From: Bradyrhizobium sp. NFR13
Lineage (GTDB): Bacteria; Pseudomonadota; Alphaproteobacteria; Rhizobiales; Xanthobacteraceae
Assembly: GCF_900114605.1 (NCBI RefSeq)
Contig: NZ_FOTP01000001.1
Location: 620,001 to 684,000 of the forward strand
Reading direction: 5' to 3'
Length of the DNA: 64,000 nucleotides
In this document: one piece after another, positions 1-64,000 of the stretch
Numbering within the stretch: the first letter of the stretch is position 1
Layout: each line of letters begins with the position of its first letter
Notes under the pieces: generated by a model
The model's database searches: none
What the model was told of the DNA's origin: nothing
What the model saw: the letters and a program-made list of their open reading frames with translations, nothing else
Made by a program: the position numbers and the translations under genes

Positions 1-879
1 GTGGTCGAAGACTGCGTGAACGGCGTCGGCGTCGATCTCAACACCGCATCCGCCCCGCTGCTGGCACGCGTGTCGGGCATCGGCACAGGTCTGGCGCAGA
101 GCATCGTGCAGCACCGCGACGCCAACGGCCCGTTCAAGTCACGCAAGGCGCTGAAGGACGTACCGCGGCTTGGCCCGAAGGCATTCGAACAATGCGCCGG
201 CTTCCTGCGCATCAATGACGGCGAGGATCCGCTCGACAAATCCGGCGTGCATCCGGAAGCCTATCCACTGGTGCGCAAGATTCTTGAAGCCACCAAGAGC
301 GACATCAAGGCGCTGATCGGCAATGCCGAGATCCTGCGCAAGGTACAGCCCAAGACCTTCGTCGACGACACCTTCGGTCTGCCGACGGTCACTGACATCC
401 TGAAAGAGCTGGAAAAGCCCGGCCGCGACCCCCGCCCCGCCTTCAAGGCCGCGGTGTTCATGGAAGGTGTCGAGAAGCTCAGCGATCTCAAGCCCGGCAT
501 GGTGCTCGAAGGCACGGTGACCAACGTCGCTGCCTTCGGCGCCTTCGTCGATATCGGCGTGCACCAGGATGGCCTGGTGCACATCTCGGCGATGTCGAAG
601 ACCTTCATCAAGGATCCGCGCGAAGTCGTGAAGTCAGGCGACATCGTCAAGGTGAAGGTGCTGGAGGTCGAGGTCGCCCGCAAGCGCATCGCGCTGACGC
701 TACGCATGGATGATCCTGTCGGCGCCAAGGCCGACCGTCCGCAAGCCGATCGCGGCCCACGCTTCAATGAACGCCAGATGACGTCACGCGGACCGGCGAA
801 ACAGGAAAGCAGCGGCGGCGGTGCGTTTGCCGAGGCACTGCGCCGCGCCGCCGAAAAGGGCGCGGGAAAAGCGAAGTAA
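1..879 (+). CDS. tex: Tex-family RNA-binding transcription accessory protein (3' end, partial)
   Basis: This is the C-terminal 292 residues of a Tex protein; the 5' part lies before the window and the reading frame is open at base 1. Visible parts are the end of the YqgF-like/helix-hairpin-helix core ([11 protein letters not shown] near residue 12, then [11 protein letters not shown]) and a C-terminal S1 RNA-binding domain at about residues 163-237, starting [13 protein letters not shown] and containing [17 protein letters not shown]. The last 50 residues are a charged, low-complexity tail. Tex proteins are cytoplasmic nucleic-acid-binding factors linked to transcription and RNA turnover. The gene converges with the amidase gene, separated by a 65-base gap that holds a perfect hairpin. 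Confidence 0.93.
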
Positions 880-900
880 CGGAAACGCAGACCTCACCAC

Positions 901-930
901 ATGTCGTCCCCGCGAAGGCGGGGACGACAT
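901..930. repeat. Perfect palindromic repeat between convergent genes
   Basis: Two perfect 13-base arms (ATGTCGTCCCCGC and its complement) flank a GAAG loop in the gap between tex and the amidase gene. There is no T-run, so it is better read as a REP-like dispersed repeat than a classical terminator, though it could stop transcription from both sides. Related GTCNTCCCCGC arms occur at 52023-52042, 57254-57400 and 62501-62647. Confidence 0.75.
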
Positions 931-944
931 CGGAGCTAGGGCTG

Positions 945-2123
945 CTAGAACTTCCCCAATTCCACAGCGAGCTGCAGAATATCCTCATCGCAGTCCCGCC
1001 CGCCCATGATCGACAGGCCGATCGGGCAATCGTCGAGCCTGGCGACAGGCAATGACAGTTGTGGCGTGCCGGCATGGCCGGACACACAGAGCAGTTCAAT
1101 GGCGCGGGCACGGAACACGTCGAGCGTCGCATCCGGCGTGCCGCGCAGCGGCGCAATGCCCGGCGCAGTCGGCAATATCATGGCTGTATCGGTGGCCAAG
1201 AGTGACAGAACCCTTTCGACAATCGCCTTGCGCATCGCGCGCGCGGCCGCAACCTCGGCGGGATCGAGAACCGCAGCGGCAGCGAAACGCTCCTTGACGC
1301 CGGGACCGAGTTTCGGCTGTGTCGCCTTGATCCATTCGCCTTGCGCCGCCCAGGCTTCTTCCGACTGCACCACGCGGAACGTATTGCGCCAGGCATTGAG
1401 TTCGCCGCCCGCGACATTCACGTCCTCACTTGCGCCAACAAGCGCCTCGATGCGATCGACCGATGGCTGCAGCAGGTTGCGGACCTTTTCATCGACCGCG
1501 CCGAACAGATCGCTTGCGATCAGAACTTTCTTCGGCCGGCTCGGCGCGCGTGATTTGTCGAGCAGCACCTTGCCGACCTCGACCATCAATTCGGGCGAAC
1601 GTGCAAACCAGCCAACGGTGTCATAACTCGGCGCCAACGGCACCGCGCCATCGAGCGGAATACGGCCGTGCGTGGTGCGAATGCCATAGACACCGCAATA
1701 GCTGGCGGGCAGACGCACCGAGCCGCCGGTGTCGGAGCCGATGGCGAAATCAACGAGACCACCGGCGGTCGCCGCGGCCGAACCGCTGGACGAACCACCG
1801 GGAATACGGCCAGGCGCAGCCGGATTGATCGGCGTGCCGTAATGCGCGTTCTCGCCGTTCAGGCTCCAGGCCAGTTCATCAGTGTGCGTCTTGCCCACGA
1901 GTTTCGCGCCGGCGTTCAACAGGCGATCGACAATCGGCGTCGACTTGGTCGGCACCGGATGCGTCGCCAACCATTCCGGGCTGCCGGCGCCAGTAGGAAC
2001 GTTGGCGAGGTCAAAGAAATCCTTCAGCGCGAAGGTGAACCCCGCAAGAGGCCCCTCTGTCGTGGTCTGCACTTCGATGTGGCCGTGATCCACAAAGGCA
2101 TTGAGCGTGTCATTGATCGGCAT
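945..2123 (-). CDS. Amidase signature family hydrolase
   Basis: The 392-residue protein is an amidase-signature serine hydrolase. The Ser-cisSer-Lys triad can be assigned: K34 (FALKDFFD), cis-Ser S111 (GGSSSGS, residues 109-115) and nucleophile S135 (GSDTGGSVR). The spacing agrees with the family. It cleaves a C-N amide bond in the cytoplasm; the substrate cannot be read from sequence. At 392 residues it is shorter than GatA (about 480) and there are no gatB/gatC neighbours, so this is a catabolic amidase. It lies 33 bases downstream of the amidohydrolase gene on the same strand and is probably co-transcribed, so the two enzymes may act in one degradation pathway. Confidence 0.9.
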   Translation of the reverse strand: MPINDTLNAFVDHGHIEVQTTTEGPLAGFTFALKDFFDLANVPTGAGSPEWLATHPVPTKSTPIVDRLLNAGAKLVGKTHTDELAWSLNGENAHYGTPINPAAPGRIPGGSSSGSAAATAGGLVDFAIGSDTGGSVRLPASYCGVYGIRTTHGRIPLDGAVPLAPSYDTVGWFARSPELMVEVGKVLLDKSRAPSRPKKVLIASDLFGAVDEKVRNLLQPSVDRIEALVGASEDVNVAGGELNAWRNTFRVVQSEEAWAAQGEWIKATQPKLGPGVKERFAAAAVLDPAEVAAARAMRKAIVERVLSLLATDTAMILPTAPGIAPLRGTPDATLDVFRARAIELLCVSGHAGTPQLSLPVARLDDCPIGLSIMGGRDCDEDILQLAVELGKF

Positions 2124-2156
2124 CGAAGTCTCCGTACGTAAATAGGGAAGCCCGCT

Positions 2157-3392
2157 TCAGACGGGCTTGAGCAGACTTGCAGCCGGTCTGATAAAAGTTC
2201 TGATCCCGTTCTTGAAACCGAACAGTGGCTGCGCGATCTCGCATACCGCCTCCGCCTTGGTCTCGCAATCGAGCACCACGAAATCAGCGGGATTGCCGAC
2301 CGCGATGTCGTAATGGGCCAGGTTGAGTAGTCTGGCCGATGCCGAGGTTACGAGATCGAGACACTCGGCGAGATCGTCGAGAGCGCCGACCTGCAGCACA
2401 TTGGCATAGAGATTGATCATGCGGATCAGCGAGACATCGCCGAACGGCGTGAATGGGTTCAGCACGTTGTTGGTGGAGATATTCGCGCTCACGCCCAGCG
2501 CGCGCAGCCTATGTGCCGACGTCACGCCGCGCGGCACGTTGTGATCGCTGTCACGTCCCGTGAGGAACAGGTCGGTCGCAGGCAAGACCGTGACCGCGAC
2601 GCCTGCATCGGCCAGTCGCTTTGCAGCCGCCGTGAAATCGGCGGGCGGCATCGCAGAGAGTTTCGTCGCATGGCCAATGGCCACACGACCGCCCCAGCCG
2701 GTGGCCTCTGTCATGCGGCAGACTTCTTGATAGTCGGAACGCGAGGGATCGAGATCGAAGTCGAGATGAAAATCGATATCGACGCCGAACTCCTGCGCAA
2801 TGCCGAAGATCCTGGCGATCTGGCCGTTGGAATCCTTGTCGATGTAAGGTACGCCGCCGATCAGATCGGCGCCCTCCCGCATCGCCTGCAGCAGCACGTC
2901 CTCGCAGCCGGGATCATCCAGCAGGCCCTCCTGCGGAAACACACAGAGCTGCAGATCGATCGCCCAGGCGTAGTCCTGCTTGAGTTTCTTCAGCGCGCGG
3001 AAACTGGTCAGGCCGATGCGCGGATCAACCTCCACATGGGTGCGCATCCGGTTGGTACCGTGCGTGATCGCCTTTTCGAGCGTCTGCGATGCGCGCGCAT
3101 AGACATCCTCTTCGGTGAAGTCGCGCTTGGCCCTGGCGACCTCGCCGATCACTTCGTCCAGCGTACCGTTCGCGCAATTGCAGCGGCCGAGCAGACAGGA
3201 CTTGTCGAGATGGATATGCGTCTCGACAAAACCCGGCACCAGCAGGCGTCCATGCAGGTTCTGCTCCGGTGCACCGTCTTTCGGCAGCCCGATCTCGATG
3301 GCCTCGAACCACCCGCCGCGAATGCCGATATCCACCGGGCCACCCGGCCGGTCGGCAATGCGCGCGTTGCGCAGGATGAGGTCGAAACTCAT
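2157..3392 (-). CDS. Cytosine-deaminase-like amidohydrolase with altered active site
   Basis: This 411-residue protein belongs to the amidohydrolase superfamily, close to cytosine deaminase and AtzC-type enzymes. The metal-binding HxH motif is ETHIHLDKS (H59, H61); the later histidines are H209 (FHLDF) and H241 (GHATKL). Aligned by eye to E. coli CodA, the catalytic Glu of HLDE is Phe212 and the metal-ligand Asp of HDDV is Asn308 (TNNV), so two normally essential acids are missing. It may hydrolyse a cyclic amide or ureido compound by a modified mechanism, or act on something else; simple cytosine deamination is unlikely. The ATG is preceded by a good GGAG site. It forms an operon with the amidase and faces a sigma-54-rich control region. 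Confidence 0.82.
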   Translation of the reverse strand: MSFDLILRNARIADRPGGPVDIGIRGGWFEAIEIGLPKDGAPEQNLHGRLLVPGFVETHIHLDKSCLLGRCNCANGTLDEVIGEVARAKRDFTEEDVYARASQTLEKAITHGTNRMRTHVEVDPRIGLTSFRALKKLKQDYAWAIDLQLCVFPQEGLLDDPGCEDVLLQAMREGADLIGGVPYIDKDSNGQIARIFGIAQEFGVDIDFHLDFDLDPSRSDYQEVCRMTEATGWGGRVAIGHATKLSAMPPADFTAAAKRLADAGVAVTVLPATDLFLTGRDSDHNVPRGVTSAHRLRALGVSANISTNNVLNPFTPFGDVSLIRMINLYANVLQVGALDDLAECLDLVTSASARLLNLAHYDIAVGNPADFVVLDCETKAEAVCEIAQPLFGFKNGIRTFIRPAASLLKPV

Positions 3393-3445
3393 GGAAGGCT
3401 CCTGGAGATGCCGCGGCGCGGCGCAGTGAAAGTCTATTCACGGGC

Positions 3446-3463
3446 AAGCAAGGCATATGCCAA
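3446..3463 (-). promoter_or_regulatory. Possible sigma-54 promoter for amidohydrolase-amidase operon
   Basis: On the minus strand the sequence TTGGCATATGCCTTGCT has GG and GC ten bases apart, matching the -24/-12 pattern except for T instead of C in TGGCAC. The predicted start point is about 40 bases upstream of the amidohydrolase ATG. The core is also a palindrome (GGCATATGCC), so it could instead be an operator. Confidence 0.5.
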
Positions 3464-3566
3464 GGCGCATGCGATCATCTATCAGTTCAAGCAATTGAAA
3501 ATACTTAAATATCGTCAAATCTCGCCTCTGAGAATGCTCAATATTCAGCCACCGTTCGCAAGAAAT

Positions 3567-3595
3567 GTATACGATCTGAACCTCAGGTCGAATAC
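3567..3595. promoter_or_regulatory. 29-bp inverted repeat, probable operator
   Basis: Arms GTATACGATCTGA and TCAGGTCGAATAC match at 11 of 13 positions around a 3-base spacer. It lies in the divergent control region just upstream of the plus-strand sigma-54-like promoter. GTAT/ATAC-ended dyads are typical of GntR-type (FCD) regulators, but no such regulator is encoded in this window, so the binding protein is unknown. Confidence 0.55.
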
Positions 3596-3599
3596 AATT

Positions 3600-3616
3600 C
3601 TGGCACCGAATTTGCT
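3600..3616 (+). promoter_or_regulatory. Sigma-54 (-24/-12) promoter for NTF2-like gene
   Basis: CTGGCACCGAATTTGCT matches the sigma-54 consensus YTGGCAC-N5-TTGCW, with exactly 10 bases between GG and GC. Transcription would start near 3627, leaving about 25 bases before the ATG at 3653. The upstream 100 bases are AT-rich, as expected where IHF bends DNA at such promoters. Confidence 0.75.
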
Positions 3617-3652
3617 ATGATCACGCCAGCATTTGTCTCCAGGAGAAGCCCG

Positions 3653-4084
3653 ATGTCGCAATCCCCCGCCGCGCTTGCGCCCGTCACCGACGAAACCGCC
3701 CAGGCCGCAGATCTCGTCGAGCGCTTTCTCGTCGCCTCCATGGTCCCGGACCCGGAGACCGCCGGCACCTTCATGTCCGCAGATGTCGCGATCACCTTCA
3801 CAGGCGGCCGTAAGTTCAAGCATCCGCGCGATGCGACCGCGTTCAACGCGATGCGCTACAAGTGGGTGAAGAAGAAGATGGAACGCACCGACGTGTCGCC
3901 GGGGAACGGCGAAACCATCGTCTACAATACCGGCACGCTTTATGGCGAATGGCATGACGGCACGGCGTTCGAAGGCAATCGCTATGTCGATCGCTTCGTC
4001 GTGCGGGATGGCAAGATCGTGAAAATGGATGTCTGGAACGACAGCGCCGAACGCATTCTCGTGCGCATGGATATCGAAGCGTAG
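3653..4084 (+). CDS. NTF2-like (SnoaL-type) small protein
   Basis: The 143-residue protein resembles the SnoaL/NTF2-like fold: a helical N-terminus (VTDETAQAADLVERF) followed by a curved sheet (ITFTGGRKF, TLYGEWHDGTAFEGNRYVDRFVVRDGKIV). Such proteins are small isomerases, dehydratases or ligand-binding accessories, and catalytic residues cannot be assigned here. The ATG at 3653 is chosen over an in-frame ATG at 3617 because an AGGAGA site lies just upstream and because 3617 would fall on or before the start point of the sigma-54-like promoter. It sits between the amidohydrolase operon and the ABC transporter operon and is probably an accessory to the same pathway. Confidence 0.75.
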   Translation: MSQSPAALAPVTDETAQAADLVERFLVASMVPDPETAGTFMSADVAITFTGGRKFKHPRDATAFNAMRYKWVKKKMERTDVSPGNGETIVYNTGTLYGEWHDGTAFEGNRYVDRFVVRDGKIVKMDVWNDSAERILVRMDIEA

Positions 4085-4140
4085 CACAAACACATCGGAT
4101 TGATCGCTGCGCGCGTCCAGCATCTCGACATGTCGACGAT

Positions 4141-4157
4141 CTGGCACCCGGCTTGCA
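4141..4157 (+). promoter_or_regulatory. Sigma-54 (-24/-12) promoter for the ABC transporter operon
   Basis: CTGGCACCCGGCTTGCA is a near-perfect sigma-54 site with 10 bases between GG and GC. The predicted start is near 4168, about 26 bases upstream of the binding-protein ATG. Together with the sites at 3446-3463 and 3600-3616 it makes three such sites within about 700 bases. Confidence 0.78.
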
Positions 4158-4193
4158 TACAGAATGCGAGCTGAGTGTAACCAGGGAACGTCG

Positions 4194-5348
4194 ATGTTGC
4201 AGGGATTATCCAGGACGATGATGACGGGCGCGGCGCTGCTGTGCCTGATCGGTTTTACCAAAACGGCCAGCGCCGATGCAGCCGCCTGTTCGATCCCGTT
4301 CGGCCTGACCACGCCACTGACGGGTAATCTTGCGCTGCTCGGCACCCAGGCGCGCAACGGCGCCGAATTCGCCGTCGACGAGATCAATGCTGCCGGCGGT
4401 ATTTCCGGCAAGAAGATCACGCTCACCACCGAAGACACCGGCGCCTCGTCGACCGACGCTCTGAATGCGATGAATCGCATCATCGAGGGCAAGCCGCTGG
4501 TCATCATGTCGTCGATGATCTCGCCTCACGTGTTCGCGCAGACTGAAAGCGTCAACAAGGCGGAGACGCCTTTCATTGTCGGCGCCACTAATGCCAAGGT
4601 CACCGCGCAGGGCTCGAAGTGGCTGTTCCGCACCCACGCTCATGACGGCCAACTTGCCGACCTGATCCCCGAATATCTCGTGAAGTCGCTGAAGAAGACC
4701 AAACCCGGCATTCTCGTCGTTGCGGACGATTACGGACTCGGCGCATCGAAGGGTATTCAGGCGGCGCTCGCCAAGCTCAATGTCACGCCGGTCGCCATGG
4801 CCTCCTATGCGCCGTCCGACAAGGACATGAGTGCGCAGCTGCTGGAGATCAAGGACAAGGGCGCAGACAGCCTGATCCTGTTCGGTCGTCCCTCGGACAT
4901 TACGCTGGTGCTGAAGCAGATGGGCGATCTCGGCATCAAGCTCACCACTATCGGCAATACCAGCATCGTCGCCCAGACCACGCTGAACAATCTCTCCGCG
5001 GCCGAAGCCGATGGCAACTATGCGATCGGCGGCATGATCCCGCAGACCTCGTCCGATCCGAAGATCCTGGATTGGGCAAAGCGCGTGCAGGACAAATACA
5101 AGGTGCCGGCCGACAACTTCACCGTCTCCTATTACGACTCGATCTACATGTTGAAGTCGATCATCGAGAAGGTCGGCTGCGACAAGCCGGCGATCCGCGA
5201 TGCCCTGGCCACCACCAAGGATTTCAAGGGCATGCTGATCTCCTACCAGGCCGACGCCAATGGCGATCTCACCCACACCCTCGGCATCTACCGCAACAAG
5301 GGCAAGACCCCGGAATTCACCGGACCGATCAAAGAGAGCGGGTTCTAA
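4194..5348 (+). CDS. LIV-type ABC transporter substrate-binding protein
   Basis: The 384-residue periplasmic receptor has a type I binding-protein fold of the branched-chain amino acid (LivK) family. A signal peptide spans residues 1-27 (cleavage near TASA-DA). IPFGLTTPLTGNLALLG, GAEFAVDEINAAGGISGKKI and the FTVSYYDSIYML region are family hallmarks. LIV-type receptors also bind amides, urea and aromatic acids, so the ligand is open. The ATG at 4194 follows an AGGG site; the in-frame ATG at 4164 would lie before the predicted sigma-54 start point. It is the first gene of a tight five-gene transporter operon. Confidence 0.9.
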   Translation: MLQGLSRTMMTGAALLCLIGFTKTASADAAACSIPFGLTTPLTGNLALLGTQARNGAEFAVDEINAAGGISGKKITLTTEDTGASSTDALNAMNRIIEGKPLVIMSSMISPHVFAQTESVNKAETPFIVGATNAKVTAQGSKWLFRTHAHDGQLADLIPEYLVKSLKKTKPGILVVADDYGLGASKGIQAALAKLNVTPVAMASYAPSDKDMSAQLLEIKDKGADSLILFGRPSDITLVLKQMGDLGIKLTTIGNTSIVAQTTLNNLSAAEADGNYAIGGMIPQTSSDPKILDWAKRVQDKYKVPADNFTVSYYDSIYMLKSIIEKVGCDKPAIRDALATTKDFKGMLISYQADANGDLTHTLGIYRNKGKTPEFTGPIKESGF

Positions 5349-5354
5349 GACTTC

Positions 5355-6221
5355 ATGGGCCAGCTCGTCGTCAACGGCCTGGCGCTCGGGAGCATCTACG
5401 CTCTCGTGGCGCTCGGTCTGCTGTTGATCTTCAACACCGTCCAGATCGTCAATTTTGCGCAGGGACAATTGTTGATGCTCGGTGCCTTCATCGGCATTTC
5501 AGGTGCGGTGACGCATGAGCTGCCGATGGCGCTGGCCTGGGCCTCTACCATGCTGGCGATGGCGCTGATCGGCATCGTCTTCATGGTGCTGGTCTACTTC
5601 CCCTTGCGCGGGCGACCCCCCTTCCTTGTGATCCTCACCACCATCGCGATGGGCATCGTGCTGGAGAACATCGCGGTGATCATCTGGGGGCCGCTGCCGG
5701 TGTCGCTGCCCTCGCCGGTACGCGGCCCGCCGCTGCGTTTTAGCGGTGTCGTCATTTCGATGCACCAGCTCTTCATCTTCTGCACGCTGGCGGTGATCCT
5801 GCTGCTGCAATATCTGATGCTCACCAAAACGCGCTTCGGCATCCTGATGCAGGCCACTGCGCAGGACCTGCACACCGCGCGACTCGTCGGCATTCCCGTC
5901 AACCGCACCATCGCCGTCGCCTTTGCCTTTGGCGCGATCCTGTCGGGCATCGCCGGCCTTCTGGTGGCGCCGATCTTCCTCGCCGAGCCGACCATGGGTG
6001 GCAGTCTCGGCCTGAAAGGCTTCGTCGTTAGTGTGATCGGCGGATTCGGCAATCTGCCCGGCGCCGTGATCGGCGGCCTGTTCCTCGGCCTGATCGAAAC
6101 CTTCGGCGCGCGCTACATCTCGTCGAACTTCCGCGACGCCTATGCCTTCATCGTGATGATTGCCGTGCTCGTGGCCTGGCCGCGCGGACTGTTCGGCGAG
6201 AAGAGCAGCGAGAAGGTATGA
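5355..6221 (+). CDS. livH: LIV-type ABC transporter permease (LivH)
   Basis: A 288-residue inner-membrane permease of the LivH family with about eight hydrophobic segments. It opens with GQLVVNGLALGSIYALVALGL and contains FAQGQLLMLGAF and the cytoplasmic coupling loop TAQDLHTARLVGI (about residues 165-180). It starts 6 bases after the binding-protein stop and overlaps the next permease by 4 bases, so translation is coupled. It forms the heterodimeric channel with LivM. Confidence 0.92.
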   Translation: MGQLVVNGLALGSIYALVALGLLLIFNTVQIVNFAQGQLLMLGAFIGISGAVTHELPMALAWASTMLAMALIGIVFMVLVYFPLRGRPPFLVILTTIAMGIVLENIAVIIWGPLPVSLPSPVRGPPLRFSGVVISMHQLFIFCTLAVILLLQYLMLTKTRFGILMQATAQDLHTARLVGIPVNRTIAVAFAFGAILSGIAGLLVAPIFLAEPTMGGSLGLKGFVVSVIGGFGNLPGAVIGGLFLGLIETFGARYISSNFRDAYAFIVMIAVLVAWPRGLFGEKSSEKV

Positions 6222-7156
6222 CAGTGAAACGCTGGCTTCCGCTCGCGCTTGGCGCCCTTGTCGCGCTGCTGGTCCCGGCAGTGACCCGTGACAACTACGT
6301 CATCCAGCTTCTCAACATTGCAGTCCTCAACGCCATCGTCGTGCTCGGTCTGAACTTCGCCACCGGCTGGGTCGGCCAAATCAATTTCGGCCAGGCGGCG
6401 TTCTACGGCCTCGGCGCCTATACCACCGGCATCGCCACCAAGGCCGGATTGCCGTGGATCATGACGCCGTTCCTGTCGGTAATCATCGTGATGACGGCGA
6501 GCCTCGTGCTCGGTCTGCCGACATTGCGGCTGCGCACCTATTACCTCGCAATGACCACGATCGGCTTCGGCGAGATCGTCCGGTTGATCATCGTGCATTG
6601 GGAGCCGGTGACGGGTGGCACCTCGGGCCTGCGTGCGATCCCGGGCATCAGCGTGCTCGGCATTGGCCCGCAGGGGCAGGTTCAGCATTATTATCTGCTG
6701 ATCGTCGTGCTTGGGCTGGCCGCGCTGGTCGCCGCGCGGATTCGGCAGTCGTCGCTTGGCCGCGCCATGATCGCCACCAAGGATTCAGAGATCGCCGCCG
6801 AACAAAGCGGCGTCGATACCACACGCACCAAGCTGATCGCGTTCATGATCGGCGCAGTCTATGCCGGCCTCGCGGGTTGTCTCTACGCCTCCTCGATCCG
6901 CTTCATCAGCCCGGACAGCTTCTCGGGCACCCAGGCCATCCTGCTGATGACCATGCTGATCGTCGGCGGCATGGGCTCGATCCCCGGCTGCATCATCGGA
7001 GCGGTGGGTCTGACCATATTGCCGGAGGCGCTTCGTTTCCTCGGGCAATGGTACCTCGTGCTTTACGGCCTTGGCGTCATCGCCGTGATCGTGCTGGCGC
7101 CGGGCGGCGTTGCCTCGCTCGCCTCGCGCCTGCCACGCTGGGCGGGTGCGCGATGA
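6218..7156 (+). CDS. livM: LIV-type ABC transporter permease (LivM)
   Basis: A 312-residue LivM-family inner-membrane permease. Typical motifs are LNFATGWVGQINFGQAAFYGLGAYT near residue 45, the ABC-contacting loop IATKDSEIAAEQSGV near residue 187, and the final segment GGMGSIPGCIIGA. It overlaps livH by 4 bases and livG by 4 bases (ATGA), which shows a single polycistronic message. It partners LivH to move the still unidentified solute. Confidence 0.92.
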   Translation: MTVKRWLPLALGALVALLVPAVTRDNYVIQLLNIAVLNAIVVLGLNFATGWVGQINFGQAAFYGLGAYTTGIATKAGLPWIMTPFLSVIIVMTASLVLGLPTLRLRTYYLAMTTIGFGEIVRLIIVHWEPVTGGTSGLRAIPGISVLGIGPQGQVQHYYLLIVVLGLAALVAARIRQSSLGRAMIATKDSEIAAEQSGVDTTRTKLIAFMIGAVYAGLAGCLYASSIRFISPDSFSGTQAILLMTMLIVGGMGSIPGCIIGAVGLTILPEALRFLGQWYLVLYGLGVIAVIVLAPGGVASLASRLPRWAGAR

Positions 7157-7932
7157 CGGATCAAGCGATCATCACCGCGCGCGGCGTGACGCGCCGTTTC
7201 GGCGGCCTTGTCGCGCTCGACGGCGTCGATCTCGACGTCCCCAAGGGGATCGTGCAGGCGATCATCGGCCCCAACGGCTCAGGCAAGACCACGCTGCTGA
7301 ATGCGCTGTCAGGTGCCTCACATGCTGATGTCGGTTCGATCCGCATCGACGGTAAGGAGATTTTCCGCCTCAGGCCCAACCGCATCGCGCGGCTCGGGCT
7401 GGCACGCACGTTCCAGAACATCCGGGTGTTTTCCAATCTCACAGTGCTGGAAAATGTGAAAGTCTCCGCTGCCTGCAACACGCCCATGTCGATGATCAAC
7501 ATCATGTTGTCGAACGCGACACAGCGGCAGCGCGAGGCGGGGATCGAGAGCACGGCGCGTGAGGCACTGGACATCGTCGGCCTCGCCGGGCGCGCGGACG
7601 ACCGTCCGACCCAACTGCCCTATGCGCAGCAGCGCTTACTGGAAATCGCACGCGCACTGGCGTCAAAACCCAGCGTGCTGCTACTGGACGAGCCCGCCGC
7701 CGGCATGAACATGACCGAGAGCATGACCCTGCTCGACACCATCGCGAAACTGAAGGGCAAAGGCATCACCGTGCTGCTGGTCGAACACAATGTGCGGCTG
7801 GTGATGGGGATCAGCGACCGCGTCGCAGTGCTCGACTTCGGCAAGAAGATTGCCGAGGGCGCGCCGTCCGAGGTGCAGCGCAACCCGCTGGTGATCGAGG
7901 CCTATCTCGGCAGGCGGCATCGCCATGCTTAA
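7153..7932 (+). CDS. livG: LIV-type ABC transporter ATPase (LivG)
   Basis: A 259-residue ABC ATPase. Walker A is GPNGSGKTT (residues 39-47), Walker B LLLDEPAAG, and the signature is the LivG-type PYAQQRLLEIARAL rather than LSGGQ. The ATG at 7153 overlaps the livM stop; although the frame is open far upstream, that extension lies inside livM and has no family match. It overlaps livF by 8 bases. It energises the transporter together with LivF. Confidence 0.92.
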   Translation: MTDQAIITARGVTRRFGGLVALDGVDLDVPKGIVQAIIGPNGSGKTTLLNALSGASHADVGSIRIDGKEIFRLRPNRIARLGLARTFQNIRVFSNLTVLENVKVSAACNTPMSMINIMLSNATQRQREAGIESTAREALDIVGLAGRADDRPTQLPYAQQRLLEIARALASKPSVLLLDEPAAGMNMTESMTLLDTIAKLKGKGITVLLVEHNVRLVMGISDRVAVLDFGKKIAEGAPSEVQRNPLVIEAYLGRRHRHA

Positions 7933-8635
7933 GATCGAGAACCTTCGCGTCTCCTACGGCCACATAGAAGTGCTGAAAGGCATCTCCCTAAGCGTCGAGA
8001 TGGGCGAGATCGTCGCCTTGATCGGCGGCAACGGCGCCGGCAAGACCACAACGCTCAGCACCATCTCCGGCCTGCTGCGACCGACATCCGGCACGATCTC
8101 GTGGAAAGGCGAAAACATTCATAGCACGGCCGTGGAGACCATTGTCGGGGCCGGCCTCGCACACTGCCCCGAAGGCCGTCGGATTTTTCCAGGCCTCACA
8201 GTCCGCGAAAACCTGATCACAGGGACAGCATCGCGCGCCTACAAGAAGGCCGAGATAGAGGACGACCTGGCGCTGGTATTCGAACTGTTTCCGCGGCTGA
8301 AAGAGCGCATCAAGCAAGGCGGGTGGTCGCTCTCCGGCGGCGAACAGCAGATGCTGGCGATCGGCCGCGCGCTAATGTCACGGCCGAGCCTTCTGATGCT
8401 GGATGAGCCGTCGCTGGGGCTCGCGCCCATCGTGATCGAGCAGGTATTCGACAAGATCGTCGAGCTAAACAAACGCACCGGGCTTGGCGTGTTGCTCGTG
8501 GAGCAGAATTCGGCCATGGCACTGGAAGTGGCGGCGCGGGCATTCGTGCTGGAGACCGGATCGATCACACTATCCGGCTCGGCCTCGGTGCTAGCCGATG
8601 ACCCGCGCATTCGCGAAGCCTATCTGGGCGGGTAG
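7925..8635 (+). CDS. livF: LIV-type ABC transporter ATPase (LivF)
   Basis: A 236-residue LivF-type ATPase: Walker A GGNGAGKTT near residue 37, signature LSGGEQQMLAIGRAL, Walker B LLMLDEPSLGLAP, and a C-terminus (DPRIREAYLGG) characteristic of the subfamily. It is the last gene of the operon. A 9-bp-stem hairpin follows immediately, between it and the convergent Bug receptor gene. Confidence 0.92.
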   Translation: MLKIENLRVSYGHIEVLKGISLSVEMGEIVALIGGNGAGKTTTLSTISGLLRPTSGTISWKGENIHSTAVETIVGAGLAHCPEGRRIFPGLTVRENLITGTASRAYKKAEIEDDLALVFELFPRLKERIKQGGWSLSGGEQQMLAIGRALMSRPSLLMLDEPSLGLAPIVIEQVFDKIVELNKRTGLGVLLVEQNSAMALEVAARAFVLETGSITLSGSASVLADDPRIREAYLGG

Positions 8636-8637
8636 CT

Positions 8638-8671
8638 GTTGGCCTCTCCTCGACTTAGAAGCGAGGCCAAC
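8638..8671. terminator. Hairpin between convergent livF and Bug receptor
   Basis: GTTGGCCTC and GAGGCCAAC form a 9-bp stem with a 16-base loop, in the 42-base gap between two converging genes. There is no T-run, so bidirectional terminator function is plausible but not proven. Confidence 0.45.
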
Positions 8672-8677
8672 GTTCTG

Positions 8678-9634
8678 TCACTTCACATTCTTCAGCAGCG
8701 CGATATTGGCGGCGACTTCCTTCGCCACGAGTTCGTCCATGGCCTTCGGCTCCATCGGCATCGGTTCGACGCCGATCTTCGTCAGCGCAGCCTGCATCTC
8801 CGGCTTGGCCAGCACCTTGAGGCCGGCATCGCGCATCTTGTCGACGATCTCGCGCGGCGTCTTCGACGGCACGAATACGCCGATCCAGCTGTTGCTGACG
8901 CCATCCTTCAGTCCGACCTCGGCAAGCGACGGCACATCGGGCAATTCCGGAGTCCGCTTTTCGGTGGAGACGACGAGCGCACGCACCTGCCCTTCCCGGA
9001 TCAGCGGCAAAGCCGTCGCCGCCGGGCAGAAGTAGAAATCGATACGGCCACCAAGGATGTCGGCGATCACTTCGGGCCCACCGCGATAAGGGATGTGCGT
9101 CGCCTCAAAGCCGCCGGCCATCCGGAATTTCTCGGCGCTGATATGCACGGCGCTGCCGATGCCGACGGAACCGAAATTGATCGACGACCCCTTCGCCTTC
9201 GCACCCTTCAGAAAATCATCCACGGTCTTCCAGGGACGCTCCTTCGGCACGATCATGATCTGCGGGCTTACCCCGATCATGATCACCGACGACAAGTCCT
9301 TCGACGTGTCGTAGGGCAGGCTCGCATTGATCGCGGGAGTGATCGTCAGCGCCGAGGAATGCGCCAGCACGCTGTAACCATCCGGCTCCGCCTTCGCGAC
9401 CGCCGCAGTGCCCACCGCGCCGCCGCCGCCAACGCGGTTCTCCACCACGATGGTCTGGCCGAGTTCAGGCCCGAGGCGCTCAAAGAAGATGCGGGGCACG
9501 ACGTCCGTCGCGCTGCCCGGCCCGAACGGGATGGTGGCCTTGATCAGCCGGGTCGGCCAGGTGGTGTCCGCATGCGCCGCCGTGCACAGCAACAGACCCG
9601 CAACAACGCCAGACCACCGCACAAACTTGTTCAT
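8678..9634 (-). CDS. Bug-family tripartite tricarboxylate transporter receptor 1
   Basis: A 318-residue periplasmic binding protein of the Bug/TctC family. A signal peptide (MNKFVRWSGVVAGLLLCTAAHA) precedes the mature start WPTRLIKATIPFGPGSATDVVPR. Family motifs are VVENRVGGGGAVGTAAVAKAEPDGY and HIPYRGGPEVIADILGGRIDF. The ATG at 9634 has a GGAG site eight bases upstream; a TTG at 9646 would place that site inside the coding region. Bug receptors bind carboxylates or related small acids for TctAB channels, but no tctA or tctB is in the window. It is clearly paralogous to the next gene. Confidence 0.88.
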   Translation of the reverse strand: MNKFVRWSGVVAGLLLCTAAHADTTWPTRLIKATIPFGPGSATDVVPRIFFERLGPELGQTIVVENRVGGGGAVGTAAVAKAEPDGYSVLAHSSALTITPAINASLPYDTSKDLSSVIMIGVSPQIMIVPKERPWKTVDDFLKGAKAKGSSINFGSVGIGSAVHISAEKFRMAGGFEATHIPYRGGPEVIADILGGRIDFYFCPAATALPLIREGQVRALVVSTEKRTPELPDVPSLAEVGLKDGVSNSWIGVFVPSKTPREIVDKMRDAGLKVLAKPEMQAALTKIGVEPMPMEPKAMDELVAKEVAANIALLKNVK

Positions 9635-9772
9635 ACCTTGCTCCAAATATACCCGCTGCTTTCAGCGGCGCCCGACAACCGGGTCCATAGAGGCAAACGA
9701 AGCAAGATCTGGACCGCTTGACGTCTCAAAAGGCGCGCCGGGTCCACCTTGGAAAGGCCCCCGGCACAATTG

Positions 9773-10735
9773 TTACTTGGCCGCTTCGCTCTTGAGTAGC
9801 ACCTTGTTGGCCGCGATTTCCTTGACGAGCAGCACATCCATCTCTGTCGACGTCATCGGCATCGGCTCGACGCCGAGCTTCTTGAGACTGGCCTGCGTCT
9901 CTGGTGCGCTCAACACCTTATTGCCGGCCGTGTAGAGCTTAGCAACGATCTCGGGCGGCGTCTTGGCTGGCACGAACACGCCGAACCAAATCGAGCTGTC
10001 AGCATCCTTGAGACCGGCATCGATCGGCGTCGGCACGTCCGGCAGATCGCGCACGCGGGTCGGCGTCGACACCACCAGTGCACGGACCTGGCCTTCGCGG
10101 ATCAGCGGCAATGCCGTGGCCAGCGGGCAGAAATAGAAATCAATGCGGCCGCCGATGATATCTGTGATGACTTCAGAGCCGCCGCGATACGGGATATGTG
10201 TGGCCTCGAAGCCGGCGGCGGCGCGGAATTTCTCAGAGCTGATATGCACGGCACTGCCGACGCCCACCGAGCCGTAATTGATCACGGTCCCCTTGGTCCT
10301 TGCTGCAGCCAGGAAATCCTGCACTGTCTTCCATGGGCGTTCATTCGGCACGATCATCACATTGGCCGCATAACCGATCATCACCACCGAGGACAGCTCC
10401 CTGGTGGTGTCGTAAGTGAGATTGGGGAAGATCGCAGGCGCAATGGAGATCGCATTGGTCTGCGACAACAGCGTGTAGCCATCCGGATCGCTTTTCGCGA
10501 CTGCACCCGTGCCGAGCGAGCCACCGGCGCCCACACGATTTTCAATCACGATCGGCTGTCCCAGCTCCGTACTCAGTCTTTCGAAAAAGAGACGCGGGAC
10601 CACGTCACCCGCACTGCCGGCGCCGAAAGGATTGACGGCCTTGATCGGCTTGGACGGCCAGCTGCTATCGGCCCGCGCCGCGCCAGACATCAACATCACG
10701 GCCAGCACGCACGACATTCGCCAGAACTTGTTCAT
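9773..10735 (-). CDS. Bug-family tripartite tricarboxylate transporter receptor 2
   Basis: A 320-residue Bug/TctC-family receptor, the tandem paralogue of the gene at 8678-9634. The two share MNKF starts, VPRxFFERL, the SVGxGSAVHIS block and LPLIREGQVRALVVST. The signal peptide ends near ARA-DSSWPSKP. The ATG at 10735 follows GGAGCGAGCG; an upstream in-frame start would extend it through sequence with no family match. The 138-base gap between the paralogues holds no gene. As its partner channel is absent locally, it probably feeds a TctAB encoded elsewhere or acts as a sensor. Confidence 0.88.
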   Translation of the reverse strand: MNKFWRMSCVLAVMLMSGAARADSSWPSKPIKAVNPFGAGSAGDVVPRLFFERLSTELGQPIVIENRVGAGGSLGTGAVAKSDPDGYTLLSQTNAISIAPAIFPNLTYDTTRELSSVVMIGYAANVMIVPNERPWKTVQDFLAAARTKGTVINYGSVGVGSAVHISSEKFRAAAGFEATHIPYRGGSEVITDIIGGRIDFYFCPLATALPLIREGQVRALVVSTPTRVRDLPDVPTPIDAGLKDADSSIWFGVFVPAKTPPEIVAKLYTAGNKVLSAPETQASLKKLGVEPMPMTSTEMDVLLVKEIAANKVLLKSEAAK

Positions 10736-10815
10736 CGCTCGCTCCAGTTGCGCCATTCGATGCGAATGGCAGCTCATGAAGGGAAGCAAAAGCAAGAACC
10801 GGACCGGCTGAGGGC

Positions 10816-12165
10816 CTAGAGCGACGTCCCGGCCCGCGGCTTTTTCTCCGGCACTTCAGGCTCTGTCGGCACCGGCCCGATGCGCAGCGCCGTGATGCGG
10901 TTGCGCTCACGACGCAATACGCGGAAGCGGAAGTTGTAGAAGGTGAAGCTCTGGCCGCGCTCGGGGATGGAGCGCGCCTCGTGAATGACGAGGCCGGCCA
11001 CCGTGGTCGCCTCATCATCCGGCAGATGCCAGTCCATGGCGCGATTGAGGTCGCGGATCGGCACCGATCCATCGACCACCACCGAGCCATCGGCCTGCGC
11101 GCGCACACCGGCCACGACCACGTCGTGTTCATCCGCGATGTCGCCGACGATTTCTTCGAGAATGTCTTCCAGCGTCACCATGCCCTCGACCTCGCCATAC
11201 TCGTCGACGACGAGTGCGAAGTGGGTCTTGCGGCGGCGGAACGCCTTGAGCTGATCCGACAGCGGACGCATCTCCGGCACGAACCACGGCGGCAGCGCGA
11301 TGCTGGCGACGTCGATCTTCGACGTGTCGCCGTCCACTGCGCGAATGGCGCGCAACAGATCCTTGGCGTGCAGCACGCCAATGATGTTTTCAGGTTTTTC
11401 GCGCCAGAGGGGAATGCGAGTATATTCGGTGGCCAGCACCTCGCGCACCAATTCTTCAGACGGAAGATCCGCATTCAGCGTCACCATCGCCGTGCGATGA
11501 ACCATGACGTCCGACACAGCGAGATCGCCGAAGCGAAACACATTCTGGATATATTCGGCCTCGCCTGACGCGATGCCGCCATGTTCGGCGGACTCGCCGA
11601 CCAGACCTTCGATCTCTACACCGGTGAGAATTTCATGCGGCGACGCTTCCTGCACGCCGAGCAGCGCCAACGTTCCGCGGGAGGCAGCGTTGAGCAGCCA
11701 GTTCAACGGATAGAACAGGATGTAGGACGCATAGAGCGGATAGGCTATCCACTGCGACACCGGCTCCGGCTGCCGGATCGCCAGCGTCTTCGGTACCTGC
11801 TCGCCGATCACGATGTGCAGCGACGAGAAGACGAGGAAGCCGGTGATGAACGAGGTGAAATGCAGCGCGGACTCCGACATCCCGAGCGGAATCAGGACCG
11901 GCTGCAGCAAGGCCGCGACGGTCGGCTCACCGACCCAGCCGAGCCCCAGCGACGCCATCGTGATGCCGAGCTGGCAGCAGGCCAGATAGGCTTCGACGTC
12001 GCCCATCATCTGCTGCAGCATGCGCGCACCGAAGCGGTTGCGCTCGACCATCGTCTTGACGCGAAAGCCGCGACTCTTCACCAGCGCGAATTCTGCCGCC
12101 ACGTAAAACGCGTTGGCGGCGAGCAGAAAGATCGCAATCAGCAGATTGACGGTAATCGAATTCAT
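10816..12165 (-). CDS. CNNM/CorC-type membrane protein with CBS domains
   Basis: A 449-residue protein of the 'hemolysin-like' CNNM family. An N-terminal DUF21 membrane domain (residues 1-190, first helix LIAIFLLAANAFYVAAEFALVKSR) is followed by a CBS pair (about 205-330; VMVHRTAMVTL and VDEYGEVEGMVTLEDILEEIVGDI) and a C-terminal CorC_HlyC domain. Family members are tied to Mg2+ or Na+ transport and metal homeostasis; haemolysin activity is a historical label. It lies 55 bases downstream of aroB on the same strand, a linkage I recall as common in this bacterial family. Confidence 0.9.
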   Translation of the reverse strand: MNSITVNLLIAIFLLAANAFYVAAEFALVKSRGFRVKTMVERNRFGARMLQQMMGDVEAYLACCQLGITMASLGLGWVGEPTVAALLQPVLIPLGMSESALHFTSFITGFLVFSSLHIVIGEQVPKTLAIRQPEPVSQWIAYPLYASYILFYPLNWLLNAASRGTLALLGVQEASPHEILTGVEIEGLVGESAEHGGIASGEAEYIQNVFRFGDLAVSDVMVHRTAMVTLNADLPSEELVREVLATEYTRIPLWREKPENIIGVLHAKDLLRAIRAVDGDTSKIDVASIALPPWFVPEMRPLSDQLKAFRRRKTHFALVVDEYGEVEGMVTLEDILEEIVGDIADEHDVVVAGVRAQADGSVVVDGSVPIRDLNRAMDWHLPDDEATTVAGLVIHEARSIPERGQSFTFYNFRFRVLRRERNRITALRIGPVPTEPEVPEKKPRAGTSL

Positions 12166-12220
12166 GAAAGTCCTGCCACGGCGCCGGCGGCGATGATTCC
12201 CAGGCCGGCTGCCATCGGTT

Positions 12221-13363
12221 CTATCCCGTCAGCTTCTGATGCAGAAAGGCTCGAACCGTCGCGGGATCGACATCGCCAGCGATGACAGCCCGACCGACTG
12301 CCTCGAGGAGAATGAAGGTGAGCTTGCCGCGCTTCACTTTCTTGTCCTGCGCCATCAACGCCATCAACGTGTCTGCGTCAGCGAGACCTTCCTGTGCGAA
12401 ACCCGCAATGTCCTGCAGCTTCGTCGGCAGTCCGACGTCAGCAAGATGGTGTTGAATGCGGACTGCGTCGCTCTCGGCGATCATGCCGAGTTGCGCCGAC
12501 AATTGCGCAGCCAGCACCATGCCGACCGACACGCCCTCGCCATGGAACAACCGGTCGGAGAAACCGGTCACCGCCTCCAGCGCATGACCGAAGGTGTGGC
12601 CGAGATTGAGCAGTGCGCGTTCGCCATTCTCACGCTCGTCGCGCGACACGACGCCCGCCTTGGCACGGCAGGAAGTGGCGATCGCGTGTTCACGAGCACT
12701 GCCGCCGCGCATGATGTCGGCATGATTGGCTTCGAGCCATGTGAAGAAGGCGGCATCGCCGAGCACGCCGTATTTGGCGACTTCCGCATAGCCGGCGCGG
12801 AACTGCCGCGGCGACAGCGTATCGAGCACAGCCGTATCGGCAACGACCAGCACCGGCTGGTGGAAGGCGCCGAGCAGGTTCTTGCCCTGCGGCGAGTTGA
12901 TGCCGGTCTTGCCGCCGACAGAAGAATCGACCTGTGCGAGCAGCGATGTCGGTACCTGCACGAAATCGACACCACGGCGCACGATCGCTGCGGCAAAGCC
13001 GGCGAGATCGCCGACCACGCCGCCGCCGAGGGCGATCACGAGATCATTGCGTTCGATCTTCGCCGCGATCAGCGCTTCAGAGACTTTTTCGAGCCCGGCA
13101 TAGCTCTTCGAGCCCTCGCCTTCCTCGACGACGATATGCGAGGTCGGAATATCAGCCGCCGCCAGTGAAGCTTCCGTCGCAGCCAGCCAATGTTTGGCGA
13201 CGGTCTTGTCTGTCACGATTGCCGTGCGCACGCCGGGCCGCAACTTCGCAATACGTGCACCGAGCGAGGGCAGCACGTTGCGGCCGATGACGATGTCGTA
13301 GGCGCGGTCGGCTAGTGCGACATCCACGGTAATCGGATCGGAATGCTTCAGGGGCGTTGTCAT
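12221..13363 (-). CDS. aroB: 3-dehydroquinate synthase
   Basis: A 380-residue AroB, which converts DAHP to 3-dehydroquinate in the cytoplasm (second step of the shikimate pathway) using NAD+ and a divalent metal. The NAD-binding segment LVIALGGGVVGDLAGFAA, the substrate segment VPTSLLAQVDSSVGGKTGIN, the metal-ligand region GYAEVAKYG and LGHTFGHALE are all intact. Its start overlaps the aroK stop by 4 bases, so the two shikimate genes are translationally coupled. Confidence 0.97.
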   Translation of the reverse strand: MTTPLKHSDPITVDVALADRAYDIVIGRNVLPSLGARIAKLRPGVRTAIVTDKTVAKHWLAATEASLAAADIPTSHIVVEEGEGSKSYAGLEKVSEALIAAKIERNDLVIALGGGVVGDLAGFAAAIVRRGVDFVQVPTSLLAQVDSSVGGKTGINSPQGKNLLGAFHQPVLVVADTAVLDTLSPRQFRAGYAEVAKYGVLGDAAFFTWLEANHADIMRGGSAREHAIATSCRAKAGVVSRDERENGERALLNLGHTFGHALEAVTGFSDRLFHGEGVSVGMVLAAQLSAQLGMIAESDAVRIQHHLADVGLPTKLQDIAGFAQEGLADADTLMALMAQDKKVKRGKLTFILLEAVGRAVIAGDVDPATVRAFLHQKLTG

Positions 13364-14001
13364 AGATGCGGGCTCAAGGGATCGCCTGTCGGCTCGGTGA
13401 TGGCGGACGCCGTATGCGGACGGAACAGATGTTCATGCAACGCGACGATGCTCTCCTCCACGATCTTCTCATGCGGCACGTCGCGCGAGTCGATCGTGAT
13501 GTCGGTCTGCTCATAGAACGGATGGCGGGCCTCGATCAGCCGCGCGATGGTCGCCGCGGGGTCGGCAGTCTTCAGCAGCGGGCGATTTTCCCGGCGCCGG
13601 ACCCGGCGCAAGATCACATCTGCATCGGCCTTCAGCCACAGGGAGATCGCCTTGTCGCGGATCCGCTGGCGGGTCTCCTCACGCAGGAAGGCACCGCCGC
13701 CGGTCGCCAGCAGAATTGGTCCACTGTCCAGCAGCCGGGCAATGACCCGTGCCTCGCCGTCGCGAAAATGCGGTTCGCCATGGACCTCGAAAATGTCGGG
13801 GATCGACATCCCGGCCGCCGCCTCGATCTCGTTGTCGGCGTCGACGAAAGGCAGCCGCAGCCGCGTCGCCATGCGCCGGCCGATGGTCGATTTGCCCGCC
13901 CCCATCATGCCCACCAGCACGACCGAACGCTTTCCCAGCGCCGCGACGATGGCGGCCTCCTGGGATGCGCTGGCAATCGCCGGCAAGATGGTCTCGGACA
14001 T
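13360..14001 (-). CDS. aroK: Shikimate kinase
   Basis: A 213-residue shikimate kinase, phosphorylating shikimate at the 3-position with ATP. Walker A is GMMGAGKST, the substrate-binding DADNEIE follows, then GGGAFL and the lid RVRRRENRPLL. The ATG at 14001 (MSETILP) is preferred because an AGGTG site lies upstream and the 20-residue N-terminal tail is usual in this bacterial family; an upstream ATG at 14064 would add 21 unsupported residues. It is the first gene of the aroK-aroB-CNNM run. Confidence 0.93.
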   Translation of the reverse strand: MSETILPAIASASQEAAIVAALGKRSVVLVGMMGAGKSTIGRRMATRLRLPFVDADNEIEAAAGMSIPDIFEVHGEPHFRDGEARVIARLLDSGPILLATGGGAFLREETRQRIRDKAISLWLKADADVILRRVRRRENRPLLKTADPAATIARLIEARHPFYEQTDITIDSRDVPHEKIVEESIVALHEHLFRPHTASAITEPTGDPLSPHL

Positions 14002-14176
14002 CAAAAACACCTGCAAAATCAGTGAGCGGCAATGGATCGCAGAGGTTTGCCGCATTCCGGTCACCTATACTACCCCCAGCGCCAGCGTTGCCAGCACCTC
14101 TTGCAGTCTGTATCCGAACAGGGTGACCGCCCCGAGCGGAACGAATCGCCCCATTTCGCCGCCGAGTTCCCGCACC

Positions 14177-14323
14177 ATGCCCAGCCTGTTCCGCTTTTTG
14201 ACGGTCGTCGCGGTGATCGGCGGCGTGGTCTATGGCGTGATCTTCGCGCTGGCCAATTTCGTCAATCCGAAGCCGCGGGACATGACGGTCACCATCCAGC
14301 CGGACAAATTTCTCAAGAAATAG
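14177..14323 (+). CDS. Small membrane protein, unknown function
   Basis: A 48-residue protein starting MPSLFRFLTVVAVIGG with one hydrophobic helix (about residues 6-28) and a short cytoplasmic or periplasmic tail rich in Pro and Lys (VNPKPRDMTV). The frame is open far upstream, but that part lies antisense to aroK; this ATG begins a compact, hydrophobic, protein-like sequence. I recall similar small proteins beside aroK in related genomes. It diverges from aroK and its stop overlaps the 3' end of the tetR gene by 11 bases. No function can be assigned. Confidence 0.65.
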   Translation: MPSLFRFLTVVAVIGGVVYGVIFALANFVNPKPRDMTVTIQPDKFLKK

Positions 14324-14891
14324 CCGCGCGCAGCAGCCGAACGAACAGCCGCATCTGCTCTTCGAAATGCGGGCCGGCGCCCTCTGCGTGCTTGATCCCA
14401 TCCATCGCAGCGACGACGACGCTTGCCACGTCGGCGGGGCGGGCCTGCAATGAGCCGAGGCCAATCAATCCCGCGGTTTCGGTATCGCTGAGCGCCTGTG
14501 CCAAAAGCGCGATCAACCTGGCCCGCGCGGCAAGCGTAATATCCTTGGCCAGGGCCATATTGGCGTCGAAAAGCTCCATTGCATCTGCACTGCCAGCGAA
14601 GGGCGCGATGAGTTCACGCTGAAACACGGCCACCGCTGTTTCGATCCGACTGAACACGTCACCCGGCCCGGTCAGCGCTGTTTCGACATCCCGCATCGTC
14701 CGCGCGTGGGCCCGGATCGATCCGGCCCTGAACAGCTCTTCCTTGCTGTTGAAGTTCAGATAGAGAGACGCCCGCGAAATTCCTGCCGCACGCGCGATGT
14801 CGGCCATGGACGCCTTGCGAAAACCGTGGCGGACGAACACCGGGAGTGCGGCATCCAGAATGTGATCGGTTTTGGCATCTCGTTCGCTCAT
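14313..14891 (-). CDS. TetR-family transcriptional repressor
   Basis: A 192-residue TetR regulator. The N-terminal DNA-binding domain contains HGFRKASMADIARAAG followed by the recognition helix ISRASLYLNFNSKEELF (residues 20-50). The larger C-terminal part is a ligand-binding/dimerisation domain, and the ligand is unknown. It is transcribed away from the NAD-dependent reductase gene, and the 100-base shared promoter region contains a strong inverted repeat at 14929-14957, so it very probably represses itself and the reductase. Confidence 0.9.
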   Translation of the reverse strand: MSERDAKTDHILDAALPVFVRHGFRKASMADIARAAGISRASLYLNFNSKEELFRAGSIRAHARTMRDVETALTGPGDVFSRIETAVAVFQRELIAPFAGSADAMELFDANMALAKDITLAARARLIALLAQALSDTETAGLIGLGSLQARPADVASVVVAAMDGIKHAEGAGPHFEEQMRLFVRLLRAAIS

Positions 14892-14928
14892 TCAGACAGA
14901 TTGACAGTTCGTGTCCAAAGCGTCAAAA

Positions 14929-14957
14929 GACAATTAGACAATAATAGTCTAGTTGTC
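14929..14957. promoter_or_regulatory. Probable TetR operator
   Basis: GACAATTAGAC and GTCTAGTTGTC are inverted arms with one mismatch, separated by the 7-base AT spacer AATAATA. The site is centred 51 bases from each divergent start codon (14891 and 14992), the classical position for autoregulation by a divergent TetR repressor. Confidence 0.75.
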
Positions 14958-14991
14958 CAATTTACGCATTCCACATGGGACAGGAGCGAAC

Positions 14992-16032
14992 ATGCATTCG
15001 GGATCGGTCGGCAATCGAGAGATCATTGTTCTTGTCACGGGCATCGGCGGCTTTCTGGGCGGACATATCGCCCGGCAGTTGCTGGCCAAGGGCTACGCTG
15101 TCCGCGGTAGCGTTCGTCGCATGAGCGACTGCGACCGGATCGCGAAGCAGATCTGTGCGGCACCAACCGAATCGCATTCGCTCAGTTTTGTCGAAGCCGA
15201 CCTCCGCTCCGACGGCGGATGGGACGCCGCCGTTGCAGGCTGCCCCTACGTGATCCACACGGCGTCGCCGTTTCCGGCAGGCCTTCCAAAGGATGAAAAC
15301 GAACTGATCCAACCCGCGCGGGACGGCGCGTTACGGGTGCTCCGTGCCGCGCATCGCGCAGGTGTGACGCGGGTGGTGCTAACGTCCTCGATCGCAGCCA
15401 CCAATCACGGTGGCGGCAAGGCGCCGTATACTGAAGACAACTGGACCGATCCGACAGGCAAGCGGGCAACGCCCTACTATAAATCCAAGACGCTGGCCGA
15501 ACGGGCCGCGTGGGCCTTTGCTGCGGAAACCGGACTGGATCTCACCGTCATCAATCCCGGCATCATTTTCGGGCCGCTGCTCGGTCCAGACTACGGCACG
15601 TCGATCGGGCTGGTTCAGCAGATGATGAGCGGCAAGCTCAAACGTGTGCCCCGCTTCGGCATAGCCGTGGTCGATGTCCGCGATGTGGCCGACGCTCATA
15701 TCAGGGCGATGACTCATCCCGCTGCATCAGGTCAGCGCTTCATCGCGGCAGGGAAGTTTTTATGGATGCGCGACATGGCAGCTGTGCTGGCGCAGTCGTT
15801 TCCGAACTATGCACCGGCTCTGCCCTCGGGTGAAGTGCCTAACTGGATGATCAAGGTGATGGCTCCGTTCAGCGCACGGTCGCGGATGATCGTCCACGAA
15901 CTCGACGTCGATCTGAGTGTCAGTGCCGCGAAGGCACGGCGAGTGCTGGACTGGCAACCACGGCCGGCCGAAGAGGCCGTTCGCGCCAGCGCGCAAAGCC
16001 TGATCGACCACGGCCTGCTCGCGGCATCCTGA
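14992..16032 (+). CDS. NAD(P)-dependent epimerase/dihydroflavonol-reductase-like protein
   Basis: A 346-residue extended short-chain dehydrogenase. The nucleotide-binding turn is GIGGFLG (residues 17-23), the catalytic pair is Y162-K166 (PYYKSK) and the catalytic serine is near S132-S133 (VLTSSIAA). The sequence resembles dihydroflavonol-4-reductase/aldehyde-reductase-like enzymes more than sugar epimerases. The ATG at 14992 follows CAGGAGCG; an upstream in-frame start would run through the operator. It is divergent from tetR and 32 bases upstream of an NTF2-like gene, suggesting an inducible detoxification or carbonyl-reduction unit. Confidence 0.85.
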   Translation: MHSGSVGNREIIVLVTGIGGFLGGHIARQLLAKGYAVRGSVRRMSDCDRIAKQICAAPTESHSLSFVEADLRSDGGWDAAVAGCPYVIHTASPFPAGLPKDENELIQPARDGALRVLRAAHRAGVTRVVLTSSIAATNHGGGKAPYTEDNWTDPTGKRATPYYKSKTLAERAAWAFAAETGLDLTVINPGIIFGPLLGPDYGTSIGLVQQMMSGKLKRVPRFGIAVVDVRDVADAHIRAMTHPAASGQRFIAAGKFLWMRDMAAVLAQSFPNYAPALPSGEVPNWMIKVMAPFSARSRMIVHELDVDLSVSAAKARRVLDWQPRPAEEAVRASAQSLIDHGLLAAS

Positions 16033-16064
16033 ATTCTCACAATACACAACAACGGAACCAGCCT

Positions 16065-16475
16065 ATGACCTCATCCATCGTCGCCCCAAAAGAGCACCCG
16101 GACGCTGAAGATATCCGCGGCATCGAACGCGCGCGGCTTCGTGCGCTTGCGAGCGCCGACATGGCAGCGGCCGAGCTGCTGCACGCCGCAGACTTCCAGC
16201 TGATCACGCCGATCGGCGCGGCACTGTCAAAAGCCGAATATCTTGGCGCAGTTGCAGGCGGCCACATCAAGTATCTGACCTGGACGCCCGGTGAAATCGC
16301 CGTCCGGCTGTATGGCACGAGTGCCGTGATCCGGTATCGCGCCCGCATTGAGGTGGTGTTCGGGGGCCACAAGGTCCCGCCAGGCGACTATTGGCACACC
16401 GACGCTTATGAAATGCGTGACCAGCAGTGGATGGTGGTCTGGTCGCAGGCCACATCGATCACACAGCTTGCCTGA
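16065..16475 (+). CDS. NTF2-like (SnoaL/DUF4440-type) protein
   Basis: A 136-residue protein with the NTF2-like pattern: helical start IRGIERARLRALASADMAAAELLHAADFQLITPIG interrupted by strands, then WTPGEIAVRLYGTSAVIRYR and a closing WMVVWSQATSI. Family members with this layout are often called ketosteroid-isomerase-like or DUF4440, most without known activity. It follows the reductase gene by 32 bases on the same strand and is probably in the same TetR-controlled operon. The catalytic role is unknown. Confidence 0.72.
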   Translation: MTSSIVAPKEHPDAEDIRGIERARLRALASADMAAAELLHAADFQLITPIGAALSKAEYLGAVAGGHIKYLTWTPGEIAVRLYGTSAVIRYRARIEVVFGGHKVPPGDYWHTDAYEMRDQQWMVVWSQATSITQLA

Positions 16476-16559
16476 TCTTTGTGAGACCTGCTTTCGCTCC
16501 GGGTTGCTGCAGCCAATGAAAACCGCTGCTGCAGCCCGGATCATGGGTTATGATGGCAC

Positions 16560-17513
16560 ATGACCACTTCCTCAGACGCCAAGCTCTCTAACCTGTTCCT
16601 CGACATGCTCGCCGCCGAACAGGGCGCCGGCGTGAACACGCTCGACGCCTATCGGCGCGACCTGGAAGATTTCTCCGAATTCGCCGCCAGAGCAAAATCC
16701 AGCTTCATGGCAGCCGACACCCAGTTGCTGCGCAATTATCTCGAAGACCTGGACGAGCGCGGCTTCAAATCGACCACGGTGGCACGGCGGCTGTCCGCCA
16801 TACGGCATCTGTTCCGCTTTCTGCTCAGCGAAAAAATCCGCAGCGACGACCCGGCCGCCATTCTGTCCGGCCCCAAGCGCGGCCGCAGCCTGCCCAAGGT
16901 GCTGTCGATCGCCGATGTCGACCGCATGCTGGTGCAGGCGCGCACGCAAGCGCAAAATACCGAAGCCTCGGCACTACAGCGGCTGCGCGATGCCCGGCTC
17001 TATTGTCTGCTCGAAGTGCTCTACGCCACCGGGCTTCGCGTCTCCGAACTGGTCTCGCTGCCGCTCACCGCGGCGCGCCGCGATGCGCGCATGATCGTGG
17101 TGCGCGGCAAGGGCAACAAGGAGCGGCTGGTGCCGCTCAACGAAACCGCCAAACAGGCGATGGCGGACTATCTCGCCGCCATGACCGAGTTGCAGAAGGC
17201 TCAACCAAAAAAGAGTGCCGGCTCGAAATGGCTGTTTCCGTCTTTTGGCGAGAGCGGCCACCTCACCCGGCAGCATTTCGCCCGCGACCTGAAAGAACTC
17301 GCGGCTGCATCCGGCATCGCGCCGCGGCTGGTCTCGCCGCACGTGCTGCGCCACGCCTTCGCCAGCCATCTCCTCCATAACGGCGCGGATCTCCGCATCG
17401 TGCAGACCCTGCTCGGCCATACCGATATCTCAACCACGCAGATCTACACCCATGTGGTGGAGGAGCGGCTCAAGAGCCTGGTCCGCGATCTGCATCCGCT
17501 CGCGGAGAAATAG
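16560..17513 (+). CDS. xerD: Site-specific tyrosine recombinase XerD
   Basis: A 317-residue tyrosine recombinase with the full catalytic set: R160 (TGLRVSELVSL), K184 (RGKGNKERLVPL), H261 and R264 (HVLRHAFASH), H287 (LLGHTDIS) and Y296 (QIYTHV). The N-terminal SAM-like core-binding domain spans about residues 8-95. Length and motifs fit the chromosomal XerD that resolves chromosome dimers at dif with FtsK and XerC, rather than an integrase of a mobile element; no att or dif site is visible nearby. It converges with the methyltransferase gene, 3 bases apart. Confidence 0.93.
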   Translation: MTTSSDAKLSNLFLDMLAAEQGAGVNTLDAYRRDLEDFSEFAARAKSSFMAADTQLLRNYLEDLDERGFKSTTVARRLSAIRHLFRFLLSEKIRSDDPAAILSGPKRGRSLPKVLSIADVDRMLVQARTQAQNTEASALQRLRDARLYCLLEVLYATGLRVSELVSLPLTAARRDARMIVVRGKGNKERLVPLNETAKQAMADYLAAMTELQKAQPKKSAGSKWLFPSFGESGHLTRQHFARDLKELAAASGIAPRLVSPHVLRHAFASHLLHNGADLRIVQTLLGHTDISTTQIYTHVVEERLKSLVRDLHPLAEK

Positions 17514-17516
17514 CGC

Positions 17517-18299
17517 TCAGCGCGACTGCGGCTCAGCCTCGCCGAGATGATCCGTCTCATCGTCGCGCCGCATCCCCGAGGTCGGCACCAGCACCGGCTG
17601 CAGCGCCGGAATCAGCCGGGCACGTTCGCGCTTTGCGGGGATCGCCCGATAGACCTGTTTGGTGGCTTCGACGATATGCACGCCGGCGAACGGCATCGAC
17701 AGCGCCGCACCGATCCGCTCCCATGCCATCGCCGAGCGCAGAAACCAGCCCATCCCGACCGGCGGCATGAACAGCGCCTCGCTCCACGCCGTCGGCGTAA
17801 ACCAGGTCTGTCGCAGCAACTGCGTGATCTGCGAGCGCGAATAGGGCCGGCCGTGACCGAACGGCGTCGAGTCGGTGCGGGTCCAGACGCCCCGGCGATT
17901 CGGAATCACCGCCATCAACCGACCGGACGGCGCAAGTACGCGCCAAACCTCGCGGAGCAAACCTTCGGGATCGTCGGACATTTCCAGGGCGTGCACCAGG
18001 ATGATTCGATCGACGGCAGCATCCGGCAGCGGCAGCGAGAATTCGTCGACCAGCGTGGCCAGCGCAGGCTTTGCCGTCGGCCATTTCAGCACACCCTGCG
18101 CCGCCGGCATGAACGCAATGCAGCGCTCAGCATTTTCGCGGAACAGGCCCAGATACGGCGTGGGATAACCGAGACCGAGCACGCGCTGGCCCTCGGCGTC
18201 GGGCCAATGCGCCTGAATACCGCGATTGATCAACCGCCGCGCCACGATACCAAGGCGGCGCGAATAGAAATCCCGGAGATCAATCACATCGATGGTCAT
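17517..18299 (-). CDS. Class I SAM-dependent methyltransferase
   Basis: A 260-residue protein with a methyltransferase-11-like fold. The SAM-binding motif I is eroded (VLGLGYPTPYLGLF near residue 40), while the later motif VDRIILVHALEMSDDPEGLLREVWRVLAPSGRLMAVIPN is divided into recognisable helix and strand elements around residue 95-133. The last 40 residues are a charged tail. Substrate unknown. It lies next to the divergent MliC-like gene and near gloB. The weak motif I leaves open that it binds SAM poorly. Confidence 0.8.
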   Translation of the reverse strand: MTIDVIDLRDFYSRRLGIVARRLINRGIQAHWPDAEGQRVLGLGYPTPYLGLFRENAERCIAFMPAAQGVLKWPTAKPALATLVDEFSLPLPDAAVDRIILVHALEMSDDPEGLLREVWRVLAPSGRLMAVIPNRRGVWTRTDSTPFGHGRPYSRSQITQLLRQTWFTPTAWSEALFMPPVGMGWFLRSAMAWERIGAALSMPFAGVHIVEATKQVYRAIPAKRERARLIPALQPVLVPTSGMRRDDETDHLGEAEPQSR

Positions 18300-18478
18300 G
18301 ATGACTTTCTAACACGTTACGACGGCCCATGATCCCCCGAATCGCGCATTGCCCGGGCAGCGTTAACGCCACATATCCAGACCATCGCACGGGCGAGCGG
18401 CCCCAATTGACAAGGCCTGCCCGGCTGCGGCCTAGTCGGAGAAACAGGCGCCGCGACGTCGTTGCCGGAGAGACAAAA

Positions 18479-18829
18479 ATGCTGTCACGCCGAGATCAAA
18501 CAATCACAAGGGCGACGGTGGTGGCCGCGAGTCTGGCCGTGATGGCTTCTCTGGTGCCATTCGGCGCTCATGCCAATCCCGCGACGGTCGATTACATATG
18601 CACCCCCGCCTTGCCGGGCGGCAGCAAGATCTCCGTCGATTACAATTCAGGCGGCAAATCGATCACCCTGTTTTATCCCAACGGAGAAACGCTTCGCATG
18701 CCGATCCAGCGATCTGGCTCGGGCTTCCGCTATGGTGAGGGCAATGTCGAGATTGCCGGCAAGGGCCAGACCACCATCACGCTGCAGATAGCCGGCCAGC
18801 CCTCGCGCCAATGTGTGACACCGCGCTGA
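18479..18829 (+). CDS. Exported MliC-like (lysozyme-inhibitor fold) protein
   Basis: A 116-residue exported protein: signal peptide at residues 1-32 (RATVVAASLAVMASLVPFGAHA), then YICTPALPGGSKISVDYN and SGSGFRYGEGNVEIAGKGQ, which resembles the MliC/PliC pattern of a Cys-rich beta barrel ending in a second Cys (SRQCVTPR). It lacks a lipobox, so it would be soluble in the periplasm. Inhibition of c-type lysozyme is the known family role; here it is an inference. The ATG follows GGAGAG; the upstream in-frame extension is not protein-like. Confidence 0.65.
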   Translation: MLSRRDQTITRATVVAASLAVMASLVPFGAHANPATVDYICTPALPGGSKISVDYNSGGKSITLFYPNGETLRMPIQRSGSGFRYGEGNVEIAGKGQTTITLQIAGQPSRQCVTPR

Positions 18830-18916
18830 ACGCCATGCACCACGCATATTCCTCATACCCATCAATTCGCCGCATCACTGTGCGAGCGCATCACGACGCG
18901 ATCCAACGGAGTTACC

Positions 18917-19684
18917 ATGGCTGCTGAAATTCGTGTGTTCCCCTGTCTGTCCGACAATTTCGGCTACCTGATTCATGATCCGCAGAGCCTGAAGACCGCC
19001 GCGATCGACGCGCCGGAGGCCGGGCCGATCATGAAGGTGCTGCAGCGCGAAGGCTGGAAGCTCACGGATATTCTGGTGACGCATCACCATGCCGACCATG
19101 TCGGCGGTATCGCCGAGCTGAAGAAGACTTATGGCTGCAAAGTTACGGCGCCGCATGATCAGGGCTCGGCGATTCCTGAAGTCGACGTCCGCGTCGCCGA
19201 AGGCGATACCGTGCAGGTCGGCGCACTCACAGCACGGGTGTTCGAGACCCCCGGCCATACGCTCGACCATATCTGCTACGTGTTCGACAGCGAGCTGGCA
19301 CTATTCTCCGCCGACACCCTGTTTTCCGGCGGCTGCGGCCGGGTGTTCGAAGGCACCTATCCGATGATGTGGCAATCGCTGAAGAAGCTGCGCACGTTGC
19401 CTGACGACTACCGTGTCTATTGCGGTCACGAATACACCGCGGCCAACGTCAAGTTCTGCCTCGGCATCGATCCCAATAACGAGGCGCTGAAGAAGCGCTC
19501 CGACGAAGTGGCGCAGCTGCGCGCCGTAGGCAAGCCAACCATCCCGGTGCTGCTCGGCCTCGAAAAGAAGACCAACGTCTTCCTGCGCGCCGACGATCCG
19601 GCCATCGCCGCCGCCGTCCGCCTGAAGGGATTCAGCGAGGACGACGTGTTCGGTGAACTCCGCGAACGCAAGAACAAGTCCTGA
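18917..19684 (+). CDS. gloB: Hydroxyacylglutathione hydrolase (glyoxalase II)
   Basis: A 255-residue metallo-beta-lactamase-fold enzyme that hydrolyses S-lactoylglutathione to lactate and glutathione, finishing methylglyoxal detoxification. The dinuclear metal motif is THHHADHVGG (H56, H58, D60, H61); further ligands lie in GHTLDH and YCGHEYT. The C-terminal HAGH domain (FCLGIDPNNEALKKR onward) binds glutathione. Its TGA overlaps the ATG of the cupin gene by one base, so the two are co-translated. Confidence 0.95.
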   Translation: MAAEIRVFPCLSDNFGYLIHDPQSLKTAAIDAPEAGPIMKVLQREGWKLTDILVTHHHADHVGGIAELKKTYGCKVTAPHDQGSAIPEVDVRVAEGDTVQVGALTARVFETPGHTLDHICYVFDSELALFSADTLFSGGCGRVFEGTYPMMWQSLKKLRTLPDDYRVYCGHEYTAANVKFCLGIDPNNEALKKRSDEVAQLRAVGKPTIPVLLGLEKKTNVFLRADDPAIAAAVRLKGFSEDDVFGELRERKNKS

Positions 19685-20118
19685 TGGCAGGTAAGACGCC
19701 AACTGCAGCCGAGATTATCGCGACGCTCGGCCTGCAGCCGCATCCCGAAGGCGGGCACTATCGCGAAACGTTTCGCGATAGCCGCGTGGACGCGAACGGG
19801 CGTGCGGCATCTACCGCGATCTACTTCCTGCTGGCATCGGGCGAACGCTCGCACTGGCATCGCATCGATGCGGTCGAAATCTGGCACTATCATGCGGGCG
19901 CGCCGCTGACGCTGGAAATCGCTGATGATGCCGGACGGCGCACGATTACGCTCGGGCCGGACGTCGCCGCAGGACAAGAGCCACAAGGCATTGTCCCACC
20001 GCATGCCTGGCAGGCCGCCTCCACGACTGGCGACTGGACGCTGGTCGGCTGCACCGTGGCACCGGGTTTCGATTTCGCGACGTTTGAGTTGGCCCCGAAG
20101 GGCTGGAAGCCCGCCTAA
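19684..20118 (+). CDS. Cupin-superfamily protein (DUF985/cupin_5)
   Basis: A 144-residue single-domain cupin. LQPHPEGGHYRETFRD, TAIYFLLASGERSHWHRIDAVEIWHYHAG and TLVGCTVAPGFDF are the conserved blocks of the cupin_5/DUF985 family, with His residues available for a metal site. The function is unknown, though sugar-isomerase-like or regulatory roles are proposed for relatives. It is coupled to gloB at its 5' end and its last 4 bases overlap the 3' end of the convergent transporter pseudogene. Confidence 0.85.
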   Translation: MAGKTPTAAEIIATLGLQPHPEGGHYRETFRDSRVDANGRAASTAIYFLLASGERSHWHRIDAVEIWHYHAGAPLTLEIADDAGRRTITLGPDVAAGQEPQGIVPPHAWQAASTTGDWTLVGCTVAPGFDFATFELAPKGWKPA

Positions 20119-20987
20119 CTGCGCCCCCAGATCATATCTTTCGCCGCGATCAATCCGCCGCCCGCGATCAGCGCTGCTGCGATGGCAATATTCGCACTCG
20201 CCTGCGCGAAGCCGGCCAGGATCAGAAAGGCCGTCGACAGCAGCGGCGTCGCGTAAGACGCTGCGCCGAGCACCCGGATGTCCCCGCGCTTCATGCCGAT
20301 GTCCCAGGTGTAAAAGGCAGCTCCCACAGGACCGACGCCGAGCGCGATTACCGACAACCATTGCAACGCGGTCTCGGGCCAGACCGTCGCTTCAATGGCG
20401 AGATGAACGATGGCCGCAAGCAGCGCGGTGACAAGGCAGAAGCCGGCGGCCGCGTCGGTCGGGACGGCCTTGAGCCGCCGCGACATCACCGAATAAGCGG
20501 TCCATACGAGAGCTGCGCAGAAGGCGGCGAACAACCCACCGGCATGGCCGGAGGCGAGATTGGCGGATGTATTGCCCCACAACAGTAATACCGTGCCAAC
20601 GAGACCCAGCAACGCGCCGATGATGTGATGCAGATGGAGCCTCTCACCGGGCAGCAATGACGAGAACAGAACGATCATCAGCGGCCAGAGATAATTCAAA
20701 AGCCCGGCTTCAGCCGGCGGCGCGAGGCGCAACGCGACGAAATACAGCGCGTGATAGCCGAACAGCCCGCCGACACCGACGACCCATGTCAGTGGCGATT
20801 GCCTGAGGGCGCGAATGGCCTAGGGACGGCCGATCCAGCTGAGCGCCGCCGCCAACGCACCGATGGCGAAGGTCATGGCCGCGAGCTGAAATGGCGGGAT
20901 GCGGCCGGTCGCTATCGCCATCACCGACAATAGCGACCACATCAATGTGGCCGTGAGACCGATCAGAGTAGCAGTACGGGGCGTCAT
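20115..20987 (-). pseudogene. DMT/EamA transporter interrupted by an in-frame amber codon
   Basis: Reading from ATG 20987, the frame encodes a 290-codon EamA-type drug/metabolite transporter, the usual family length, but codon 56 is TAG (20820-20822). Before it lie MTPRTATLIGLTATLMWS and FQLAAMTFAIGALAAALSWIG; after it RQSPLTWVVGVGGLFGYHALYF continues the next membrane helices in the same frame. All other codons are open, with no frameshift. A single CAG, TGG or AAG to TAG type change would explain it, so this is a recent inactivation, a suppressed stop or a sequencing error. A re-start at an internal codon would give only the C-terminal eight helices. Confidence 0.85.
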
Positions 20988-21022
20988 CGAATCCAGTCTG
21001 TGTTTCGATGACGCCTAGCACA

Positions 21023-21748
21023 TCACGCGTGATATTGCCCGCCATTGATGGTCATGGTCGAGCCGGTCACGAAGCCAGCATCGTCGCTCGCAAGGAACAA
21101 CACGGCGCGCGCGATTTCCTCGGGCTCGCCGAGGCGATTGACCGGGATCTGCGGCAGGATGCTCTTCTCGAGCACGGCGAGTGGCACGGCCTGCACCATC
21201 TCGGTGTTGATGTAGCCGGGGCAGATCACGTTGACGGTGATACCGAGCTTGGCATTCTCGAGAGCCAACGCCTTGGTGAAACCGATGTCGCCGGCCTTGG
21301 CGGCGGAATAATTCACCTGGCCGAACTGGCCCTTCTGGCCGTTGATCGATGAAATGTTGATGACACGGCCGAACTTGCGTTCGCGCATCCCCTCGATCAC
21401 CTGACGGGTCATGTTGAACAGCGAACCGAGATTGGTGTTGACCACTTTGTTCCACTGTTCCGGTGTCATCTTGTGAAAGGCACCATCCATGGTGATGCCG
21501 GCATTGTTGACCAGCACTTCCACCGGTCCCAGATCATCCTCGACCTTTTTCACACCGGCGGCGCATTCATCGAACGAACCGACATCCCACTTGTAGGTGC
21601 CGATACCTGTCTCGCTTTTGAATTTCTCGGCGGCGGCGTCGTTGCCGGCATAGCTTGCCGCGACGCTGTATCCCGCAATCTTCAAAGCCTTGCTGATCGC
21701 AGCGCCAATCCCTCGTGTTCCACCGGTCACCAATGCTACGCGCGCCAT
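21023..21748 (-). CDS. phaB: Acetoacetyl-CoA reductase
   Basis: A 241-residue NADPH-dependent short-chain dehydrogenase that reduces acetoacetyl-CoA to (R)-3-hydroxybutyryl-CoA for polyhydroxybutyrate synthesis. Nucleotide motif VTGGTRGIG (residues 7-15), NNAG at 81-84, catalytic S133/S134, Y147 and K151 (YSAAKAG). The ATG at 21748 follows GGAGGGATCGATC; a longer frame would start inside that site. It lies downstream of phaA on the same strand but a strong terminator-like hairpin separates them. Confidence 0.96.
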   Translation of the reverse strand: MARVALVTGGTRGIGAAISKALKIAGYSVAASYAGNDAAAEKFKSETGIGTYKWDVGSFDECAAGVKKVEDDLGPVEVLVNNAGITMDGAFHKMTPEQWNKVVNTNLGSLFNMTRQVIEGMRERKFGRVINISSINGQKGQFGQVNYSAAKAGDIGFTKALALENAKLGITVNVICPGYINTEMVQAVPLAVLEKSILPQIPVNRLGEPEEIARAVLFLASDDAGFVTGSTMTINGGQYHA

Positions 21749-21839
21749 GATCGATCCCTCCACAAATCTCTTTTGTAGTTATAGCTACGAATTAATCTGG
21801 CGATACGACGAACATCAAGCAGAATTGGACCATCAAGCA

Positions 21840-21870
21840 AAAATGCCCGGCGCAAAGCGCCGGGCATTTT
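21840..21870. terminator. Strong hairpin terminator between phaA and phaB
   Basis: A 14-bp perfect stem (AAAATGCCCGGCGC and its complement) with a 3-base AAA loop has A/T runs on both outer sides, so it can act as a terminator in either direction. It would end phaA transcription before phaB. A second perfect dyad, GTGTGCA-G-TGCACAC, sits at 21881-21895, 35 bases from the phaA stop. Confidence 0.85.
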
Positions 21871-21930
21871 GTGTAGCAGTGTGTGCAGTGCACACGCGAG
21901 CCGATGTTTTCGGCACGCAACGCGCAAGAA

Positions 21931-23435
<1,505 letters not shown>

Positions 23436-24035
23436 ATGGCGAAATCAGATCAACCCACGACCATCAAGAAATACGCGAACCGTCGGCTCTATAATACCGG
23501 AACCAGTACCTACGTGACGCTGGAAGATCTCGCCGCGATGGTGAAGGACGGCGAGGATTTCCTCGTTTACGACGCCAAGACAGGCGACGACATCACCCGC
23601 TCCGTACTGGCCCAGATCATTTTCGAACAAGAGAACAAGGCCGGCCAGAATCTCCTGCCGACCACTTTCCTGCGTCAGCTGATCCGCTTCTATGGCGACA
23701 GCATGCAGATGGTGGTGCCAAAATATCTCGAGCAATCCATCGACAGCCTGACGCGCGAGCAGGAGAAGTTCCGCAAGCAGATGACGAACACGTTCAGCAT
23801 GACGCCGTTCGCGCCGCTGGAAGAGACCGTCCGCCGCAACATGGAGCTTTTTCAGCAAACTTTCTCGATGTTCAAGCCGTTCGTGCCGCCGCGCGGAGGC
23901 GCAGCGTCGCCGGAGCCGGAAAAAGCGCCGGAGCCGACTCCCGAGCCTGCCGACACCATGGATGACCTGCGTCGCCAGATGAAGGAAATGCAGGAGCGCC
24001 TCGAGCGCATGTCGCACGAGCCGAAGTCGGAATAA
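23436..24035 (+). CDS. phaR: Polyhydroxyalkanoate synthesis repressor PhaR
   Basis: A 199-residue PhaR. The N-terminal PHB/PHA accumulation regulator DNA-binding domain (residues 8-70) has the hallmark IKKYANRRLYNTGTSTYVTL and DFLVYDAKTGDDITRSVL; a central helical segment (LIRFYGDSMQMVVPKYLEQS) follows, then a Pro/Glu-rich linker and a coiled-coil end (LRRQMKEMQERLERM). PhaR senses PHB granules and represses phasin and its own genes. It is divergent from phaA and ends in a terminator-like hairpin. Confidence 0.95.
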   Translation: MAKSDQPTTIKKYANRRLYNTGTSTYVTLEDLAAMVKDGEDFLVYDAKTGDDITRSVLAQIIFEQENKAGQNLLPTTFLRQLIRFYGDSMQMVVPKYLEQSIDSLTREQEKFRKQMTNTFSMTPFAPLEETVRRNMELFQQTFSMFKPFVPPRGGAASPEPEKAPEPTPEPADTMDDLRRQMKEMQERLERMSHEPKSE

Positions 24036-24064
24036 TCCGCGCTCACTTGTCGGAAATCGGAATG

Positions 24065-24096
24065 ACGCCGGCCGTAGCTGCACCTACGGTCGGCGT
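24065..24096 (+). terminator. Terminator-like hairpin after phaR
   Basis: ACGCCGGCCGTAG and CTACGGTCGGCGT form a 13-bp stem (one G-T pair) around CTGCAC, followed by TTTCC. It lies 30 bases after the phaR stop and before the ogt gene. Confidence 0.65.
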
Positions 24097-24122
24097 TTCC
24101 ATTTGATGAGCGCAACATCGCC

Positions 24123-24647
24123 ATGGCGAAGCAACCCACCCCACTCACTCTCGACCGACTCGACACCCCGATCGGCATCGCTCTACTAGTGACGAACCTC
24201 GACGGTGCACTCTGCGCGCTCGACTGGATCGATTACGAAGAACGCTTGCTGACTTTGCTGCGTCGTTACTATGGGGCGGTCGAACTGATCGAGAACTCGG
24301 CACCATCCGAGATCCGCAGTTCACTCTCACGCTATTTCGACGGCGACCTCGACCAGCTCGATGGCATCACCTGCCACATCCCCGGCACGCCGTTTCAGAA
24401 CCGTATCTGGACGGCACTGCGAAAAATCCCCGCCGGCAGCACACTCAGCTACGGCACGCTGGCGGCGCAACTCGGCGTGCCCAATGCAATGCGCGCGGTC
24501 GGCCACGCCAATGGCGCAAATCCACTGAGCGTCGTCGTGCCCTGTCACCGCCTGATCGGCGCCAACGGTTCACTCACCGGCTATGGCGGCGGCATCGCGC
24601 GCAAACGCTGGCTGCTGGAGCATGAGGGTGTCGTGGTGACGACCTAA
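24123..24647 (+). CDS. ogt: Methylated-DNA-protein cysteine methyltransferase
   Basis: A 174-residue O6-alkylguanine-DNA alkyltransferase that repairs alkylated guanine by suicide transfer to its active Cys. The acceptor is C141 in VVPCHRLIG; the HTH segment is IPAGSTLSYGTLAAQLGVPNAMRAVGHANGANP split across residues 102-134. The N-terminal ribonuclease-like domain is present, so the length is normal for Ogt. It converges with glnD, overlapping by 4 bases. No Ada-type regulatory domain is fused. Confidence 0.93.
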   Translation: MAKQPTPLTLDRLDTPIGIALLVTNLDGALCALDWIDYEERLLTLLRRYYGAVELIENSAPSEIRSSLSRYFDGDLDQLDGITCHIPGTPFQNRIWTALRKIPAGSTLSYGTLAAQLGVPNAMRAVGHANGANPLSVVVPCHRLIGANGSLTGYGGGIARKRWLLEHEGVVVTT

Positions 24648-27439
24648 GCCGCCGGCTTCTCCGCGATATCGCCGTTTGCCAGCAGATGGATCAATGCGCG
24701 CTTGATCGCAGCCTGACGCGTCGGGGCGTTGATCTGCGCTCCGAGCAAATCGGTCACGTAGAACACGTCTCGCGCGCGCTCACCGAAGGTCGCGACATGC
24801 GCCGAAGCGATGTTAAGGTTGAGTTTCGAGATCGCCGTGGTCAGTTGATACAGCAGGCCCGGCCGGTCGAGCCCCGAGACCTCGATCACCGTGTAACGAT
24901 CCGACCACTGGTTGTTGACGATAACTTCCGGCTCGACGGTGAAAGCCCTGATCTTGCCTTTGGTCGAGGCGCGCTTGGCCACGGTTTCAGGCAGCCGCAC
25001 CTTGCCTTCGAGCACGTCCTCGATCATGTCGCCGATCCGTGTCGCACGGCGACCTTCGTCGTCGTCGCGATCGTATTCCCGGGAGATCGCGATGGTGTCG
25101 AGCGCGCGGCCATCGGTCGTGGTGTAGATCTGCGCATCGACGATGTTGGCACCGGCCGCAGCGCATGCGCCAGCGATGATCGACAGCAACCAGGGGTGAT
25201 CGACGGCCAAAATCGTGAGCTCGGTGACGCCGCGGGCTTCATCAAAGCCGACATTGATCGCCAGCTTGTGCCCGGCCTCTTCCGATGCGCGCAGGAAACG
25301 CGCATGACGAATCTTGCGGGCGAGTTCGACCTTGAGCCAGTAGGCCGGATAGTGCCGCAAAATATAGGCGTTGAGATCCTGTTCGGGCCACTCGGTGAAG
25401 GCACGGCGGAATTCGGCCTGCGCCGACGCGATGCGCTGGGCGCGATTGACCTCGGAGAAGCCGCCGGTGAGCACAGGCTCGGTCTCATAATACAGCGTAC
25501 GCAGCAACTGCGCTTTCCAGCCGTTCCAGACGCCCGGGCCGACGCCGCGGATATCGGCGGTGGTGAGAATCGTCAGCAGCTTCATCTGCTCGACCGACTG
25601 CACCACAGCGGCGAAATTCTCGATGGTCTTGCTATCCGACAGGTCGCGCGATTGCGCCACCGTAGACATGGTGAGATGTTCCTCGATCAGCCATGCGACG
25701 AGGTCCGTATCGGCGGCGTTGAAGCCGAGCCGCGGGCAGAGCCGCCGTGCGACCTTGGCGCCGGCGATGGAGTGATCCTCCGGACGCCCCTTGGCGATGT
25801 CATGCAACAGCACTGTGATGTAGATCACCGCGCGGTGTTCGGGGCGAATCTTGCGCATCAGGTCGGTGGCGACAATGAACTCGTCATTGCCGCCACGCTC
25901 GATCTCCTGAAGGATGCCGATACAGCGGATCAGATGCTCATCCACCGTATAGTGGTGATACATGTTGAACTGCATCATCGACACGATGCGGCCGAAGGCG
26001 CGGATGAAGTGACCGAGCACGCCGGTCTCGTTCATCCGCCGCAGCACGATCTCGGCATTATCCGAAGTCAGGATCTCCATGAACAGCGCGTTGGCTTCGG
26101 GATTCTCGCGCATCTCCGGCGTGATCAGCCGGAGCGACCGCGTTGCTGCCCGCATCGCATCGGGATGGAAAGCCAGATTGTGCTTCTGCGCCAGTCGGAA
26201 GAACCGCATCAGATTGATCGGGTCTTCCTTGAACACGTCGGGCGCAGAAAGATTGATGCGGTTGTTGTCGATGATGAACGCATCGCTGTCCGGAAGACGG
26301 CGGCGATGCATCTCGGGCCGTAGCTTGGCCATCATGCGCGTGAGCGCCGGCGCCGGCTTGGCCTGCTGGTCTTCAAGCTTGGCGCACAGGATCGCGGTGA
26401 GATCGCCGACTTCCTTGGCAATCAGGAAGTAGTGCTTCATGAAGCGCTCGACGTCCTGCATGCCGGGATGCGAGGTATAGCCGAGGCGAACCGCAATCTC
26501 GCGCTGCAGGTCGAAGGACAGCCGCTCTTCCGGTCGTTTGGTCAGGAAGTGGATATTGCAGCGGACCGACCACAGGAAATCTTCGCAACGCTTGAAGGTG
26601 CGGTATTCCTGCGGATCGAACACGCCGCGCGCCACCAGCTCCTTGCTGTCGCGCACCCGATAGACGTATTTCGCGATCCAGAACACGGTGTGCAGATCGC
26701 GCAGACCGCCCTTGCCGTCCTTGACGTTGGGCTCGACCAGATAGCGCGACTGGCCGCCACGACGATGACGCTCCTCGCGTTCGGCGAGCTTGGCAGTAAC
26801 AAATTCCGCAGCGGTGCCCTGCACTACTTCGGCGTCGAAGCGCGTGACCAGCTCATCGTAGAGAGCCTGGTCGCCGGTAAGGAAACGCGTTTCCAGGATC
26901 GCGGTGCGGATCGTCATGTCACCCCGCGCCTGGCGGATCGATTCATCCACCGAACGCGTGGCATGGCCGACCTTCAGGCCCATGTCCCACAGGCAATAGA
27001 GAATGACTTCGGCGACCTGTTCACCCCAGGCGGTCTGCTTGTAGGGCAGGATGAACAGCAGATCGATGTCGGATTCCGGCGCCATCAGCCCGCGGCCATA
27101 GCCGCCGGTGGAGACCACGGCCATGCGCTCGCCGGTGGATGGCGTCGGCGAATGATACAGATGCCTCGTCGCCGCAGCGAACAGCATTCGGATGATTTCA
27201 TCCTGCACGTGGCAGAGACGTTCGGCGCAGCGGCGGCCGTGACGGTCCTTCAGCAGCACGGCCTCGGCGGCTTCACTGGCCTTGAGCAGCTCGGCCTTCA
27301 GCAGCTTGGCGACGGCCGCCCGAAAAAGATCGTTCTTGCCGCGATGTTGCGCTGCAAGCGCATCGATCTCGGCGGTGATCCGCGGCGTGTCGAACTCGGT
27401 TTCGGTCGTCGGCTTGGCTTGTGTAGTAACGCTGTCCAT
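24644..27439 (-). CDS. glnD: Bifunctional [protein-PII] uridylyltransferase/uridylyl-removing enzyme
   Basis: A 931-residue GlnD, the glutamine sensor that uridylylates PII proteins under nitrogen limitation and removes UMP when glutamine is high. Nucleotidyltransferase motif GGYGRGLMAPESDIDLL is near residue 110, the HD hydrolase motif LLHDIAKGRPEDHS near residue 545, and two C-terminal ACT domains occupy about residues 735-815 and 840-920. The ATG at 27439 (MDSVTTQ) is preferred; an upstream ATG adds nine residues. Its presence matters because the sigma-54 sites at 3.4-4.2 kb imply NtrC-type nitrogen control in this genome. Confidence 0.97.
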   Translation of the reverse strand: MDSVTTQAKPTTETEFDTPRITAEIDALAAQHRGKNDLFRAAVAKLLKAELLKASEAAEAVLLKDRHGRRCAERLCHVQDEIIRMLFAAATRHLYHSPTPSTGERMAVVSTGGYGRGLMAPESDIDLLFILPYKQTAWGEQVAEVILYCLWDMGLKVGHATRSVDESIRQARGDMTIRTAILETRFLTGDQALYDELVTRFDAEVVQGTAAEFVTAKLAEREERHRRGGQSRYLVEPNVKDGKGGLRDLHTVFWIAKYVYRVRDSKELVARGVFDPQEYRTFKRCEDFLWSVRCNIHFLTKRPEERLSFDLQREIAVRLGYTSHPGMQDVERFMKHYFLIAKEVGDLTAILCAKLEDQQAKPAPALTRMMAKLRPEMHRRRLPDSDAFIIDNNRINLSAPDVFKEDPINLMRFFRLAQKHNLAFHPDAMRAATRSLRLITPEMRENPEANALFMEILTSDNAEIVLRRMNETGVLGHFIRAFGRIVSMMQFNMYHHYTVDEHLIRCIGILQEIERGGNDEFIVATDLMRKIRPEHRAVIYITVLLHDIAKGRPEDHSIAGAKVARRLCPRLGFNAADTDLVAWLIEEHLTMSTVAQSRDLSDSKTIENFAAVVQSVEQMKLLTILTTADIRGVGPGVWNGWKAQLLRTLYYETEPVLTGGFSEVNRAQRIASAQAEFRRAFTEWPEQDLNAYILRHYPAYWLKVELARKIRHARFLRASEEAGHKLAINVGFDEARGVTELTILAVDHPWLLSIIAGACAAAGANIVDAQIYTTTDGRALDTIAISREYDRDDDEGRRATRIGDMIEDVLEGKVRLPETVAKRASTKGKIRAFTVEPEVIVNNQWSDRYTVIEVSGLDRPGLLYQLTTAISKLNLNIASAHVATFGERARDVFYVTDLLGAQINAPTRQAAIKRALIHLLANGDIAEKPAA

Positions 27440-27710
27440 GAACAACCCGGATATCGGACGGCGCAAGCGCTGTCACGGTGATTGTAGCCCCACAACTAGT
27501 CCATGCTGCCTTTTGCGCAATCCGGGCAACAACGTTCTCGCGGCGGTATCTCTGGCGCATCATATCTTCTCGTTGACGGAACGCCATAACTAATTGAAAT
27601 TAAAGCACGTTTTTGCTCACAGAGCGACCCCAGCGCGGTGCCATGACGCCCGCAGGACGCAAGTCGCCTTCAAATCTCATGCTTCGATCGTCCATCAGGG
27701 AGAGACCAGA

Positions 27711-28685
27711 ATGTTCACGATGTCACGGCGCGCTGTCGCCGGTCTGATTGCTGCGGCTGCACTGCTGCCCGGCGCCACCTTCGCCGCCGAACCTCTCAAG
27801 GAAATCCGGCTCGACTGGGCGACCTACAATCCGGTCTCGATCATCCTCAAACAGAACGGCCTCCTGGAGAAGGAATTTGCCAAGGACGGCGTGAAGATCA
27901 CCTGGGTGCAGTCGGCCGGGTCCAACAAGGCGCTGGAATTCCTCAATGCCGGCTCCATCGATTTCGGCTCGACCGCCGGCTCCGCCGCGCTGGTCGCGAA
28001 GATCAACGGCAATCCGATCAAGTCGGTCTATGTCTATTCGCGGCCGGAGTGGACCGCACTGGTCACGACCAAGGACTCCAAGATTGCCTCCGTCGCCGAT
28101 CTCAAGGGCAAGCGGGTCGCTGTGACCCGCGGCACCGATCCGCACATCTTCCTGGTCCGCGCGCTGCTCGGCGCCGGGCTCACCGACAAGGACATCACCC
28201 CAGTGCTGCTGCAGCACGCCGATGGCAAGGCTGCGCTGATCCGCGGTGACGTCGATGCATGGGCCGGCCTCGACCCGATGATGGCGCAGGCCGAAGTCGA
28301 GGACGGCGCCAGACTGTTCTTCCGCAAGCCCGACGCCAACACCTGGGGCATCCTTAATGTCCGCGAGCAGTTCCTGAAGGACTATCCGGACGTCGCGCGC
28401 CGCGTGCTCGCCGTCTACGAGGAAGCCCGCAAATATTCGCTGGAGAACTATCCAGAGCTGAAGAAGGCCTTCATCGGCGTCACCAAGCTGCCCGAAGCGG
28501 TCGTCGACAAGCAGCTCAAGGAACGCACCGAGTTGACCCATAGCCGCATTGGCGCACCGCAACGCGAGTCGATCCTCGCCGCCGGCCTCGCATTGCAGCA
28601 AGCTGGCGTGATCGACGCCAAGGTCGATGTGAAGGCGACGGTGGATGCGCTGATCGACGATCAGGTCCCGCTGCCGAAGAGCTAG
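27711..28685 (+). CDS. ssuA: Aliphatic-sulfonate-type ABC transporter substrate-binding protein
   Basis: A 324-residue periplasmic receptor of the SsuA/TauA/NitT superfamily. Signal peptide MFTMSRRAVAGLIAAAAL to about residue 25 (TFA-AEP); then IRLDWATYNPVSIILKQNG, FLNAGSIDFGSTAGSAAL and DLKGKRVAVTRGTDPH, as in sulfonate-binding proteins. The ATG at 27711 follows GGGAGAGACC; an upstream in-frame ATG lacks a signal sequence and a clear site. It heads a receptor-permease-ATPase operon. No alkanesulfonate monooxygenase is adjacent, so the substrate (sulfonate, taurine or similar) is inferred from family only. Confidence 0.8.
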   Translation: MFTMSRRAVAGLIAAAALLPGATFAAEPLKEIRLDWATYNPVSIILKQNGLLEKEFAKDGVKITWVQSAGSNKALEFLNAGSIDFGSTAGSAALVAKINGNPIKSVYVYSRPEWTALVTTKDSKIASVADLKGKRVAVTRGTDPHIFLVRALLGAGLTDKDITPVLLQHADGKAALIRGDVDAWAGLDPMMAQAEVEDGARLFFRKPDANTWGILNVREQFLKDYPDVARRVLAVYEEARKYSLENYPELKKAFIGVTKLPEAVVDKQLKERTELTHSRIGAPQRESILAAGLALQQAGVIDAKVDVKATVDALIDDQVPLPKS

Positions 28686-28695
28686 ACGCCGTCAC

Positions 28696-28744
28696 TTCCC
28701 CTCTCCCCCAACGCAGCAAAGCTGCGCCCCGTGGGAGAGGGGAA
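28696..28744. repeat. Nested palindromic repeat between ssuA and ssuC
   Basis: Outer arms TTCCCCTCTCCC (28696-28707) and GGGAGAGGGGAA (28733-28744) are perfect complements and enclose an inner GCAGC-AAA-GCTGC hairpin (28713-28725). It looks like a dispersed intergenic repeat. Lying inside an operon, it could lower expression of the permease relative to the receptor. Confidence 0.7.
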
Positions 28745-28784
28745 CGCGTCACTGCTAGCAATCACTCACGAGACACAATCTCTT

Positions 28785-29630
28785 ATGACAATGACGCTGG
28801 AAACAACCGCGCTTGAACGACCCGATGCGATCAAGAGCGCATCCAGCAACCGCTGGCAGCGCTTCGCCCGCCCCCTGCTCGGCATCCTCGTCCCGCTCAC
28901 CCTCGCCCTCGCCTGGGAAGCCGCCGTCTGGCTCGGCTGGTCGAACGGCCGGCTAGTGCCGCCGCCATCGCGCGTCTTTGCCACCATCATGGAGCTCACC
29001 CGAAGCGGCGAACTCTGGCGCCATATCACCACGACGCTATGGCGCGTTGCCGCCGGCTTCGGGCTTGGCACCGTCGCCGGCACGCTGCTCGGCGCCGTCT
29101 CCGGCTATTGGGGCATCGCACGGCGACTGCTCGATCCCACCGTACAGGCGCTGCGCGCCATCCCCTCGATCGCCTGGGTGCCGCTGTTCATCCTGTGGCT
29201 CGGCATTTTCGAAACCTCGAAAGTCGCGCTGATCGCCGTCGGCGTATTCTTCCCGGTCTATCTCGGCGTCATGGGCGCGATCCTCTCGGTTGATCGCAAG
29301 ATCGTCGAAGTCGGCCGTACCTTCCGCCTTTCCGGCCCCGCCATGATCCGCCGCATCCTGCTGCCTGCAGTACTGCCGGCCTATGTTGTTGCACTCCGCG
29401 TCGGCCTCGGGCTCGGCTGGATGTTTGTCGTCGCCGCCGAATTCATGGGCGCATCCGAAGGGCTCGGCTATCTCCTGATCGACGGCCAGCAGCTCGGCAA
29501 GCCGGCGCAGATCCTCGCCGCGATCACCATCTTCGCGCTCCTCGGCAAGACCACCGATTGGCTGATAGAACTCGTCACTGCCCCTTTGCTGCGCTGGCAG
29601 GATGCGTTCCGTCCGGGCGGAGAGAGCTGA
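28785..29630 (+). CDS. ssuC: Sulfonate-type ABC transporter permease
   Basis: A 281-residue inner-membrane permease of the SsuC/TauC family with about six helices. The EAA-type coupling loop FRLSGPAMIRRILLPAVLPAYVVALRVGLG is split over residues 175-205, preceded by ALRAIPSIAWVPLFILWLGI. Start choice is uncertain: ATG 28785 (MTMTLETTAL) or 28791, with no strong ribosome site; a GTG at 28731 would place part of the repeat in the protein. Its TGA overlaps the ATPase ATG by one base. Confidence 0.85.
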   Translation: MTMTLETTALERPDAIKSASSNRWQRFARPLLGILVPLTLALAWEAAVWLGWSNGRLVPPPSRVFATIMELTRSGELWRHITTTLWRVAAGFGLGTVAGTLLGAVSGYWGIARRLLDPTVQALRAIPSIAWVPLFILWLGIFETSKVALIAVGVFFPVYLGVMGAILSVDRKIVEVGRTFRLSGPAMIRRILLPAVLPAYVVALRVGLGLGWMFVVAAEFMGASEGLGYLLIDGQQLGKPAQILAAITIFALLGKTTDWLIELVTAPLLRWQDAFRPGGES

Positions 29631-30409
29631 TGCTCGCGCTCGACAAGGTCGGCAAAACCTATCCCAACGGCGTTCATGCGCTGGAGCGCTTCACCGCGCA
29701 AATCCCGCAAGGCGAGATCGTCGCCATCATCGGCGGCTCCGGTTGCGGAAAATCAACGCTGCTGCGCGCCGTCGCGGGGCTCGATCGCGCCTCGACCGGC
29801 AGCATCCGCATCGACAATATCGATATCAACGCACCGCACGAGAAGATCGGCATCATCTTCCAGGAGCCGCGACTGCTGCCGTGGCTCAGCGTCGCCGACA
29901 ATATCGGCTTCGGCCTGTCCGAACTTCCTGTCGCCGCACGCCGCGAGAAGGTCGCGCAGGCCCTGGCGCGCGTCGGCCTGTCGGATAAAGCCAAGGCGTG
30001 GCCGCGCGAATTGTCCGGCGGACAGGCGCAGCGCGTCGCCATTGCCCGCGCATTGGTGCCGCAGCCGGAGGTGCTGTTGCTCGACGAGCCGTTCTCCGCG
30101 CTCGACGCCTTCACACGCCGCGATCTGCAGGATCATCTCCTCGATCTCTGGGCCGATACGCGGCCGACGCTGATCCTCGTCACCCATGATGTCGATGAAG
30201 CCGTTGTGCTGGCGGACCGCGTGCTGGTGATGCGACCGCGACCCGGTCGGCTGTTCGCCGAGATCGATGTGGGCCTCGCGCGCCCGCGCGACCGCGCGTC
30301 GCCACTGTTCGACGCTGTGAAGCGCCGCGTGTTGACGGCACTGGATCGATCTCTCGATCGCGACGTGCCCGATAGCGCACCTGCCGAGACGGTCGGCGCG
30401 TGGTGGTGA
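29630..30409 (+). CDS. ssuB: Sulfonate-type ABC transporter ATPase
   Basis: A 259-residue ABC ATPase: Walker A GGSGCGKST near residue 36, signature ELSGGQAQRVAIARAL, Walker B VLLLDEPFSALDAF, and switch histidine in LVTHDVDEAVVLADR, the layout of SsuB/TauB/NrtD proteins. The ATG at 29630 shares a base with the permease stop (TGATG), showing translational coupling. It powers the ssuA-ssuC transporter. Confidence 0.88.
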   Translation: MLALDKVGKTYPNGVHALERFTAQIPQGEIVAIIGGSGCGKSTLLRAVAGLDRASTGSIRIDNIDINAPHEKIGIIFQEPRLLPWLSVADNIGFGLSELPVAARREKVAQALARVGLSDKAKAWPRELSGGQAQRVAIARALVPQPEVLLLDEPFSALDAFTRRDLQDHLLDLWADTRPTLILVTHDVDEAVVLADRVLVMRPRPGRLFAEIDVGLARPRDRASPLFDAVKRRVLTALDRSLDRDVPDSAPAETVGAWW

Positions 30410-30466
30410 CAACAGCACCACGAGCTAATAAAAGCTGCAACTAACAAAGTCTCAGGGAGAGATATC

Positions 30467-30976
30467 ATGGACGCCGCCGCGCTTCGCGCCACCCAGGCCC
30501 CCATCAAGGAACTTTACAAGACCGATCCCAAGGCCGCCTTTATCACACTGAAGGCCAAAGGCTCGATCGACAATGACGGCATCGCCTGCAAGGTCGAGAC
30601 CGGCCGGCAGATCGCCGCTGCCGGCCTGCATCCAGCAACGGGCGGCTCCGGGCTTGAACTGTGTTCGGGCGACATGCTGCTGGAAGCGCTGGTGGCCTGC
30701 GCCGGCGTGACGCTGAAATCCGTCGCCACCGCTATCGAAATTCCGCTGAAATCCGGCAATGTGACGGCCGAAGGCGATCTCGATTTCCGCGGCACGCTTG
30801 GCGTCGACAAGGAAGCGCCGGTCGGCTTCGCGGAAATCCGCCTGCGCTTCGATCTCGACACCGATGCGCCGCAGGACAAGCTCGATCTGCTGCTGAAGCT
30901 GACCGAGCGTTATTGCGTGGTCTACCAGACCATCAAACATGGCCCGAAGGTTTCGGTGTCGCTCAACAGGGTGTAA
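30467..30976 (+). CDS. OsmC-family protein
   Basis: A 169-residue OsmC/Ohr-superfamily protein. The two redox cysteines are C78 (ALVACAGVTLKSVA) and C150 (LTERYCVVYQTI), matching the thiol-peroxidase geometry of the family, which reduces organic hydroperoxides. It follows the sulfonate transporter by 57 bases with a GGGAGAG ribosome site and may be co-transcribed, an arrangement I recall from related genomes. A GAGGAGG/CCTCCTC hairpin follows it. The exact substrate is unknown. Confidence 0.85.
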   Translation: MDAAALRATQAPIKELYKTDPKAAFITLKAKGSIDNDGIACKVETGRQIAAAGLHPATGGSGLELCSGDMLLEALVACAGVTLKSVATAIEIPLKSGNVTAEGDLDFRGTLGVDKEAPVGFAEIRLRFDLDTDAPQDKLDLLLKLTERYCVVYQTIKHGPKVSVSLNRV

Positions 30977-31000
30977 GCAGGCGGGACTGTTCACCAAGAA

Positions 31001-31023
31001 AGAGGAGGCCAAGCACCTCCTCT
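31001..31023 (+). promoter_or_regulatory. Short hairpin upstream of membrane-protein gene
   Basis: AGAGGAGG and CCTCCTCT form a perfect 8-bp stem with a 7-base loop, 13 bases before the next ATG. There is no T-run. Because the left arm is a Shine-Dalgarno-like purine stretch, the hairpin could modulate translation or simply end OsmC transcription. Confidence 0.45.
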
Positions 31024-31035
31024 CATCAGGCTGCC

Positions 31036-31833
31036 ATGTCCCCCGAACTTGCCTTTCTCCTGACGCTCACGCTGCGCATGGCGATCACCGCCGCCTTTGT
31101 GATCACCGCTTCCATCATCACCGAACGATCCGGCCCGGTGATCGGCGCGCTTGTGGCGACGCTGCCGATTTCTGCGGGTCCGTCTTACGTCTTTCTTGCG
31201 CTCGATCACGACGCCGCCTTCATCGCGCAGGGGGCGCTGGCCAGCCTGCCGATCAATGGCGCGACGATGTTTCTGGGGCTGACTTACGTTTTGCTGGCGC
31301 AGCGCTACAACGTGATCGTCAGCCTTGGCGCCGCCGTGCTGGTGTGGTTCGCCCTCGCCGTGCTGGTGCGGCAGTTCGAATGGACTTTGCTTGGCGGCAT
31401 CGCAGCCAATGTCGTGGCCTTCGGCATCTGCCTGCCGCTGATGGCGCGGTTTCGCCATGCGAAGATGCCGCTCATCACCCGCCGCTGGTACGATATCCCG
31501 CTGCGCGCCGCACTCGTTGCAACGCTGGTCGCGACCGTCGTGACGCTCTCCACCACGATCGGCCCGACCGGCAGCGGCATTCTCGCACTCTATCCCGTGG
31601 TGTTCACCAGCCTGATGCTGATCCTGCATCCGCGCATCGGCGGCCCGCCCACCGCCGCCGTCATCGCCAATGGCGGCTGGGGCCTGATGGGTTTCGGCAT
31701 CGCCGTCGCCGTGATGCATGTCACCGCACTGCGCTTCGGCTCAGTGATCGCGCTGAGCCTGGCGCTTGCCACCTGCGTGGTATGGAATCTCGGGCTGTGG
31801 ACGCTGGGACGCAGGAAGATCCGCGCGGTCTAG
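31036..31833 (+). CDS. Polytopic membrane protein, unknown function
   Basis: A 265-residue integral membrane protein with about eight hydrophobic helices and no soluble domain. Early motif TERSGPVIGALVATLPISAGPSYVF and a later TTIGPTGSGILALYPVVFTSLM with GPPTAAVIANGG resemble a duplicated half. I do not recognise a named family with certainty; the Gly/Pro motif pattern suggests a transporter or permease-like protein. It lies 59 bases after the OsmC gene on the same strand. Start ATG 31036 gives the first helix immediately. Confidence 0.75.
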   Translation: MSPELAFLLTLTLRMAITAAFVITASIITERSGPVIGALVATLPISAGPSYVFLALDHDAAFIAQGALASLPINGATMFLGLTYVLLAQRYNVIVSLGAAVLVWFALAVLVRQFEWTLLGGIAANVVAFGICLPLMARFRHAKMPLITRRWYDIPLRAALVATLVATVVTLSTTIGPTGSGILALYPVVFTSLMLILHPRIGGPPTAAVIANGGWGLMGFGIAVAVMHVTALRFGSVIALSLALATCVVWNLGLWTLGRRKIRAV

Positions 31834-31906
31834 CAAGCGCGTCGGAAAGCGGGTGGTAATCGACTCATCGCTGCGCGAGTCTGTTCGTATGAACAGACGG
31901 AGGGCA

Positions 31907-31984
31907 ATGATGAGTATCAACATCGAAACCGTGCACCGCGTTTTGGGCGCAGACGAGACGGGGTCCGCAATCCCTTTCAGGTGA
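31907..31984 (+). CDS. 25-aa upstream reading frame ending on the next gene's start
   Basis: The frame MMSINIETVHRVLGADETGS continues for five more residues and stops at TGA 31982-31984. It has the best ribosome site in the area (GGAGGG at 31899-31904, then ATGATG). Its stop overlaps the GTG start of the next frame (GTGA). Just before the overlap lies C CCT TTC (31972-31978), which fits the -1 slippery pattern X XXY YYZ. It is either a leader peptide coupled to the next gene, the true N-terminus joined by -1 frameshifting, or the 5' part of a gene broken by a one-base loss. Confidence 0.5.
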   Translation: MMSINIETVHRVLGADETGSAIPFR

Positions 31985-32421
31985 TAGACCCACCTTTGCC
32001 CGACGATCTGGATGCGACTGCGTTCGCGGCAAGCGTCGATCTCACCGGTTCAGCCGATGACGACAATGCGCGCTGCTGGCACGATGGCGATCGATCGACT
32101 GCTGCCGATCTCGACGGCGACTGGTTCAGCCGCTGGAACGGTGGCACAGATCCGACCATTCCCGGCGACACCAACGACAAATGGAAGCACGGCGCCGCCA
32201 AACTGAGAATGACGGACGACCGGATCTATCTGCTGTTTACCTGGGGCGACGGCCGTCGCATTGGCCTGATCGACGCCCGTCGCAACGGCGCGCGCAACCT
32301 GGCCGGAAAATACATCAATCTCACAGCACCCGAGATCGTGCGACCATGGGCTGGGTTGATCGTTGACACCAACCGCATCGACGGCCGCTGGACCAACGGC
32401 CGCCTCGACTTTCGCCGATAA
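31981..32421 (+). CDS. Conserved-looking hypothetical protein, start or frame uncertain
   Basis: The frame encodes 146 residues rich in Asp and Trp (LPDDLDATAFAASVDLTG, DWFSRWNGGTDPTIPGD, ITLEMENT-free core KWKHGAAKLRMTDDRIYLLF, KYINLTAPEIVRPWAGLIVD). It has no signal peptide or membrane segment and I do not recognise the family. The only nearby start in frame is GTG 31981, with no good ribosome site of its own. A -1 slip at 31972-31978 would join it to the upstream 24 residues as ...GSAIPFQVIDPPLPDD..., giving 171 residues. It ends exactly adjacent to the mutS stop. Confidence 0.7.
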   Translation: MIDPPLPDDLDATAFAASVDLTGSADDDNARCWHDGDRSTAADLDGDWFSRWNGGTDPTIPGDTNDKWKHGAAKLRMTDDRIYLLFTWGDGRRIGLIDARRNGARNLAGKYINLTAPEIVRPWAGLIVDTNRIDGRWTNGRLDFRR

Positions 32422-35145
32422 CTACTTCGGCAGCTTTGCCTTCAGCGCATAGAGCGCATCCAGCGCCTCCCTTGGCGACATCTCGTCGGGATGCAGCGCC
32501 TTCACGGCGTCCATCAATAGCTCGGCCTCGCTCGGCGGCGGCGCCTCTTCCGGCGCGCGCGAGGTGATCGCGAACAGCGGCAGGTCATCGACCAGCACCT
32601 TGGCGCCCTGCCCGCGATCCTGCGCTTCGAGCTTGGCCAGCACCGACTTCGCGCGCGCGATCACCGCCGGTGGCAGGCCGGCGAGTTTCGCGACCTGAAT
32701 GCCGTAGGAACGATCCGCCGAGCCTGGCAGCACTTCGTGCAGGAACACCACATCGCCGTGCCATTCCTTGACGCGCACCGTCGCATTGAACAGCCGCGGC
32801 AGTTTTGCCGACAGCGCGGTGAGCTCGTGATAATGCGTCGCGAACAGCGCACGGCAGCGATTGCTCTCGTGCAGATGCTCGATCGCCGCCCAGGCGATCG
32901 ACAGACCATCGAAGGTCGCCGTGCCGCGGCCGATTTCATCCAGGATCACCAGCGCACGCTCGGTCGCCTGATTGAGAATGACGGCCGTCTCGACCATTTC
33001 GACCATGAAGGTCGAGCGCCCGCGCGCGAGATCGTCCGCAGCGCCGACGCGCGAGAACAGCCGGTCGACGATGCCGATGCGGGCGCGCGAGGCCGGCACG
33101 AAACTGCCGATCTGCGCCAGCAGCGCGATCAGCGCATTCTGGCGGAGGAAGGTCGATTTACCGGCCATATTCGGACCGGTGATCAGCCAGATCTGGCCGG
33201 ACTTCTGCCCCGGCCCCGGCGACAGGTCGCTGGCATTGGCGATGAACGGCTGACCGTCGCGGCGCAGCGCCTGCTCTACAACAGGATGCCGACCACCCTC
33301 GATGGCGAACAACAGCGAGTTGTCGACTTCGGGCCGGACATAATTGTCATCGACCGCCAGCTTCGCCAGTGCCGTCGCGACATCCAGCAGCGCGAAGGCA
33401 TGCGCGGCGGCGCGCAGGTCTTCCGAGGCCTCGGCGACCATGCCCGACAGACGCTCGAAAATTTCGAGCTCTAACCCAAGTGCGCGATCGCCGGCATTGG
33501 CGATCTTGGCTTCGATCTCGCCGAGCTCTGATGTCGTGAAGCGCACCTGCCCGGCCAGCGTCTGGCGATGGATGAAGGTCGCATTCAACGGCGCCTGCAT
33601 TAGCTTGTCGCCATGCTGTGCGGTGACTTCGACAAAGTAACCCAGCACATTGTTGTGCCGGATCTTGAGCGCCCTGACGCCGGTATCGTCGGCATAACGC
33701 GCCTGCATCGACGCCACCACGAGCCGCGAGGCATCACGCAGGTTGCGGGTCTCGTCGAGCACGGGCTCGAAGCCTTCGCGGATGAAGCCGCCGTCACGCT
33801 TCAGCAGCGGCAGGTCGTCAGCCAGTGCGCGGGCGAAGGTCGCGGCCAGTTCGCGCGACGGGCGGCGCAAGCCGGCCATGGCGGCGGTGATATCGGCCGG
33901 CAGATTGTCGATGGCGCCGAGGCGCGCCAGCACCTGATCGGCAGCGAGCACGCCGTCACGCAGGCAAGCGAGATCGCGCGGACCACCGCGGCCGACCGAC
34001 AGACGCGCCAGTGCGCGCGACATGTCCGGCGCGGTCTTCAGCGCCGCGCGAAGATCGTCACGCAGCCCGCTGTCAGCCACGAAGGTTGCCACCGCATCGA
34101 GGCGTCGGCCAATGGCGACTTCATCGGTGAGCGGTGCGGCCAGTCGCTGCGCCAGCAGGCGCGAGCCGGCAGCGGTCACCGTGCAGTCGATGGCATCCAG
34201 CAGCGAGCCCCGGCGTTCGCCGCCGAGTGTTCGCGTCAGTTCGAGATTGGCGCGCGTCGCCGGGTCGATCGCCATCGTCGTGCCGATGGCCTCACGCGTT
34301 GGCGGCGACAGCGGCACGCGTTTACCGACCTGGGTGCGCTCGACATAAGTGACGCAGGCGGCAGCCGCGGTGGCCTCCAGCCGCGACATCGCGCTGAGGC
34401 CATCCATGGTAGCGACGGCGAAGTAATCACACAGCCGGCGTTCGGCGGTGGCGCCGTCGAATACGTCGCGGGTCAGCGGCGTCACTGCCGGGAGTTCACG
34501 CAGCAACTGGCTAAGGTCCGGATCGCTGTAGAGCGCATCCGTGACGATCACTTCATTCGGATTGATGCGCGCCAGCGTCGCGCCGAGTTCGCCGGTCGCG
34601 CATTCGGTGACGATGAATTCTGCCGTCGAAATGTCGATCCAGGCGAGACCAATGCGATCCGCACCGCTTGAGCCCTTGCTGCGCGCGATCGCCAGCAGAT
34701 AGTTGTTGGCGCGGGCGTCCAACAAATTCTCTTCGGTCAGCGTGCCCGGCGTGACCACGCGGACGACGTCGCGCCGAACCACGCTCTTGCCGCCGCGCTT
34801 CTTCGCCTCGGCCGGATCCTCCATCTGTTCGCAGACGGCAACGCGGATGCCGAGCGCGATCAGTCGGTGCAGATACTCATCGGCGCGGACCACCGGCACG
34901 CCGCACATGGGGATATCCATGCCCTGATGCTTGCCGCGCTTGGTCAGCACGATGCCGAGGGAACGCGAGGCAAGCTCGGCGTCCTCGAAGAAGATCTCGT
35001 AGAAATCGCCCATCCGGTAGAACAGCAACAGGCCGGGATTGGCGGCCTTGATCTCAAGGTACTGTTCCATCATCGGAGACACTTTTGCGGTGTCTTCCAC
35101 GCGGGGAGCGGGTTCTGGGGCGGTAATGGGCTGCTGGATCGTCAT
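32422..35145 (-). CDS. mutS: DNA mismatch repair protein MutS
   Basis: A 907-residue MutS1. The mismatch-recognition domain carries the Phe-X-Glu motif region ([16 protein letters not shown] near residue 50), Walker [11 protein letters not shown] is near residue 655 and Walker [11 protein letters not shown] near residue 731, followed by the [12 protein letters not shown] signature. It recognises mispairs and recruits MutL. The frame is open 50 codons further upstream, but ATG 35145 (MTIQQPI) gives the normal length. Its stop abuts the convergent hypothetical gene with no gap. Confidence 0.97.
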
Positions 35146-35378
35146 GGCGGCGGACGCTAGCAAATTTTGCCCGGCCGATCCCACCTGCGGCTGTCGCAAA
35201 CCGTAGTTTTCCCCACCGCGGCGAGGCAGTTGACAAGTCAACTGCGATTTCATATCCGCAATCTCAAGGACAACGCTGCCATCCAGCAGCGGCATTTGAC
35301 CGGGTCAGCGGGGCTTCCTAAAAACACCGCGAAAATCCGGCAATCGAGCGCGGATGCAGTCCCCCAGGGAGAGAATTG

Positions 35379-36587
35379 ATGAGCGATGTCTTTATCTGCG
35401 ACGCCGTCCGCACCCCCATCGGCCGTTTCGGCGGCTCCCTTGCCAAGGTTCGCGCCGATGACCTCGCCGCAGCTCCCATCAAAGCCCTGATCGAGCGCAA
35501 TCCCGGCGTGGATTGGAGCGCCGTCGAGGAAGTCTATTTCGGCTGCGCCAATCAGGCCGGCGAAGACAATCGCAACGTCGCCCGCATGGCCTCGCTGCTA
35601 GCCGGCCTGCCGGATTCAGTTCCCGGCGCGACCCTGAACCGCCTTTGCGCATCCGGCCTGGATGCCGTTGGCGCCGGCGCCCGCGCCATCCGCGCCGGTG
35701 AAATCGATTTCGCCATTGCCGGCGGCGTTGAATCCATGACCCGCGCCCCGTTCGTGCAGGGCAAGGCCACCGAGGCCTTCTCCCGCTCGGCGGAAATCTT
35801 CGACACCACCATCGGCTGGCGCTTCATCAACCCGCTGATGAAGGAAAAATACGGCGTCGACGCCATGCCGGAGACCGGCGAGAACGTTGCGCAGGATTTC
35901 CAGATCTCGCGCGCCGACCAGGACGCCTTCGCCATCAACTCGCAGCAGCGCGCCGGCAAGGCGATCGCTTCGGGCTATTTCGCCGAAGAAATCATCCCGG
36001 TGATGGTGCCCGGCGGCAAGGCCGGCCCGATCGCCGTCGACAAAGACGAGCATCCGCGCCCCGAAACCACGCTGGAAGGCCTCGCCAAGCTGCGCCCGAT
36101 TGTCCGCAAGGATGGCACGGTCACCGCCGGCAACGCCTCGGGCGTCAATGACGGCGCCTGCGCCATGATCCTCGCCTCAGGCGCTGCGGTCGAGAAGCAC
36201 GGCCTCAAGGCCCGCGCGCGTATCCTCGGTCTCGCCTCGGGCGGCGTCGCGCCGCGCATCATGGGCATCGGCCCGGTGCCGGCGACCAAGAAGCTGATGG
36301 AGCGCCTCGGCCTCAAGATCAGCGACTTCGACCTGATCGAGCTCAACGAAGCCTTCGCCTCGCAGGGCATCGCGGTGCTGCGCCAGCTCGGCGTCAAGGA
36401 AGACGCTGACTTCGTCAATCCGCATGGCGGCGCCATCGCGCTCGGCCATCCGCTCGGCATGAGCGGCGCCCGCCTCGCGATGACCGCCGTGCACGGCATG
36501 GAAAAGCGCGGCGGTAAGCTGGCGCTGGCCACCATGTGCGTCGGCGTCGGCCAGGGCGTCGCCATGGCGATCGAGAAGCTGAACTAA
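35379..36587 (+). CDS. pcaF: 3-oxoadipyl-CoA thiolase
   Basis: A 402-residue thiolase of the beta-ketoadipate pathway, cleaving 3-oxoadipyl-CoA to succinyl-CoA and acetyl-CoA. Nucleophile C90 (LNRLCASGLDAVGAGARAI), GENVAQDFQISRADQDAF typical of PcaF/PaaJ, HPLGMSGARL and CVGVGQGVAMAIE at the end. ATG 35379 follows AGGGAGAG. A PaaJ role in phenylacetate degradation is an alternative, but the pcaHG genes directly downstream argue for PcaF. Confidence 0.9.
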   Translation: MSDVFICDAVRTPIGRFGGSLAKVRADDLAAAPIKALIERNPGVDWSAVEEVYFGCANQAGEDNRNVARMASLLAGLPDSVPGATLNRLCASGLDAVGAGARAIRAGEIDFAIAGGVESMTRAPFVQGKATEAFSRSAEIFDTTIGWRFINPLMKEKYGVDAMPETGENVAQDFQISRADQDAFAINSQQRAGKAIASGYFAEEIIPVMVPGGKAGPIAVDKDEHPRPETTLEGLAKLRPIVRKDGTVTAGNASGVNDGACAMILASGAAVEKHGLKARARILGLASGGVAPRIMGIGPVPATKKLMERLGLKISDFDLIELNEAFASQGIAVLRQLGVKEDADFVNPHGGAIALGHPLGMSGARLAMTAVHGMEKRGGKLALATMCVGVGQGVAMAIEKLN

Positions 36588-36647
36588 CAAAGACGTTTTC
36601 AAGACTGCCGCCGCGGAATCCGCGGCGGCCAAAAAGGGAAAACCAGC

Positions 36648-37349
36648 ATGACGCTAATCTATCCCGTCGAGAGCAATGCGGCGCACGCGCCGCGCCTCTC
36701 ACCCGGCTACAAGAGCACCATCAAGCGCGCGCCGCAGAAGCAGCGCATCCTGATGCCGCACACGCTGTCGGAACTGACCGGTCCGGTCTATGGCCACGAG
36801 ACCGTGCGCCCCGGCGATCATGACCTCACCACCATGCATGCCGGCGAGCCGCTCGGCGAACGCATCATCGTGCACGGCACGGTGATGGACGAAGACGGCC
36901 GCGGCGTGCCGAACACGCTGGTCGAGCTCTGGCAGGCCAATGCCTGCGGCCGCTACGTGCATGTCTGGGACCAGCACCCCGCTCCGCTCGACCCGAACTT
37001 CACCGGCGCCGGCCGCACCGTCACCGACGCCAAGGGCAATTACAAGTTCATCACCGTCAAGCCCGGCGCCTATCCGTGGGGCAATCACCACAATGCGTGG
37101 CGCCCGGCCCACATCCATTTCTCGGTGTTCGGCCATTCCTTCGTCTCGCGCCTCGTGACGCAGATGTATTTCCCGAACGATCCGTTGTTCCCGTTCGATC
37201 CGATCTTCAACTCCGTTACCGACGAGAAGGCGCGCCTGCGCATGGTGTCGGATTTCGACCTCGACGTCACCGAACCCGGCTGGGCGCTGGCCTATCGCTT
37301 CAACATCGTTTTGCGCGGTCGCAACGCGACCCCGACGGAGAATCACTGA
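36648..37349 (+). CDS. pcaH: Protocatechuate 3,4-dioxygenase beta subunit
   Basis: A 233-residue beta subunit that carries the non-haem Fe(III). The four ligands are Y103 (GRYVHVWD), Y142 (KPGAYPWGNHHNAW) and H155, H157 (RPAHIHFSV). The enzyme opens protocatechuate between the two hydroxyls to 3-carboxy-cis,cis-muconate. Its TGA overlaps the pcaG ATG by one base. It lies 60 bases after pcaF; the other pca genes (pcaB, C, D, I, J) are not in the window. Confidence 0.96.
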   Translation: MTLIYPVESNAAHAPRLSPGYKSTIKRAPQKQRILMPHTLSELTGPVYGHETVRPGDHDLTTMHAGEPLGERIIVHGTVMDEDGRGVPNTLVELWQANACGRYVHVWDQHPAPLDPNFTGAGRTVTDAKGNYKFITVKPGAYPWGNHHNAWRPAHIHFSVFGHSFVSRLVTQMYFPNDPLFPFDPIFNSVTDEKARLRMVSDFDLDVTEPGWALAYRFNIVLRGRNATPTENH

Positions 37350-37930
37350 TGCCCGGAATTACCCCGTCGCAGACCGTCGGTCCGTTCTACGCCTACGGCC
37401 TGACGCCGAACGGCAAATACGCCTGGAACGACGCCTTCACCAACAACCTGCTGACGCCTGACGTCACCGGCGACAAGATCCGCATCGAAGGCGTGATCTA
37501 TGACGGCGACGGCAAGGTGGTGCCCGACGCCGTGCTGGAAATCTGGCAGGCCGACGCGCAGGGCCGTTTCGCCGATCCGCAGGACACGCGCGGGTTGCCG
37601 AATTCGAGCTTCAAGGGTTTTGGTCGTTCCGGCACCACCGATGCCGGCGAATATTCGTTCGACACCGTCAAGCCAGGCAGCGTGCCCGGCATCGATGGCA
37701 AGCCGCAGGCCCCGCATATCGTGATGGCCGTATTCGGCCGCGGCATGACCATGCAGTCGATGACACGGATCTATTTCGAGGATGAAGCCGCGACAGCGAG
37801 CGACGCGGTGATGAACCTCGTCCCCGCCGATCGTCGTGCCACGCTGATTGCGAAGAAGACTGCAGCGGGCGTCTATCGGTTCGATGTTCACCTGCAGGGT
37901 GACAACGAGACGGTGTTCTTCGACGTGTGA
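37349..37930 (+). CDS. pcaG: Protocatechuate 3,4-dioxygenase alpha subunit
   Basis: A 193-residue alpha subunit, homologous to PcaH but lacking the iron ligands, beginning MPGITPSQTVGPFYAYGLTP. VVPDAVLEIWQADAQGRFADP and SSFKGFGRSGTTDAGEY are typical. The ATG at 37349 is set by overlap with the pcaH stop; the open frame upstream is antisense-free but lies inside pcaH. It is followed by a strong terminator, so it is the last gene of the pcaF-H-G unit. Confidence 0.95.
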   Translation: MPGITPSQTVGPFYAYGLTPNGKYAWNDAFTNNLLTPDVTGDKIRIEGVIYDGDGKVVPDAVLEIWQADAQGRFADPQDTRGLPNSSFKGFGRSGTTDAGEYSFDTVKPGSVPGIDGKPQAPHIVMAVFGRGMTMQSMTRIYFEDEAATASDAVMNLVPADRRATLIAKKTAAGVYRFDVHLQGDNETVFFDV

Positions 37931-37951
37931 TGCGTCACCCGATCGAGACGG

Positions 37952-37979
37952 AAAAGCGGCCTGCGGGCCGCTTTTTTTT
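37952..37979. terminator. Intrinsic terminator after pcaG
   Basis: AAAAGCGGCC and GGCCGCTTTT pair around TGCG, followed by more T residues (eight in all). It ends the pca transcript; the A-run on the left gives it weaker activity for the convergent efflux operon too. Confidence 0.9.
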
Positions 37980-39549
37980 ATTCCATCACCGCCGGATGCT
38001 CGTCCGCGCCCGGCTTCGCCGCTTGCGCGCGCAGGGTCGCCTTGGACGAGCCGATGATCAGCGCCATCGGGATCGCACAGAGCGTCACCAGCATCACCAT
38101 CTGATAATCCAGCCCGAAGGCGATGATCGTGGCCTGCAGCGTGACGATGGCGTCCATCATGGCGCGGCCGCTGTCGGTGGCGAGGTTGATCGCGCTGGTC
38201 ACATTGGGCATCTGCAGCGCATTGCTAAACGGCGTGATGTGCTCGACCAGCACCGCATGGGCCATACGGGTGTTTGAGGTGAGCTGCGCGATCACGATGG
38301 AGATGCCGATCGAACTCGCGACATTGCGCAGCAGCGTGAGCATCGAGGTGCCGTCGGTGCGCAGATGATTTGGCAGCGTCAGGAACGCCACGGTGGACAG
38401 CGGCACGAAGACGAGACCAAGGCCAAATCCCTGCGCGATGGAGACGATCACGATCTCCGGCACGCCGGTCTGGTCGGTCCACATCGACGTAAAGAACAGC
38501 GACACCGACATCAGTGCCATTCCCACCATGATCAGTGTACGCGCCTCGACATATTTCATGATGCGCCCGACCAGCATCATCGCCACGAACGTGCCGGAGC
38601 CACGCGTCGCCAGTAACAGACCTGCCGTGAGGATCGGATAGCCGATCACGTTCTGCAGATAGGGCGATGACAGTGCCATGGTCGAATACAGCACCAGCCC
38701 CATGACGGCCATGAACACGCAGCCGCCGACAAAATTCTTGTCCTTGAAGATGGCGAACTGGATGAACGGCTTCGAGGTCGTGAAGGAATGCGCGAAGAAA
38801 TAATAGAAGCCGATCATCGAGACGATCGCCTCAATGACGATTTCGTTGGATTCCAGCCATCCGAGCTGCTCGCCGCGATCGAGCGCGAGCTGCATTGCAC
38901 CGATGCCGATGGCCAGCGCGCCGAAGCCGAACCAGTCGAATTTCAGTTCTGCATTGGTCTTGGTCTCGTCCATGAAGGCCAGCAGGCCAAATACCGTGAC
39001 GATGCCGAAGGGCAGATTGACGAAGAATACCCAGTGCCAGGAATAGGTTTCGGTCAGCCAGGCGCCCAATGAAGGCCCCATGATCGGGCCGAGCATCACG
39101 CCCATGCCCCAGATCGACATCGCCTTGGCGCGCTCATGCAGCGCATAGCTGTCGAGCATCACCGCCTGCGACAGCGGCACGAGTGCCGCGCCGAACACGC
39201 CCTGCAACAGGCGAAAGCCGACCATCTGGTTGATGTCCTGCGCGAGGCCACACAGCACCGAGGCGACCGTGAAGCCCGCCGAACAGACAATGAATATCTT
39301 CTTGCGGCCGAACCGGTTGGCGATCCAGCCGACCGGCGCAGTCATGATAGCCGCAGCCACGATATAGGAGGTCAGCACCCAGTTGACCTGATCCTGCGAC
39401 GCCGACAGCGTGCCTTGCATATAGGGCAGCGCCACATTGGCAATCGTGGTGTCGAGCGCCTGCATGATGGTCGCGGTCATGGCGCAGATCGTCACCATGT
39501 TCCGGCGAAAGCCGGGGACCGCACTGGGAGATGGCGCCGACGTGGTCAT
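37978..39549 (-). CDS. emrB: EmrB/QacA-type MFS multidrug efflux transporter
   Basis: A 523-residue DHA2-family transporter with about 14 membrane helices. Motif A-like GWIANRFGRKKIF (residues 75-90), motif C-like GVMLGPIMGPSLGAWL and the start TICAMTATIMQALDTTIANVALPYMQG are diagnostic. It exports toxic compounds by proton antiport through a channel made with the adaptor encoded upstream. It lies 4 bases after the emrA stop in a marR-emrA-emrB operon. Confidence 0.93.
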   Translation of the reverse strand: MTTSAPSPSAVPGFRRNMVTICAMTATIMQALDTTIANVALPYMQGTLSASQDQVNWVLTSYIVAAAIMTAPVGWIANRFGRKKIFIVCSAGFTVASVLCGLAQDINQMVGFRLLQGVFGAALVPLSQAVMLDSYALHERAKAMSIWGMGVMLGPIMGPSLGAWLTETYSWHWVFFVNLPFGIVTVFGLLAFMDETKTNAELKFDWFGFGALAIGIGAMQLALDRGEQLGWLESNEIVIEAIVSMIGFYYFFAHSFTTSKPFIQFAIFKDKNFVGGCVFMAVMGLVLYSTMALSSPYLQNVIGYPILTAGLLLATRGSGTFVAMMLVGRIMKYVEARTLIMVGMALMSVSLFFTSMWTDQTGVPEIVIVSIAQGFGLGLVFVPLSTVAFLTLPNHLRTDGTSMLTLLRNVASSIGISIVIAQLTSNTRMAHAVLVEHITPFSNALQMPNVTSAINLATDSGRAMMDAIVTLQATIIAFGLDYQMVMLVTLCAIPMALIIGSSKATLRAQAAKPGADEHPAVME

Positions 39550-39553
39550 CGGA

Positions 39554-40723
39554 TCAGTCCTGACTCGCCTTGACCGACTCAGCCTTGGCTGACGAAAGCC
39601 CGAGCAGGCCTGCCAGCGAGCGATGATGCTTGGTATCGATGGTCGTGTAGGTGCTCATGCCGGCCTTCAGCCGTTTCACGAACGGATCGTTATGGTCGAG
39701 ATAGATCCGCACCGGCACGCGCTGCACGACCTTGACGAAATTACCCGTGGCATTCTGCGGCGGCAGGATCGCGAATTGCGCGCCGGTGCCAGGGCTCAGC
39801 GAACCGACAGTGCCCTTGAAGGCATGGTTCGGGAACGCATCGACATCGATCTCCACGGTCTGGCCGACGGCGATGTAAGTGAAATCAGATTCCTTCAGAT
39901 TGGCATCGACCCATGGCCTGTTGTCGTCGATCACCGTGAGGATCGGCGTGCCGGCCATCGCGAAGCGGCCGAGCTGGATGTTATCGACCTGCGTCGCGAC
40001 GCCGGAGATCGGCGCCTTCAGCACGGTGTGGTCGAGATTGCGCTGCGCCTGATCGAGCGCCGACTGCGCCTGCGCGTAAGGCGGGAACTGAGCCAACGGC
40101 AGGTCGGGATTGCCGAGCAACTGGTTCATCGAGGTCGCGAGCTGCTGCCTCAGGAGTTCGAGCTGCGCTTTCGCGGTCACCGCCGCCGTCGCCGCATTGT
40201 CGAGATCGAGCTGCGAGCCGAAATTGCTCTTGACCAGGGTCGACTTGCGTTCGACGTCGCGCTGTTTGAAGTCGACGCCCTGCTGTGCCAGATCCTGCAT
40301 CTGGCCGTAGATCTTCACGTTGCTGACGAGGTTGTCATAAGTGGTTTTTGCCTGCGCCAGCTTGGCCCTGGCATCGTCGAGCGCGAGCCGGAACGGCACC
40401 GGGTCAATCTCGAACAGCACGTCGCCTTCTTTGACATGCTGGCCTTCGCGCACGACGACCTTGTCGACCTTGCCGGAAATATCCGGCGTGATCAGCACCT
40501 TCTGCGCGCCGACATAGGCGTCGTCGGTGCCGACATAACGGCCACCCGAAAGATAGAACGCAACGCCGCCGACCAGAACCACAGCCGGCAACACGACCAG
40601 CAGCAGCGACCGGCGATAGCGCTTCAGGAAACCTTTCGCGCCCTGACGCTGCGTAGTCGCGGCGCCATCGGATCCGCCCTCGGGCGCATCCTTGTCGGGA
40701 AATTTCAGCACGGGCTCAGCCAT
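39554..40723 (-). CDS. emrA: EmrA/HlyD-family membrane fusion protein
   Basis: A 389-residue periplasmic adaptor with one N-terminal membrane helix (residues 36-56, LLLVVLPAVVLVGGVAFYLSG), a lipoyl/barrel-sandwich half (VVVREGQHVKEGDVLFEIDP), a long coiled-coil hairpin and the returning half KAPISGVATQVDNIQLG. It links EmrB to an outer-membrane TolC-type channel. Its start overlaps the marR stop by 8 bases, so it is translated with the regulator. Confidence 0.92.
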   Translation of the reverse strand: MAEPVLKFPDKDAPEGGSDGAATTQRQGAKGFLKRYRRSLLLVVLPAVVLVGGVAFYLSGGRYVGTDDAYVGAQKVLITPDISGKVDKVVVREGQHVKEGDVLFEIDPVPFRLALDDARAKLAQAKTTYDNLVSNVKIYGQMQDLAQQGVDFKQRDVERKSTLVKSNFGSQLDLDNAATAAVTAKAQLELLRQQLATSMNQLLGNPDLPLAQFPPYAQAQSALDQAQRNLDHTVLKAPISGVATQVDNIQLGRFAMAGTPILTVIDDNRPWVDANLKESDFTYIAVGQTVEIDVDAFPNHAFKGTVGSLSPGTGAQFAILPPQNATGNFVKVVQRVPVRIYLDHNDPFVKRLKAGMSTYTTIDTKHHRSLAGLLGLSSAKAESVKASQD

Positions 40724-41195
40724 AGACTTGTTCCTTGGTCTTTGTGGCTGCGGGGTTCAGCGCAGCACGGATATTGTCTTTGATGGTTTCGAGATGCGCG
40801 ACCAGCTGGTGCATGTCGGCCTCGCTCACGCCGTCGAACGCGACCTGCATCAGGTTGCCGCGCAGCACCGCCAGCTTGGCCGTCAGCGGGCGCGCAGCCT
40901 CGGTGAGATAGAGGCGCTTGATGCGGCGGTCGGTATCGTCATTGCGGCGTTCGATCAGGCCGCTGTCGCAGAGCTTGTCGATCAGCCGCGTCAGGCTGAT
41001 CGGCGCCATTTCCATGGCGTCCGCGAGATCGGTCTGTTTTTGCCCCTCATTGCGCTCGACCTTGGCGAGCACCGCCCATTGAGCGCGGGTCATGCCGAAC
41101 TGGCGCGCTTCCTTGTCCGCCAGCTGTCGCAACATGCGCTGGGTCTCGAACAAGGCGGACAGGAAATCGGTGCCGGTGTCAGGCTGGCAGGACAT
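40716..41195 (-). CDS. MarR-family transcriptional regulator
   Basis: A 159-residue MarR regulator with a winged helix: MTRAQWAVLAKVERNEGQKQTDLADAMEMAPISLTRLIDKLCDSGLIERRNDDTDRRIKR divides into helix, recognition helix and wing between residues 42 and 100. It is the first gene of the efflux operon and probably represses it until a drug or aromatic ligand binds. ATG 41195 follows GGAGCGCC; an upstream extension would run through the operator. A double palindrome lies 21-41 bases upstream of the start. Confidence 0.9.
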   Translation of the reverse strand: MSCQPDTGTDFLSALFETQRMLRQLADKEARQFGMTRAQWAVLAKVERNEGQKQTDLADAMEMAPISLTRLIDKLCDSGLIERRNDDTDRRIKRLYLTEAARPLTAKLAVLRGNLMQVAFDGVSEADMHQLVAHLETIKDNIRAALNPAATKTKEQVYG

Positions 41196-41215
41196 GGAGG
41201 CGCTCCGTAAACTTA

Positions 41216-41236
41216 GCTTATTATAAGCAAGCTTAT
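41216..41236. promoter_or_regulatory. Probable MarR operator: two overlapping palindromes
   Basis: GCTTA-TTA-TAAGC (41216-41228) and ATAAGC-AA-GCTTAT (41223-41236) share the middle TAAGC arm. Both lie in the promoter region of the marR-emrAB operon, which suits autoregulation by the MarR protein. Confidence 0.65.
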
Positions 41237-41324
41237 GAATAACGCATCGGTAGACGATACGACGCAGCCCCGCGACTAGCGCATGGCTAGGTCTCCCGGG
41301 CCTCCCCAAAATGGGCGGCACAGC

Positions 41325-41350
41325 AAAAAGCCCGGCACGAGGCCGGGCTT
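41325..41350 (-). terminator. Intrinsic terminator of the outer-membrane protein gene
   Basis: On the minus strand AAGCCCGGC and GCCGGGCTT pair around CTCGT and are followed by TTTTT. It lies 22 bases past the stop of the outer-membrane protein gene. Confidence 0.9.
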
Positions 41351-41371
41351 GAGGTCGTCAGGAGGAAAGGA

Positions 41372-42217
41372 TCAGTATTTGGCGACGACCGCGGGGCTGA
41401 AGGCGTAATTGATGCCGGCGCGGAAGACGTGGTCATGGAAGCCGACCGAGGTCTGGTTGGCCGTCCCTCCGAAATAGGTCGCCGAGCCCAGATCGAGATA
41501 CAGATATTCGAGCTTGGCCGACCAGTTGGTGCCGAACTTCTTTTCCAGACCGGCGCCCAGGGTCCAACCGACACGGGTCTGCGATTCCGACAGTAACGTG
41601 CCGGGAACTGTTACTGCAGCGCCGGCGGGTGTCGTACCCTGCGATCCCGGCCCAAACAATTGACCGGTCACGGTCGTCTGTGTCGAATACTTGACCTCGC
41701 CGACAGCGAGACCGCCGGTGCCGTAGAGCAGCAGATCCGGCGTTGCCAGCAGGCCGACGCGGCCGCGGAAGGTCGCGAACCACGGGAAGCTCCAAGAGCT
41801 GTTGGCCGATGTCTGCGTCAACAGATTGAAGTCACCGCCCAGCACGGTGGTCCGCAGCGAACTCACTGGAGAGTTCGCGCTGCCACGTTCACCGGTCCCC
41901 TGGATATCGGCTTCGAGACCGACGACCCATGTGCGATCGAGTTGCCAGTTGTAGCCGATCTGGCCGCCGCCGAGGCCGCCATTGACGTCCTGCTTGACCG
42001 GCGACGCAAAGGCGGTGCCTGGCAGGAAAGTGGCGTCGCCCTTGCCCCAGCTGTAGCCGCCGTTGAGACCGACATAGAATCCGGTCCAGTTGATACCGGG
42101 GTCCACCAGCACCGGCGCCTTGGCGTACATGCGGGGCGACAGATCCGCAGCGCCAGCGGTCGACGAAAATGCCATGATGGCGAGGCCTGCAGCGGCCAAT
42201 ACGGTGCGTTTCACCAT
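41372..42217 (-). CDS. Outer-membrane beta-barrel protein (Omp25/Omp31-like)
   Basis: A 281-residue outer-membrane protein. Signal peptide MVKRTVLAAAGLAIMAFSSTAGA (residues 1-23) is followed by DLSPRMYAKAPVL, then repeated amphipathic strands beginning NWTGFYVGLNGGYSWGKG and ending NYAFSPAVVAKY with a terminal aromatic, the hallmark of barrel assembly. The family is the porin-like Omp25/31 proteins abundant in Rhizobiales. ATG 42217 follows GGAGACTG; the open frame upstream lacks any signal. It ends in a strong terminator. Confidence 0.9.
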   Translation of the reverse strand: MVKRTVLAAAGLAIMAFSSTAGAADLSPRMYAKAPVLVDPGINWTGFYVGLNGGYSWGKGDATFLPGTAFASPVKQDVNGGLGGGQIGYNWQLDRTWVVGLEADIQGTGERGSANSPVSSLRTTVLGGDFNLLTQTSANSSWSFPWFATFRGRVGLLATPDLLLYGTGGLAVGEVKYSTQTTVTGQLFGPGSQGTTPAGAAVTVPGTLLSESQTRVGWTLGAGLEKKFGTNWSAKLEYLYLDLGSATYFGGTANQTSVGFHDHVFRAGINYAFSPAVVAKY

Positions 42218-42473
42218 CAGTCTCCTCAACAACAGATCAACGAAGGCAGGCCGAAGGCCCTGCTTCGATGATGTGTAGTTGAATGAGACATCAGCGACTT
42301 GGAACGGGCGCGACGCAGCAGGACTGGGCGAGACTGGCGCGCAATTCGTTCTGCTTGTTGCGTTCAGGCCACATGGCGCATCGCGAACGATCAAAGACAG
42401 AAATGCCCGAAAGCGCGCTAACGGCGATCAGTATGAACGTGATCCGGTACTGGCCCGACCAAGATGTAGTTCA

Positions 42474-43469
42474 ATGCTTGCAGGACTGATCCTCGTGACT
42501 TCAAGGCCCGGTCCCGAAACGCCCGATTCATCAATCGCGGCTGCTTCCGAAAATCTGCCGACACCGCAGCTCCAATTCGGGCACCTGACATTCAACGTCG
42601 AATCCCCTCATCCTGCGGTCTCTCCGTTTTCGACCGATACTGCATTGCACAGGTTGCCGGGCGCGATTGTTTTTATCGGCACGGGATTTCCGGCGAACAA
42701 TCGCATGCCGGATGTTGCGATTGCGCCATCGCCCGACGCTGTCGTCTTTGCAGTTGTTCTGAAAGGTCGTGCTCGCGCATCGCAGCATGGCCGCGAAGAA
42801 ATCATCGAACAGGACCACGCGGTCTTGATGACAACCAGGGACGCCGGCTGGCATACGTCATCGCGTGAGACGCAGCATATGATCGTTCAGATCGACCGTG
42901 CCGCGCTGGCGATCAAGGTGCCTAATCTCAGCACCTGGTTCATGCGAGCTCTGTTCCTAGAGACGCAGACGTTGCGGCTGTTGATGGCGCATTGTCAGGA
43001 AGCAATCGACCTCGACGAGTCCGCCCCCACCCATCTTCAACACCATGTCGTGGCCGATCTGTGCAGCCTGATCGCATTTCTGATCATCGGTTGGGACAAC
43101 CGCTCCGAGGCGTCTCCGCCTTCCAGCACCCGCATGCTGCGCTTGCAGGCGATCAAGGCAGCCATCGAAACAGGCCTCGGAAATCACGGCCTCTCGGCCG
43201 ATACGCTGGCGGCGGCTCAGAAAATCTCGCCGGACTATGTCCGCAAGCTGTTTCGCGAACACGGCCTCAGCCTGTCGGAATATTTGCTCGAACGGCGTCT
43301 GGCCCTTGCTCATGCATTGCTACTCGACCCATTGCGGGCCGATGAGCGGATCGGGAAGATCGCGGACGAGGCCGGCTTCAACGATTTGTCGTATTTCAAC
43401 CGGACATTCCGGCGCCGATATGCCACCTCGCCATCGGATCTGCGCCGGGAGCGCAAGAGCTCCACCTGA
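42474..43469 (+). CDS. AraC-family transcriptional regulator
   Basis: The C-terminal third (about residues 230-331) is an AraC/XylS double HTH: LAAAQKISPDYVRKLFREHGLSLSEYLLERRLALA then IGKIADEAGFNDLSYFNRTFRRRYATSPSDLRRER, each shown here as separate helices. The N-terminal part is cupin-like (AraC-binding-like, about residues 80-200), giving an AraC activator whose inducer is unknown. The start is uncertain: ATG 42474 gives 331 residues, typical of the family, but has a weak ribosome site; an upstream frame is open to 42279. It diverges from the outer-membrane protein gene. Confidence 0.85.
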   Translation: MLAGLILVTSRPGPETPDSSIAAASENLPTPQLQFGHLTFNVESPHPAVSPFSTDTALHRLPGAIVFIGTGFPANNRMPDVAIAPSPDAVVFAVVLKGRARASQHGREEIIEQDHAVLMTTRDAGWHTSSRETQHMIVQIDRAALAIKVPNLSTWFMRALFLETQTLRLLMAHCQEAIDLDESAPTHLQHHVVADLCSLIAFLIIGWDNRSEASPPSSTRMLRLQAIKAAIETGLGNHGLSADTLAAAQKISPDYVRKLFREHGLSLSEYLLERRLALAHALLLDPLRADERIGKIADEAGFNDLSYFNRTFRRRYATSPSDLRRERKSST

Positions 43470-43627
43470 TCCGGCCCGGTATCGCCCGTTCAACCTTTGC
43501 AATCGCCCCGCTGCCCCCCATCTGCAGGGAACGCTCGTCGTTTGGCCGCGCAGGATTTGGTGTAAGACTGGGGCCCAGCGCCAAAAAGACGGGCACAATC
43601 ACAGCCAACGGGTTAAGCTAGCTTTAT

Positions 43628-44113
43628 ATGGCAGTTCCGAAACCAACTTTCCCGGCTCCTGGCCACGATCACGACCGCTGTACAGCGGACGCGATGCATC
43701 ATGCCGAGCATGTCTGCGCGGCCCGGTCGCAAAAGCTGACCCCGATCCGCCGGCAGGTGCTTGAAGCGCTGCTCGCGAGCCATCGGCCGCTTGGGGCCTA
43801 CGAGATCATCGATGAGCTGGCCAAGACCACTTCGCGTCCGGCCCCCATCACCGTGTACCGCGCACTTGATTTCCTGATGGAGAACGGCCTCGTTCACCGT
43901 ATCGAGAGCCGCAACGCTTTCCTGGCCTGCGCGCACGACCACGGCACCGCCTCGATGGTCGCGTTTCTGATCTGTGACCAATGCGGGTCGGTCGGCGAAG
44001 TGCCGGCCACGAAAGTTGCGCAGAGCCTGAATGATGCCGCACGGACGACTGGCTTCGTCCCGAAACTGTCTGTTGTCGAAATCACCGGAACCTGCGCGCA
44101 CTGTCAGGCGTGA
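43628..44113 (+). CDS. zur: Fur-family zinc uptake regulator (Zur)
   Basis: A 161-residue Fur-family repressor. The N-terminal winged helix is LTPIRRQVLEALLASHRPL to ITVYRALDFLMENGLVHRI; the structural zinc site is C116/C119 (ICDQCG) and C156/C159 (CAHCQ), with a further metal site including C101, H103 and H105 (CAHDHG). This Cys4 and Cys-His arrangement is that of Zur rather than Fur or Irr. It would repress zinc uptake genes, none of which are in this window. Confidence 0.85.
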   Translation: MAVPKPTFPAPGHDHDRCTADAMHHAEHVCAARSQKLTPIRRQVLEALLASHRPLGAYEIIDELAKTTSRPAPITVYRALDFLMENGLVHRIESRNAFLACAHDHGTASMVAFLICDQCGSVGEVPATKVAQSLNDAARTTGFVPKLSVVEITGTCAHCQA

Positions 44114-44155
44114 CGATCCCATAACAACACGGCGACAAGCCGGGCCCGAGGCTTC

Positions 44156-45070
44156 ATGTCTGCAGAAACCATCATCAGCCCACCCGGCGGACGCGCACTC
44201 ACCGCCGGCGCTATCGCCCTCGTGCTGATGCTGTGCCTGACCTGGGGCTTCAACCAGATCGCCATCAAGCTGGTGCTGCACGATATCCCGCCTTACACGC
44301 AGGCGATGCTGCGCTCGGCCGGCGCGCTGCTCGTCATTTTGGCCATCGCGCGGGCCCGCGGCGTCAAGCTGTTCGAGCGCGACGGCACGCTGAAAGCGGG
44401 CCTGTTCGCCGGCGTGCTGTTCGGCATCGAATTCGTGCTGATCTTTCACGGCCTGCAATTCACGACAGCCTCGCGCGCCGCGGTTTTCCTCTACACGATG
44501 CCGTTCTTCGTCGCTTTCGGTGCCTATCAGTTCCTGGGTGAGCGTCTGCGCCCGGTGCAATGGGCCGGACTCGCAGTGAGTTTCGCCGGAGTCGCCGTGG
44601 CCATCGGCGTCCCGCAGCCCGATGTCACCACCGATGTCCTGATGGGGGATCTGATGATCGTCGCCGGTGCAGGGCTGTGGGCCGCGACCACGCTGGTGGT
44701 CAAGATGACGCCACTCCTCTACGCACCGCCCGAGAAGGCACTGGGATACCAAGTCGGGCTGTCTGTCCCGATTCTGGGCCTGGCGGCGCTGCTCGCGGGC
44801 GAGACCGTGACCCGGGTTCCCGGCCCGCTGGCGCTGTCCCTGCTCTCGTTTCAGGCCTTCTGGGTGGTCGGCTTCACGTTTTTGCTCTGGTTCGGGCTGA
44901 TCAAGACCTATTCCGCCAGCAAATTGTCGGCTTTTACCTTCATCACCCCTTTGTTTGGCGTCGCGGCGGGCTATCTCATCATGGGCGACCACCTGACCCC
45001 CGCCTTCGGCCTCGCTGCGCTATTGGTCATCGCCGGGCTGGTTCTCGTTAACCGACCAGTCAGGGCCTAG
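44156..45070 (+). CDS. DMT/EamA-family transporter
   Basis: A 304-residue inner-membrane protein with ten hydrophobic segments in two EamA halves: residues about 20-150 ([20 protein letters not shown]) and 160-300 ([18 protein letters not shown]). Family members export amino acids, nucleosides or drugs. It follows zur by 42 bases on the same strand and could be co-transcribed, though no link to zinc is visible. The solute is unknown. Confidence 0.87.
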
Positions 45071-45119
45071 GCCACTAACGCATTGCTGGATGTCATCTAA
45101 ATCTGATATTCGAGACCCC

Positions 45120-46403
45120 ATGAACAAGATTGAAATTCCGTCTGATATCGCCGGACCGGCGCCCCGGCACCTCACCACACAGGTCATGGTTGGCAACGTC
45201 GCCGTCGGCGGCGGCGCCCCGATTGTCGTGCAGTCGATGACCAACACCGACACGGCCGACATCCAGGGCACCATCGACCAGGTCGCAGCGCTGTCGCGCG
45301 CGGGCTCGGAAATGGTCCGCATCACCGTCGACCGCGACGAGGCCGCAGCCGCCGTTCCGCATATCCGCGAAGCGCTCGACAAACAGGGCATCACCACGCC
45401 GCTGGTCGGCGACTTCCACTATATCGGCCACAAGCTGCTCGCCGAATATCCGGCCTGCGCCGCAGCGCTCGATAAATACCGCATCAATCCGGGCAATGTC
45501 GGCTTCAAGAGTAAGCGCGACAGTCAGTTCGCCGACATCATCGAGATCGCGAACAAGAACAACAAGGCCGTCCGCATCGGCGCGAACTGGGGTTCGCTCG
45601 ATCAGGAACTGCTCACCAAGCTGATGGACGAGAACGCGCTGTCCCCGAATCCGAAGGACGTTCGCGCCGTGACGCGTGAAGCGATGGTGCAGTCGGCATT
45701 GCTGTCGGCCGCCCGCGCGCAGGAACTCGGCATGCCGAAGAACAAGATGATCCTCTCCGCCAAGGTCTCGGCGGTGCAGGACCTCATCGCGGTCTATCAG
45801 ACGCTGGCCTCGCGCTCTGACTATGCGATCCATCTGGGCCTCACGGAAGCCGGCATGGGCTCGAAGGGCATCGTCGCCTCCTCGGCCGCGCTCGGCATTC
45901 TGTTGCAGCAGGGCATCGGCGACACCATCCGCATTTCGCTCACCCCCGAGCCCGGCGGCGATCGCACGCTGGAAGTTCAGGTTGCGCAGGAACTGCTGCA
46001 GACCATGGGCTTCCGCACCTTCGTGCCACTGGTCGCTGCCTGCCCCGGTTGCGGCCGCACTACCTCGACCACGTTCCAGGAACTGGCGCGTTCGATCCAG
46101 GATTTCATCCGCATCGAAATGCCGACCTGGAAGACGCAATATCCGGGCGTCGAGAACCTCAACGTCGCGGTCATGGGCTGCATCGTGAATGGCCCCGGCG
46201 AATCCAAACACGCCAATATCGGCATCTCACTGCCCGGCACCGGCGAAAGCCCGGCGGCGCCGGTGTTCGTCGACGGCGAGAAATTCCGCACCCTGCGCGG
46301 TCCGACCATCGCAGCCGACTTCAAGGCGCTGGTGATCGATTATATCGACCAGCGCTATGGCAAGGGCAGCAAGACGCCGGAAGTCGTGACTGCGGCGGAG
46401 TAA
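45120..46403 (+). CDS. ispG: (E)-4-hydroxy-3-methylbut-2-enyl-diphosphate synthase
   Basis: A 427-residue IspG/GcpE of the MEP isoprenoid pathway, reductively opening MEcPP to HMBPP with a 4Fe-4S cluster. Cluster cysteines are in CPGCGRT (near residue 310) and the Cys of [10 protein letters not shown] (near 353), where the following Glu is the cluster's fourth ligand. The start [19 protein letters not shown] is typical. ATG 45120 is preferred by family length; ATG 45090 is also in frame, and both ribosome sites are weak. A strong terminator follows. Confidence 0.95.
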
Positions 46404-46426
46404 GCCACGCCACTCAAATGCAAACT

Positions 46427-46457
46427 GAAACGGCCGGGCATTGTCCCGGCCGTTTTC
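46427..46457 (+). terminator. Intrinsic terminator after ispG
   Basis: AACGGCCGGG (46429-46438) and CCCGGCCGTT (46445-46454) pair around CATTGT, followed by TTCGTTTG; the A-run on the left lets it also serve the convergent antiporter gene. Confidence 0.85.
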
Positions 46458-46478
46458 GTTTGTGCGGCTGATAGCTAC

Positions 46479-48083
46479 CTACAGCGGAATCCGCCGAAAC
46501 TCGCGATTGCTTAGCCCCGCCTCTTCCAGATCGAGATCGCGCTCAATGCGGCGACGGCTTTCGTCGGTGATCTTGCCGTCGCGCAATTGCGCATGGATGA
46601 ATTTGCGCTCGGCCTTGATGAGTTCGCGCACCAGATCGATGCCGACCGCCGAGACGTCGACCTCGGGATCGAGTTCACCGGGCAGCTGGTTCGACCGGCT
46701 TTCGTGGCGCGCCCGCAGCAGCTTCACGACTTCGTCGGAGAGCTCACGATCGTCCGTCATCGCATCGAGCCGCGCCAAGGCGGTGGCCAGCGCCTCGCGG
46801 CGCGTCGCCAGTTCGGCCTCATGTTCGGCGATATATTCCGCGCGGCCGACTTTCGTCACACCCAGCCACTTCACTACTATGGGCAGACACAGGCCGAAGC
46901 CGACCAGCGTGATCAGAATGATGTTGAACGAGACGAACAGGATCAGGTCGCGCGCCGGAAAGGCATCGCCGGACATCAGCGTGAACGGCAGCGCCAGTGC
47001 TGCGGCGAGCGACACCGCGCCGCGCACGCCGGTGAAGGCGACGACGAAGGTCCATTGCCAGTTCGGCGCGGGATCGCGCTTGCGCAGATCCGCGCTGAGC
47101 CAGCGCGGCACATAGATCGCGGCATAGACCCAGACGAACCGCGCCACGATGATCACAACGATGACCAGCGCCGTGGCCAGCATGATGTCGGCGAGTGGAA
47201 AGGCCTTCGACCTCTCGATCAGCGCCCGCATCTGGAAACCTGTCAGCAGAAACAGCAGGCCCTCGACCAGATAGATCACCAAATCCCAGAAGAAGATGCC
47301 TTGCAGGCGCGTTGCCGCCGAGATCAGCAGCGGACCATTCCAGGAGATGTAAAGACCGCAGGCGACGGTAGCGATCACACCCGAGCCGCCGAAATGTTCG
47401 GGGATGAGATAAGCGACATAGGGTGTCAGTAGCGACAGCGTGATTTCGACCTGCGGATCGCGCGCACGATGACGCATGCGCAGGCTGAGCCAGCCGATGG
47501 CGAGGCCAAAGACGAGTTCGCAGGCGAGAATGGCGACGAAGGTGCCGGCCGCCTTCGGCAGCGAGAATGCCCCGGTGGTGATCGCCGCCACCGCGAAGCG
47601 ATACAGGATCAGCGTCGTCGCATCGTTGGCAAGGCCTTCGCCTTCCAGCACGACCAGCATCCGGCGCGGCAGGCCGAGTTTTCGCGCAATCGCCAGCGGT
47701 GCGACCACGTCCGGCGGCGCCACAATGGCGCCGAGCAGGAAACCGACCGACCATGGCAGGCCGATCAGGTAATGCGTGGCCGTAGCGACGAGGCATGCCG
47801 TGAAGATCACGCAGCCGACGGCCAGCAGCGTGATGATGCGCAGACTGGCGCGAAATTCGCGCCAGCTCATGGCGACGCTGGCCGAATAGATCAGCGGTGG
47901 CAGCACGCCGAGCAGCACCACTTCGGGCGGCAGTTCGAGCGCCGGCATGCCCGGCACAAAAGCCAGCGCGATGCCGGCCAGCAGCAGCAGGATCGCCGGG
48001 GCAATGCTGATGCGCTTGGCCAGCCACGCCGTGCCTGCGAGCGCAGCGATCAGAACCAGAAAGATCGGAAATTTGGTTTCCAC
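46479..48083 (-). CDS. Na+/H+ antiporter, CPA1 family
   Basis: A 534-residue NhaP/CPA1-type antiporter. About 12 membrane helices cover residues 1-410, including GAIVAPPDVVAPLAIARKLGLPRRMLVVLEGEGLANDATTLILYR, where the conserved Asp pair of the ion site lies (shown across residues 118-162). The cytoplasmic C-terminal tail is helical and charged. The start is GTG 48083, because no ATG lies near the first helix; a GGA site is 11 bases upstream. It exports Na+ or K+ for pH and salt homeostasis. Confidence 0.9.
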   Translation of the reverse strand: METKFPIFLVLIAALAGTAWLAKRISIAPAILLLLAGIALAFVPGMPALELPPEVVLLGVLPPLIYSASVAMSWREFRASLRIITLLAVGCVIFTACLVATATHYLIGLPWSVGFLLGAIVAPPDVVAPLAIARKLGLPRRMLVVLEGEGLANDATTLILYRFAVAAITTGAFSLPKAAGTFVAILACELVFGLAIGWLSLRMRHRARDPQVEITLSLLTPYVAYLIPEHFGGSGVIATVACGLYISWNGPLLISAATRLQGIFFWDLVIYLVEGLLFLLTGFQMRALIERSKAFPLADIMLATALVIVVIIVARFVWVYAAIYVPRWLSADLRKRDPAPNWQWTFVVAFTGVRGAVSLAAALALPFTLMSGDAFPARDLILFVSFNIILITLVGFGLCLPIVVKWLGVTKVGRAEYIAEHEAELATRREALATALARLDAMTDDRELSDEVVKLLRARHESRSNQLPGELDPEVDVSAVGIDLVRELIKAERKFIHAQLRDGKITDESRRRIERDLDLEEAGLSNREFRRIPL

Positions 48084-48155
48084 GCAGGCGATATCCTCTA
48101 CAGGCCTAATTTGCCCGGCGCGGCGACAAGGTCAATGCAGGCGCGTGCTGAAGTA

Positions 48156-48854
48156 TCAGATCGCACTTGCCGCGATATTGACCATCAGCGCGACCAGCGC
48201 CGTGTTGAAGATGAAAGAGACGATGCCGTGGGCCGTGGCGGTGCGGCGGATGGACTTCACGGTGATGCCGACGTCGGACACCTGCGCGGTCATGCCGATG
48301 ACAAAGGAGAAATACACGAAGTCCCAATAGTCGGGCTGTTCCTTCGTGTCGTCATCGCCAGACGGAAATGCCAGCCCGCCGGGTTTGGCGCCGCGATAGA
48401 ACTGATGGGCATAATGCAGCGAGAAGGTCGTGTGTACGGCGGCCCAGGACGAGGCGATAGTGACGATCGCCAGCGTCAATTCCCAGGCCGTGCGATGGCC
48501 CTCGCCAAGTTCGAACACGATGGCCGCGATACTGGCGAAGGCACCCAGAGCCGCCACCAGCAGAATGATGAAACTGCCATCGTCCTGCAGGGCGGCGTTG
48601 CGGCGGATGTGTTTCTGGCTGCCACTACGCAGCATCATGCCGTAGACCAGCACGAGATAGAACGCGATGAACACGTCCCAGCCGATCAGCAAGCGCGTCA
48701 CCGGTCGCAGCGAGGATGGCAGAACGAAGAACGCAATGACGCCGATCAGGAGCGCAAGGAATGTGCGCGGGCGACCGTAAACGACGCGGATAGGCGCCGG
48801 CATCTTGCGAAAACGGACAAGGAGCTCATCGAGATCCTTGCCCGTCTCCGACAT
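48156..48854 (-). CDS. DUF1345 membrane protein
   Basis: A 232-residue inner-membrane protein with five or six helices: LALLIGVIAFFVLPSS, LLIGWDVFIAFYLVLVYGM, LVAALGAFASIAAIVFEL, and the hallmark segment AVHTTFSLHYAHQFY followed by DYWDFVYFSFVIGMTAQVSDV. This is the DUF1345 pattern. The function is unknown; related proteins have been loosely linked to ion-channel-like folds. ATG 48854 follows AAGGAAG. It lies 13 bases downstream of the polyprenyl synthase gene and is probably co-transcribed with it. Confidence 0.85.
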   Translation of the reverse strand: MSETGKDLDELLVRFRKMPAPIRVVYGRPRTFLALLIGVIAFFVLPSSLRPVTRLLIGWDVFIAFYLVLVYGMMLRSGSQKHIRRNAALQDDGSFIILLVAALGAFASIAAIVFELGEGHRTAWELTLAIVTIASSWAAVHTTFSLHYAHQFYRGAKPGGLAFPSGDDDTKEQPDYWDFVYFSFVIGMTAQVSDVGITVKSIRRTATAHGIVSFIFNTALVALMVNIAASAI

Positions 48855-48867
48855 GATCGGTTCTTCC

Positions 48868-49794
48868 TTAGTTCTTGCGCTCGGCCACGAAGCGGGCAGC
48901 GGCGCGCAGCACATCGCCCTTGTTGCCGAAGATCGACAGCGACGCGTCGGCGGTGGCGATCAGATCCGCGACACGCTTCTTGGCGCCGGCGACGCCGAGC
49001 TGCGTCACGAAGGTGGTCTTGTTGAGCACGGCATCGGCGCCGGCCGGCTTGCCGAGGGTTGCGGCATCGGCCTCGACGTCCAGCAGATCGTCGGCGATCT
49101 GGAAGGCTTCGCCAAGCGCACGGCCGTAATCGTCGAGCGCCTTGTATTCCTTCGGCGTGGCCTGGCCGAGCAGCGCGCCGGCAATGACGCCGTAACGCAG
49201 CAGCGCACCAGTTTTCATCTGCTGAACACGCGCGACGTCCACCGGTTCCTTGTCGCCGAAGCGACCTTCGCCGGCGAGATCAAGCATCTGGCCGCCGACC
49301 ATGCCGCCGAGACCGGCACAGCGCGCGAGCGCCCGGGTCAGCAACAGGCGCACCGTCGCATCCGAATGAATTTCATCGCGGGTGACGATGTCGAAAGCGA
49401 GCGTCAAAAGCGCGTCGCCGGCAAGGATCGCGGTGGCATCGTCGGTGGCCTTGTGCAGGGTCGGACGGCCGCGGCGCAGGTCGCTATTATCCATGGCCGG
49501 CAGGTCGTCATGGATCAGCGAATAGCAGTGGATGCATTCGAGGGCGGCGCCAACCAGCAGCGCCTGCTCGCGATGCACGCCGAATACCGCCGCGCTCTCC
49601 ACCACCAAAAACGGGCGCAGCCGCTTGCCGCCGCCGAGCGAGGAGTAACGCATCGCATCCATCAGCCGCTTCGGCCGGGCGATCTCGTCGGGCAGCACGC
49701 CATCGGCGAGCACCTTGGTCAGTACGGCTTCGGTATCGTCCGCGGTCTGGTCAAGGCGCGAGGCAAAATCTTTGGTAGAAGCACCGGTCGACAT
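48868..49794 (-). CDS. ispA: Short-chain polyprenyl (farnesyl/geranyl) diphosphate synthase
   Basis: A 308-residue class I trans-prenyltransferase. First Asp-rich motif DDLPAMD (residues 96-102, preceded by YSLIH), second motif DDLLD near residue 233, and the substrate loop GGKRLRP near residue 55. The two-residue insertion in DDxxxxD is typical of bacterial farnesyl diphosphate synthase. It condenses IPP with DMAPP/GPP, downstream of the IspG pathway encoded 3 kb away. The chain length is inferred from family only. ATG 49794 is preferred over an ATG 11 codons upstream. Confidence 0.9.
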   Translation of the reverse strand: MSTGASTKDFASRLDQTADDTEAVLTKVLADGVLPDEIARPKRLMDAMRYSSLGGGKRLRPFLVVESAAVFGVHREQALLVGAALECIHCYSLIHDDLPAMDNSDLRRGRPTLHKATDDATAILAGDALLTLAFDIVTRDEIHSDATVRLLLTRALARCAGLGGMVGGQMLDLAGEGRFGDKEPVDVARVQQMKTGALLRYGVIAGALLGQATPKEYKALDDYGRALGEAFQIADDLLDVEADAATLGKPAGADAVLNKTTFVTQLGVAGAKKRVADLIATADASLSIFGNKGDVLRAAARFVAERKN

Positions 49795-49962
49795 TAAGAA
49801 TAGCTCCAGAACAATTTGGCCGGACAATCCTCTATGGCAAAGGCCACGTCAATTGCGCCTGCGGCGTCCCGCCGCGATTGGTCGCGGCAAGCTTAACCGG
49901 CTTGAAAAGAGTGAGGAAACCCCGCTTGATCAGCGGCGTAGCTCCGACCGGGAACGCCCCTC

Positions 49963-50625
49963 TTGCGCCTCATCCGCCGCCTCATCCTGATCGGAATCCT
50001 GCTCGTCTTGTTGCCCTATCTGCTGACGCCGCTTTATGCCGTCGGCCGGCCGATTTCGGCGCTGATGGCATGGCGCTGGATCTCCGGTTCCCCCGTGGAG
50101 CGGACCTGGGTTGATCTCAAGGCCATGTCGCCGGCCCTGCCGCGCAGCGTGGTCGCATCCGAAGATGCCAAATTCTGCAGCCATCGCGGAATCGACTGGG
50201 CTTCCCTGCAAAACGCCATCGAGGACGCCCAGGATGGCGAAGTCTCGGGCGGCGGTTCCACCATCACCCAGCAGGTGGCGAAAAACCTGTTCCTGTGGCC
50301 GGGCCGCAGCGTGATCCGCAAGGGCCTCGAGATTCCGCTGGCCCTGTGGGTCGATCTGGTCCTGTCCAAGCAGCGGATTCTGGAAATCTACCTGAATATC
50401 GCCGAAATGGGCCCGTCCGGGCAGTTTGGCGCCCAGGCCGGCGCCGAATATGCCTTCAATCGGCCGGCCTCGAGCCTGTCTGCCCGAGAAGCTGCGCTTC
50501 TGGCGGCGATCCTGCCCAATCCGGTCACCCGCAGCGCCCGGACACCAGGACCGGGGGTGCGGCGTCTGGCGGCAACCTATATGGCCCGGGCGCAGGCGGC
50601 GGAGTTGCAGCGGTGCTGGAACTAG
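49963..50625 (+). CDS. mtgA: Monofunctional peptidoglycan glycosyltransferase
   Basis: A 220-residue GT51 transglycosylase that polymerises lipid II. One membrane helix at residues 5-27; catalytic Glu E67 in [33 protein letters not shown] near residue 97 and the second catalytic region [17 protein letters not shown]. No transpeptidase domain. The start appears to be TTG 49963, as no ATG precedes the membrane helix. It is divergent from ispA. A larger bifunctional GT51 protein is encoded at the window's right edge. Confidence 0.92.
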
Positions 50626-50628
50626 GCT

Positions 50629-50678
50629 GTCATTCCGGGGCGGGCGCGGCGCCAGCCGCGAACGAACCCGGAATGACG
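50629..50678. repeat. Palindromic repeat after mtgA
   Basis: Arms GTCATTCCGGG (50629-50639) and CCCGGAATGAC (50668-50678) enclose an inner CGCGGC-GCCA-GCCGCG hairpin. The outer arms match those of the element at 54357-54520, marking a dispersed repeat family. Confidence 0.7.
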
Positions 50679-50856
50679 AAATGGGATAGGTTTCCCGCCC
50701 ATTTCCCCTAAAATTCCCCCCGCCCCGCCCTAGCCATCGCGTCCTCATTCCGTTATAAGCCCGGCCTTATCAGCGATTTTGCCCGCGCGTTCCGTGCTGG
50801 CCGCCCGATACCGGGCGCCGATCGAAACCATCTGCCAAAACCCAAGGACTTTTCCT

Positions 50857-51042
50857 ATGGCCGTTCCGAGAAGAAAAACATCGCCGTCGCGGCGTGGCAT
50901 GCGTCGCTCGGCTGACGCGCTCAAGACCCCGACCTATGTCGAGGACAAGGACTCCGGCGAACTGCGCCGTCCGCACCACCTCGACCTGAAGACCGGCATG
51001 TACAAGGGTCGTCAGGTTCTGAAGGTGAAGAAGGAATCCTGA
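50857..51042 (+). CDS. rpmF: 50S ribosomal protein L32
   Basis: A 61-residue L32: [20 protein letters not shown] followed by [31 protein letters not shown]. The basic N-terminus and HxL-K-T-G-xYKGRxV end match alphaproteobacterial L32, which lacks the zinc cysteines of some L32 forms. The ATG follows AAGGACTTTTCCT. A GCGCCAT/ATGGCGC hairpin without a T-run follows at 51060-51078. Confidence 0.97.
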
Positions 51043-51217
51043 CCACTGGATGGAGGGCAGCGCCATATCGGATGGCGCCGCCTTCGCTCGTCCATGTAAG
51101 GTCCGGGTCAGGCGGGTCGAAGCGCCAGCGGGCAAGTCGAGAAAGCTGTTCAGACAATAATTCTGAACTGGTCTTCCGCCCGAATTCGCTCCAACTCTGG
51201 AGCTAATGCGTTGTCCC

Positions 51218-51275
51218 GGTGATGCGCACGCGTCACCCCGGTGATGTCATCACTTTGGTGATGTCCTGCATCACC
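51218..51275. promoter_or_regulatory. Cluster of three GGTGA/TCACC inverted repeats
   Basis: Six half-sites alternate in 58 bases: GGTGA...TCACC (51218-51237), GGTGATG-TCATCAC (51240-51253, perfect GTGATG-T-CATCAC core) and GGTGATG...CATCACC (51257-51275). They lie 42 bases upstream of the membrane-protein gene at 51317. They could be operators for a cooperative repressor or consecutive RNA hairpins. Confidence 0.5.
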
Positions 51276-51316
51276 CACATGCGTTCTGGTTCTCTCGCTC
51301 GCAAAGAAGGCCTTCG

Positions 51317-52000
51317 ATGGCGTCGATCGGTTTCCCGCTGCTGCTGATTCCGGTGGCGATCTGCAACATCATCGTCTTCCTGATGCCCGACCTCGCGCTG
51401 TCGGGCCCGATTCCCCTCTTCCCGATCACGCTGGTGTCGAAAGACATCTGGATGGTGACGCTCAACGACCTGCTCGTTGCGCTCAGCATCCTGTTGCTGT
51501 GGCTCGAAGTGATGCGCGCCGCCCGCCCGGCGCCGAAATATTTCACCGACCATTTCCTGTCGCTGCTGGTGTTCGGCGCTGCCGCCGCCGAATTCGTGAT
51601 GCTGCCGAAATTCGGCAACGCGACCTTCTTCCTGATCACCCTGACAGCGATGGTGGATTTCCTCGCCGGCATCTCGCTGCGCGCCCGCCGTCCACGCCGC
51701 ATCGCCGCGCCGGTCTATGCACCCGAGCCCGTTCGCGCCGAACCGGCTCCGCGCCATGAGCCCGCACCGGCGCCGGTCGCTCCGACACCTCCGCCCGCTC
51801 CCGTTCCGGCCGCAACCTCGGTCGCCGAAGCGGTGCTGACCGATCGTACCGAGCCCAGGATCGAGAAGGTCGAACGGATCGAGCCGAAGCTTGAAGCGAC
51901 CCCGGTGCCGCCGGAAGTCGTGGCGCATACGTCGCCGCAGATCACATCGCCGGATTTGCAGCCGGGTGGTGTCGCGCCGGACAACAAGCCGAAGACGTAA
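51317..52000 (+). CDS. Membrane protein with proline-rich C-terminal tail
   Basis: A 227-residue protein. Residues 1-115 hold four hydrophobic helices (FPLLLIPVAICNIIVFL, LNDLLVALSILLLWLEVM, FLSLLVFGAAAAEFVML, TFFLITLTAMVDFLAGISL). The remaining half is disordered and rich in Pro, Ala and Glu (APAPVAPTPPPAPVPAATSV). I do not recognise a named family; four-helix proteins with such tails are seen in Bradyrhizobiaceae. Possible anchor for a cell-envelope partner. Start ATG 51317 lies after the GGTGA repeat cluster. Confidence 0.8.
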   Translation: MASIGFPLLLIPVAICNIIVFLMPDLALSGPIPLFPITLVSKDIWMVTLNDLLVALSILLLWLEVMRAARPAPKYFTDHFLSLLVFGAAAAEFVMLPKFGNATFFLITLTAMVDFLAGISLRARRPRRIAAPVYAPEPVRAEPAPRHEPAPAPVAPTPPPAPVPAATSVAEAVLTDRTEPRIEKVERIEPKLEATPVPPEVVAHTSPQITSPDLQPGGVAPDNKPKT

Positions 52001-52022
52001 GCGACAAATCTCTCGGCCCGCC

Positions 52023-52042
52023 GTCCTCGCGAAAGCGGGGAC
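52023..52042. repeat. Short palindromic repeat
   Basis: GTCCTCGC-GAAA-GCGGGGAC, one mismatch in 8-base arms, in the gap between convergent genes. It is a shorter relative of the element at 901-930, with the same GAAA-type loop. Confidence 0.55.
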
Positions 52043-52061
52043 AACAGCGGAAAGTCACGCG

Positions 52062-52388
52062 TCAGATCACGCGCTGCGTGCGGTTGATCGCCGGTCCCGA
52101 AACATTCACCTTCGCCACCGCCCGATAGGCCGCCTCGACATCGGCCACATCCGCGCGGCGCAGCACGCGCGTTTGCGGCGCCTGCTCGGCTGTCGCGATC
52201 AGATGCGCAATGAAGGATGCGTCGGGCCGTGCCACGCACGACGACACCGGCGCAGCATGCTGCACCGGCTCAAGCCGCGTCAGCGCAACGCTCTCGATGC
52301 CGGCCGACTCTTTTTCGACCACGAAATCGCCCGCGCGCCGCATCGGATGCGGCGTGGTGGCGTAAGCGCGGGTCGCGGAAATCGACAT
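52062..52388 (-). CDS. Small hypothetical protein
   Basis: A 108-residue protein starting MSISATRAYATTPHPMRRAG, with a conserved-looking C-terminal half ARPDASFIAHLIATAEQAPQTRVLRR. There is no signal peptide or membrane helix. I recall small proteins with this 'PxAxFxAxLIAT' core in Bradyrhizobiaceae, without known function. The frame stays open to 52607, but the upstream part is Arg-rich and not protein-like. The ribosome site is weak. It is divergent from the GGDEF/EAL gene. Confidence 0.65.
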   Translation of the reverse strand: MSISATRAYATTPHPMRRAGDFVVEKESAGIESVALTRLEPVQHAAPVSSCVARPDASFIAHLIATAEQAPQTRVLRRADVADVEAAYRAVAKVNVSGPAINRTQRVI

Positions 52389-52619
52389 CGTTAACAGTGC
52401 TCGCGTCTCAATTCGGGACGAGGGTTGCCCCTCCACCCTCTGCGTCGCAAGGGTCGTGCCGCGGCTCTCCACAAGGTAAATCCGGGCCTGATCAGGCCTG
52501 CGAAGGCCTGCCCGGCTACACTTTCTTAAGTCTTTAGGAACTTTGACTAACGATTGTGGCGATCTGAGCCGTATTGTCGGGGGGCGAATCACCCGACGGC
52601 GTCCCAAAACGAGGCGACT

Positions 52620-54350
52620 TTGACATCCGCTGTTTCCCAGAGCGCCGATTCTTCCTCAAAGGCAGATCGCGCTTCCGAGCCGCAGGCAGCTGAGATTCTG
52701 GCCGCACTCGGCCAGGCCGCCTTCATCTGGGACATCGCCAGCGACCGGATCACCTGGACTGACCAGGCGAGCGCGATCTTCACCGACATTTCCCCCGCGA
52801 CCATCGCCAGCGGCGCCGAGCTTGCGACGCTGATCGAGCCGCAGCGCAGCATTCGCACCGAGGCGCTGGCCAAGGCACTCGCTTCCGGCGGCGGCACCTA
52901 CCGGATCGAATACGGACTACGCGCCTCTACCACCGCCGCCGTGCTGTGGCTCGAGGAAAGCGGCATCTGCCGCGCCGATGCCGATGGCAAGGCGGTACGC
53001 GTCGAAGGCGTCGTCCGCATCAACAACGAACGCCATGCCCGCGACGAGCAGCTGCTGAAACTGGCGCAGCACGATCCCGTCACCGGCGAACTCAATCGCA
53101 CGCATCTCCTGGCATCTCTCGCGGAAGCCATCGAGGAAGCCACCCGTTTCCGCTCGTCCTTTGCCTTCATGCTGATCGGCATCGACCATCTGGCGCGGAT
53201 CAACGACGCCTTCGGCTTCGATATCGCCGATGAAGTGATCGTCGAAATCGCCAAGCGGATTCGCCTGCGGCTGCGCGGCGGCGACGTGATGGGCCGCTTC
53301 TCCGGCAACAAGTTCGGCCTGATCCTGAAGAACTGCACCGTGGACGATGCCACGGTCGCCGCCGAACGCTTCCTGGCCGGCATTCGCGACGAGATCATCC
53401 CGACACAGTCCGGCCCGGTCTCGGCGACCGCCACCATCGGCGCCGTCAGCGTTCCCCGCTATGCGCAGAACGTCAACGAAGCCGTCAACCGCGCGCAGGA
53501 AACGCTCGATGCCGCCAAGCGCCGGCGCCATGGCTCATTTGCCATGTGGCGGCCGAATGTGGAGCGCGATACGCAGCGCCGCGTCAATATCCGCGTCACC
53601 GACGAGATCGTGACTGCGCTGAACGAGCGCCGCATCGTCACCGCCTTCGAGCCCGTGATGCATGCCGACAGCCGCACGCCCGCTTTCTATGAAGCGCTGG
53701 TGCGTATGAAACAGGATGACGGACAATTGCTGCTGGCGCCGGATATCGTGCCGGTGGCCGAGAAACTCGGCCTGATCCGGCTGGTCGATCACCGCGTGCT
53801 CGAACTCGTCGTCGCCGAACTCGCCGCCGCACCGGATGTGCAGTTGTCGCTGAACATTTCGCCCGACACGACGATGGACCCCGACTGGTGGACCTCCATC
53901 GAGTCGATGATGCGTGCGCATCCCGGCGTCGCGCAGCGGCTGATCGTCGAGATCACCGAGACCGTGGCCATCCATGACCTCGACGACGTTCGCGGCTTCG
54001 TCACGCGGCTGAAGAATTTCGGCAGCCGCATCGCCATCGACGATTTCGGCGCCGGCTACACCTCGTTCCGCAACCTGCGCAAGCTCGGCGTGGACATCGT
54101 CAAGATCGACGGCGCCTTCGTGCAGAACATCGCGCATTCCTCCGACGACCGCGCCTTCGTACAGACCCTGATCGATCTCTGCCACCGGCTGAACATCAAG
54201 ACCGTCGCCGAATGGGTGCAGGATGAAACCTCCGCCGTGATGCTGCGCGACTGGGGCTGCAACTACATTCAGGGCCGCCTCACCGGCCTCGCATCCTCCG
54301 CGCGTCCGTGGCTGGACCCGGCATCGCTGCCGAAGCCGGCGGTGGGGTGA
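52620..54350 (+). CDS. EAL phosphodiesterase with degenerate GGDEF domain
   Basis: A 576-residue c-di-GMP protein. A PAS-like sensor (residues 25-135, FIWDIASDRITW) precedes a GGDEF-type domain (140-300) whose motif is SGNKF (228-232), so it cannot be an active cyclase. The EAL domain (325-570) has all key residues: EAL 358-360, N412, E444, D474-D475 (IDDFGAGY), K495 and E531. It therefore most likely hydrolyses c-di-GMP, with the GGDEF part possibly sensing GTP. TTG 52620 has a GAGG site; GTG 52554 is an alternative. It has no membrane segment. Confidence 0.9.
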   Translation: MTSAVSQSADSSSKADRASEPQAAEILAALGQAAFIWDIASDRITWTDQASAIFTDISPATIASGAELATLIEPQRSIRTEALAKALASGGGTYRIEYGLRASTTAAVLWLEESGICRADADGKAVRVEGVVRINNERHARDEQLLKLAQHDPVTGELNRTHLLASLAEAIEEATRFRSSFAFMLIGIDHLARINDAFGFDIADEVIVEIAKRIRLRLRGGDVMGRFSGNKFGLILKNCTVDDATVAAERFLAGIRDEIIPTQSGPVSATATIGAVSVPRYAQNVNEAVNRAQETLDAAKRRRHGSFAMWRPNVERDTQRRVNIRVTDEIVTALNERRIVTAFEPVMHADSRTPAFYEALVRMKQDDGQLLLAPDIVPVAEKLGLIRLVDHRVLELVVAELAAAPDVQLSLNISPDTTMDPDWWTSIESMMRAHPGVAQRLIVEITETVAIHDLDDVRGFVTRLKNFGSRIAIDDFGAGYTSFRNLRKLGVDIVKIDGAFVQNIAHSSDDRAFVQTLIDLCHRLNIKTVAEWVQDETSAVMLRDWGCNYIQGRLTGLASSARPWLDPASLPKPAVG

Positions 54351-54356
54351 CCGCTC

Positions 54357-54520
54357 GTCATTCCGGGGCGAACGCAGCGACAGCTGCGGGCGAACCTCAA
54401 CCACTCCAATGGGAGTGGTGGGGAATCTCGGTATAGTATGAACACATCCAGATTCCGGGTTCGCGACCGCCAAGAGGCGTTCGCGCCCTCAGGCAAACCA
54501 ATTGGTTTGCCGGGAATGAC
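54357..54520. repeat. Composite palindromic repeat
   Basis: Outer arms GTCATTCCGGG and CCGGGAATGAC lie 164 bases apart end to end. Inside are CGCAGC-GACA-GCTGCG and a perfect 20-base palindrome at 54492-54511 with the core AAACCAATTGGTTT. The outer arms match the mtgA-adjacent repeat (50629-50678). Confidence 0.65.
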
Positions 54521-54545
54521 AATTGGGTACTGACGGGGGGCTCTC

Positions 54546-54911
54546 ATGACATTCATCGGCAATCTTCTGACCGCACTGGTCGCGGCGCTGCACATCTATT
54601 TTCTCGTGCTGGAAATGTTTCTCTGGCAGAAGCCGCAGGGCCTGAAGACCTTCAGGAACACGCCGGAGAAGGCCGAGGTCACCGCGGTGCTCGCGGCCAA
54701 TCAGGGCCTCTATAACGGCTTCCTCGCCGCCGGTCTGATCTGGGGCCTGCTGCATCCCGCGCCAGCTTTCGCATTCCAGATCAAGGCATTCTTCCTGCTC
54801 TGCGTGATCGTGGCCGGCGCCTATGGCGCAGCAACCGTGAGCAAGCGCATTCTGTATGTGCAGGCCGCGCCGGCGGCGCTGGCGCTGATCGTGTTGTGGC
54901 TGGCGAAGTAA
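54546..54911 (+). CDS. DUF1304 membrane protein
   Basis: A 121-residue inner-membrane protein with four helices: LLTALVAALHIYFLVLEMFLW, YNGFLAAGLIWGLLH, IKAFFLLCVIVAGAYGAATV and AAPAALALIVLWLAK. The HxYFxxLEMxLW start and NQGLYNGFLAAGL block identify DUF1304. The function is unknown. It stands alone between two repeat elements. The ATG at 54546 follows a GGGGGG run. Confidence 0.88.
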   Translation: MTFIGNLLTALVAALHIYFLVLEMFLWQKPQGLKTFRNTPEKAEVTAVLAANQGLYNGFLAAGLIWGLLHPAPAFAFQIKAFFLLCVIVAGAYGAATVSKRILYVQAAPAALALIVLWLAK

Positions 54912-55238
54912 CTCGCTCATTCATTGTCGTCCCGGTGAAAGCCGGGATGACAATGAGTGTCACGCCTCACGATTCCTTTTGCTGATTTAGCCAACTAAAT
55001 TTCGGCGACATCTTTTCATAAAAACATCGCCATCGCCGCCGCGTCATCGCGCTGACCTCTCGTGCGCGCGTTGCGTCGCGCATGCAGCATTTCATTGTGA
55101 CATACGCATGTCAGAGTCGGCGCGACTCTCGTAACCATCTTGCGCGCGTTTTGTAAAAGCGATGCAGAGCTGAGCTATCTAGACCGTCGTTAGGTGCACC
55201 GCGCGACGCGGTCACGGCATCAACGAGGATCAGCTCTC
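54912..55238. promoter_or_regulatory. Gene-free region upstream of the chemoreceptor
   Basis: No gene is visible in these 327 bases. It contains a REP-like dyad at 54922-54955 (CATTGTCGTCCCGG and complement, one mismatch) and two adjacent perfect palindromes: TGACAT-ACGC-ATGTCA (55098-55113) and AGAGTCG-GCG-CGACTCT (55113-55129). These lie 110-140 bases before the chemoreceptor start and are candidate regulator sites. Confidence 0.5.
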
Positions 55239-57233
55239 TTGTTCAAGTTCTCACTGCGCGCTCCAGCGATCCCAGGCTATTTTCCGCGCATCAGATTTGG
55301 CCTGCGTATCCAGATCGCATTGATCGGCATCATGGCTGTCGTGCTCACCGGCACGATCTGCCTCATCGGCCTCGCCTATGAAGCAGACGCGCAGCGCCAG
55401 TCGGATGAGGCCGTCAAGCTGCGCCAGCATGTCGTGGGTCTGTCGGCGAACTATCTGGAAGCCGGACAGGTCGCCAATGAATTTCTGCGCAAGCACGATG
55501 AGAAACTGATCGCTGTCCATGGCGAGATCATCACCACAGCACTGGCGAATCTGTCGGCAATTGACGCCATCGTCGACAAGCGCCCCGAGGGCGATGCGCT
55601 AAAACAGGGCTCGGCCCTGCGCGCGGGCCTCAATGTCTATCAGACTCGCTTCAACAACATCGCCTCGATCCAGAAATCGCTGGGGCTCAACGAGACGCTC
55701 GGCCTGCAGGGCCAGCTGCGTGCTGCGGTTCACGACGCCGAAACGCGGTTGGCGCAGTTCGACCAGATCCGCCTGGCCAATCTGATGCTGATGATGCGGC
55801 GGCATGAGAAGGACTTCATGCTGCGCGGCGAGGAAAAATATGGCGACCAGTTCGACAAAAGGCGCGACGAATTTTCCGATGCACTGAAGGCGGCCGCGCT
55901 GCCCGATCCGGTGCGCGACGAGCTCGCCGCGCTGATCAAGGCCTATGGCGAGAGTTTCCTGGCCTATTCGGTGACGCAAACCACGCTGAATGACGAAGTC
56001 GCCGATTTCGCTATGGTGTTTCAGCGCAACCGGCCGGCGCTGGATGGCCTCGTGGCCGCAGCCCAGGCCGAATACAACGCCGCCGAGGCGCGCGCCACGC
56101 AGACCCGGCAGATCCTGACCTGGACCATCGCGCTGGCGACGATCCTGATCGGCCTCGCCGCGGTGTATTTCGGTCAGCGCATCGCGCGCGCGATCGCTGA
56201 TATGACGCAAGCGATGCAAACGCTGGCCTCGGGCGATTTCGCCGTGGTGCTGCCGGGCCTCGGCCGCGCCGACGAGATCGGCGACATGGCGCAGGCGGTC
56301 GAGACCTTCAAACTGCGCGCGCAGCAGAAGGCGGCGGATGAGCTCGACGCCAAGCTCGACCTGGAACAGCGTGCGGCGGAAGCGCGCAAGGCCGACATGG
56401 ACCGCCTCGCCGGCGACTTCGAAAGCGCCGTCGGCCGCATCGTCGAGACGGTGTCGTCCGCCTCCGCCGAACTCGAAACCGCCGCCGGCACGCTGACCTC
56501 GACGGCCACGCGATCTCAGGAACTCACCGCGATGGTCGCGGCGGCGTCGCACGAGGCCTCCGCCAATGTGCAGTCGGTGGCCTCCGCCACCGAGCAGATG
56601 TCGTCATCGGTCAACGAGATCGGCCGTCAGGTGCAGGCCTCGGCTGTGATTGCCGGCGAGGCTGTCGCGCAGGCCGAGACGACTAACCGCCAGATCGGCG
56701 AGTTGCTGAGCGCCGCCGACAAGATCGGCGAGGTGGTGCAACTCATCAGCGCGATCGCGCGGCAGACCAACCTCCTCGCGCTCAACGCCACCATCGAAGC
56801 GGCGCGCGCCGGCACCGCCGGCCGCGGCTTCTCGGTGGTCGCCGCCGAGGTCAAGGCACTGGCCGAACAGACCGCGAGCGCCACCGGCGAGATCGGCCAG
56901 CAGGTGTCAGGCATTCAACAGGCGACAAAGAACTCAGTCGCCGCGATCAAGGGCATCGGCAGCACCATCGGCCGGATGTCCGAGATCGCCTCGACCATCG
57001 CCGCCGCGGTGGAACAACAGGGCGCCACCACGGCGGAGATCGCCCGCAATGTGCAGCGCGCCGCGCAAGGCACCTCCGATGTCAGCACCAATATCGCGGA
57101 CGTCAAACGCGGCGCCAGCGACACGGGTCTGGCCTCGTCCCATGTGTTCTCGGCCGCCCGGTCGCTGTCCGGCGACAGCGCCCAGCTGAAAGCGGACGTG
57201 GCGACGTTTTTGGCGTCGGTGCGGAGTGCGTGA
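55239..57233 (+). CDS. Methyl-accepting chemotaxis protein
   Basis: A 664-residue chemoreceptor. TM1 is at about residues 22-46 and TM2 at 293-311, enclosing a 245-residue helical periplasmic sensor that resembles an HBM (helical bimodular) domain, including [15 protein letters not shown] near 188-201. A HAMP domain follows (312-365), then the signalling domain with tip [19 protein letters not shown]. No CheR-binding pentapeptide ends the protein. HBM receptors often sense carboxylic acids; the ligand here is unknown. TTG 55239 with GAGGAT upstream is the likely start; GTG 55194 is an alternative. Confidence 0.9.
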
Positions 57234-57253
57234 GGGGGATCACAGCCCCTCTC

Positions 57254-57400
57254 AGGTGTCGTCCCCGCCTAGCGCGCCAAAGGCGCGCGCGGGGCGGGGA
57301 CCCATAACCACGATGGGAGTGAGTGAAGCGGCATAGCCACCACGATGGTGCTACGCCCCCGGCCTTGGTGTGTATGGATCCCACCTTCGCGGGGATGACA
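57254..57400. repeat. Nested-hairpin dispersed repeat, copy 1
   Basis: The left half has a 9-bp outer stem GTCCCCGCC/GGCGGGGAC around an inner GCGCGCC-AAA-GGCGCGC stem; the right end repeats the outer arm as GCGGGGATGAC. A second copy of the same length (147 bases) is at 62501-62647. Differences between copies are compensated in both stems (C-G to T-A inside, G-C to A-T outside), so the hairpins are maintained. It fills most of the 310-base gap before the binding-protein gene. Confidence 0.75.
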
Positions 57401-57543
57401 ACCGGGAGGACGTTGCGGAACGCCTCCTCCCTGCCTATCTCCTCGCCTTGCCAACGCGAAATCCTTGCCTCACACTCCCCGGTAACGACGGCGCCCGCAC
57501 GGGGAACGACTGTCGAGTGACATATCATCAGGGAGGCAACGAC

Positions 57544-58767
57544 ATGAGAACTACGCTTCTTCATTGGGTCGCAACGTCTGTGCTGGCGACCGCGCTATCC
57601 GCCACATCGGCGTTTGCGCAGAAGAAATACGATCCGGGCGCCAACGATACCGAAATCAAGATCGGCCAGACCGTGCCGTTCTCAGGCCCCGCCTCGGCCT
57701 ATTCGTCGATCGCCAAGACGCAGCTCGCTTATTTCAAGATGGTCAACGAGCAGGGCGGCATCAACGGCCGCAAGATCAACCTGATCCAGTATGACGACGC
57801 CTATTCACCGCCCAAGGCCGTGGAGCAGGTGCGCAAGCTCGTCGAGAGCGACGAGGTGCTGCTGACCTTCCAGATCATCGGCACGCCGTCCAATGCCGGC
57901 GTGCAGAAATATCTCAACACCAAGGGTGTGCCGCAACTGTTCGCCGCCACCGGTGCCACGCGCTTCACCGATCCGAAGAACTTCCCCTGGACCATGGGCT
58001 ACAATCCCAACTACCAGACCGAAGGCCGGATCTACGCCAAATACATCCTGAAGAACTATCCGACAGCCAAGATCGCCATCCTGTGGCAGAACGACGATCT
58101 CGGCCGCGACTATCTCACCGGCATGAAGGCCGGGCTCGGCGACAAGGCCGCGTCGATGATCGTCTCGGAGGCGTCCTATGAGCTCGCCGACCCGACCATC
58201 GACTCGCAGATCGTCAAGCTGAAGTCCTCCGGCGCCGACCTCTTGTTCAACGCCTCGACGCCGAAATTCGCCGCCCAGGCCATCAAGAAGGTCGCGGATC
58301 TCGGCTGGAAGCCGGTCCACATCGTCGACATCAATGCGACTTCGGTGGGCGCGGTGCTGGTGCCCGCGGGACTCGACAATTCCAAGGGCCTCATCTCGAC
58401 CAATTACGGCAAGGACCCGCTGGACCCGCAATGGAAGGACGACGCCGGCATGAAGCGCTACATGGCCTTCATGGACAAATACTATCCCGACGGCGACAAG
58501 AACTCGAACTTCAACACCTATGGCTACGGCAATGCCCAACTCATGGTGGAGGTGCTGAAGCGCTGCGGCGACGACCTCACCCGCGCCAATGTGATGAAGC
58601 AGGCCACCAGCCTGTCCGGGCTCGAAACCGACCTTCACTTGCCCGGCATGCGGCTCTCCACCTCGCCCACCGATTACCGCGTCAACAAGCAGCTGCAGAT
58701 GCAGCGCTTCAACGGCGAGCGCTGGGAACTGTTCGGCCCGATCATCGAGGATGACTCGGCCGGTTAG
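57544..58767 (+). CDS. LIV-type ABC transporter substrate-binding protein (orphan)
   Basis: A 407-residue periplasmic receptor of the branched-chain amino acid/amide type. Signal peptide MRTTLLHWVATSVLATALS to about residue 27 (SAFA-QKK). Mature start YDPGANDTEIKIGQTVPFSGP; LVESDEVLLTFQIIGTPSNAGVQK and ATRFTDPKNFPWTMGYNPNYQTE identify a subgroup often found near aromatic-acid transporters. ATG 57544 follows GGGAGGCAACG. No permease or ATPase gene is adjacent, so it must work with a transporter elsewhere. It ends in a strong terminator. Confidence 0.9.
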   Translation: MRTTLLHWVATSVLATALSATSAFAQKKYDPGANDTEIKIGQTVPFSGPASAYSSIAKTQLAYFKMVNEQGGINGRKINLIQYDDAYSPPKAVEQVRKLVESDEVLLTFQIIGTPSNAGVQKYLNTKGVPQLFAATGATRFTDPKNFPWTMGYNPNYQTEGRIYAKYILKNYPTAKIAILWQNDDLGRDYLTGMKAGLGDKAASMIVSEASYELADPTIDSQIVKLKSSGADLLFNASTPKFAAQAIKKVADLGWKPVHIVDINATSVGAVLVPAGLDNSKGLISTNYGKDPLDPQWKDDAGMKRYMAFMDKYYPDGDKNSNFNTYGYGNAQLMVEVLKRCGDDLTRANVMKQATSLSGLETDLHLPGMRLSTSPTDYRVNKQLQMQRFNGERWELFGPIIEDDSAG

Positions 58768-58780
58768 GCTGCACACGACA

Positions 58781-58814
58781 AAGCCACGCGCGGGATCACC
58801 TGCGCGTGGCTTTT
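58781..58814 (+). terminator. Intrinsic terminator after orphan receptor gene
   Basis: AAGCCACGCGC (58781-58791) and GCGCGTGGCTT (58802-58812) form an 11-bp stem with a 10-base loop, followed by TTCG. Confidence 0.85.
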
Positions 58815-58917
58815 CGCAGGCTGGTTAGCCGAAGGCGCGATCCGCCGACCGGTGAGAGGCAGCTTGCCAACACCACCACCGATCTTGGAAGTTAGCCGCT
58901 GCTCTATGGGGGATAGC

Positions 58918-59127
58918 ATGCAGTACGAAGTCGCGGTCACGATTGGCGCAATCAATGGCCAGGTCATCCTGCGCATGACCGACACGTCGCCATTCATGGG
59001 GTTTGCAGTCGGCCACTTCATCGATTTTCAGAACCAGGCGCGTGTCGTTACGCAAGTGCATCACCAGATGATCAGTGCAGCCGGCAACCCGAACCAGCAC
59101 CTGCATCGTGTCATCCTGGTGACCTGA
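58918..59127 (+). CDS. Small hypothetical protein
   Basis: A 69-residue protein beginning MQYEVAVTIGAINGQVILRM and ending NPNQHLHRVILVT. A GGGGGA site sits six bases before the ATG, better than for the in-frame ATG at 58906. The strand pattern (EVAVTIG, QVILRM, RVVTQVHHQM, HRVILV) suggests a small beta-rich fold. An opposite-strand open frame overlaps it, but its composition (Arg, His, Trp-rich) looks like shadow. Function unknown. Confidence 0.55.
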   Translation: MQYEVAVTIGAINGQVILRMTDTSPFMGFAVGHFIDFQNQARVVTQVHHQMISAAGNPNQHLHRVILVT

Positions 59128-59194
59128 TATCTGAATGCGAGGGGCGGATGATCCCGCTCCGCTTATGGCGACAAGGCCATCCGCCCAACGGCAC

Positions 59195-59557
59195 CTACGC
59201 CATCTTCGCAAACATCGTCAGCACGCCGTCGGCGATATTGATCGCCACCACCTGCGCCGAGCTCATGCCCTTTTCCTTGAGCGCATTGGCGGCCGCCGGC
59301 GAGGCGTCGATCGAGGCGCGCAGCGCCTTCAAATCCTCCTCGCTGGATTTCGATACGACCTCCTCGACCTGCTTCTTCACCGCCTCCGGCAATTGCTTCA
59401 CATCCACCACCTGGATGCTAGAGATCTTGGCGCTGGTCTGCCCGCCGGATTTGGCCGGCGCATTTTCGGCCTGGGTCGCGGCTCCCTGTGCGAGCACGAA
59501 ACCCGGCGTGCCGAGCGAGAGAATGGCCGCGAGGGCCGTCGCTGTGATGATGCGCAT
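59195..59557 (-). CDS. Exported hypothetical protein
   Basis: A 120-residue protein with a signal peptide MRIITATALAAILSLGTPGFVLA (residues 1-23), a low-complexity Ala/Gln/Ser linker (to 45) and a C-terminal helical part: VVDVKQLPEAVKKQVEEVV and SSAQVVAINIADGVLTMFAKM. No family recognised. ATG 59557 follows AAGGAACGACC; upstream in-frame starts lack a site. It is the last native-looking gene before the low-GC KAP gene, and both run leftwards. Confidence 0.7.
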   Translation of the reverse strand: MRIITATALAAILSLGTPGFVLAQGAATQAENAPAKSGGQTSAKISSIQVVDVKQLPEAVKKQVEEVVSKSSEEDLKALRASIDASPAAANALKEKGMSSAQVVAINIADGVLTMFAKMA

Positions 59558-59671
59558 GGTCGTTCCTTTCCGGTTGGGAAGGAGCGAAGCAATAGCGGTG
59601 AAGTGTGCGGAAGGTCTGGAGTGGATGTGGTGGTTTGGTGAGATCAATGCGGCGACAGGATGATTCGATCT

Positions 59672-59687
59672 GATTAATCAATTAATC
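59672..59687. terminator. AT-rich palindrome at the KAP gene stop
   Basis: GATTAAT-CA-ATTAATC, a perfect 7-base-arm dyad that includes the KAP stop codon. It may be a weak terminator or a protein-binding site. Confidence 0.35.
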
Positions 59688-61880
59688 TTCACTGCCGCGC
59701 AGTTCAGCCTTAAGAAATTCACTCTGAATACGACGGCTCTCGTCTGAGCCAGCATTCTGCGCGGCACTGGAAAGTCTCTCCTTAAAGTGCGTGACGTCAA
59801 TCAATTCGGAGAATGTCTTTGCATTAAAAATTCGAACCTCTGACCTAGTCGTTCCAACTGTACGATATGACGTGCTTGCAAGAACCTGAGCTAACCGCAA
59901 AACAGAATCATCAACGGCGATCTCTTTCATTAGCCACTCTCTAACTGGTTTAACACCAGCGATTGATCGCCAAATGAAGATAAGCCGGACGGGCCGAATG
60001 AGTTGAAGAAGCTGGCCATTCTCAGCGATGCTGCTAATCTTGGTTGCGATCATCTCCGCCGCATTGATAGCTTCCTCGCGTCCCATATAACAATCATCGC
60101 CGTAAGTGGCCTCACCTCCATAAAGACCATGCTGACCCGCAAGACGGATTACAGCGTTGCTCGCAAGCGTGATCCCTCTAGGATGCGCTTGTAAAATTGA
60201 AAGCCTTTTCAGCCTCTCAGCCGCAGAGAGTGGAGTGAGGCCATGCACGGCAATAGATTCCAACCTCTGAAGATTATCCTCCACAAAGAATTCCCAGACC
60301 CTATCCTCCCTTTGGATCAGCTCATCACTAACGTCGAGAAATGTTCTTAATGTCTCCTCGGACAATAGTGGCTTCACGTGCACAGTCTCGAAGACCTGCT
60401 CCAAAAAATTTGCGACAGGTGGGTTCCGCTTGCCAACTTTCCTCTGAGCGAGTTCCCTCAGAAAAATGGGGCGTCTCTCACTCACATCCACCGCCGAAAG
60501 TAACGCTTCAATATCAGCTTTGGATTGTCGGCTTGGGTCGCGCCCAAACAGAAAATAATTTCTATAGTATTGTTTAGTACATATCCGTCTGTGTTCGCGC
60601 TTTTTTAAGTAGGGAATATCGCCAATGTGCTCATTCCAACCTTTTGCAAGTGCGGGGAAGAGATAAGCGAGAGCCTTCTTCGCTGCCTGTGGATTCTTCG
60701 CATTTCTCGGCTCGAAGCCAGAGGAAAATTCTTTCTCCTCCTTGAAGGTCCAGTTTTCACCAGACAGTTCCTCGATGTTCTCGAAAATTTTCTCATACTC
60801 TCCGGGCTCGAACAATTGCAACGACGTTAGAATCACAAGATCCGTTAGATCAACGTCACCTGCAACATTCGGCCATATGATCTGCATCGCATTGTAGATA
60901 CGTGATACATCCCGCGGCGTCTGAATATAAGGCTGAACCGCCTGAAAGAAAGCCATTTGCCATCTCTCGAAATCGTTCGGCTCCGTATCGCCAATGACGG
61001 AATTTAGACGCTGAAAGAAGAGGTCTCGTATCTCCGCCTGCCAAGGAGGCGGTAACTTGACCTGCACTTGTATGATCTTCTCGAGGAAATCCGGATCAAC
61101 GCGATCTACTCCGGCTCCCATGGCCTGCGTCACCACACTCCTGTCGAAGGATAGAACGTAAAGAATATTCGGCAGATCACCCAGACTTTTGACGAGCGAG
61201 AAGATCGATCTCATTTCAGAGGGCATAAGCCGATCGACGTCATCAATTACAATGATGATTCTCTTCGCAGATTCTCTAAGGGCAACAGCAAGATCACGCT
61301 TTAAAGATTCAAGACTCGATGTTTTTGAAGCAAAGCTTTGAATGCCCTCACCGACGGCTCGCCCAGCTGCGCTACCAACGCCAAACGCTGCAACACCACC
61401 TGCTGCTAGCGCACCAGCACCACCAGCAACTACACCTACGCTCGGAAGGTATGCCGTTAGCTTCTTTATTGCATTCGATATTGCCCCATTTTCTGAATGA
61501 CCAATGGCGGCGCCAACTTCACCGAAGAAGGCGCGCACCAAGTTCTCTTGACCGCTGAAATTCCATGGGTTGAAGCGAATTAAATGGGTCTTCCTTTTGC
61601 CGTGGAAGGCTTCCCATTCGACCTCAACGGCAGACCACTCACGTTCAACTAGGTCTGCAACTGCAATACCGCTCTCGCGCGCCAACTCGCGAATAATGAT
61701 GCGACGCTCAATTAGTCTAAGCGCGCTTGTCTTACCTGCTCCCCAGGCCCCTTCGATCGATACGACAATCCCTTCGTCCGGCGCCATCTCGGTTAGTGAT
61801 CGGGCTAATGCATCGGCAAACTGAGAGAATCCCAGCACGTCGTCGTCTTCACTAGCGATAGGGCGATCGCTCGATAGCAT
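59682..61880 (-). CDS. KAP-family P-loop NTPase
   Basis: A 732-residue KAP NTPase. Walker A is GAWGAGKT (residues 44-51), the family motif RFNPWNF is at 102-108, Walker B is IIVIDDVDRL (209-218), and the sensor-like LSFDRSVV and DFLEKIIQVQ follow (243-272). A glycine/alanine-rich hydrophobic stretch at about 146-176 sits between Walker A and B, where KAP proteins carry membrane segments. The C-terminal 400 residues are helical and unassigned. The gene is visibly less GC-rich than its neighbours: two sample 60-base rows counted by hand gave 52 percent (60001-60060) and 38 percent (60541-60600). Known relatives include the phage-exclusion protein PifA. A defence role is inference only. Confidence 0.85.
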   Translation of the reverse strand: MLSSDRPIASEDDDVLGFSQFADALARSLTEMAPDEGIVVSIEGAWGAGKTSALRLIERRIIIRELARESGIAVADLVEREWSAVEVEWEAFHGKRKTHLIRFNPWNFSGQENLVRAFFGEVGAAIGHSENGAISNAIKKLTAYLPSVGVVAGGAGALAAGGVAAFGVGSAAGRAVGEGIQSFASKTSSLESLKRDLAVALRESAKRIIIVIDDVDRLMPSEMRSIFSLVKSLGDLPNILYVLSFDRSVVTQAMGAGVDRVDPDFLEKIIQVQVKLPPPWQAEIRDLFFQRLNSVIGDTEPNDFERWQMAFFQAVQPYIQTPRDVSRIYNAMQIIWPNVAGDVDLTDLVILTSLQLFEPGEYEKIFENIEELSGENWTFKEEKEFSSGFEPRNAKNPQAAKKALAYLFPALAKGWNEHIGDIPYLKKREHRRICTKQYYRNYFLFGRDPSRQSKADIEALLSAVDVSERRPIFLRELAQRKVGKRNPPVANFLEQVFETVHVKPLLSEETLRTFLDVSDELIQREDRVWEFFVEDNLQRLESIAVHGLTPLSAAERLKRLSILQAHPRGITLASNAVIRLAGQHGLYGGEATYGDDCYMGREEAINAAEMIATKISSIAENGQLLQLIRPVRLIFIWRSIAGVKPVREWLMKEIAVDDSVLRLAQVLASTSYRTVGTTRSEVRIFNAKTFSELIDVTHFKERLSSAAQNAGSDESRRIQSEFLKAELRGSED

Positions 61881-61920
61881 CGTACGAATCCTTCTATTTT
61901 GAGACAGAAGGTAGAACTAA

Positions 61921-62500
61921 TACTACGCGTTGTCCCGGACAGGATTGACAACATCCGCAGCTGTGATTATATTCCATTTCGTCCTACTCACGAGGGGCGC
62001 TTCTCGAGGGCGCTTTCGAAGTGGAGTTTGGATGCGGCGCCTGCGGACGTGCCTCGCACGCACGGACTCGGGAGGTCGGGGGTCACCGTCCGGGCCCACT
62101 ACGGGGCTCTGCCGGAAACGGCTGGACGGGTGCGGGTGAAGGCAGGCGAAAGCCTGTCCGGAACGAAGGACTATCATTAGTCCTGCCCAGTACCCGGAAG
62201 CGCGGTCCCTCGAACAGAAAAGCCGCGATGGCGCGCCGAAAGGCGATGCGCGGATCGCAAGGGCCTTCGCAAGGCCGGAGCGAAACGCGAGAACGTTGAA
62301 GTTGCGCCTTTCGGCGCGTCATCCCCCTCATTGATGAGGGGGAAACTGGACCACCCGCTTTGCGCCACGGGCGCGATACGGAAGGCGCGTGGGCGGTGAT
62401 GAGATTTCCCAGGGAATGACGTGGCTGTTTGACAGGTGAAGCGGTGCGTGAGCGTGCGAGGAACAGTGCGTGTGTTGCGCAGTGCAGCCACACAACACTC
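61921..62500. repeat. Gene-free structured sequence, probable old dispersed repeat
   Basis: No credible gene lies here; the short frames on both strands are Arg/Ser/Gly-rich. The segment has many short hairpins, such as GCCG-GAAA-CGGC, CAGGC-GAAA-GCCTG, GCGCC-TTTC-GGCGC and CCCCCTCAT-TG-ATGAGGGGG (62323-62342). From memory, similar sequence recurs at many sites in Bradyrhizobium-type genomes and is often mis-annotated as small proteins. It lies directly beside the KAP gene and may mark a preferred insertion spot. Confidence 0.5.
61966..61971 (-). promoter_or_regulatory. Possible -10 box for the KAP gene
   Basis: On the minus strand there is an exact TATAAT, 86 bases upstream of the KAP ATG, in AT-rich DNA. 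No convincing -35 hexamer lies at 16-18 bases, so this is only a candidate. Confidence 0.3.
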
Positions 62501-62647
62501 AGGTGTCATCCCCGCCTAGTGCGCCGAAGGCGCACGCGGGGCGGGGATCCATACACACGTGCAGAAATAGTCAGGGCGAGAACGTCGTAACCTTCGCCGC
62601 GCAACACGAACTCGGGGGTTATGGATCCCCGCCTTCGCGGGGATGAC
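62501..62647. repeat. Nested-hairpin dispersed repeat, copy 2
   Basis: Same design and length as the copy at 57254-57400: outer stem ATCCCCGCC/GGCGGGGAT, inner stem GTGCGCC-GAA-GGCGCAC, and a right-hand GCGGGGATGAC end. The middle 90 bases differ more than the ends. Between this repeat and the next gene (62648-62795) nothing else is visible. Confidence 0.75.
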
Positions 62648-62795
62648 AGCCATGTTTGCAGAGGCTTCGCGCATCGAGCGCGTACACATAGCGGCCCGAC
62701 CATGGAACCGCGTTTCCCTTACGTTAACTTCTGCGTAACCGCCCCTTAAACCGCGGCCGCTAGGCTCGCGGTATCGGGTGGCGTGGTGTTTGCGT

Positions 62796-64000
62796 ATGGC
62801 GTGGGGCAAGAAAAAGAGCGGGCGCAAGGAGCCGACATTCGGGCTCGGCGCGGCGCTGTCCGATCTGCGCCTCACGGCGGATGATCGCGTGCCCGGCGGC
62901 GGCGATGACCGGCCCAAGAAAACGCCCAAACAGGCGCCGAAGCGCGAATCCACTAGTGGCGGCGGCGACAAGCCGCGCAAATCCAGGACATCCAGCAAGG
63001 CGCGCAGCTCCGGCGGTTTCGGCAAGGGCATCAAGCGGCTGTTTTACTGGGGCGCGGTGCTCGGGCTGTGGGCGGCGATCGCCATTGTCGGCGTCGTGAT
63101 CTATGTCGGCGCGCATCTGCCGCCGATCCAGTCGCTGGAAATTCCCAAGCGCCCGCCGACCATCCAGATCGTCGGCATGGACGGCACGGTGCTGGCGACG
63201 CGCGGCGAGCAGGCCGGCGCCAATGTGTCGCTGAAGGATCTGCCGCCCTATCTGCCGAAGGCGTTCATCGCCATCGAGGACCGGCGGTTCTATTCGCATT
63301 ACGGCGTCGACCCGATCGGCATCGCGCGCGCGGCGGCCACCAACCTGATGCATCGCGGCGTGTCGCAGGGCGGCTCGACGCTGACGCAGCAGCTCGCCAA
63401 GAACCTGTTCCTGACGCAGGAGCGCACCATGGCGCGCAAGCTGCAGGAAGTGGAGCTGGCGTTCTGGCTGGAGCGCAAGCATTCCAAGGCCGAGATCCTG
63501 GAACTGTATCTCAACCGCGTCTATTTCGGCTCCGGCGCCTATGGCGTGGAGGCAGCGGCGCAGAAATATTTCGGCAAGCCCGCCAAGAACGTCACCGTCG
63601 CGGAAGCGGCGATGCTGGCGGGCCTCGTGAAGTCGCCGTCGCGGCTGGCGCCGAACCGCAATCCGGAAGGCGCCGAGGCGCGCGCCAAGGTGGTGCTGGC
63701 GGCAATGCAGGACGCCGAATTCATCACGGCCGCGCAGGCCAAGGGCGCGACCGGCGTGCCGCAATACAACGTCAAGCCGGTCGGCGCCGGCACGGTGAAT
63801 TATGTCGCCGACTGGATCGGCGAAGTGCTGGACGATCTCGTCGGCCAGGTCGACGAGAGCATCATTGTCGAGACCACCATCGACCCCAAGCTGCAGAGCG
63901 TCGCCGAAGCCGCGATCATCGACGAACTCGCTGCGAAGAGCGTGAAATTTAACGTGACGCAGGGCGCGCTGGTGGCGATGACGCCGGACGGCTCGGTGCG
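62796..64000 (+). CDS. Class A penicillin-binding protein 1a (5' part, partial)
   Basis: The first 401 residues of a bifunctional peptidoglycan synthase; the gene runs past the window end. A 75-residue basic cytoplasmic tail (MAWGKKKSGRKEPTFGLG) precedes one membrane helix at 82-106. The GT51 domain has catalytic E161 (IAIEDRRFYSHYG), QGGSTLTQQLAKNLFL at 191-206 and LYLNRVYFGSGAYGVEAAAQ. The linker to the transpeptidase starts near residue 330; the Ser active site lies beyond the window. It polymerises and crosslinks lipid II at the inner membrane. The other GT51 enzyme in the window is mtgA. Confidence 0.95.
   Translation, partial: MAWGKKKSGRKEPTFGLGAALSDLRLTADDRVPGGGDDRPKKTPKQAPKRESTSGGGDKPRKSRTSSKARSSGGFGKGIKRLFYWGAVLGLWAAIAIVGVVIYVGAHLPPIQSLEIPKRPPTIQIVGMDGTVLATRGEQAGANVSLKDLPPYLPKAFIAIEDRRFYSHYGVDPIGIARAAATNLMHRGVSQGGSTLTQQLAKNLFLTQERTMARKLQEVELAFWLERKHSKAEILELYLNRVYFGSGAYGVEAAAQKYFGKPAKNVTVAEAAMLAGLVKSPSRLAPNRNPEGAEARAKVVLAAMQDAEFITAAQAKGATGVPQYNVKPVGAGTVNYVADWIGEVLDDLVGQVDESIIVETTIDPKLQSVAEAAIIDELAAKSVKFNVTQGALVAMTPDGSV

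Follow-up and report, generated by a model that had tools for sequence, protein, structure and literature searches.

The closest described design to the one considered here is that of the Pseudomonas hut (histidine utilization) genes, in which hutU has a sigma-54 promoter and is controlled by NtrC together with CbrB and by HutC. In that system NtrC activates from the sigma-54 promoter, and the footprint of HutC, a local repressor of the GntR family, overlaps the hutU sigma-54 site (PMC12977541 and PMC8871633, in excerpt). In the Rhizobiales, control of the uptake and hydrolysis of nitrogen compounds has been described as taxon-specific growth of the NtrC regulon (PMC5343134, in excerpt), and in Bradyrhizobium DOA9 the loss of rpoN lowers the expression of an amidase gene, of atzE, and of several branched-chain binding proteins (PMC13207237, in excerpt).

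The locus analysed lies within the window (the whole stretch of DNA under study, 64,000 nucleotides long), and the names originally given to its genes were borne out by profile matches. On the minus strand are an amidase (945–2123; PF01425, with NF006169 above its cut-off) and a cytosine-deaminase-like amidohydrolase (2157–3392; Amidohydro_3, below every NCBIfam cut-off), the nearest solved structures of the latter being cytosine deaminase and N-isopropylammelide amidohydrolase. This amidohydrolase is 92% identical to those of two Tardiphaga robiniae records and of Tardiphaga sp. P9-11, so that the window belongs to Tardiphaga or close to it. On the plus strand is a LIV-type ABC transporter, composed of a substrate-binding protein (4194–5348; PF13458, matching structures of Leu/Ile/Val-binding proteins) and of two LIV/urea-type permeases and two ATPases (5355–8635; PF02653 twice and PF00005 twice), all of which fall below the NCBIfam cut-offs shown for LIV and urea transporters. 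Directly behind the first plus-strand site, and unnamed in the original prediction, is a gene for a SnoaL-like protein (3653–4084, plus strand; SnoaL_2, below the Pfam cut-off), which matches PDB 9mua, a "Tautomerase", with an E value of 6e-23; a search of the open-licence literature for the entry code of that structure gave an unrelated match only. Further along, two adjoining genes for TctC-type binding proteins (PF03401) occupy the minus strand at 8678–9646 and 9773–10795.

Three sigma-54 promoter-like sites had been called by eye in this locus. Those on the plus strand, at 3601–3615 and 4142–4156, were found in the expected places and match TGGCAC-N5-TTGC exactly, and the one on the minus strand (3448–3462, TGGCATATGCCTTGC) has the single mismatch attributed to it. 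All three carry the GG (-24) and GC (-12) elements with the exact spacing. If transcription begins about 12 bases past the GC, the start points would be near 3627, 4168, and 3436, leaving about 26, 26, and 44 bases to the start codons at 3653, 4194, and 3392, respectively, in agreement with the gap of about 25 bases claimed for both plus-strand sites. The claim that the window holds no other such match is correct for exact matches, but five further matches were found when one mismatch was allowed. The resulting total of eight compares with 5.6 expected, and 20 of 100 shuffles of the window also reached eight; because one-mismatch matches are not in excess, the sequence by itself does not make the minus-strand site significant. 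In the entire genome (6.22 Mb in 17 contigs), which has one rpoN gene (a single PF04963 match, with the AID, CBD, and DBD domains), the exact pattern occurs 34 times, against 12 for the reversed pattern, and among 34 randomly placed sites 0.05 co-oriented pairs no more than 541 bp apart would be expected. An exact match alone does not make a promoter, since 15 of the 30 exact genomic sites that could be placed fall inside rough gene calls.

Comparison with relatives was more informative, and was based on 248 genomes of the family, with 30 amidohydrolase loci (187 genomes had a match) and 52 SnoaL loci, the latter comprising every match that scored 184 bits or more, with six weaker ones (83 bits or less) left out. 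Taken as counts and not as probabilities, because the loci are related and the shuffles preserve only single-base composition, matches within one mismatch to the minus site were present in 32 of the 52 loci (17 exact; 0.31 and 0.02 expected) and to the plus site before the SnoaL gene in 15 (13 exact; 0.16 and 0.01 expected), with none on the opposite strand in either case, while at two mismatches the numbers were 34 for the minus site (3.8 in shuffled sequences, seven on the opposite strand) and 23 for the plus site (2.5 and five). Among the minus-site matches the spacer takes 16 different forms, one contributed by a second site in locus L082, and selection on a sigma-54 promoter leaves just such a pattern, with the core fixed and the spacers varied. 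This genome and its four closest relatives retain both divergent sites, the minus site being exact in all four relatives, and 19 of 20 core columns are invariant, compared with 130 of the remaining 234 columns (p 0.0002). Across ten loci of the same layout, these five included, the invariant columns for the minus site are 8/10 in the core, 0/5 in the spacer, and 49/254 elsewhere (p 0.0001). The other five of the ten retain the GG and GC of the minus site, with the SnoaL site decayed, so that half of the ten loci have lost the plus site.

The pair also recurs where the neighboring gene is another one. In 11 loci from Rhodopseudomonas and Tardiphaga-like genomes (L077, L078, L080, L082, L084–L090), the gene placed divergently to SnoaL encodes a different LIV-type binding protein, and within one mismatch the minus site is found in all 11 and the plus site in 10. 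The Bradyrhizobium-type loci L199, L200, and L202–L214 yielded no match within one mismatch to either site. Chance matches to a short consensus would account for the fact that one-mismatch sites are no commoner in the window than expected, and for the exact genomic sites lying inside rough gene calls; they would not account for the recurrence of the divergent sites in position, for the lack of matches on the opposite strand, or for the agreement of these sites with the NtrC-type and operator sites described below, and we consider this explanation very improbable. Positional conservation before genes across relatives thus holds for the divergent pair, and these two of the three suspected promoters look real from the alignments. 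Judged in the same way, the minus-strand site with one change, which serves as the putative promoter of the amidohydrolase-amidase operon, is the most deeply conserved; the site at 3601–3615 would be the promoter of the SnoaL-like gene.

Five strong sigma-54 activator domains were found among eight matches in the genome: NtrC, FlbD, NtrX, an AtoC/NtrC-like protein (L034), and a PAS-type protein (L031). The first three all exceed their NCBIfam cut-offs; the GAFTGA loop is present in NtrC, L034, and L031, and NtrX is without it. The enteric NtrC consensus TGCACC-N5-GGTGCA matched nothing useful, and a hand-made dyad score was dropped, as it gave 8.06 against a mean of 7.12 in shuffles. Since the enteric consensus was of no use, and in order to assume no motif, one was learned from the upstream regions of glnK, which were obtained for 30 of the 61 genomes searched, the gene start being readable in 28. 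All 28 readable regions have a TGGCAC promoter with one mismatch allowed, and a palindromic motif search returned TGCYYA-N5-TRRGCA, which has in common with the E. coli NtrC box the 17-bp outline TGC-N11-GCA (PMC8743547, in excerpt). We infer that sites of this motif are NtrC sites, because glnK is a core target of NtrC (PMC5343134, in excerpt). Upstream of glnK (L248–L276) such dyads are repeated across the family, most of them at around -100, -121, and -160 relative to the sigma-54 site. Elsewhere in this genome, two other exact sigma-54 sites have strong upstream NtrC-type matches: L016 (G000:C8:855287-855301; 15.8 bits) and L168 (G000:C16:322207-322221; 15.0 bits). The 440-aa frame behind the L016 site looks NirB-like.

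In the window, the best match to the glnK motif is the dyad TGCTCAATATTCAGCCA at 3535–3551, a candidate activator site shared by the two promoters between which it sits. With 13.8 bits it is the only match of at least 12, and four reach 10. It begins 66 bases before the plus-strand site, and about 107 bases separate its center from the start predicted on the minus strand. Among 34 homologous intergenic regions, which had been selected for having the minus site, 32 contain a match of at least 8 bits (2.0 expected) and 19 one of at least 10 bits (0.7 expected). In 5 of these 32 (L081, L082, L083, L091, and L196) the best match is at 104–125, on or near operator repeats, and low scores were obtained for the close relative L072 (5.0) and for L086 (6.0). 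An alternative is that the divergent promoters are sigma-54 dependent but respond through L034 or L031 to a specific signal instead of nitrogen status. Both of these proteins exist in the genome and have GAFTGA; against their involvement, the central dyad matches the motif of glnK, which is a standard NtrC target (PMC5343134, in excerpt), and a motif check flagged no enhancer-binding protein gene in the flanks of eight relatives, as would fit a global activator. We therefore regard this alternative as unlikely, and NtrC as the better candidate.

The alignments also revealed a conserved element, G[YA]ATRCRAT, beside the -24 boxes. Its three copies, all on the plus strand, are GCATGCGAT at 3467–3475, beside the minus-strand promoter, GTATACGAT at 3567–3575, and GAATACAAT at 3590–3598, which abuts the -24 box of the SnoaL promoter. 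Being placed beside both divergent promoters, these operator-like repeats point to a GntR/FCD regulator. The pattern is present in 41 of the 52 SnoaL upstream regions (0.77 expected). In Bradyrhizobium Tv2a-2 a GntR gene adjoins the SnoaL gene, and its product is 62% identical to the best of the 26 FCD loci of the present genome, the next being 33% identical. With orthology taken from one-way best matches, and using the best strong match per genome, the GntR gene is convergent to SnoaL and within 300 bp of it in 31 of 52 genomes, about 4.4 kb away in two, and elsewhere in 13, including this one (G000:C6:1581045-1581743, 0.96 Mb from the window locus); six have no strong match. Operators accompany 39 of the 46 loci with a strong GntR match, versus 2 of the 6 without (p 0.014). 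In Tv2a-2 (L118:11312-13013), a carbon-nitrogen hydrolase and an Asp/Glu/hydantoin racemase adjoin the amidohydrolase, which hints at a cyclic amide or imide as the possible substrate.

The nitrogen-limitation reading through RpoN and NtrC that had been offered for the locus is supported by comparison, as rpoN, NtrC, and a site of the glnK motif are all present and the divergent sites recur in position, but it was incomplete, having missed the GntR-type operators. Alternatively, the SnoaL gene might be transcribed from a sigma-70 promoter of the extended -10 type (TGCTATGAT, 3613–3621) repressed by GntR, the sigma-54 match being secondary; the -12 box of the SnoaL promoter does overlap this extended -10-like stretch, and five relatives without the -24 box retain, by eye, a TGnTA-like stretch, which may represent a switch to sigma-70. 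However, nothing passed a sigma-70 promoter scan of 3390–4200, the Rhodopseudomonas relatives have TGGCAC-N5-TTGC exactly and have not kept TATGAT, and such a promoter would leave that of the minus strand untouched, so we find it quite unlikely and retain sigma-54 for both genes.

At the third site, 4142–4156, the match is exact also in three relatives with the same layout (L041, L042, and L044) and is absent from L043, where other DNA follows SnoaL. All of its core columns are invariant, as are 69 of 93 neighboring columns (p 0.06, from four close genomes only). Comparison supports the proposed nitrogen control for the divergent pair, whereas the 290 bp upstream of this third site contain no NtrC-type site (best 4.9 bits). 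It is probably the sigma-54 promoter from which the LIV-type transporter operon is transcribed, although for this site alone a chance match is possible. Between the LIV-type binding protein of this locus and the one encoded divergently from SnoaL in a Rhodopseudomonas relative, identity is 24%, which makes the transporter look like a later arrival that came with, or gained, its own sigma-54 promoter.

The same elements recur at a second locus of this genome, where the GntR/FCD gene is divergent from an operon for an NMT1-type ABC transporter with a second amidohydrolase (L165:4753-9747, G000:C6). The sigma-54 site of this operon is an exact match, and a GTGCATGCAATT operator overlaps its -12 box; the locus also contains GTGCATGCAAT operators and an NtrC-type dyad. 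The latter, at 12.5 bits the best of 19 kb, has the same 66-bp offset as in the window. Among relatives, a sigma-54 site at this locus within one mismatch is present in 22 of 29 readable loci (L224 being without a reading frame). An NtrC-type match apart from the operator was found in the nine nearest genomes only (11.1–12.5 bits); in most of the more distant relatives the best match coincides with the operator repeat, and for this reason NtrC control of the second locus is supported in near relatives only. A single stretch of Bradyrhizobium sacchari (L124) carries, judging by eye from the N-terminal ends of the proteins, both a gene for an NMT1-type binding protein and the SnoaL-amidohydrolase pair.

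Given that the sites are present and conserved, that the genome encodes the regulators, and that GntR and SnoaL genes often lie together, we propose that the divergent region is activated by NtrC and sigma-54 under nitrogen limitation and gated by GntR repression, a reading to which we assign a probability of about 0.72. The 260-bp region 3393–3652 would then be a two-sided control element with three inputs. Sigma-54 RNA polymerase would wait at two opposed -24/-12 promoters, one for the amidohydrolase-amidase operon and the other for the SnoaL-like gene; NtrC, once made active by nitrogen limitation, would bind the 17-bp dyad at 3535–3551 and turn on both; and the GntR/FCD regulator would bind the G[YA]ATRCRAT repeats beside the -24 boxes and block the promoters until released by an inducer, which may be the substrate or an intermediate. 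At 4142 the LIV-type transporter would have a separate sigma-54 promoter, which might be activated remotely from the same dyad, and the second operon, with its NMT1-type transporter and amidohydrolase, would belong to the same regulon.

More broadly, these loci might form an undescribed regulon of the family, in which an FCD-type GntR regulator acts on NtrC-activated sigma-54 promoters so that both nitrogen hunger and substrate are needed, and in which two loci far apart, with two amidohydrolases and ABC transporters of two unrelated kinds, serve one nitrogen compound, the LIV transporter having newly joined, in the lineage of this window, with a sigma-54 promoter of its own or having gained one; we give this wider proposal an even chance. 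Among the matches listed, no description of the locus, its regulator, and its gene content was found in excerpts of the open-licence literature. A promoter call made by eye becomes a testable three-input regulon, for which a gene for the candidate repressor and another operon as second target are named, and the family gains an NtrC-type motif applicable to other loci. The amidohydrolase/SnoaL/ABC module is widely kept, and its predicted regulation says that the substrate is probably a nitrogen source, which provides a handle for finding it.

The kind of control proposed, sigma-54 and NtrC combined with a GntR-family repressor, is already known. With respect to the NtrC regulon of Rhizobiales, which comprises glnK-amtB and urea, nitrate, and allophanate genes, the common motif stands at glnK; the amidohydrolase/SnoaL/LIV locus is not named in the excerpts of that account (PMC5343134), and NtrC binding here is predicted. 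The effect of rpoN in DOA9 is consistent with the present locus, whether or not the same genes are concerned, and the main text of that study, in excerpt, does not mention an amidohydrolase or GntR (PMC13207237). With hut, the locus would share a sigma-54 promoter, activation by NtrC, and a local repressor of the GntR family, here predicted. It differs in that the regulator has an FCD domain and scores 31.8 bits with the HutC model, against a cut-off of 220, in that the genes and the substrate are others, and in that the regulator gene of this genome lies elsewhere. Since its regulator is not HutC, the locus would work like hut control without being a member of it.
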